Virus record (IMG/VR): IMGVR_UViG_3300027749_003496
Span: 1-23,558 of that record
DNA: 23,558 nt
Reading direction: 5' to 3' (one strand)
Origin: a virus
In this document: one piece after another, positions 1 through 23,558 of the stretch
Layout: each line of letters begins with the position of its first letter
How positions within the stretch are numbered: position 1 is the first letter of the stretch
Program-made: the position numbers and the translations under genes
Notes under the pieces: generated by a model
The model's input: the letters and a program-made list of their open reading frames with translations, nothing else
Told to the model about the DNA's origin: nothing
The model's database searches: none

Positions 1-2
1 AA

Positions 3-416
3 AATATTACTTTTGATATTAAAGATGTTGCAAACTTTGTTAATGAAGGATATCCAGATATCAGAAAGGTAATTAACTTATGTCAACAGCATTCAGTAAA
101 CGGAGAACTAACACCTGATAAATCTATTTCATCTAGAAAAGCATATACTTTACAATGTATTGATATATTAAAGAATGAAACCAGTCCAAAAGAATGCTTT
201 ACTAAAATAAGACAATTAATCGCAGATTCTAAGATAAGAGACTTTGCTGATTTATTTAGAATATTATATGATGAGATAGATGTTTATGGAACGGGTCATA
301 TTGGCCCTGTTATTATGATAATAGCAGAATATCAGTATAAAGACACTTTCTCAGTTAATAAAGATATCAACGCTGCGGCGATGTTCGCAGCTCTTATAGG
401 AACTATTAAAAAATAA
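3..416 (+). CDS. 44: Sliding-clamp loader large subunit (T4 gp44-like), C-terminal part
   Basis: The gene enters from the left edge; 137 C-terminal residues remain and end in TAA. The fragment resembles the end of T4 gp44, the ATPase subunit that loads the gp45 clamp on DNA. The motif YPDIRKVINL corresponds to the gp44 stretch FPDFRK, where the lid domain ends. The rest is all-helical, as expected for the collar domain that holds the clamp-loader ring together, ending in a helix with AAAMFAALIGTIKK. The Walker A/B ATPase part lies outside the window. A probable gp62 partner is encoded about 950 bases downstream, supporting the call. Identification is from remembered family sequence, not a search. 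Confidence 0.8.
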   Translation, partial: NITFDIKDVANFVNEGYPDIRKVINLCQQHSVNGELTPDKSISSRKAYTLQCIDILKNETSPKECFTKIRQLIADSKIRDFADLFRILYDEIDVYGTGHIGPVIMIIAEYQYKDTFSVNKDINAAAMFAALIGTIKK

Positions 417-445
417 AAACAAACCTTTAAAAACAAATAAATAAA

Positions 446-697
446 ATGAGAGAAGAATTAGGACAAGAACTAGTAGAAGTAGCTGTACCATCACCAAAAG
501 ATGAGTACAGACCATCAGACAAAGAAGCACTTCGTGAATATGAAGTTAGAATTAGATTCTTAAGTAGAGGATGTGTTGTAAGTGTAGGATGCCAGGAAAT
601 TGCATTTGAATCAGTAGAAACAGCTATGACTGCGATCAATGCGTATGTTGCAAATCCTTATGATGAACAAAAAAGATGGAGAAAAATACTAGGATAA
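446..697 (+). CDS. Small phage protein of unknown function (83 aa)
   Basis: An 83-residue soluble protein with an acidic N-terminal third and a basic C-terminus (EQKRWRKIL). The central part (YEVRIRFLSRGCVVSVGCQEIAFESVETAM) alternates like beta strands followed by a helix, so a small alpha/beta fold is likely. I do not recognise a family. The start is preceded by 'aaataaataaa', the A/T-only leader used elsewhere here, and no other in-frame ATG lies nearby. Its TAA overlaps the next ATG (TAATG), implying translational coupling to the RyR-domain gene. It sits inside the clamp-loader cluster, but no replication role can be read from it. Confidence 0.75.
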   Translation: MREELGQELVEVAVPSPKDEYRPSDKEALREYEVRIRFLSRGCVVSVGCQEIAFESVETAMTAINAYVANPYDEQKRWRKILG

Positions 698-1095
698 TGA
701 GTGGAGATGTAAAATTTGAAGGCACCCCAGAAGAATGGGGTGCTTTAGTAAAACAAAACAAAATAAATTGGATTGCTAAGGTTTGTCATCAAGCTAATAA
801 AGCATGGTGTGAATCAGAAGGAGATAATTCTCAAAAAGATTGGATTGAAGCTGAACAATGGCAACGAGATTCGGCAATTAATGGTGTTAAGTTTAGAATT
901 AGTAATCCAAATGGTGGACATGATGCTTCACATAATTCTTGGATGAAAGAAAAAGTAGAGACAGGATGGGTTTTTGGTGAATTAAAAGATACTGAAAAGA
1001 AAACCCACCCTTGCATTGTGCCATTTGACCAATTACCTAAATTCCAGCAAAAGAAAGATGCTTTGTTCTGTGCTATCGTGGATGCTTTAAAATAA
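697..1095 (+). CDS. RyR-domain protein
   Basis: The 132-residue product from ATG 697 carries an RyR (ryanodine-receptor repeat) domain across about residues 50-130. It has the family-like pattern of a Trp-rich helix, QRDSAINGVKF, a mid-domain HNSWMKEKVETGWVFGE, then HPCIVPFDQLP and a final K-x-D-x-LFCAIVDAL helix. In bacteria and phages these small proteins are thought to be ligand-binding modules, possibly for nucleotide-derived molecules, but no phage role is established. An in-frame ATG at 676 would add seven residues; I prefer 697 because it forms a TAATG overlap with the upstream stop, a junction used repeatedly here. It lies between the probable gp44 and gp62 genes. Confidence 0.82.
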   Translation: MSGDVKFEGTPEEWGALVKQNKINWIAKVCHQANKAWCESEGDNSQKDWIEAEQWQRDSAINGVKFRISNPNGGHDASHNSWMKEKVETGWVFGELKDTEKKTHPCIVPFDQLPKFQQKKDALFCAIVDALK

Positions 1096-1101
1096 AATTA
1101 T

Positions 1102-1368
1102 ATGGCAATGGATTTATCGCAGCTCGGCAAAAGCGGAGCAACAGCAAACGTAGGAGGAGTTGAAATTGATTACTTGAAACAACCTGCTTTAGAATGTGAA
1201 GAAGTATATGAAGATGGAGAAGTGTGTGGTAATCATACCTTCTTACCTGTATATATCTTTAAAAAAATATCTGCAGTTCTTGCGCCTACCGGTAAAGAAG
1301 AACTTATACCAATGGAAACCTATAGATGTTCTGCTTGTGGGTCAATACCTAAAATATTCCCTCAATAA
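1102..1368 (+). CDS. Small zinc-ribbon protein (88 aa)
   Basis: Four cysteines in two pairs (C32 and C42; C76 and C79 in CSACG) make a zinc-ribbon-like arrangement; the stretch between them is strand-rich. The N-terminus (MAMDLSQLGKSG) looks flexible. A second ATG at 1108 (M3) is an equally possible start. No enzymatic motif is visible. Its stop overlaps the following start (TAATG at 1366-1370), so it is coupled to the probable gp62 gene and could be a small nucleic-acid- or protein-binding factor. That role is a guess from the metal site and position only. Confidence 0.75.
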   Translation: MAMDLSQLGKSGATANVGGVEIDYLKQPALECEEVYEDGEVCGNHTFLPVYIFKKISAVLAPTGKEELIPMETYRCSACGSIPKIFPQ

Positions 1369-1883
1369 TGTCAGAAGAAGTAATTAAGGCAGTATCTGTT
1401 TTCGATTTAGTTAAGATCATGACCTCAACCGAAAGGAAATGGTCTGATCTTAACGACGCGGAAAAGAAAGCAACAGAACCATTTATGATAATCATGATTC
1501 TGTCAATGCATCCTGATTTATTAGAGATAGTAAATGAATTTCAAAGATATGCTATATCGTCTGATTTAAAGCCTAAAGAAGTTTATTCATTCTTTAATGA
1601 TATTTTACCAAAGCGGTCTTATTATAGTCCTTGGGTTAAAGGTAAGAATGAAAATGCTTATAGCAGTGTATTAATAGATGTTATAAGTGCTGAATATGAA
1701 TGTTCAAAGTCTCAAGCTTATGAGTATTTAGATTTATTAACAGGCATTAATAATATAGATGCTATCATTAAGATAGTAAGTAAATATGGATATACCGAAT
1801 CAGAGATAGAGGCTATTCTTTTAAATAAATCATTACCAAAACCAAAAGCGCCTAAGAAGGTAGCATCTAAAAAGAAAAAATAA
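1368..1883 (+). CDS. 62: Sliding-clamp loader small subunit (T4 gp62-like)
   Basis: A 171-residue helical protein. Residues 74-125 (FFNDILPKRSYYSPWVK, then an acidic linker, LIDVISAEYECSKSQAYEYLDLL) match the pattern of T4 gp62 around 'VPRGKRYGKWAKL...LAKRYQVNTNDAINYKSIL': a short loop with basic and aromatic residues followed by two helices. gp62 is the single non-ATPase subunit that completes the gp44 ring and helps open the gp45 clamp. The C-terminus is a lysine tail (KAPKKVASKKKK) that may contact DNA. In T4 genes 44 and 62 are adjacent; here three small genes separate them. Similarity is distant, so the call rests partly on context. Confidence 0.68.
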   Translation: MSEEVIKAVSVFDLVKIMTSTERKWSDLNDAEKKATEPFMIIMILSMHPDLLEIVNEFQRYAISSDLKPKEVYSFFNDILPKRSYYSPWVKGKNENAYSSVLIDVISAEYECSKSQAYEYLDLLTGINNIDAIIKIVSKYGYTESEIEAILLNKSLPKPKAPKKVASKKKK

Positions 1884-1887
1884 CACA

Positions 1888-2097
1888 ATGCAATCAAAAA
1901 AACACAGCATACTTGAAAGTATATCTAACGTAACAGTAGGATTCTTAACTACTTTAATTTTCAGTCCATTTATATATTCTTTATGTGGTATGACATATAC
2001 CTGGACTCAATTAGGTAGTGTAACAATAATCTTTACCATAATATCAATATTAAGATCTTATATTATAAGAAGATTCTTCAATCATAAACACAAATAA
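1888..2097 (+). CDS. Small two-helix membrane protein, DUF7220-like
   Basis: A 69-residue protein with two hydrophobic segments (about residues 13-33 and 39-57) and a basic C-terminus (RSYIIRRFFNHKHK). The layout of an S-x-x-E-S-x-x-N start, two membrane helices, and the ending 'SxxRSYxxRRxFN' is one I associate with a widespread small phage membrane family annotated as DUF7220. Its function is unknown. It follows the clamp-loader cluster by four bases and precedes a short gap with a promoter-like sequence, so it probably ends a transcription unit. Confidence 0.72.
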   Translation: MQSKKHSILESISNVTVGFLTTLIFSPFIYSLCGMTYTWTQLGSVTIIFTIISILRSYIIRRFFNHKHK

Positions 2098-2120
2098 CAA
2101 ATAAAAAGGTTGTTTATTTG
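2098..2120 (+). repeat. AT-only inverted repeat (8-bp stem)
   Basis: CAAATAAA (2098-2105) and TTTATTTG (2113-2120) form a perfect 8-bp stem with a 7-base loop directly after a stop codon. It could be a weak terminator for the upstream unit, but the right arm also overlaps a promoter-like sequence. In DNA this AT-rich such stems arise by chance, so no function is claimed. Confidence 0.35.
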
Positions 2121-2140
2121 AAATAAATCTCTTATATTTA
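2106..2140 (+). promoter_or_regulatory. Candidate promoter upstream of the 2144 gene
   Basis: The 47-base gap holds AAGGTTGTTTATTTGAAATA followed by TCTCTTATATTTAAG just before the ATG. A closely similar arrangement (AAGGTTTGGTATTTTAAATA, then TTATATATTAA) precedes the gene at 5346. The two-block layout, about 20 bases apart, suits an upstream element and a -10-like box. No start site can be proven from sequence. Confidence 0.35.
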
Positions 2141-2143
2141 AGT

Positions 2144-2488
2144 ATGAATAAAGAATTTATACCCTACGAACAAGCATTAGCTTTAAAAGAATTAGGTTTT
2201 GATGAGCCTTGTTTTGCAAAATATAAATCAGACAAATTATTATTAAATATCAAGTGGAATAATATATGGTGTGAAAATATAAATGAATTTGAAATTTATG
2301 CACCAACATACTCACAAGCTTTTAGATGGTTTAGAGAGAAGTATGGTTTACATATGTCAATAAATGTAAAAGATGGTATTTGGTATTTTGAAAGGTTTAG
2401 TATAAATGGATTTAAAACCTATGAAGAAGCAGAACTTGCTTGTCTTAAAAAATTAATTGAAATAGTAAATGAAAGAAAAGGCGCCTAA
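2144..2488 (+). CDS. Conserved phage hypothetical protein (114 aa)
   Basis: The protein opens with MNKEFIPYEQALALKELGFDEP and contains AYAPTYSQAFRWFREKYGL-like text (here IYAPTYSQAFRWFREKYGL, residues 51-69) and ends with a helix YEEAELACLKKLIEIV. I associate this pattern with small proteins frequently found in phages and mobile elements of Bacteroidota, annotated only as hypothetical; this supports the host guess. It is soluble, rich in aromatics and probably a compact alpha/beta fold. Its 3' end overlaps the next gene by 20 bases. A promoter-like sequence lies directly upstream, so it may start a new transcription unit of small genes. Confidence 0.75.
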   Translation: MNKEFIPYEQALALKELGFDEPCFAKYKSDKLLLNIKWNNIWCENINEFEIYAPTYSQAFRWFREKYGLHMSINVKDGIWYFERFSINGFKTYEEAELACLKKLIEIVNERKGA

Positions 2489-2744
2489 AATAGAAATAAC
2501 TATCCCTAAAATTAAAAAGGAGTATGTATTTTCTGACAATGAAAGTACTGACACTTGGATATACAATGATAAAGGTCTTTTAGAAGTAAAGATTGATTGG
2601 GATAAAAAATTACTTAAATCAATTCAAGATGAAATACTTTATCAAGAATCATTACCAAAATCAAAACGAAAGTATTTGAATCCGGAAAATGGTAAGTTTG
2701 TTGGATATGCCCGAGCTAGAGATTTAGGATTTTTTGAAGATTAA
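2469..2744 (+). CDS. Small hypothetical protein (91 aa)
   Basis: A charged 91-residue soluble protein (start MKEKAPKIEITIPKIKKEY; end NGKFVGYARARDLGFFED) with a central tryptophan pair in DTWIYNDKGLLEVKIDWD. The start at 2469 overlaps the previous gene by 20 bases; the next ATG nearby (2524) is in a different frame, so 2469 is the only good start. No family recognised. Composition and position suggest another small accessory protein of the early-gene type. Confidence 0.65.
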   Translation: MKEKAPKIEITIPKIKKEYVFSDNESTDTWIYNDKGLLEVKIDWDKKLLKSIQDEILYQESLPKSKRKYLNPENGKFVGYARARDLGFFED

Positions 2745-2757
2745 ATAAATAAAGTAT

Positions 2758-2982
2758 ATGAGTGCAGAAATATTAAGAACGGAATTTAAATTGACATTCT
2801 CACAAGAAAATGATTGTATGGAAAGTAGTGACTTAGGTCAATTCTTAAATATATACACTGAAAATGGAGGTGGTGGTGATTATTTTGTTATGGATACAGA
2901 AAGATGGGCATTTGAGAATATTGATGACCTAATCGAAACCTTAAATCAATTTAAAGAAAAATACGATAAACTAAATAAATAA
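2758..2982 (+). CDS. Small acidic hypothetical protein (74 aa)
   Basis: A 74-residue acidic protein with a Gly-rich turn (ENGGGGDYFVMD) flanked by strand-like segments, then a C-terminal helix (FENIDDLIETLNQFKEKY). I recognise no family. The start is preceded by 'aaataaataaagtat'; the stop lies one base before the next ATG. Probably a compact soluble alpha/beta accessory protein. Confidence 0.65.
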   Translation: MSAEILRTEFKLTFSQENDCMESSDLGQFLNIYTENGGGGDYFVMDTERWAFENIDDLIETLNQFKEKYDKLNK

Positions 2983-2983
2983 T

Positions 2984-3175
2984 ATGAATAAAACAATGAA
3001 AATTGTAGATATATCTCTACATCTTATAATGATACTAACATGTATCTTATCTTTAATATTTACACCTTTTAATTCTTGGATAGTGAATACTTTAATATGG
3101 GTAGGAATATCTTTATTAAAAGCATTAACTATTTCTAAGTTAGAAGATGAGATTGAAGAAATATCAAAATTCTAA
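2984..3175 (+). CDS. Small membrane protein (63 aa)
   Basis: Two hydrophobic stretches (about residues 8-27 and 32-50) separated by a short turn (FNSW) predict an inner-membrane hairpin; the C-terminus is an acidic helix (KLEDEIEEISKF). No motif points to a function. Several phage small membrane proteins (holin-like, superinfection-exclusion or lysis-control proteins) share this layout, but nothing specific supports one of these. Confidence 0.62.
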   Translation: MNKTMKIVDISLHLIMILTCILSLIFTPFNSWIVNTLIWVGISLLKALTISKLEDEIEEISKF

Positions 3176-3176
3176 T

Positions 3177-3410
3177 ATGGCTGATATTAACAAAGAACAA
3201 GTAAATCACCCTTCGCATTACGGCGGGGGTGATAATACTTACGAAGTAATTAAAGTAATCGAAGCATGGGACTTAGACTTTCATCTAGGAAATACGGTCA
3301 AGTATATTTCACGAGCAGGAAAGAAAGATCAAAATAAAGAACATCAAGATCTTAAAAAAGCTTTATGGTATTTAGAACGCAAAATTAATAACTTAGAAAC
3401 TAATAAATAA
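3177..3410 (+). CDS. DUF3310 (SaV-like) protein
   Basis: A 77-residue protein of the DUF3310 family, common in phages. It starts MADINKEQVNHPSHYGGG, carrying the family's hallmark 'VNHPxHY', continues with YEVIKVIEAWDLDF, then GNTVKYISRAGKK, and ends with LKKALWYLERKI. Family members are small helical proteins sometimes annotated as nucleotide kinases, but the fold is not kinase-like and the role is unknown. An upstream in-frame ATG at 3147 would overlap the previous gene by 29 bases; I take 3177, two bases after the preceding stop, because the hallmark begins eight residues later. Confidence 0.88.
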   Translation: MADINKEQVNHPSHYGGGDNTYEVIKVIEAWDLDFHLGNTVKYISRAGKKDQNKEHQDLKKALWYLERKINNLETNK

Positions 3411-3411
3411 A

Positions 3412-3579
3412 ATGGAAGAAATATATGGATTTGTCTTTTGGCACAATTATTTAAATTCAACATGGTATGCAATACCTAGAGACCAGTATAGTACCTTTTT
3501 TGGCGGTAATGCTAATGCAGAAGGAGTATTAAAATCGGGAGATATTAAAACTCTAATTTCTATTATAGAAAATCTTTAA
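3412..3579 (+). CDS. Very small hypothetical protein (55 aa)
   Basis: A 55-codon open frame fills what would otherwise be a 220-base hole between DUF3310 and the 3632 gene. ATG 3412 follows the preceding stop by one base and is preceded by 'aataaataaa', the leader used by other starts here. The product has aromatic patches (IYGFVFWHNY, STWYAIP), a loop (FFGGNANAEG) and an end helix (DIKTLISIIENL). The layout resembles small alpha/beta phage proteins, but I recognise no family. Tight packing and the well-formed leader make it a likely gene. Confidence 0.6.
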   Translation: MEEIYGFVFWHNYLNSTWYAIPRDQYSTFFGGNANAEGVLKSGDIKTLISIIENL

Positions 3580-3631
3580 ACCTTTAATTGTTTTATAGTA
3601 TGATGTAATATTTATAATAAAGCATTATACT
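3580..3631 (+). promoter_or_regulatory. Candidate promoter upstream of the 3632 gene
   Basis: This 52-base gap contains TTGTTTTATAGTA followed by TAATATTTATAATAAAG, which may act as an upstream element and -10-like box. It resembles, more loosely, the gaps before 2144 and 5346. No terminator hairpin is visible here. Confidence 0.3.
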
Positions 3632-3889
3632 ATGAACTTTAAAGACTGGATAATAGATTTGTTTAAAGACGAGAGAAGATCAACCTCGGTAAAGCCCGTA
3701 ATAGCAATTATAGGGGCTTTATTTTTATGTATAACGATGGCTATTAATTCAGTCTCCCATGCTCAATTTCATCCTAATAAAGATTTAATAGATGCAGTAG
3801 TGTTAATTACCGCCCTAGCCTTAGGAGGTGATACTATGGATAAGTTTAGTTCATTTACTAAGAAAAAAGAGGAAGACCTTCCTAAATAA
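3632..3889 (+). CDS. Small two-helix membrane protein, holin-like
   Basis: An 85-residue protein: amphipathic start (MNFKDWIIDLFKDE), a hydrophobic helix at about 21-41 (KPVIAIIGALFLCITMAIN), a hydrophilic loop, a second hydrophobic helix at about 53-67 (LIDAVVLITALALGGDTMD) and a charged C-terminus (TKKKEEDLPK). This two-helix layout with a 'GGDTxDKFS' exit is similar to small holin-like proteins of Bacteroidota phages as I remember them. Holins permeabilise the membrane at lysis, but no endolysin is adjacent, so this is only a possibility. It converges on the minus-strand gene, the two stop ends overlapping by eight bases. Confidence 0.6.
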   Translation: MNFKDWIIDLFKDERRSTSVKPVIAIIGALFLCITMAINSVSHAQFHPNKDLIDAVVLITALALGGDTMDKFSSFTKKKEEDLPK

Positions 3890-3900
3890 TTTTCTTTTTA
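3870..3900. terminator. Possible bidirectional terminator
   Basis: AGGAA (3870-3874) and TTCCT (3879-3883) pair around a GACC loop and are followed by AAATAATTTTCTTTTT; upstream is an A-rich run (AAGAAAAAAG), giving a U-run on the other strand too. The location, exactly where two convergent genes meet, is where a bidirectional terminator would be expected. The stem is short. Confidence 0.35.
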
Positions 3901-4286
3901 ATTAAGATTTTAGAGAAGAATAATTCGAAGCTTAAGCTAAATGCTGAATGTAATAATAATAAATTACCTGCTATATTAACAAATATAGATTCCGTTACTA
4001 TAACTGGATTATAGAACACTATAGCTAACGTAAATGCGGTAATCATAAGCATTTTAGCTAAGTGCCATGCATCTGTTAAAAATACTAAGAATGTTTTAGA
4101 TCCGAAGAACTTAGGCCCTAAATTTGGATTATTATCCTTATACTTGTTCACCCAAGATTCTTGAGGGTTGAAAAACGTAGATAGTTTAGTATACTTACTA
4201 AAGATAGATGTTTTGTATCTAAAAGAAAGAACATCCATTGTGGCATTAAATGCCCCTGCTAAAAATAATAAAAATAATGTAATCAT
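3882..4286 (-). CDS. Membrane protein of unknown function, only minus-strand gene
   Basis: A 134-residue protein read right to left, the only convincing reverse gene. It begins with a hydrophobic segment (MITLFLLFLAGAFNATMD), has an amphipathic, aromatic middle (FFNPQESWVNKYKDNNP; GPKFFGSKTFLVFLTDAWHLAK), and two further hydrophobic stretches at about 77-93 and 101-119, ending in KKKII. The 'FNAxMDxLxFR...WxNKxK...FLTDxWHLxK' pattern is one I recall from conserved hypothetical membrane proteins of Bacteroidota, so it may be host-derived; this is not verified. Its start faces the 4335 gene divergently across 48 bases. Confidence 0.72.
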   Translation of the reverse strand: MITLFLLFLAGAFNATMDVLSFRYKTSIFSKYTKLSTFFNPQESWVNKYKDNNPNLGPKFFGSKTFLVFLTDAWHLAKMLMITAFTLAIVFYNPVIVTESIFVNIAGNLLLLHSAFSLSFELFFSKILIKKKII

Positions 4287-4289
4287 ATC

Positions 4290-4297
4290 TATAAATA
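4290..4297 (+). promoter_or_regulatory. T4-type late-promoter-like box (TATAAATA)
   Basis: An exact TATAAATA octamer, the T4 late-promoter core recognised by the gp55 sigma factor with gp33 and gp45, sits 38 bases upstream of the nuclease gene in the short divergent gap. Orientation fits that gene. The octamer is A/T-only, so chance occurrence in this background is considerable, and late transcription of a nuclease would be unusual. Confidence 0.3.
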
Positions 4298-4334
4298 TCT
4301 TAGGAAATATGAAATTAATTCTTTATAATTAAGA

Positions 4335-5306
4335 ATGACAATCATAAATAAGATCTTAAAAACAACAGAATCATTAAATATAAATGATACGACAAAAAAG
4401 AAAATATCCTTTAGTCAATATTCCAAATGGGCCAATTGCCCTAGAAGTTGGAAGCTTTCATATATAGATAAAATAAAAATATCAAGACCCTCTATATCAT
4501 TAGTATTTGGAACTTCTTTCCACGAAACTCTACAGCATTTTTTATCGGTATTGTATAACGATTCTGTAAAGAAAGCAAATCAAATTAATCTTCATGATAT
4601 GTTGAAAGAACAAATGATGAATAACTATGCAGTAGATTTATCAAATAATAATGGAGTTCATTTTGCTACTAAAGCTCAATTATTAGAACATTGGAATGAT
4701 GGCTGCGAAATATTAGATTATATAGTTAAACATAGAGTAGAATACTTCTCAACTAAAGGAATGGAATTAGTAGGTATTGAATTACCATTATTAGTTCAAG
4801 CTTCAGATAAAAATGAAAATGTATCATATCTTGGATATTTAGATTTAGTAATGTATGATAAAGATTTAGATAAGATTATTATATATGATATCAAAACATC
4901 TACAAAAGGATGGACAGATAAAGAAAAGAAAGATAAAGTCAAAACGTCCCAAGTAATCCTATATAAAAAATACTTCTCTAAACTATTAGATTTCCCGGAA
5001 GATAAAATTAAAGTTGTATTTTGGATAGTAAGACGTAAATTATGGGAGAATCCTGATAATCCTTATATCAAAACAAAACGTATTCAAGAATTCATACCTA
5101 CCGCAGGAACCAAGACAGTTAAAGATGTTGGAAGATCTATAGATACTTTTATATCAGAGTGTTTTAATGATGATGGAAGTTATAATACCGAAGCACAATA
5201 TCCTGCTATATCTGGAGTAGAAAATATAAATTGTAAGTGGTGTGACTTTAAATCTCATGAAGGATGCCAATTAAGTGAACGTAAAACAACAAACTTATTT
5301 AAATAA
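4335..5306 (+). CDS. PD-(D/E)XK nuclease, Cas4/RecB-like with probable Fe-S cluster
   Basis: A 323-residue single-domain nuclease of the RecB/Cas4 group (PF12705-like). It opens with FSQYSKWANCPRSWKLSY (residues 26-43), the usual 'SxSxLxxCPRxYxL' start. H63 lies in GTSFHETL; the catalytic core is YLGYLDLVMYD (D170) followed by IIIYDIKTSTKGW (D185, K187), i.e. GxxD then DxK. Cysteines C35, C300, C303 and C311 (last three in NCKWCDF...EGC) have the spacing of the Cas4/AddB type [4Fe-4S] cluster. Such enzymes are DNA exonucleases used in end processing or recombination. No cas1/cas2 genes or helicase partner are nearby, so a CRISPR role is unlikely; phage recombination or host-DNA degradation is more plausible. 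Confidence 0.85.
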   Translation: MTIINKILKTTESLNINDTTKKKISFSQYSKWANCPRSWKLSYIDKIKISRPSISLVFGTSFHETLQHFLSVLYNDSVKKANQINLHDMLKEQMMNNYAVDLSNNNGVHFATKAQLLEHWNDGCEILDYIVKHRVEYFSTKGMELVGIELPLLVQASDKNENVSYLGYLDLVMYDKDLDKIIIYDIKTSTKGWTDKEKKDKVKTSQVILYKKYFSKLLDFPEDKIKVVFWIVRRKLWENPDNPYIKTKRIQEFIPTAGTKTVKDVGRSIDTFISECFNDDGSYNTEAQYPAISGVENINCKWCDFKSHEGCQLSERKTTNLFK

Positions 5307-5341
5307 AGGTTTGGTATTTTAAATATTTTTTTATATATTAA
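5306..5341 (+). promoter_or_regulatory. Candidate promoter upstream of the SLOG gene
   Basis: The gap after the nuclease stop reads AAGGTTTGGTATTTTAAATA, then TTTTTTTATATATTAA just before ATG 5346. It aligns almost end to end with the gap before 2144, suggesting a shared promoter type. Experimental start-site mapping would be needed to confirm. Confidence 0.35.
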
Positions 5342-5345
5342 TGAT

Positions 5346-5783
5346 ATGATAGAGAAGCCTAAAATTTTAAAAATAGGAATTGCTGGAGATATAATTTATG
5401 AAAATGCAAGAAAAATTAAAGAAACGTTATTTCAGTTAAAGAACAGCCTTAAAGGACAAGAATTTATAATATATTCATTAGGAAGTATACATGGAGCAGA
5501 TAAATACATTAAAAAATATTGCTTAGAGCTTAATATTACTTATAAAGAATTTACACCATTATTTCTTCCAGTAACATTATATTCTGTATTTCCGGCAGAG
5601 ATGCATAATCAAAGATGGCATCCAGCAATAGCAGATAGGCACATAAGAAACTTCTTGAAAACCTGCAAAAAATTCATTATATTTATTAATAAAGATGAAG
5701 TATCAAGTAAGTTTAATATAAAGTTAATTAAGTCTCAAACTACAAAACTAAAATCACCAATAGTATTTATTAATGAAGGTTAA
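5346..5783 (+). CDS. SLOG-fold (DprA/YspA-like) nucleotide-binding protein
   Basis: A 145-residue Rossmann-like protein of the SLOG/DUF2493 type. The N-terminal strand LKIGIAGDIIYEN is followed by a helix, a second strand EFIIYSLGSIHGADKYIKKY (residues 39-58; family motif 'SGGAxGAD' is altered to SLGSIHGAD), then YKEFTP and a late strand FIIFIN. Family members bind nucleotides or nucleotide-derived ligands; phage copies are common but of unknown role. The usual Gly-rich loop is partly degenerate, so ligand binding may be altered. It sits alone between two promoter-like gaps. Confidence 0.7.
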   Translation: MIEKPKILKIGIAGDIIYENARKIKETLFQLKNSLKGQEFIIYSLGSIHGADKYIKKYCLELNITYKEFTPLFLPVTLYSVFPAEMHNQRWHPAIADRHIRNFLKTCKKFIIFINKDEVSSKFNIKLIKSQTTKLKSPIVFINEG

Positions 5784-5785
5784 AA

Positions 5786-5832
5786 AAAGGACCGGTTTTA
5801 AATATTAAGACGATAATTATATAAAATAAGTT
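5786..5832 (+). promoter_or_regulatory. Candidate promoter/leader of the interrupted glycosyltransferase
   Basis: AAAGGACCGGTTTTAAATATTAAGACGATAATTATATAAAATAAG precedes ATG 5833. The start (AAGG..GGTTTTAAATA) echoes the gaps before 2144 and 5346. Its last bases, ATAAAATAAGTTAT, recur exactly at 6981-6994 just before the second copy of the gene's 5' end, showing that the leader was duplicated together with the first codons. Confidence 0.35.
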
Positions 5833-5834
5833 AT
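5821..5834 (+). repeat. 14-bp direct repeat, left copy (leader of the glycosyltransferase gene)
   Basis: ATAAAATAAGTTAT is identical to 6981-6994. Each copy lies immediately upstream of a version of the same N-terminal coding segment (ILFLCDDP), so the repeat marks the 5' boundary of the duplicated region around the endonuclease gene. Confidence 0.7.
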
Positions 5835-5895
5835 GACAAACACCAAGAAACCAAAAATTCTCTTCTTGTGCGATGACCCTAGATTTAGTTGGTAG
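5833..5895 (+). pseudogene. Detached 5' end (first copy) of the GT4 glycosyltransferase
   Basis: ATG 5833 opens a frame of 20 codons, MTNTKKPKILFLCDDPRFSW, then TAG. Up to base 5890 it is the natural beginning of the glycosyltransferase that resumes at 7084: KILFLCDD is the first beta strand of a GT-B fold and RFSSGIAT the following loop. Joining base 5890 directly to 7084 gives ...CDDP-RFS-SGIATMAREV in frame, with the 10-base AGATTTAGTT at both edges. Alone it can make only a 20-residue peptide. It is either a severed remnant left when the endonuclease gene moved in, or an upstream exon if the 1193 intervening bases are removed from RNA. Confidence 0.75.
5881..5890 (+). repeat. 10-bp direct repeat at the left edge of the insertion
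   Basis: AGATTTAGTT is repeated exactly at 7074-7083. It encodes R-F-S in the frame of the glycosyltransferase. Bases diverge immediately after it on this side (GGTAG) and continue the gene on the other side (CAGGTATTGCC), so the pair defines the insertion borders; loss of one repeat plus the intervening DNA restores the gene. Confidence 0.75.
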
Positions 5896-5933
5896 TTTTT
5901 ACGACGATCCGAGATATTTATATTAAAGATATC

Positions 5934-6977
5934 ATGGATTCCACTATACATACTATAACAGGCAGTATTTATATTCCTTGCGTTATTTGCGGGATTAAAA
6001 TGAAGAATCGTATTAACGGCTCACATCTTAAAAAACACTTATTAACGATTCAAGAATACTTAATACAATATCCTGCAGCAGAAACAGGCTCATACAGTAC
6101 ATCAAATTTCAAATGTGCTATTTGTAATGAAGTAGTAAATAATAACTCTTCTATCAAATCAAAACATATTAATGGTCATGGATATACAATAGATGAATAT
6201 AATATTAAATATACTAAAATAGAATGCGGTTGCGGCTGTGGTAATATAGCAGAATATTCATATTCTAGACATAAATATAATAAGTTCGTTACTGGGCACG
6301 ATTATAAATCTTGGAATTCAGGATTGACAATGGATACAAACGATTCCTTAAAAAAAATATCTGAAGCTAGAAAGAAAACTAAAGGAACGTATACTAATAA
6401 ACAAAAAAAGGAAATTTCCGAAAGATCTAAACTATATTGGAAAGCCCATCCAGAGTCTAAAATATTAATGGTGTCTAAGATTAAAAATACTATGTTAGAG
6501 AAGTATGGTGTAGATAATTTTAGTAAACATTCATCATTTCTTGAGAAATTTAAAAAAACATCGCAAGACCGGTATGGTGTAGATTATCCTAATCAAAACT
6601 CTGAAATATATGAAAAATCTTGCAAGAGTCGCAAATACTTTAAAGATTATATACTGCCATCAGGAAAAAAGATAAGAATACAAGGATATGAAGGTTATGC
6701 AATAGATATATTATTAACTATATATCATGAAAATGATATATTAACAAAAAAATCTGATATGCCTGAAGTATGGTATGAATTTGAAAATAAAAGACGTAGA
6801 TATTATCCAGATATTTATATACCTTCACAAAATTTAATAATTGAGGTTAAATCTACTTTTACATACAAATTAGAGACTCTACAAATACATTCCAAATTAA
6901 ATGCTTTAAAAGAAATGGGATTTGATGCAAATATTTGGATTATCGATAAAAAAATATTATATTCGATTATAAATTAA
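5934..6977 (+). CDS. Homing endonuclease, zinc-finger plus PD-(D/E)XK type
   Basis: A 347-residue protein from ATG 5934; the frame is open back to a TTG at 5889, but ATG 5934 is preferred because the zinc fingers start soon after it. Two C2H2-like fingers (C16, C19, H31, H35; C61, C64, H78, H82) are followed by a CGCG knot and a Lys-rich NUMOD-like region (KISEARKKTKG). Two repeats built on EKYGVDN / DRYGVDY follow, typical of DNA-binding arms of phage homing endonucleases. The C-terminal domain has RRYYPDIYI then LIIEVKSTF (D293, E304, K306), a PD...ExK nuclease core. It sits inside the interrupted 5' end of a glycosyltransferase gene, so it probably cuts uninvaded copies of that gene to spread. 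Confidence 0.82.
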   Translation: MDSTIHTITGSIYIPCVICGIKMKNRINGSHLKKHLLTIQEYLIQYPAAETGSYSTSNFKCAICNEVVNNNSSIKSKHINGHGYTIDEYNIKYTKIECGCGCGNIAEYSYSRHKYNKFVTGHDYKSWNSGLTMDTNDSLKKISEARKKTKGTYTNKQKKEISERSKLYWKAHPESKILMVSKIKNTMLEKYGVDNFSKHSSFLEKFKKTSQDRYGVDYPNQNSEIYEKSCKSRKYFKDYILPSGKKIRIQGYEGYAIDILLTIYHENDILTKKSDMPEVWYEFENKRRRYYPDIYIPSQNLIIEVKSTFTYKLETLQIHSKLNALKEMGFDANIWIIDKKILYSIIN

Positions 6978-6980
6978 TAA

Positions 6981-6994
6981 ATAAAATAAGTTAT
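6981..6994 (+). repeat. 14-bp direct repeat, right copy
   Basis: ATAAAATAAGTTAT, identical to 5821-5834. Here it follows the endonuclease stop by three bases and precedes ATG 6997, providing the second gene copy with the same A/T leader. Confidence 0.7.
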
Positions 6995-6996
6995 AT

Positions 6997-7071
6997 ATGT
7001 TAAATGATTTAAACCAAGATAGTCGTCACTTGGAGAAGAAGAAGATTCTTTTCTTATGTGACGACCCGTGA
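6997..7071 (+). CDS. Recoded second copy of the glycosyltransferase N-terminus (24-codon frame)
   Basis: ATG 6997 opens MLNDLNQDSRHLEKKK followed by ILFLCDDP and TGA. ILFLCDDP repeats the first strand found at 5857-5880, but five of the eight codons differ, all at third positions without amino-acid change. This means the copy was under protein-level selection, not simple duplication. The main glycosyltransferase frame lies in the -1 frame: CCG TGA overlaps GTG ACA AGA (7068), because five extra bases (GTGAC, repeating the GTGAC ten bases upstream) separate CC from AAGATTTAGTT. A -1 slip on CCG, or reinitiation at GTG inside GTGA, would connect it to the downstream enzyme. Confidence 0.55.
   Translation: MLNDLNQDSRHLEKKKILFLCDDP
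7022..7065 (+). repeat. Strong inverted repeat over the recoded segment
   Basis: GTCGTCAC (7022-7029) and GTGACGAC (7058-7065) form a perfect, 8-bp, half-GC stem, unusual in this AT-rich DNA. The 28-base interior (AAGAAGAAGATTCTTTTCTT) can pair further. It ends three bases before the GTG/TGA overlap, so an RNA hairpin would sit directly upstream of the recoding or reinitiation site; it may equally be a terminator-like end of the endonuclease unit or a protein-binding DNA site. Confidence 0.6.
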
Positions 7072-8429
7072 CAAGATTTAGTTCAGGTATTGCCACGATG
7101 GCCAGAGAAGTTATCCTAGGCACCTGCCACGTATTTGATTACGTTGTTATAGGAGGCGCCTTAACCCATCCCGAAGAAGGACAAATTATCGATCTTTCAG
7201 AATCTATTAAAACAGATACGGGTAAGATTGCAAATGTAAAATTATATCCAGTATCAGGATATGGAACACCAGATTTAGTAAGACATTTAATTACTGCAGA
7301 AAATCCTGATTGCATTCTTCATTTTACCGATCCTAGATATTGGATATGGTTATATAATATGGAAAATGAAATACGTCAGCGCATTCCTATTACGTATTTA
7401 AATATTTGGGATTGTCCGCCACCACCAATGTATAATAAACCATACTATCAATCATGTGATTTATTAATGAATATATCTAAACAAACTTATGGTATTGTTC
7501 ATAAAGTATTAGATGGTTGCAATTATGAAGATTGGCAAATTACCTATGTTCCGCACGGTATAAACGAATCTCATTTCTTTCCAATATCAAAAGACTCGGA
7601 AGGATATAAAAGCGTCTTAGACTTAAGGAAATCATTCTTAACGGGTAAGAAAAACAAAGATGTTATTCCTGAATTCGTATTTTTATATAATTCAAGAAAC
7701 ATAAGAAGAAAACAAACAGCGGATATTATATTAGCATATAAAACATTCTGTGATAAGTTACCTAAAGAAAAGGCTGCTAAATGTGTATTAGTTCTTCATA
7801 CTCAACCAATAGATGAAAATGGAACTAACTTAATTGAAGTTAAAGATGTTCTTTGCCCCGATTATAATGTTAGCTTTACAAACAGAGCCTTTAATGTTCA
7901 TGAAATGAATACTTTATATAATGCATCTGATGTATTAATAAATATTTCAAGTAATGAAGGATGGGGATTATCAGCAACGGAAGCTATGATGTCAGGTATA
8001 TGTACTATCGTTAATATGACAGGTGGTCTTCAGGATCAAGTTGGATTAATGAAAGATGATGGTACTTTATTAACAGCAGATGATTATAAAGAAAAGGATT
8101 GGCATTCAAACCATGATGGAAGATATACTAAATGGGGCAATTGGTCAAAACCAATTATTCCAAGCAATCGTTCTATTCAAGGCTCTGTACCTACTCCTTA
8201 TATCTTTGATGATAGAGTTAAGTTTGAAGATGTAGCAGAGGCTATGTTTGAATGGTATAATACTCCAGAAGAAACTAGAATCCAATATGGATTAGAAGCT
8301 CGTCAATATTTAATAGATAATAAAATGAGCGCAATAGGTATGTGTGAGAATGTTATTACAGATATCACTACCTGCTTAGAAAATTTCGAACCTAAAGAAA
8401 GATTTACTCTTTTAAAGCTTACAAAATAA
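7068..8429 (+). CDS. GT4-type glycosyltransferase (main part of interrupted gene)
   Basis: A GT-B fold glycosyltransferase; the continuous frame is 453 residues if GTG 7068 is the start. The C-terminal domain shows the GT4 donor-site signature NEGWGLSATEAMMSG with E297 and E305 (E-x7-E), preceded by FLYNSRNIRRKQ (residues 205-215), a usual phosphate-binding basic loop. The start is odd: the frame begins at RFSSGIATM, lacking the first beta strand (KILFLCDD) that is present upstream at 5854-5877 and again at 7042-7065. A complete enzyme therefore needs splicing, frameshifting or a separate N-terminal peptide. The product transfers a sugar from an NDP donor; the acceptor is unknown. Another GT4 gene follows after one small gene. 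Confidence 0.85.
   Translation: MTRFSSGIATMAREVILGTCHVFDYVVIGGALTHPEEGQIIDLSESIKTDTGKIANVKLYPVSGYGTPDLVRHLITAENPDCILHFTDPRYWIWLYNMENEIRQRIPITYLNIWDCPPPPMYNKPYYQSCDLLMNISKQTYGIVHKVLDGCNYEDWQITYVPHGINESHFFPISKDSEGYKSVLDLRKSFLTGKKNKDVIPEFVFLYNSRNIRRKQTADIILAYKTFCDKLPKEKAAKCVLVLHTQPIDENGTNLIEVKDVLCPDYNVSFTNRAFNVHEMNTLYNASDVLINISSNEGWGLSATEAMMSGICTIVNMTGGLQDQVGLMKDDGTLLTADDYKEKDWHSNHDGRYTKWGNWSKPIIPSNRSIQGSVPTPYIFDDRVKFEDVAEAMFEWYNTPEETRIQYGLEARQYLIDNKMSAIGMCENVITDITTCLENFEPKERFTLLKLTK
7074..7083 (+). repeat. 10-bp direct repeat at the right edge of the insertion
   Basis: AGATTTAGTT, identical to 5881-5890. From here the glycosyltransferase continues uninterrupted (TCA GGT ATT GCC). Confidence 0.75.
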
Positions 8430-8454
8430 ATTAACCAAATAAATAAAAATAAAT

Positions 8455-8802
8455 ATGTTTCACAGAATCATTAATTGGATTACGAATCCATTCAAAAAAG
8501 AAGAAGAAAAAATCACATTACCAAATGTAGCACCTTTATCAAAAGAAGTAAAAAATAAACTTATATCTGATTTAATTGAGGTAGCAAAGGAGTTTAAAGA
8601 AAAGAAAGAAGTAGAGTTAGATACATTACCTTTAACAAGAGTATCAAATGAAACTAAAGAAAAGATTGCTACTTTAGTAAAGGAAGATTTTAAATCAAAG
8701 AATACTTTAAACGTTGAGCATGAAGTGGTAATTACAGAATCTGCTCCTAAAAAGAAAAAGCGTTACTACAAAAAGAAAAAAGCAACAGATTCATCTAAAT
8801 AA
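8455..8802 (+). CDS. Lysine-rich hypothetical protein (115 aa)
   Basis: A strongly charged 115-residue protein. It begins MFHRIINWITNPFKKEEEK, an amphipathic segment like a membrane-surface anchor, continues with long Lys/Glu helices (EVKNKLISDLIEVAKEFKEKKEVE) and two similar segments 'LSKEVKNKLISDLIEVAKEF' and 'VSNETKEKIATLVKEDF', and ends in a basic tail (KKKKRYYKKKK). No family recognised. It lies between the two GT4 genes in the same orientation and might be an accessory or scaffold for them; the tail suggests nucleic-acid or acidic-surface contact. Confidence 0.62.
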   Translation: MFHRIINWITNPFKKEEEKITLPNVAPLSKEVKNKLISDLIEVAKEFKEKKEVELDTLPLTRVSNETKEKIATLVKEDFKSKNTLNVEHEVVITESAPKKKKRYYKKKKATDSSK

Positions 8803-8816
8803 TCTATAAATCAGTT

Positions 8817-10151
8817 ATGACATCAAATAAAAAGACTATCGTGCTGCAGGCGCCAATCTCTACCTGTAGTGGCTACGGTGCCAGAAGTAGGGATATTGCG
8901 AAAGCATTAATAGAGAATGAAAACTATGATGTTACGATTATCCCTACTAGATGGGGTGATACACCTCAAAATTTCTTGAATGATAAAGATCCTTTGCATC
9001 AAGAAATACTTAAACGATTTGCAGCCCCTAATCAACAAATACCTCAACCTGATACCTTTATTCAGATTACAGTTCCTAATGAATTTCAAAAAGTCGGAAC
9101 GCGCAAATCTATTGGTATTACAGCAGGTATGGAAACTACATTAGTAGATGCAGCTTGGATAGAAGGAAATAATCGTATGGATATGGTTCTTTGTTCTTCA
9201 AAACATTCAACAGAAGTAATGAAATCTAGTAAGTATGATAAAATGGATCAGAACACTAAACAAAAGGTTGGAGAATTAATTTCTGAAAAAGAGATTGACA
9301 TTTTATTTGAAGGAATAGATTTTAATATCTATAAGAAGATAGAAACCATTAATTTTAATGTAAATGCTTTTATTTCGCAGATACCAGAAACATTCTGCTT
9401 TTTAGTTGTTGGGCATTGGCTTCAAGGACAAATGTGGGAAGACAGAAAAAATATGGGAGGTACTATATATACTTTCTTAAATGCTTTTAAAGGTAAGAAG
9501 AATGTACCTGCATTGATACTTAAAATTAGTTGTGGCTCATATTCTGAAATAGATCGTCAAGAAATTCAAAAGCGCGTTAATCAAATTAAAAAGATGTTTG
9601 ATGACGAAGGAATAAGAATACCTAATATTTACTTATTACATGGTGATTTAACGGATGAAGAAATGAATTCATTATATAATCATCCAAAGGTAAAAGCTAT
9701 GGTGTCTATGACTAAAGGAGAAGGATTTGGAAGACCGTTAGCAGAATTTGCAGTTACAGGAAAACCAATTATTGTTTCTCAATATTCAGGTCATATGGAT
9801 TTTCTTCCTAATGAAATGGTTATGTATGTTCCAGGTGAAATGAGACCAGTTCATGCATCAGCAGTTATTCCTAATTTAATATTAGCAGAATCGCAATGGT
9901 TTATGCCTAACCCAGCAATCGTTGAAAGATATTTAATTGATACTTTTGAAAATTATAAAGTAAAATTGGAATCATCTCGTAAGCTAACTAAATACTTAAA
10001 AGATAATTTTTCTTTTGATAAGATGAAAGAAAATCTTTATAATTATATCGATGCTCCCGTTAAGGTAATAGCACCGAAGCCACAAATGCAACAATTGAAG
10101 TTACCTCAAATCAAAAAAATTGAGCTACCCAAATTAAAGAAAATAGATTAA
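8817..10151 (+). CDS. GT4-type glycosyltransferase (444 aa)
   Basis: A complete GT-B glycosyltransferase. The first strand and glycine loop are TIVLQAPISTCSGYGARSRD (residues 7-26). The C-terminal donor-binding domain has LVVGHWLQGQMWEDRKN (about 196-212) and the GT4 signature GEGFGRPLAEFAVTGKPI with E302 and E310 (E-x7-E). After residue 415 comes a Pro/Lys tail with repeated units (LKLPQIKK, ELPKLKK) that is not part of the fold. Compared with the previous gene it has an uninterrupted N-terminus, which shows what the invaded enzyme lacks in its continuous frame. Donor and acceptor unknown. Confidence 0.88.
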   Translation: MTSNKKTIVLQAPISTCSGYGARSRDIAKALIENENYDVTIIPTRWGDTPQNFLNDKDPLHQEILKRFAAPNQQIPQPDTFIQITVPNEFQKVGTRKSIGITAGMETTLVDAAWIEGNNRMDMVLCSSKHSTEVMKSSKYDKMDQNTKQKVGELISEKEIDILFEGIDFNIYKKIETINFNVNAFISQIPETFCFLVVGHWLQGQMWEDRKNMGGTIYTFLNAFKGKKNVPALILKISCGSYSEIDRQEIQKRVNQIKKMFDDEGIRIPNIYLLHGDLTDEEMNSLYNHPKVKAMVSMTKGEGFGRPLAEFAVTGKPIIVSQYSGHMDFLPNEMVMYVPGEMRPVHASAVIPNLILAESQWFMPNPAIVERYLIDTFENYKVKLESSRKLTKYLKDNFSFDKMKENLYNYIDAPVKVIAPKPQMQQLKLPQIKKIELPKLKKID

Positions 10152-10152
10152 T

Positions 10153-10656
10153 ATGATAAAACCAAACTTAACAGAAACCATTCCTTGCCCTTGCAAAAAT
10201 GGCGGTAATGCATTTAAAGACTCATTCGATAGAATCGAAGTTTCTTTATGCAGTACTTGTGGATTAATGACTACTTCTCAATATCAAGAAGATTCAGAAC
10301 AAGTATTAAAGATTAAAGAATTATGTCCTCCCGAAATAATGCTTATAAGTATATTGGATGATAATAACTTTAGATGGTTTCCATCGGTAATACCTTATTC
10401 AAAGAAGGGTGTTATTTATGCAGAGCCTAAAGGTAAGAATCAATTTAATTGGTATGTAGCTCCAGTAGTTAAAGTAGCGGAAGCAGAAGGTTATTTATAT
10501 ATTAATCCTGCTACTAATACTCCTTATGAAAGACGTATTGCGCAAGAACAAGCTATTATATTTGATAAGAATGAATTTATAAAAGCATTGGAGTTATCAG
10601 AAATAGATGAAGCTAAAGATTTATTAAACCGAATTAACCAAATATTTAATAATTAA
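10153..10656 (+). CDS. Zinc-ribbon phage protein of unknown function (167 aa)
   Basis: The N-terminus has two cysteine pairs, CPCKNGG (C12, C14) and LCSTCGL (about C33, C36), forming a likely zinc ribbon. The middle has strands (RWFPSVIPYSKKGVIYAEP; NWYVAPVVKV) and the C-terminus is helical (ALELSEIDEAKDLLNRI). I associate this pattern with uncharacterised proteins of large T4-like phages, but no function is known. It follows the glycosyltransferase by one base and starts a run of small genes before the sugar cassette. Confidence 0.65.
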   Translation: MIKPNLTETIPCPCKNGGNAFKDSFDRIEVSLCSTCGLMTTSQYQEDSEQVLKIKELCPPEIMLISILDDNNFRWFPSVIPYSKKGVIYAEPKGKNQFNWYVAPVVKVAEAEGYLYINPATNTPYERRIAQEQAIIFDKNEFIKALELSEIDEAKDLLNRINQIFNN

Positions 10657-10660
10657 TATT

Positions 10661-10912
10661 ATGAATGAATCACAATTTATACAATGGCTTAAGGGCTATT
10701 TAGATGGAAGAAAAGTATCTGCAGGAGAAAACACCTTATCTTTTGAGTTAGCTACGATCAAACATAATTTAAGTATGGTATATACAGATCCTAACCCTAA
10801 ATATAATATTGAGTCTAGAGATACAAACGGGTATAAAATCTATGTTGATGGTATTGATGGCCGAACAACAAACTCATCTAATACAGTAAATAAAACAATA
10901 CTAAAAGGGTAA
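10661..10912 (+). CDS. Small hypothetical protein (83 aa)
   Basis: An 83-residue soluble protein. The first 40 residues (SQFIQWLKGYLDGRK...FELATIKHNLSMV) look helical and resemble the short helical modules common in small phage proteins; the rest (IESRDTNGYKIYVDGIDGRTTN) is polar and probably disordered. No family recognised. Its TAA overlaps the ATG of the 2H phosphoesterase gene (TAATG). Confidence 0.65.
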   Translation: MNESQFIQWLKGYLDGRKVSAGENTLSFELATIKHNLSMVYTDPNPKYNIESRDTNGYKIYVDGIDGRTTNSSNTVNKTILKG

Positions 10913-11466
10913 TGATAAAACTTAAAAGCTTACTTAAAGAAGCTAAACCAGAAACCCATGAATATGGATGTGTAATGTTATATTTTACCTTTCCAGAAAT
11001 AAATACTATTCATCATCTTATTGATCAAAACGATATCTATACTGATGATAATGATCCTTCTTATGGATTAGAAGATGAACCTCATATAACATTATTATAT
11101 GGATTACATCCTGAAGTAACGGTAGATCAAGTAAAGCACGTATTAGATGGACATGTTTATTCTACTTGTAATATATTTAATGCTTCCGTATTTAATAACG
11201 AAAAATATGATGTTTTAAAGTTTGATGTAAGGGGTGAAGGATTAAATGATACTAATACAGCATTAAAGGCATATCCTTATACAAGTAATTTTCCTGATTA
11301 TCATCCTCATCTTACAATTGGATATCTTAAAAAAGGAACGGCTCAAAAATATGCTGATAAGATTAATAACATAATGCCCAAAGGATATCAGTTAGTTCCT
11401 AAGTATGCAGTATATTCTGAATCAGAAGGAACGAAAAATCAATTACCAATACATACAAATCAATAA
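10912..11466 (+). CDS. 2H phosphoesterase (2'-5' RNA ligase-like)
   Basis: A 184-residue protein with the two H-x-T motifs of the 2H superfamily: EPHITLLYGL (H58, T60) and YHPHLTIGYL (H133, T135), set in the usual duplicated strand-helix layout. 2H enzymes cleave or join 2'-5' or cyclic phosphodiester bonds in RNA or nucleotides; some phage members degrade 2'-5' oligoadenylates or cyclic nucleotide signals, so an anti-defence role is possible. The first 11 residues, MIKLKSLLKEA, look like a detachable leader: basic-amphipathic, ending in L-K-E before A, which resembles T4 capsid-targeting peptides cut after Glu by gp21. The enzyme could thus be a packaged, injected protein; that is inference. 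Confidence 0.85.
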   Translation: MIKLKSLLKEAKPETHEYGCVMLYFTFPEINTIHHLIDQNDIYTDDNDPSYGLEDEPHITLLYGLHPEVTVDQVKHVLDGHVYSTCNIFNASVFNNEKYDVLKFDVRGEGLNDTNTALKAYPYTSNFPDYHPHLTIGYLKKGTAQKYADKINNIMPKGYQLVPKYAVYSESEGTKNQLPIHTNQ

Positions 11467-11793
11467 ATGAATAAAGATAATAATACAACACCAGAGACTA
11501 TATATGTAGTTCAAGCATCGTCTGGAGAATGGGATTCATATCACGAATGGGTGGTAGGAGTATTTGATAACCTTAGAATGGCAAATACTTTAAAAAATAC
11601 TTTAGATGCAAAAGCCGAAAAAATAAAATCTGAATGCCCGATCAAATATTCGGCTAATTTGACTACATCTCAAGTTATGTCTGAAGAAGATGAAAAAATA
11701 TATTGGGACTACTATGCTTTACATCAAACCGAAATGGATTGGTGTGGAGTACGTATAGAAGAATGTTATTTAAATATACCAATAGAATACTAA
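11467..11793 (+). CDS. Small phage protein, probably DUF7336-like (108 aa)
   Basis: A 108-residue protein beginning with a polar stretch and then ETIYVVQASSGEWDSYHEWVVGVFDNLRMANTLKN, a pattern of one strand, a conserved WDSYxxW turn, a second strand and a helix (A-x-x-L/K). This 'YxVxxxxGxxxDxxxWxVxVF' layout is shared by many small phage proteins, some annotated DUF7336, of unknown role; I am not certain of the family. The C-terminus (WDYYALHQTEMDWCGVRIEECYL) adds a further strand pair. It begins immediately after the previous stop and ends immediately before the glycosyltransferase. Confidence 0.68.
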   Translation: MNKDNNTTPETIYVVQASSGEWDSYHEWVVGVFDNLRMANTLKNTLDAKAEKIKSECPIKYSANLTTSQVMSEEDEKIYWDYYALHQTEMDWCGVRIEECYLNIPIEY

Positions 11794-12429
11794 ATGAATA
11801 TATCATATTGCATAACAGTGTGCGACGAGCATGAAGAATTAGATTTATTATTAAATCATATGTTACCTTTATTAGAGGAAGAAGATGAAATTATAATACT
11901 TAGAGACATAACAAAAACTAATAGCAAGGTTACTAAGGTAATACTTAAACATACACCATTATTTGGCGATCGTATACGAACTATCGAAACTTCACTTAAT
12001 AAAGACTTTGCGGCATTTAAAAACAATTTTATAGACGCTGCAAATGGCGAGTATATATTTCAAATTGATGCTGATGAAGTACCTAATGAATTCTTAATAG
12101 AAAATATAAAACCAATTCTTAATATTAATAGAGATATAGATGTATTTTATATTCCTAGAGTTAATAAAGTAACTGACATTACTCAAGAGCATATTCAAAA
12201 ATGGGGTTGGAGATTTGATGAGAAAGAAAGAATAAATTATCCTGATCCTCAAATGCGTTTATTTAAAACAAATAAAGGAATCAAGTGGAAGAATAAAGTT
12301 CATGAAGTATTAGATGGTTATGAAACTATGACTACGCTTCCTTGGGAGGAGCATGAAGACTTTTGCCTTTATCATATTAAATCGATTACAAAACAAGAAA
12401 AACAAAATAAATTTTACGAGACAATATGA
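11794..12429 (+). CDS. GT2-type glycosyltransferase (211 aa)
   Basis: A GT-A fold glycosyltransferase. It begins MNISYCITVCDEHEELDLLL, the standard GT2 strand-helix start, and has the metal-binding DxD as IFQIDADE (D92, D94). A later RLFKTNKGIKWKNKVHEVL (about 150-168) and H-rich LYHIKS end resemble WaaE/LPS-core GT2 enzymes, in which 'HExL' and a C-terminal His follow. At 211 residues it is short but all catalytic parts are visible. It opens the sugar cassette and overlaps the next gene by four bases (ATGA). Confidence 0.85.
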   Translation: MNISYCITVCDEHEELDLLLNHMLPLLEEEDEIIILRDITKTNSKVTKVILKHTPLFGDRIRTIETSLNKDFAAFKNNFIDAANGEYIFQIDADEVPNEFLIENIKPILNINRDIDVFYIPRVNKVTDITQEHIQKWGWRFDEKERINYPDPQMRLFKTNKGIKWKNKVHEVLDGYETMTTLPWEEHEDFCLYHIKSITKQEKQNKFYETI

Positions 12430-13337
12430 ATAAAACATTAATCACAGGAGGAAGTGGAATGGTAGGAAAATCTTTAATAAAGTATTTACCTAACGCTATT
12501 TATATATCTTCTAAAGATTATGATTTAACATCAGAAGAACAAATAATCCAAATGTTTAATCATATTAAACCAACAAATGTACTTCACCTAGCAGCAAAAG
12601 TAGGAGGAATAATACATAATATAAAATATCCAGCAGAATATTTTGAAGATAACATTTTAATGAATAGTTTATTACTTAAACATTCCTATTTAAATAATGT
12701 AGATAGATTTATAGGAATATTAAGTACATGTGCCTACCCAGATGTAGTAAAAAATTACCCAATACTAGAAAAAGATCTACATATAGGTCCACCATCACCA
12801 ACTAATTTTTCATATGGATATGCTAAACGGGTATTAGCAGTTCAAATAGATTCTTATAATCAACAGTATAAAACTAAATACCAGTATTTAATACCTTGTA
12901 ATTTATATGGAGAATTTGATAAAATGGGTGATAATAGTCATTTTATAGCAGCATTAATTAAAAAAATACATAATGCTAAAATTAATAATGAAAAAGAAAT
13001 ATTTTTATTTGGAGATGGAAGTCCTTTAAGACAATGTATGCACTCAGATGATTTAGCTTATGTTATAAATTATTGTTTAGAAAATAACATTTATGATAAT
13101 ATGAATGTGTCTGTAAATACTAATTTATCAATATTAGAAATAGCTAAAATTGCTCTTAAAGCTTGTAAAGCTGAGAATATAAAAATAAAATTTGATACAA
13201 CAAAACCAAATGGACAATACAGAAAAGACGTATCTGTTGATTTATTAAAAGAAAAAATTCCATCATTTAATCCTATCAATTTATATGATGGAATTGAAAA
13301 AACATATAATTACTTAATTAAAAATAATAAATTATGA
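12426..13337 (+). CDS. GDP-L-fucose/GDP-L-colitose synthase-like reductase-epimerase
   Basis: A 303-residue short-chain dehydrogenase/reductase. It has the NADP-binding loop ITGGSGMVG (residues 6-14), HLAAKVGGI (54-62) and the active-site group STCAYP (S100, C102) with Y130-x3-K134 in YGYAK, then IPCNLYGEFD. These are the marks of GDP-fucose synthase (Fcl/WcaG), which epimerises C3/C5 and reduces C4 of GDP-4-keto-6-deoxymannose. The related ColC epimerises C5 and reduces GDP-4-keto-3,6-dideoxymannose. With a ColD-like gene next door and Gmd downstream, either GDP-fucose or GDP-colitose is possible; I cannot separate Fcl from ColC by eye. Overlaps both neighbours by ATGA. Confidence 0.85.
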   Translation: MNKTLITGGSGMVGKSLIKYLPNAIYISSKDYDLTSEEQIIQMFNHIKPTNVLHLAAKVGGIIHNIKYPAEYFEDNILMNSLLLKHSYLNNVDRFIGILSTCAYPDVVKNYPILEKDLHIGPPSPTNFSYGYAKRVLAVQIDSYNQQYKTKYQYLIPCNLYGEFDKMGDNSHFIAALIKKIHNAKINNEKEIFLFGDGSPLRQCMHSDDLAYVINYCLENNIYDNMNVSVNTNLSILEIAKIALKACKAENIKIKFDTTKPNGQYRKDVSVDLLKEKIPSFNPINLYDGIEKTYNYLIKNNKL

Positions 13338-14515
13338 TAAATTTAGTTCAAGACACTATAGATAATAAGGATATAAACCAATTAATTAAATGGTTAAAAA
13401 CATATCCTAGACTTACTAAAGGTCCATTAACACCTCAATTTGAAGAAAAATTTGCAAAATGGATAGGAAGCAAATATTCAGTATTTGTAAATTCAGGATC
13501 TTCAGCTAATTTATTAATGTTATATGCTTTAATAATATCTAATAAACTGAAAAATAAAAAAATAGTTGTACCTTCATTATCATGGGCGACAGATTTAGCT
13601 CCTGTAATTCAATTAGGATTAGAACCAATATTAGTAGATTGTAATTTAGATAATTTATCTGTTGATACTAAACATTTAGAAGAAATATTTGCTAATGAAA
13701 GTCCTTCATGTTTAATATTAGTATCAGTTTTAGGACTTAGCCCAGATATGGATAAAATAGTTAAATTATGTGATAAATACAATGTTATTCTATTAGAAGA
13801 TAATTGTGAGTCTCAAGGTACTAAATATAAAAATATTAAATTAGGTAATTTTGGATTAATGTCTTCATTTTCAACATATTTTGGTCATATAATGAGCACT
13901 GTTGAAGGTGGAATTATTACTACTAATGATAAAGACATATATGATACTTTAATACAATTACGAAGTCATGGTTGGGATAGAGATTTAAATAAAGAAAAAC
14001 AAACACAACTAAGAAATGAATGGAATGTAGATGAATTCTCAGCATTATATACATTTTATATCCCTGGTTTTAATTTACGTCCAACAGATATAAACTCATT
14101 TTTTGGAATAAATCAATTAAATAAAGTTGATAAATTAATAAAAAAACGAAATAGTAATTTTAAATTGTTTAAAAAATTATTAAAAGATAAAGTTTGGTTT
14201 CCTAAAGAAACAAATAACACATACACATCAAGTTTTTGTATTCCTATAATAATGAACAGTTCATTAGAAAAAGAACAATTAATAAAGATACTAACAAAAA
14301 ATAATATAGAATGTAGACCATTAATTTCAGGTTCTATGGGTAATCAACCATTTTATAAAAAAATATATGGCATTAAAAAATTACCTAATTGTTCTATCAT
14401 AGATGATAGAGGAATATACATTCCTAACCATCCAAAATTAAGTAATGAACAAATTGAATTTATGTGTAGTCTTATAATTAACTTAACAAATGAAAGTAAA
14501 AGCAATTCATTTTGA
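13334..14515 (+). CDS. colD: ColD-like GDP-4-keto-6-deoxymannose 3-dehydratase
   Basis: A 393-residue DegT/AHBA-type, PLP-fold enzyme. PLP-binding parts are visible: NSGSSANLL (53-61) and LLEDNCESQG (D156). At the place of the usual Schiff-base lysine is histidine: YFGHIMSTVEGG (H185, eight residues before the last Gly). This Lys-to-His exchange marks 3-dehydratases of the ColD and E1/RfbH type, which use PMP or PLP to remove the C3 hydroxyl rather than transaminate. Other stretches match ColD as I recall it: IPGFNLRPTDI, NIECRPLISG, and no [2Fe-2S] cysteine set, which separates it from RfbH. The product would be GDP-4-keto-3,6-dideoxymannose. ATGA overlap with the reductase gene. Confidence 0.8.
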   Translation: MINLVQDTIDNKDINQLIKWLKTYPRLTKGPLTPQFEEKFAKWIGSKYSVFVNSGSSANLLMLYALIISNKLKNKKIVVPSLSWATDLAPVIQLGLEPILVDCNLDNLSVDTKHLEEIFANESPSCLILVSVLGLSPDMDKIVKLCDKYNVILLEDNCESQGTKYKNIKLGNFGLMSSFSTYFGHIMSTVEGGIITTNDKDIYDTLIQLRSHGWDRDLNKEKQTQLRNEWNVDEFSALYTFYIPGFNLRPTDINSFFGINQLNKVDKLIKKRNSNFKLFKKLLKDKVWFPKETNNTYTSSFCIPIIMNSSLEKEQLIKILTKNNIECRPLISGSMGNQPFYKKIYGIKKLPNCSIIDDRGIYIPNHPKLSNEQIEFMCSLIINLTNESKSNSF

Positions 14516-15293
14516 TATAGAACAATATTTACATTCTTGTAAAGATATTGATTTTTCATTATTCTTAGAAACTATTCCTGAAACTCAAGACGAATTATCT
14601 TCTATTAATATAATTTCTATTCATGAACCAAATGAATATTTTGGTAAACATGATTGGATTATTCAAAATAAAAATTTATTTGATGTTATATTAACTTGGA
14701 ATGATAAAATATTGAATACATGTGAGAATGCCATTTATTTACCATTTGGTCATACTTGGTTTAAACCTGATCAATATAAAAAAAATCATAAAAAAGAATT
14801 TAAGGTAGCTCATTTAAGAGGAAATTTACTTAAATCATATGGGCACCAAATTCGTTGGGAAATCTTAGATAGAAAAGATGAAATTAAAATACCTACTAAA
14901 TTTTTTGATGTATATGGTGATAGACATAATATTGAAAGAGCTAGAATAGATAAAGAAGAAGTTTTTGGAGATTCAATGTTTGGAATAGCCATAGAAAATT
15001 TTTCACATAGGGGATTTTTTACAGAAAAAATATTAGATTGTTTTTTATTAAAAACCATTCCTATTTATTGGGGATGTTCTAATATAGATACATTTTTTAA
15101 TAAAGATGGTATTATTAAATTTGATAATGTGGATGATTTTATTTATATTTCTAATAAATTAACAGAAGAGGATTATTTTTCAAGAAAAGATATAATCGAA
15201 TGTAATTATCAATTAGCTCTTGAATATGTTAATTATGAACAAAATATAGTAAATAAAATCACCGAAATTTTTAAATTAAATGACCTTATATGA
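14490..15293 (+). CDS. GT10-family (alpha-1,3-fucosyltransferase-like) glycosyltransferase
   Basis: A 267-residue GT-B enzyme with a clear GT10 donor-binding signature at 163-200: MFGIAIENFSHRGFFTEKIL then TIPIYWGCSNIDTFF (family: FxxAFENS...YxTEKx...PVxxG). Upstream, ILTWNDKIL and YLPFGHTWF follow the N-terminal half of the family. GT10 enzymes use GDP-fucose; here GDP-fucose or a 3-deoxy relative (colitose) would be made by the surrounding genes, so this is the probable user of the pathway product. Start 14490 overlaps colD by 26 bases and its stop overlaps rfbH by ATGA. Length is close to bacterial GT10 catalytic cores without the C-terminal heptad tail. Confidence 0.85.
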   Translation: MKVKAIHFDIEQYLHSCKDIDFSLFLETIPETQDELSSINIISIHEPNEYFGKHDWIIQNKNLFDVILTWNDKILNTCENAIYLPFGHTWFKPDQYKKNHKKEFKVAHLRGNLLKSYGHQIRWEILDRKDEIKIPTKFFDVYGDRHNIERARIDKEEVFGDSMFGIAIENFSHRGFFTEKILDCFLLKTIPIYWGCSNIDTFFNKDGIIKFDNVDDFIYISNKLTEEDYFSRKDIIECNYQLALEYVNYEQNIVNKITEIFKLNDLI

Positions 15294-16603
15294 AAGAAAT
15301 CTTAGAATTAGTAGAAAATTATATTAAAGAAAAGCATTCCAATAAAAAATGGGAAGCAGGAAAAGATTGGGTTCAATATGCAGGCCCATACTTTGATTCA
15401 CAAGAATATGTAGCTGCTGTAAAGTCTTTATTAGGAGAATGGTTAGTATTAGGTGCTGATGCGATTAAGTTTGAAACTAAATTTCCAAAGCTATTTGGTA
15501 AAGAATATGGTTTATTAACTAATAGCGGGTCAAGTGCTAACTTATTAATGATGTTAGCTCTTACATCTAAAAGAGGATTAAATCTTCCAAAAGGAACTAA
15601 AGTAATTACTCCTATCGCAGGATTTCCGACTACTATTAATCCAATATTTCAAGTAGGATTTACTCCTGTATTTGTTGATATTGAATTAGATACTTTAAAC
15701 TTAGATTTAAATGGAGTTGAAAAGGCATGTATTGAAAATCCAGATGCTAAGATTATTACTTTTGCCCATGTATTAGGTAATCCGCCTGATATGACACGAT
15801 TAATGGAAATAGTAGAAAAGTATAACTTAATCTTATTAGAGGATTGTTGCGATGCTTTAGGATCTACTTACGAAGGTAAACCATTAGGATCATATGGAAT
15901 GTTATCAAGTTGCTCATTTTATCCCGCACACCATATGACTTTAGGCGAAGGAGGATTTGTAGCTTGTAATGATGAAGCAACAGAAAGAATCATTAGAAGT
16001 TTTAGAGAATGGGGAAGAGGATGTTATTGTGTAGGTAAGCAAAATTTATTAGAGTGCGGAACATGTAATAATAGATTTAGTAACTGGCTACCTTCATTGC
16101 CAAATGATATATTTGATCATAAATATACTTACGAAGAAATTGGATATAATTTAAAGCCAATCGAAATGCAAGCTGCTATTGGCTTAGTTCAAATGGAAAA
16201 GTTAAAAGAGATTGGCGAAAAAAGAAGAGAAAATTATAAGAATTTATTTGAAGCTTTTAGTAAATATGAGAAATACTTTCATTTACATAAAGCTCAACCA
16301 GGCGCTGACGTTGATTGGTTTGCATTTCCAGTTACTTTAAAAGATTCTGCCCCATTTAAACGATCAGACATCTGTCAATTCTTTGAAGCTAATAAAGTGC
16401 AAACCCGTCCATACTTCGCAGGTAATATAATGCTGCAACCTGCTTATTCCGGTATAATGGATCCAGAGAAAGTAATTAATGATTATCCTGTTGCTAGAAA
16501 AGTAACTACCGATACATTTTTCTTAGGCACGTCACCAGTGATTGATAAATTAAAAACAGATTATATTGAAAGTATATTAGATAAGTTTATTAATACATTA
16601 TGA
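15290..16603 (+). CDS. rfbH: RfbH/E1-like [2Fe-2S] NDP-4-keto-6-deoxyhexose 3-dehydratase
   Basis: A 437-residue PLP-fold enzyme, the length of Salmonella RfbH. PLP-site parts are NSGSSANLL (78-86) and LLEDCCDALGS (D185). The Schiff-base lysine is replaced by histidine in YPAHHMTLGEGG (H214). The [2Fe-2S] cysteines of the E1 type are present: C187, C245, C247 and C259, i.e. C-x57-C-x1-C-x11-C, the last interval four longer than the C-x57-C-x-C-x7-C of characterised E1. Then HKYTYEEIGYNLKPIEMQAA follows the family. It makes a 3,6-dideoxy-4-keto sugar, normally from CDP-4-keto-6-deoxyglucose. No CDP-glucose dehydratase or E3 reductase is recognisable in the window. Confidence 0.88.
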   Translation: MKEILELVENYIKEKHSNKKWEAGKDWVQYAGPYFDSQEYVAAVKSLLGEWLVLGADAIKFETKFPKLFGKEYGLLTNSGSSANLLMMLALTSKRGLNLPKGTKVITPIAGFPTTINPIFQVGFTPVFVDIELDTLNLDLNGVEKACIENPDAKIITFAHVLGNPPDMTRLMEIVEKYNLILLEDCCDALGSTYEGKPLGSYGMLSSCSFYPAHHMTLGEGGFVACNDEATERIIRSFREWGRGCYCVGKQNLLECGTCNNRFSNWLPSLPNDIFDHKYTYEEIGYNLKPIEMQAAIGLVQMEKLKEIGEKRRENYKNLFEAFSKYEKYFHLHKAQPGADVDWFAFPVTLKDSAPFKRSDICQFFEANKVQTRPYFAGNIMLQPAYSGIMDPEKVINDYPVARKVTTDTFFLGTSPVIDKLKTDYIESILDKFINTL

Positions 16604-17565
16604 TAATTAATAAACGAGCTTTAATTATAGGTATAACTGGTATGGTTGGCAGTCATTTAGCGGATTTTTTATTAGCTAAAGGCTATCAAGTATATGGTAC
16701 AACAAGAAGTGATATAAAGGATGTAAATCTAAATAATATAAATAATATTAAAGATAAGATTACTTTAATTAAAGTAGATATAAATAACCAAACTGATATA
16801 AATTCAGCAATTGAAATAAGTAATCCAGATGAAATTTATAATTTTGGAGGTATTTCATTTTCACCAAATAGTTGGATATCTCCAGAGTATACTGCTAGTG
16901 TAAATGGATTAGGTCCATTGCGAGTATTAGAAGGAATTAAAACTTATAATACGAATATTAAACTTTATCAAGCTAATAGCAGTGAGATATATGGTAACTT
17001 ATCAAATATTATTGTTGACGAGTGTACTATTCCAAATCCAAAGACTCCTTATGGTATTGCAAAGCTATATGCTAAATGGATGATAGATCATTACAGAAAG
17101 AACCATAACATTTTTGCTTGCAATGGAATAACATTTAATCATGAATCTGAAAGAAGAGGATTACAATTCGTAACCAGAAAAATAACAAGAGGCGTAGCAG
17201 ACATTTATCTAGGAAATATATCTTCAATTGAACTTGGAAATTTAGATATCTCTAGAGATTGGGGCTATACTCCAGACTATGTAGAAGCAATGTGGTTAAT
17301 GCTTCAACACAATAAGCCAGATGATTATATTATATGCACTGGCCAAATGAATACTTTAAAAGATTTTTTAAGAATAGCATTTGAAAATATAGGAATTACG
17401 GATTTTTCTTCTTATATTAAAGTAAATCAAGATTTTATACGTAACAATGATATAAATCTTCTTCAAGGTAATCCCAATAAAATAAAAAAGGAATTAGGGT
17501 GGGCATCGACAACAAATTTAGATACTTTAATTAGAAAAATGGTTATTAACGATATTAAAATTTAA
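16600..17565 (+). CDS. gmd: GDP-mannose 4,6-dehydratase
   Basis: A 321-residue extended SDR enzyme. NADP loop GITGMVGSHL (11-20), active-site NSSEIYG (126-132), Y151-x3-K155 in TPYGIAK, and the Gmd hallmark FNHESERRG...FVTRKITRG (179-198; usual form NHESPRRG) are all visible, as is the later GNLDISRDWGYTPDYVEAMWLM. It converts GDP-mannose to GDP-4-keto-6-deoxymannose, the common precursor of GDP-fucose, GDP-colitose, GDP-rhamnose and GDP-perosamine. It is shorter than the usual 345-375 residues, mainly at the loops. ATGA overlap with rfbH; the next gene starts four bases after its stop. Confidence 0.92.
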   Translation: MIINKRALIIGITGMVGSHLADFLLAKGYQVYGTTRSDIKDVNLNNINNIKDKITLIKVDINNQTDINSAIEISNPDEIYNFGGISFSPNSWISPEYTASVNGLGPLRVLEGIKTYNTNIKLYQANSSEIYGNLSNIIVDECTIPNPKTPYGIAKLYAKWMIDHYRKNHNIFACNGITFNHESERRGLQFVTRKITRGVADIYLGNISSIELGNLDISRDWGYTPDYVEAMWLMLQHNKPDDYIICTGQMNTLKDFLRIAFENIGITDFSSYIKVNQDFIRNNDINLLQGNPNKIKKELGWASTTNLDTLIRKMVINDIKI

Positions 17566-17569
17566 AATA

Positions 17570-18787
17570 ATGATAGTAAATTTAGGAAAACATTATGTAT
17601 CTGATTTTATTCAGTCAGATGCAGATTATGAAGGTAAAGAAAAATATAGTTTAGATTTAGAATTAGATCCTATAGTCGGAGCAGCTAAATTAACTATAAT
17701 GCCCCCGGCTAATACAATGTGGGGTAAGTATTGGTACAGGTCTGGTATTAATGATACTATGACTAAAGAATTAGGTAATATTGTAAATGAAATTACGTCT
17801 AGAGTTAAATGGAATGATAATGATATTTGGTTAGATATTGCTTGTAATGATGGGACATTATTATCTCAAGTACCTAATAACTTTGTGAAATTAGGAATTG
17901 ATCCGTGCGACGATTCATATTTTGAGCAATCAAGTAAACAAGGAACAATCGTTCAAGATTATTTTTCATATGATGCTTATGAAAAAACAGGATATGGTGA
18001 TAAAAAAGCAAAAGTAATCACGACCATTGCAATGTTCTATGATCTAATAGATCCGCATCCATTTATCAATGATGTATGTAAAGTATTAGATGATAATGGT
18101 ATTTGGGTATTGCAATTATCATATACACCTTTAATGATAAAACAACTAGCTTTTGATAATATTTGTCACGAGCATGCATATTATCATTCACTTAATTCAT
18201 TTAAGAAATTATTTGAACAACATAATCTTAAAATTGTAGATTGCAGCTTAAATGATGTTAATGGTGGTAGTTTTAGAGTATATGTACAAAAGAATGAAGC
18301 TTTAATTACTTCATTTGGAACTTCCCCGTTACGAGATGTTTGTAATTTTAGAGTTAATTCTTTATTGGAATATGAAAATACTAACTTAGATATTAGCAAT
18401 GCAGATGTCTGGAAAAAGTTTATGTCTGATATTGAAGCATTAAAAGACCAAACAGTAACCTTTATTAAAAAAGAAAAAGCCAAAGGAAAAATAATCTGTG
18501 GATATGGTGCTTCTACTAAAGGAAATACATTACTTCAGTGGTTTGGATTAAATAATACATTAATTGATGCGATTGCTGAAAGATCACCTTATAAGTTTGG
18601 ATTAAAGACAATTGGAACTAATATTCCTATTTTATCAGAAAAAGATGTAAGAGCTATGAACCCGGATTATATGTTAGTTCTTCCTTGGCATTTTATTAAT
18701 GAGTTTATAGAAAGAGAAAATGAGTTTTTAACTAAAGGTGGTAAGTTTATCGTGCCTTGCCCTAAATTTGAAATAATACAAAAATAA
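17570..18787 (+). CDS. Sugar C-methyltransferase (TylC3/NovU-like)
   Basis: A 405-residue SAM-dependent methyltransferase with the three-part layout of NDP-sugar C-methyltransferases. The N-terminal region (LELDPIVGAAKLTIMPP ... YWYRSGIN) sits where the family has a small zinc domain, but the zinc cysteines are missing. The SAM domain shows WLDIACNDGTLL (about 87-98) and ICHEHAYYHSLNSFKKLF (about 198-215), the signature with catalytic His residues, and NGGSFRVYV. The C-terminal domain has GYGASTKGNTLLQWFG (about 311-326). Such enzymes add a branch methyl to a keto-deoxy sugar, usually at C3. Loss of the zinc site is unusual and may indicate altered substrate. Confidence 0.85.
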   Translation: MIVNLGKHYVSDFIQSDADYEGKEKYSLDLELDPIVGAAKLTIMPPANTMWGKYWYRSGINDTMTKELGNIVNEITSRVKWNDNDIWLDIACNDGTLLSQVPNNFVKLGIDPCDDSYFEQSSKQGTIVQDYFSYDAYEKTGYGDKKAKVITTIAMFYDLIDPHPFINDVCKVLDDNGIWVLQLSYTPLMIKQLAFDNICHEHAYYHSLNSFKKLFEQHNLKIVDCSLNDVNGGSFRVYVQKNEALITSFGTSPLRDVCNFRVNSLLEYENTNLDISNADVWKKFMSDIEALKDQTVTFIKKEKAKGKIICGYGASTKGNTLLQWFGLNNTLIDAIAERSPYKFGLKTIGTNIPILSEKDVRAMNPDYMLVLPWHFINEFIERENEFLTKGGKFIVPCPKFEIIQK

Positions 18788-20319
18788 TGAAAATATATTT
18801 TATTAATAGTAAAACAAAAAATTGCGGAGTCTATCAATATGGACTTAGAATTTGGGATATAATAAAAGAATCAAAATTAGATATCAGTTATCATGAAATA
18901 GAAACATTAGAAGAGTTCTATAAACTAGATCTTAATAATGTTGATATTTTATTTTTTAATTGGATTGAAGGCGGACAAACAGGCCCATTTGGCTGGTACC
19001 AAAATTCAGTCGTTTTAGATATAAAAGAAAATTATAATCATATTAAAACAATAACCATAATGCATACTCCAGATTTATGGACTGCTACATTTAATTATTA
19101 TATTGATCAAAATCCTCTTAATAATGGATTTATAAGGCCATTATATAAATATGACTTAAATAAACCCAAACCACAACATGATATTACTCATATTGGGTCT
19201 TTTGGATTTGCTGGCGATCATAAAGGATTTGATGATCTTGTAAAATTAGTAAATGACCAATATGAGGAAGCTCAAATTAATTTACATATTACTAGAGCCC
19301 ATTACGGAGATGTCGACGGTATTCATCAACAAAGAATTATAGATAAAATAAATGCAATTCCTTTAAAGCCAGGAATTAAATTAAATATTACTACGAATTT
19401 TATTAATAATGATGAATTATTAGATTTTGTTTATAATAACGATATTATTATTTTAGCTTATAGATTAGGTAGAGACCCATCAAGCTTACCTGATTATCCA
19501 ATATCAGCAAATATTCCTATAGCAATAACAAATGTAGGAATGTTTAGTCATATTTATAATGAGAATATTGATATTGCTTTACATACTATACCTGAAATAT
19601 TAGAATATAATAAAACATACAATTATATAGGTAAATTAAGAGAAGAATGGTCTAGAGAAAATTTACTTGAAACGTTTGAAAGTTTAGTAATAATGATACA
19701 TAATTCAATTGAAGATAAAACATACGCTCAAGTATGTCAGGATCAATTTGCATTAACATTAATTGGTAAAAATGGTTATTTTCTAGATTTAGGAGCAGGG
19801 TGGGATCATTCAGGTATAAATAGTAATACTGTATTATTAGAAGAAAATGACTGGAGTGGTATTTGTATAGAAGGCCATGGCCCATCCCATGCCTTAAGAT
19901 TAGAAAAAGCTAAACAAGCTCTTGTGTTAAATGTTTTTATTCCTGATACGCAAATAATAGATATACTTAAAAATAATAATGCTCCTAAAATAATTGATTA
20001 TATATCAGTAGATATTGATCCAATGTCAATGATTGCATTAAATAATTTTCCGTTTGATGAATATGAGTTTAAAGTAATGACATTTGAACATGATTCATAT
20101 AGAAATGGCCCAGAACAAAAAAATCAATCACATTCTTTATTAACTGAAAAAGGTTATATATGTTTATGTAATGACATTCAAGTACCTGAAGGTATGGGTG
20201 AGACTAATTATTTTGAAGATTGGTGGATTAATCCAAAATATTTTTCGGAAGAATTTATATCTAATAATACCTTTAATCAAAAATCTGGAAAATATATTAT
20301 AGAAAACATTAAAAAATAA
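18787..20319 (+). CDS. Fusion: glycosyltransferase-like domain plus FkbM-type methyltransferase
   Basis: A 510-residue two-domain protein. Residues 1 to about 305 resemble a GT-B glycosyltransferase (MKIYFINSKTKNCGVYQYGL start; THIGSFGFAGDHKGFDDL around 138-155; LGRDPSSLPDYPI), with no clear E-x7-E. From about 315, QDQFALTLIGKNGYFLDLGA, NTVLLEENDWSGICIEG and YISVDID (about 405-411) form an FkbM-like SAM methyltransferase, the type that O-methylates sugars. The fusion suggests that one protein adds a sugar and methylates it, or methylates the acceptor. Its start overlaps the C-methyltransferase stop (TAATG). The joint is in frame with no stop or repeat. Confidence 0.8.
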   Translation: MKIYFINSKTKNCGVYQYGLRIWDIIKESKLDISYHEIETLEEFYKLDLNNVDILFFNWIEGGQTGPFGWYQNSVVLDIKENYNHIKTITIMHTPDLWTATFNYYIDQNPLNNGFIRPLYKYDLNKPKPQHDITHIGSFGFAGDHKGFDDLVKLVNDQYEEAQINLHITRAHYGDVDGIHQQRIIDKINAIPLKPGIKLNITTNFINNDELLDFVYNNDIIILAYRLGRDPSSLPDYPISANIPIAITNVGMFSHIYNENIDIALHTIPEILEYNKTYNYIGKLREEWSRENLLETFESLVIMIHNSIEDKTYAQVCQDQFALTLIGKNGYFLDLGAGWDHSGINSNTVLLEENDWSGICIEGHGPSHALRLEKAKQALVLNVFIPDTQIIDILKNNNAPKIIDYISVDIDPMSMIALNNFPFDEYEFKVMTFEHDSYRNGPEQKNQSHSLLTEKGYICLCNDIQVPEGMGETNYFEDWWINPKYFSEEFISNNTFNQKSGKYIIENIKK

Positions 20320-20320
20320 T

Positions 20321-20572
20321 ATGGATACAATTGGAAATTTAATTGATAAATTAACAATAGCTAATATTCGTATCTGGATGGCAGAAGATATTAAGCGCGA
20401 TAAGAATGCGACAGATAAACAAATTGCAGATGCAACGAAAGTAACTAATGTCGTAAATGGATTAAGGACTGATTTAATTCAAGAGATTGATGAGTCATTA
20501 AACGAAATGGTAAGTACTGGTAAATTACAAAAATTATATAAACAAGGATCAACAAAAATGTATGGTAAATAA
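20321..20572 (+). CDS. DUF4254-like small protein
   Basis: An 83-residue helical protein: IGNLIDKLTIANIRIWMAEDIKR, then ATKVTNVVNGLRTDLIQEIDESL. This follows the pattern 'DKLSIxxIKxWHxED...N..RNxLIxxID' of short DUF4254 proteins, which are repeatedly found in polysaccharide/LPS gene clusters of Bacteroidota and phages. Its role is unknown. Here it sits within the glycosylation cassette, one base after the fusion gene and overlapping the next gene by 11 bases, which agrees with that association. Confidence 0.65.
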   Translation: MDTIGNLIDKLTIANIRIWMAEDIKRDKNATDKQIADATKVTNVVNGLRTDLIQEIDESLNEMVSTGKLQKLYKQGSTKMYGK

Positions 20573-21368
20573 TTTTATAATGTCTGGTAAATTGGGAGAT
20601 TTTTTACATGCAATGTTTGCAGTAAAACAAATCTGCTTAACCAATAATATCAAAGCAAATATATACATGTATGATATTGGGTGGGAGTTTGGTATACATA
20701 ATACACATGCAGAGCTATCTCCTATATTTTTACAACAAGATTATGTACAGTCATTTAATATACTTACAGATTATGAATTAGATCCAATTCAAAGACCAGA
20801 TCAAAATACTCCGATACGAATACATAATAAACAAATTTTAGAAGAGGGATATATTGATTTAGGATCTTATATAAGATCTCCATGGTTATATAAAGTATGT
20901 TGGTCTGAGTTATATAGTAAAACATTTAACTTTGAAATTCAACAACCATATAATTGGATTACATATAATAAAATCATTCCAGAATTATCAAATAAAATTT
21001 TAATTCAAAGAAAATATAATCCATACGTATCTAATAATAATTTTCCATATAATGATATTATTAATCATTATGGAAAAGAAAATATATTATTTATATCATC
21101 TGCTGAAAAAGATTATAATGAATTTCCATATAAAGATGGTATTGGTTTCTTGAAGGTAACTACTTTAGATGATTGGTTTACGTGTATTAATTCATGTAAA
21201 GAAATAATAGCAAATCTTTCTGCACCTGCCGTAATGTCTCATGCATTAGATAAACAAAGAATAATCGAATTATCTAATATACCAGATGCTATGCATTGTA
21301 TTGGAGAAGAAAAATATTCATCTAAAGTTCGTTGGTTTATTAATCATGATTTACACACTATAATATGA
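20562..21368 (+). CDS. Putative glycosyltransferase, GT9-like N-terminus (268 aa)
   Basis: A 268-residue protein starting MVNNFIMSGKLGDFLHAMFAV; SGxxGDxLHxxxxV is the acceptor-side loop of heptosyltransferase-like (GT9) GT-B enzymes. The C-terminal half has ILFISSAEKDYNEFP, LDDWFTCINSCKEIIANLSAPAVMSHALDKQ, the usual 'L...I..s...I.n.S...hlA.a.g' GT9 pattern. No further donor motif stands out. ATG 20562 overlaps the previous gene by 11 bases; ATG 20580 (M7) is an alternative start nearer to the GDFLH loop. Substrate unknown. Confidence 0.7.
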   Translation: MVNNFIMSGKLGDFLHAMFAVKQICLTNNIKANIYMYDIGWEFGIHNTHAELSPIFLQQDYVQSFNILTDYELDPIQRPDQNTPIRIHNKQILEEGYIDLGSYIRSPWLYKVCWSELYSKTFNFEIQQPYNWITYNKIIPELSNKILIQRKYNPYVSNNNFPYNDIINHYGKENILFISSAEKDYNEFPYKDGIGFLKVTTLDDWFTCINSCKEIIANLSAPAVMSHALDKQRIIELSNIPDAMHCIGEEKYSSKVRWFINHDLHTII

Positions 21369-22195
21369 AACCAATTATAATATATACGTACGACTTTGAT
21401 ATGGGCATAGGCGGTATTAAAGTAATGCATAAACTATGTCATTTATTAAATGAATTTGGATATGAAAGTTATTTAATGCCTATTCATATACGTGATGAGT
21501 TTTTAACATACTATGATAATACGCCAATTATTACTGAAGACCTATTAAATGATATTGAAAATTGTATTGTAATATATCCAGAAGGAGTAAAATATAATCC
21601 ATTAAACTCAAAACATGTAGTTAGATGGATATTAGGGCCACCTAGAGAAGAAGATATTATTACGTATAGTAAAGATGATATGATACTTTGGTATATGGAT
21701 TATTATTATTTAGACCATGTAGGTCAAAGAGACAATCAATTATTTATTACTGAATTCCATGAAGATATATTCTTAAATCAAAATCAAACTAGATCAGGAT
21801 CATCTTATTGTATACGTAAATGTAAAGACCCTAAATTTATACATCCAGAAGATTCTATTTTTATTCCATATCATGGCGGTGGAGATTTAGTAGGATTAGC
21901 AAATCTATATAATCAAACAGAAAAATTTTATTGTTATGATAATTATACTTTCTTATATGTTCAAGCAGCAATGTGTGGGTGTGTAAGTATAGTAGTTCCA
22001 GATGGTACCAAAACTAAAGAAGAATGGTTAATTGGCTCTAGATTAAACCAATATGGTATAGCTTATGGAGAAAATGATATTCCAAGAGCAATTGAAACAT
22101 TACCATTACTTTATAAAGAAATAGAAAAAATTAATTTGGAAATACAAGACCAAATTATTATATTCATAAATAAATGCAAAGATAAATTTAAATGA
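21365..22195 (+). CDS. Putative GT-B glycosyltransferase (276 aa)
   Basis: A 276-residue protein. IYTYDFDMGIGGIKVMHKLC (residues 6-25) is a GT-B first strand and glycine loop; HVVRWILGPP and ILWYMDYYY follow. Near the C-terminus DNYTFLYVQAAMCGCVSIVV (about 197-216) and PDGTKTKEEW take the position of the GT-B donor-binding helix, as in WavQ-like or similar surface-polysaccharide glycosyltransferases. The classic E-x7-E is not evident. ATGA overlaps on both sides. The exact family is not recognised with certainty. Confidence 0.72.
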   Translation: MKPIIIYTYDFDMGIGGIKVMHKLCHLLNEFGYESYLMPIHIRDEFLTYYDNTPIITEDLLNDIENCIVIYPEGVKYNPLNSKHVVRWILGPPREEDIITYSKDDMILWYMDYYYLDHVGQRDNQLFITEFHEDIFLNQNQTRSGSSYCIRKCKDPKFIHPEDSIFIPYHGGGDLVGLANLYNQTEKFYCYDNYTFLYVQAAMCGCVSIVVPDGTKTKEEWLIGSRLNQYGIAYGENDIPRAIETLPLLYKEIEKINLEIQDQIIIFINKCKDKFK

Positions 22196-23139
22196 AAGTA
22201 GTATATATAACAGGATGTTTAGGATTTATAGGATCTTATCTTACAAGAAAATGTTTAGAATTGGGCTGGTATGTTAAAGGTGTTGATAAAATGACCTATG
22301 CAGCTAATAAAACTTTACTAGACGAATTTAAATCATATGATAATTTTTCTTTTGTTCATTGCGATATTAATGATTTAAAATTTTTATATGACTGCGATTA
22401 TGTAATTAATACAGCCGCCGAAACCCATGTCGGTAATTCTATATCAAATTCTGATGAGTTTGTTTCTTCGAATGTTAATGGTGTACATAATTTATTAGAG
22501 TTAATTAGAAACCATCGCGGTGAACATAGCGAAAAGCCAATATTTATTCATTTTAGTACTGATGAAGTATATGGAGATATAGATAATGGAGCTCATATAG
22601 AAGAAGATTTATTAAAACCAAGTAACCCATATTCGGCAACAAAGGCAGCAGCTGATATGCTTGTGTTAGCTTGGGCAAGAACATATAATCTTCCTTATAT
22701 AATTGTCCGTCCTACAAATAACTATGGAATTGGACAATATGTAGAAAAACTAATACCTAAGTCTTGTAAATATTTAAAGTTAGATAAAAGTATTCCATTA
22801 CATAATAATGGTGATCCAATTCGAAACTGGTTACATGCTAAAGATACCGCAGAAGCTGTTATAACAATTATTAATTCTAATGTTAAAAATGAAATTTATA
22901 ATATTTGTGGTGGGTTTGAACAAAGTAATAAAGTAACAACAGAAAAAATAATTAAAGAATATTTTGGAAATACACCTTATTCTTCTTATATTAATACTAA
23001 CTATAAAAGACAAGGCCAAGATGTAAGATATGCTTTAGATGATTCTAAACTAAGATCATTAGGATGGGAACCTAAAGCAGTATTTGATAAAGAATTAAAA
23101 GATATTGTAGAATATTATAAAAATAAATTTATATGGTAA
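22192..23139 (+). CDS. rmlB: RmlB-like NDP-glucose 4,6-dehydratase
   Basis: A 315-residue extended SDR enzyme. NAD loop TGCLGFIGSYL (7-17), NTAAETHVGNSI (73-84), active-site FSTDEVYGD with T123-D124-E125, Y147-x3-K151 in NPYSATKAAAD, and RPTNNYGIGQYVEKLIPK all follow RmlB (dTDP-glucose 4,6-dehydratase). The enzyme oxidises C4 and removes water across C5-C6, giving an NDP-4-keto-6-deoxyglucose. AAExHVDRSI of typical RmlB is AAETHVGNSI here, so a different NDP (for example CDP or UDP) cannot be excluded. No rmlA, rmlC or rmlD lies in the window. It overlaps the next gene by seven bases. Confidence 0.85.
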   Translation: MKVVYITGCLGFIGSYLTRKCLELGWYVKGVDKMTYAANKTLLDEFKSYDNFSFVHCDINDLKFLYDCDYVINTAAETHVGNSISNSDEFVSSNVNGVHNLLELIRNHRGEHSEKPIFIHFSTDEVYGDIDNGAHIEEDLLKPSNPYSATKAAADMLVLAWARTYNLPYIIVRPTNNYGIGQYVEKLIPKSCKYLKLDKSIPLHNNGDPIRNWLHAKDTAEAVITIINSNVKNEIYNICGGFEQSNKVTTEKIIKEYFGNTPYSSYINTNYKRQGQDVRYALDDSKLRSLGWEPKAVFDKELKDIVEYYKNKFIW

Positions 23140-23558
23140 ATATACGTGTTGCAGATTATGTTGTTCAATTTTTAGAAAGCAAAGGCATTAAGCATGCTTT
23201 CACTGTTACTGGTGGAGGTGCTATGTTTTTAAATGATGCATTTGCCTTATCTAAAAAAATAAAAGGTATTTTTAACCACCATGAACAGGCCTGTGCAATG
23301 GCTGCAGTTGGATATTCTAAGATTACTAATGAAGTGGCTGTTGTTGTTCCTACAACCGGGTGTGGCGGAACAAATACAATTACCGGTATACTTGATGCTT
23401 GGCAAGACAGCAATAAAGTTTTTGTAGTTTCAGGTAATGTTAATAAAAAAGAAACGACTTATTGTTCTAATATACCTTTGCGTAAGTTTGGTGTGCAAGA
23501 AGCTAATATTGTAGAAATAGTTAAACCAATTACTAAGTATGCTATAATGGTAACAGAT
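23133..23558 (+). CDS. Thiamine-diphosphate enzyme, acetolactate-synthase-like (5' part)
   Basis: The first 142 residues of a TPP enzyme that runs off the right edge. MVNIRVADYVVQFLESKGIK and AFTVTGGGAMFLNDA (23-37) are the usual start of the PYR domain, and HHEQACAMAAVGYSK contains E51, the conserved glutamate that activates the thiamine ring. VVPTTGCGGTNTITGILDAW and VFVVSGNV continue the acetohydroxyacid-synthase pattern. Homologues in sugar clusters include YerE-type enzymes that add a two-carbon branch from pyruvate to 4-keto-3,6-dideoxyhexoses, which would fit rfbH upstream; phosphonopyruvate-decarboxylase-like or other decarboxylases are alternatives. Start overlaps the RmlB-like gene by seven bases. 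Confidence 0.85.
   Translation, partial: MVNIRVADYVVQFLESKGIKHAFTVTGGGAMFLNDAFALSKKIKGIFNHHEQACAMAAVGYSKITNEVAVVVPTTGCGGTNTITGILDAWQDSNKVFVVSGNVNKKETTYCSNIPLRKFGVQEANIVEIVKPITKYAIMVTD

Follow-up and report, generated by a model that had tools for sequence, protein, structure and literature searches.

The glycosyltransferase gene in the window, a 23,558-nucleotide stretch of viral DNA (IMG/VR record IMGVR_UViG_3300027749_003496), is interrupted by a mobile unit that is best read as a homing-endonuclease-linked translational-bypass ("stop-hop") cassette, probably working by a logic like that of T4 mobA/gene 60. The unit supplies a new 5' end for the gene, to be joined to the remainder across a stop codon. 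A hairpin before the stop in seven related alleles suggests, at the level of sequence comparison, that ribosomes hop the stop and so make the whole enzyme. What the sequences show is an insertion, a start that has been recoded, a stop and a hairpin that is conserved; the arrangement recurs in seven alleles, some of which have an endonuclease gene and some none.

All features described here lie on the plus strand. On the left side of the insert, what remains of the original start of the glycosyltransferase (5833-5895) reads MTNTKKPKILFLCDDPRFSW followed by TAG, the same sequence with which the intact gene begins in the related alleles L001 and L002; within it the left fragment MTNTKKPKILFLCDDPRFS (5833-5889) continues into W-stop (5890-5895). 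The inserted unit (5891-7073) is not found in L001 and L002, except for one copy of AGATTTAGTT, and these insert-free alleles are uninterrupted through CDDPRFSSGIATM. L001 and L002 are near-identical phages (enzyme 98% identical), and the window and L001 are 96.7% identical in the left flank and 96.9% identical in the enzyme body. Occupied alleles (the window and L003) and empty ones (L001 and L002) are found at one site in related genomes. The first-pass annotation had proposed that a mobile endonuclease unit was inserted in an intact enzyme gene, and this is borne out by the empty alleles, whose join is the one predicted for an uninterrupted allele in related phages. It had also described the unit as bordered by a 10-bp direct repeat: AGATTTAGTT is indeed present at 5881-5890 and 7074-7083, but it is mostly gene sequence common to both flanks rather than a special border, and its equivalent in L003 is a repeat of 7 bp, AGATTTT. 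A check for co-conversion beside the junction found that the window and L003 share just a few bases. The target motif has one more, short copy, the DDPR-like GACGATCCGAGAT (5903-5915), which lies 5' of the endonuclease start, as it does in L003, L068 and L153, and the copy in L139 reads FIDDPR; it is possibly an operator or a remnant.

The gene inside the insert (5934-6977, 347 aa) is of the DUF7487 type (Pfam PF24308, E 5e-45), itself a family of unknown function, and PHROG endonuclease and homing endonuclease matches (E-values 2.5e-6 to 3e-4) place it among endonuclease proteins. L003 has a 71% identical endonuclease protein in the same place. Two unrelated endonuclease families adjoin the interrupted alleles; the endonuclease of L068 is frameshifted and decayed, and L133 and the L142 group are interrupted-type alleles without any endonuclease. 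No comparable cassette was present in the neighbourhoods of the endonuclease relatives L006-L010.

Downstream of the endonuclease the gene's 5' end occurs a second time, in a recoded copy (6997-7068) that was overlooked in the first reading. It is preceded by a second translation-start region, ATAAATAAAATAAGTTAT (6977-6994), which forms a direct repeat with the left copy, TTATATAAAATAAGTTAT (5817-5834). The resulting ORF1, MLNDLNQDSRHLEKKKILFLCDDP (6997-7071), ends at a TGA stop (7069-7071) and has the same form in six other alleles. Comparison of the junctions places the proposed take-off codon, CCG (Pro), at 7066-7068. The junction TGACA (7069-7073) then comprises a proposed gap, TG (7069-7070), and a proposed landing triplet, ACA (7071-7073). 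From AGA at 7074 the remaining enzyme, out of frame with ORF1, begins RFSSGIATM and runs for 451 codons to its stop (7074-8429; GT4, Pfam Glycos_transf_1). With a CCG take-off and an ACA landing the Pro anticodon pairs at two positions only, and the window allele is in this respect one of the weaker members of the set. Immediately before the take-off codon is an RNA stem-loop (7022-7065) with a lower stem formed by GTCGTCAC (7022-7029) and GTGACGAC (7058-7065) and an upper stem formed by GGAGAAGAA and TTCTTTTCT; it has a z-score of -3.0, and none of 1000 synonymous recodings was equally stable.

Six further alleles (10 contigs) have this layout at the same codon, making seven distinct alleles with the window. 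They share a short ORF1 of 24-29 codons ending in CDD(P/I/L), a stop, a gap of 2-6 nt, a triplet that usually matches the last ORF1 codon, and then R..SG(I/V). In seven alleles, as against about 90 distinct intact ones, one protein reads as two ORFs with a coding gap between them. The stop directly follows the take-off codon in all seven, with TAA, TGA and TAG all represented, and the gap length and the reading frame across the stop vary; four alleles cross it in frame. Written as take-off-gap-landing, the junctions are CCG-TAAAAA-CCT, ATC-TAAAA-ATT, ATT-TGAGGA-ATC, CCG-TG-ACA (the window), CTT-TGA-CTA (L139), ATT-TGA-GTT (L133) and ATT-TA-GTC (L153). The landing triplet encodes the take-off residue in four of the seven; in the other three (the window, CCG/ACA; L133, ATT/GTT; L153, ATT/GTC) the mismatch affects the first base only. 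Such matching may be simply the ancestral codon present on both sides of the insert.

The stem-loop (GTCGTCAC...GTGACGAC) is present in all seven alleles, three of which were detected with search patterns that included the hairpin arms, and its 3' end falls exactly at the last sense codon. The 5' arm of the stem-loop, GTCGTCAC, is found in 7/7 interrupted alleles and at 0/122 uninterrupted loci, and the TGTGACGAC codons in 7/7 interrupted alleles and 2/92 uninterrupted ones. The hairpins of the window and L003 are identical at 46 of 47 bases. Among the alleles the inner stems keep their pairing despite sequence differences; because they pair in different registers, we used a synonymous-recoding test in place of column-by-column covariation. 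For any of the seven alleles at most 1 in 1000 synonymous recodings was equally stable, and none of 78 uninterrupted gene starts fell below -15.1 kcal/mol. Each phage record has only one such hairpin. Searches for the hairpin-plus-stop pattern across viral contigs, and for the junction pattern across 84,980 prokaryote species genomes, yielded only chance matches outside this gene, and a scan that made no demand for a stop brought up no hairpin-bearing glycosyltransferase allele that lacked one.

The fold of the intact L002 relative resembles that of GT-B enzymes such as 3oy2. Beta strand 1 and the DD pair are invariant among intact relatives, and the earlier remark that the downstream frame from GTG 7068 lacks the first beta strand holds; in a model of the intact enzyme this strand spans residues 7-14. 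The enzyme is under purifying selection, with dN/dS values of 0.08 for L133/L123 and 0.23 for L139/L153, values that give no date for the insertion. The interrupted alleles are scattered over the enzyme tree on distinct branches, with five changes. In phage isolate records the related enzymes that were checked (immuto; LR756508) have no interruption at this site, and the insert has no DNA match there.

The endonuclease would target the conserved CDD(P/I/L)-R codons of the phage GT4 glycosyltransferase gene, and cleavage and homing there would bring in, downstream of the endonuclease itself, the rewritten 5' end (ORF1) with its own start. ORF1 stops directly after the CDDx codons, and the occupied gene would therefore be unlike the cut site and presumably protected from recutting. 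Full enzyme would be produced through ribosome hopping: a ribosome would read as far as CDDx and, with its A site now occupied by the stop codon, let go of the mRNA and advance 5-9 nt past the stop, its peptidyl-tRNA would re-pair with the triplet before AGA, and translation would resume at R..SG. The likely motor is the stem-loop that lies immediately behind the take-off codon; its upper stem could form outside the ribosome and its 8-9 bp lower stem would close while the mRNA is pulled through.

Reinitiation, readthrough, simple frameshifting and splicing all break down, each of them in several alleles. It is unlikely that the enzyme is truncated or works in two pieces, with ORF1 a short upstream peptide, stop-coupled reinitiation nearby, and strand 1 dispensable or provided as a separate peptide as in the mobE-split nrdA of phage Aeh1. 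Split phage enzymes are known (PMC2988022) and the downstream piece could have its own start in the window, where a GTG overlaps the TGA (GTGA), and in L133 and L142, which have an ATG in an R-M-x-S motif; but L003, L068 and L153 have no in-frame ATG, GTG or TTG between the stop and R..SG, the first in L139 is a GTG inside the motif, and the motif is conserved nonetheless. The invariant strand 1 and DD pair would also go missing, and the hairpin abutting the stop would be left unexplained. Splicing of a compact intron or intervening RNA, likewise raised in the first-pass annotation, is scarcely credible even though removal of 5891-7083 leaves the gene in frame with the layout of L001 and L002: an Rfam search at E up to 5 returned no group I or group II intron core, a recoded start that brings its own hairpin has no explanation, and the endonuclease-free alleles (L133 and the L142 group) lack a left gene half to splice to.

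The suggestion that the insertion has killed the gene, at least in the window, the stop and gap being damage, draws on the out-of-frame junction there, its poor landing triplet, a possible origin by 1-nt loss from CCG TGA CCA AGA, and the recency of the insertion. We regard it as quite improbable: diverged lineages, including those that lost the endonuclease, keep the stop position, the hairpin and an open enzyme body. The four alleles that are in frame across the stop might be read through, and -1 frameshifting might operate elsewhere, as at the C CCG slip site of the window (C CCG to CCC GTG). Recoding of this kind is very unlikely, for the same hairpin would serve different mechanisms in different alleles, L068 and L153 are missing a slippery sequence, and a stimulator behind the ribosome favours forward motion.

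Taking stop-hopping as the preferred reading, we lean, with some reserve, towards a wider view: short programmed stop-hops (5-9 nt forward), each powered by a stem-loop immediately behind the take-off codon, would form a family that is widespread in phages and that at least two unrelated homing-endonuclease families have spread. It would be the second mobile bypass cassette besides T4 mobA/gene 60, and its in-frame alleles would be the first stop-hops found in nature. Bonocora et al. 2011 (PNAS) reportedly treated the bypass, along with mobA, as a mobile cassette. Programmed bypassing has so far been established essentially for one phage gene, T4 gene 60, and for the mitochondria of one yeast. 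If our reading is true, seven natural shorter-hop variants, in which stops, gap lengths, frames and landing triplets vary while the lower stem is invariant, would make mRNA-structure-driven ribosome movement directly testable. The reading would further favour the view that bypass signals are carried by homing endonucleases to let the host gene survive invasion and resist recutting.

No papers on this cassette were found in the literature searched, and several known systems resemble it in part. In the Corndog mycobacteriophage tape-measure gene an HNH insertion lies at the gene start, RT-PCR revealed no intron and bypass was one suggested possibility, but no recoded ORF1 with a stem-loop was described and an ACG start is equally possible there (PMC4351075). 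The nrdA gene of phage Aeh1 is likewise an enzyme gene split by a free-standing homing endonuclease, mobE; it yields separate polypeptides, whereas the second piece here is without a start in several alleles (PMC2988022). In Magnusiomyces capitatus mitochondria, too, bypassing in translation lets many gene insertions be tolerated, but these are nucleotide blocks in yeast mitochondrial genes and are described as independent of mRNA context (PMC5009743). A neighbouring endonuclease is not noted for them. Synthetic stop-hops use matched codons flanking a stop (PMC5009743), exactly the form of L139 (CTT TGA CTA), although the present cassette is natural and has a stem-loop; according to the same review no natural in-frame stop-hopping is known. 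T4 gene 60 has a stop after the take-off codon, a matched landing, a 5' stem-loop that acts as motor and an endonuclease neighbour (PMC5009743, PMC3014915). The cassette resembles mobA/gene 60 in having an endonuclease gene within a host gene and one protein in two ORFs (PMC5009743, PMC3014915, PMC11194080), a single product being proposed here, in the stop right after take-off and the stem-loop 5' of it, and, in four of seven alleles, in the matched landing codon. It differs in its gap, 2-6 nt here and about 50 nt in gene 60, which leaves no stem-loop inside it, and in that the 24-29-codon ORF1s have no counterpart of KKYK, the nascent-peptide signal that gene 60 carries about 25-30 residues ahead of its take-off site. 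ORF1 could hold another nascent-peptide signal. What further sets the cassette apart from mobA/gene 60 is that the gene start is recoded, the endonuclease families are other ones and the arrangement recurs in many phages.

The window is an IMG/VR-type viral contig. The first-pass annotation had described the GT4 glycosyltransferase gene of the window (5821-7083) as interrupted by a homing-endonuclease element, and the window sequence confirms this exactly; the uninterrupted allele that it proposed seeking in related phages is present in the close relatives L001 and L002, where it reads MTNTKKTKILFLCDDPRFSSGIATMAREI. The left flank and enzyme body of the window are ~97% identical to those of L001, so the insertion in the window lineage is recent. 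Structure prediction for the intact enzyme of L002 (mean pLDDT 89) gave a model similar to solved GT-B enzymes such as 3oy2, in which beta strand 1 spans residues 7-14 and helix 1 residues 21-33, so the insert falls in the loop that follows strand 1. The annotation missed a second copy of the gene start, recoded and lying 3' of the endonuclease gene. This copy runs from ATG 6997 to CCG 7068, encodes MLNDLNQDSRHLEKKKILFLCDDP and is followed immediately by TGA; the enzyme body resumes, out of frame with it, at AGA 7074. The same order of parts is found in contig L003, whose enzyme is 82% identical to that of the window: a left remnant, a related endonuclease, a recoded start ending CCG-TAA, and then AAA CCT AGA.

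A search with a GIATMARE-segment pattern gave about 120 loci, nearly all uninterrupted; L047 and L068, which come from two different metagenomes and are identical in sequence, have their break at the window's codon. L133 came from a pattern for a stop codon within CDDx...GIATM that did not require the hairpin, and patterns for the hairpin arms brought in L137/L141/L142/L143 (which a pattern lacking the 5' arm also recovered), L139 and L153. With the window, this makes seven distinct alleles on eleven contigs; four of the alleles (window, L003, L047/L068, L133) were found without the hairpin and three were first found with it. The short recoded 5' end of the gene (ORF1) closes with CDD, then P, I or L, then a stop codon. 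The last sense codon (the proposed take-off codon), the gap and the proposed landing triplet before AGA are CCG/TAAAAA/CCT in L003, ATC/TAAAA/ATT in L068, ATT/TGAGGA/ATC in L142, CTT/TGA/CTA in L139, ATT/TGA/GTT in L133, ATT/TA/GTC in L153 and CCG/TG/ACA in the window. The landing triplet encodes the take-off residue in four of the seven alleles and mismatches at the first base only in the other three. This match is not by itself independent proof of hopping, since what serves as landing triplet may be the target's ancestral codon.

Every ORF1 (7/7) contains GTCGTCAC...GTGACGAC, with the 3' arm ending directly at the take-off codon. Folding energies of ORF1 are -22 to -30 kcal/mol, a stability matched by at most one of 1000 synonymous recodings of each; the most stable fold among 78 uninterrupted gene starts was -15.1 kcal/mol. 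GTCGTCAC did not occur in the upstream sequence of any of 122 uninterrupted loci; the CDD codons TGTGACGAC occur in all seven interrupted alleles but in only two of 92 uninterrupted ones. Between the window and L003 the endonuclease gene has 77% DNA identity and the hairpin is the same at 46 of 47 bases, the lone difference being an amino-acid change (L/S) outside the stems. Among the alleles, the inner stems vary in sequence and register and their pairing is kept. This pattern of conservation fits selection acting on the RNA.

Readthrough of the stop could not serve the three out-of-frame alleles, nor could a fixed frameshift serve the four that are in frame. For reinitiation, no start codon precedes the conserved R..SG segment in L003, L068 and L153, and in L139 the first falls inside it. 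Since all three stop codons (TAA, TGA and TAG) are found at the junction position, stop-codon reassignment is unlikely; splicing is excluded for alleles that have no left half of the gene. The ribosome would instead hop from the CDDx codon onto the triplet preceding AGA. All of the evidence is comparative. Hopping accounts well for four alleles, fairly well for L133 and L153, and least well for the window. The window has a poor landing triplet, so its copy may work inefficiently or have been damaged recently, for instance by loss of 1 nt from CCG TGA CCA AGA.

The interrupted alleles require five changes on the enzyme tree, so the cassette has repeatedly moved or been lost. The endonuclease is of the DUF7487 type in the window and L003 and of the DUF723/DUF4379 type in L139 and L153. 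In L068 a decayed, frameshifted DUF723/DUF4379 gene (9750-10465, its parts in different frames) is adjacent to an ORF1, hairpin and stop that are all intact, and no endonuclease was found beside the glycosyltransferase gene in L133 or the L142 group. Comparison of the enzyme bodies of L133 and L123 gave a dN/dS of 0.08, values of this kind giving no date for the insertions. That ORF1, hairpin and stop persist without a working endonuclease, next to a conserved enzyme body, argues that the junction serves in expression of the enzyme. Ahead of its endonuclease gene the window has a short copy of the target motif (5903-5915), as do L003, L068, L139 and L153. The endonuclease I-TevI represses its own expression, the subject of a title cited in PMC3014915, and by analogy this copy may be an autoregulatory operator, or else a remnant.

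Other features of these loci were observed. The homologous glycosyltransferase of Microcystis phage Mel-JY01 (L005:2962-4453) is encoded by two separate genes, split between the two domains before the (T/K)YVPHG segment, and at L153:2985-3010 the frame is broken at gaaaatgaaaaataag, in the same interdomain linker, by a frameshift or an assembly error. In several relatives the glycosyltransferase is separated from the PD-(D/E)XK nuclease gene by a small conserved ORF (LTSVKV..ELFEEFKV..FSLQKLTERS.HLYL; L133:3531-3758; L139:2341-2550; L153:1228-1428), in place of which the window carries a different ORF (5346-5783).

Natural in-frame stop-hopping has been deemed possible in a review that knew of no occurrence (PMC5009743). 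In T4 gene 60, the reference case of bypass, a 5' stem-loop is described as partly formed outside the exit channel and completing as a motor pulling the mRNA (PMC5009743). In the present alleles the ribosome would cover the 8-9 bp lower stem, and hopping would call for a shift of 5-9 nt; we infer that this stem may be the equivalent of the gene 60 motor.
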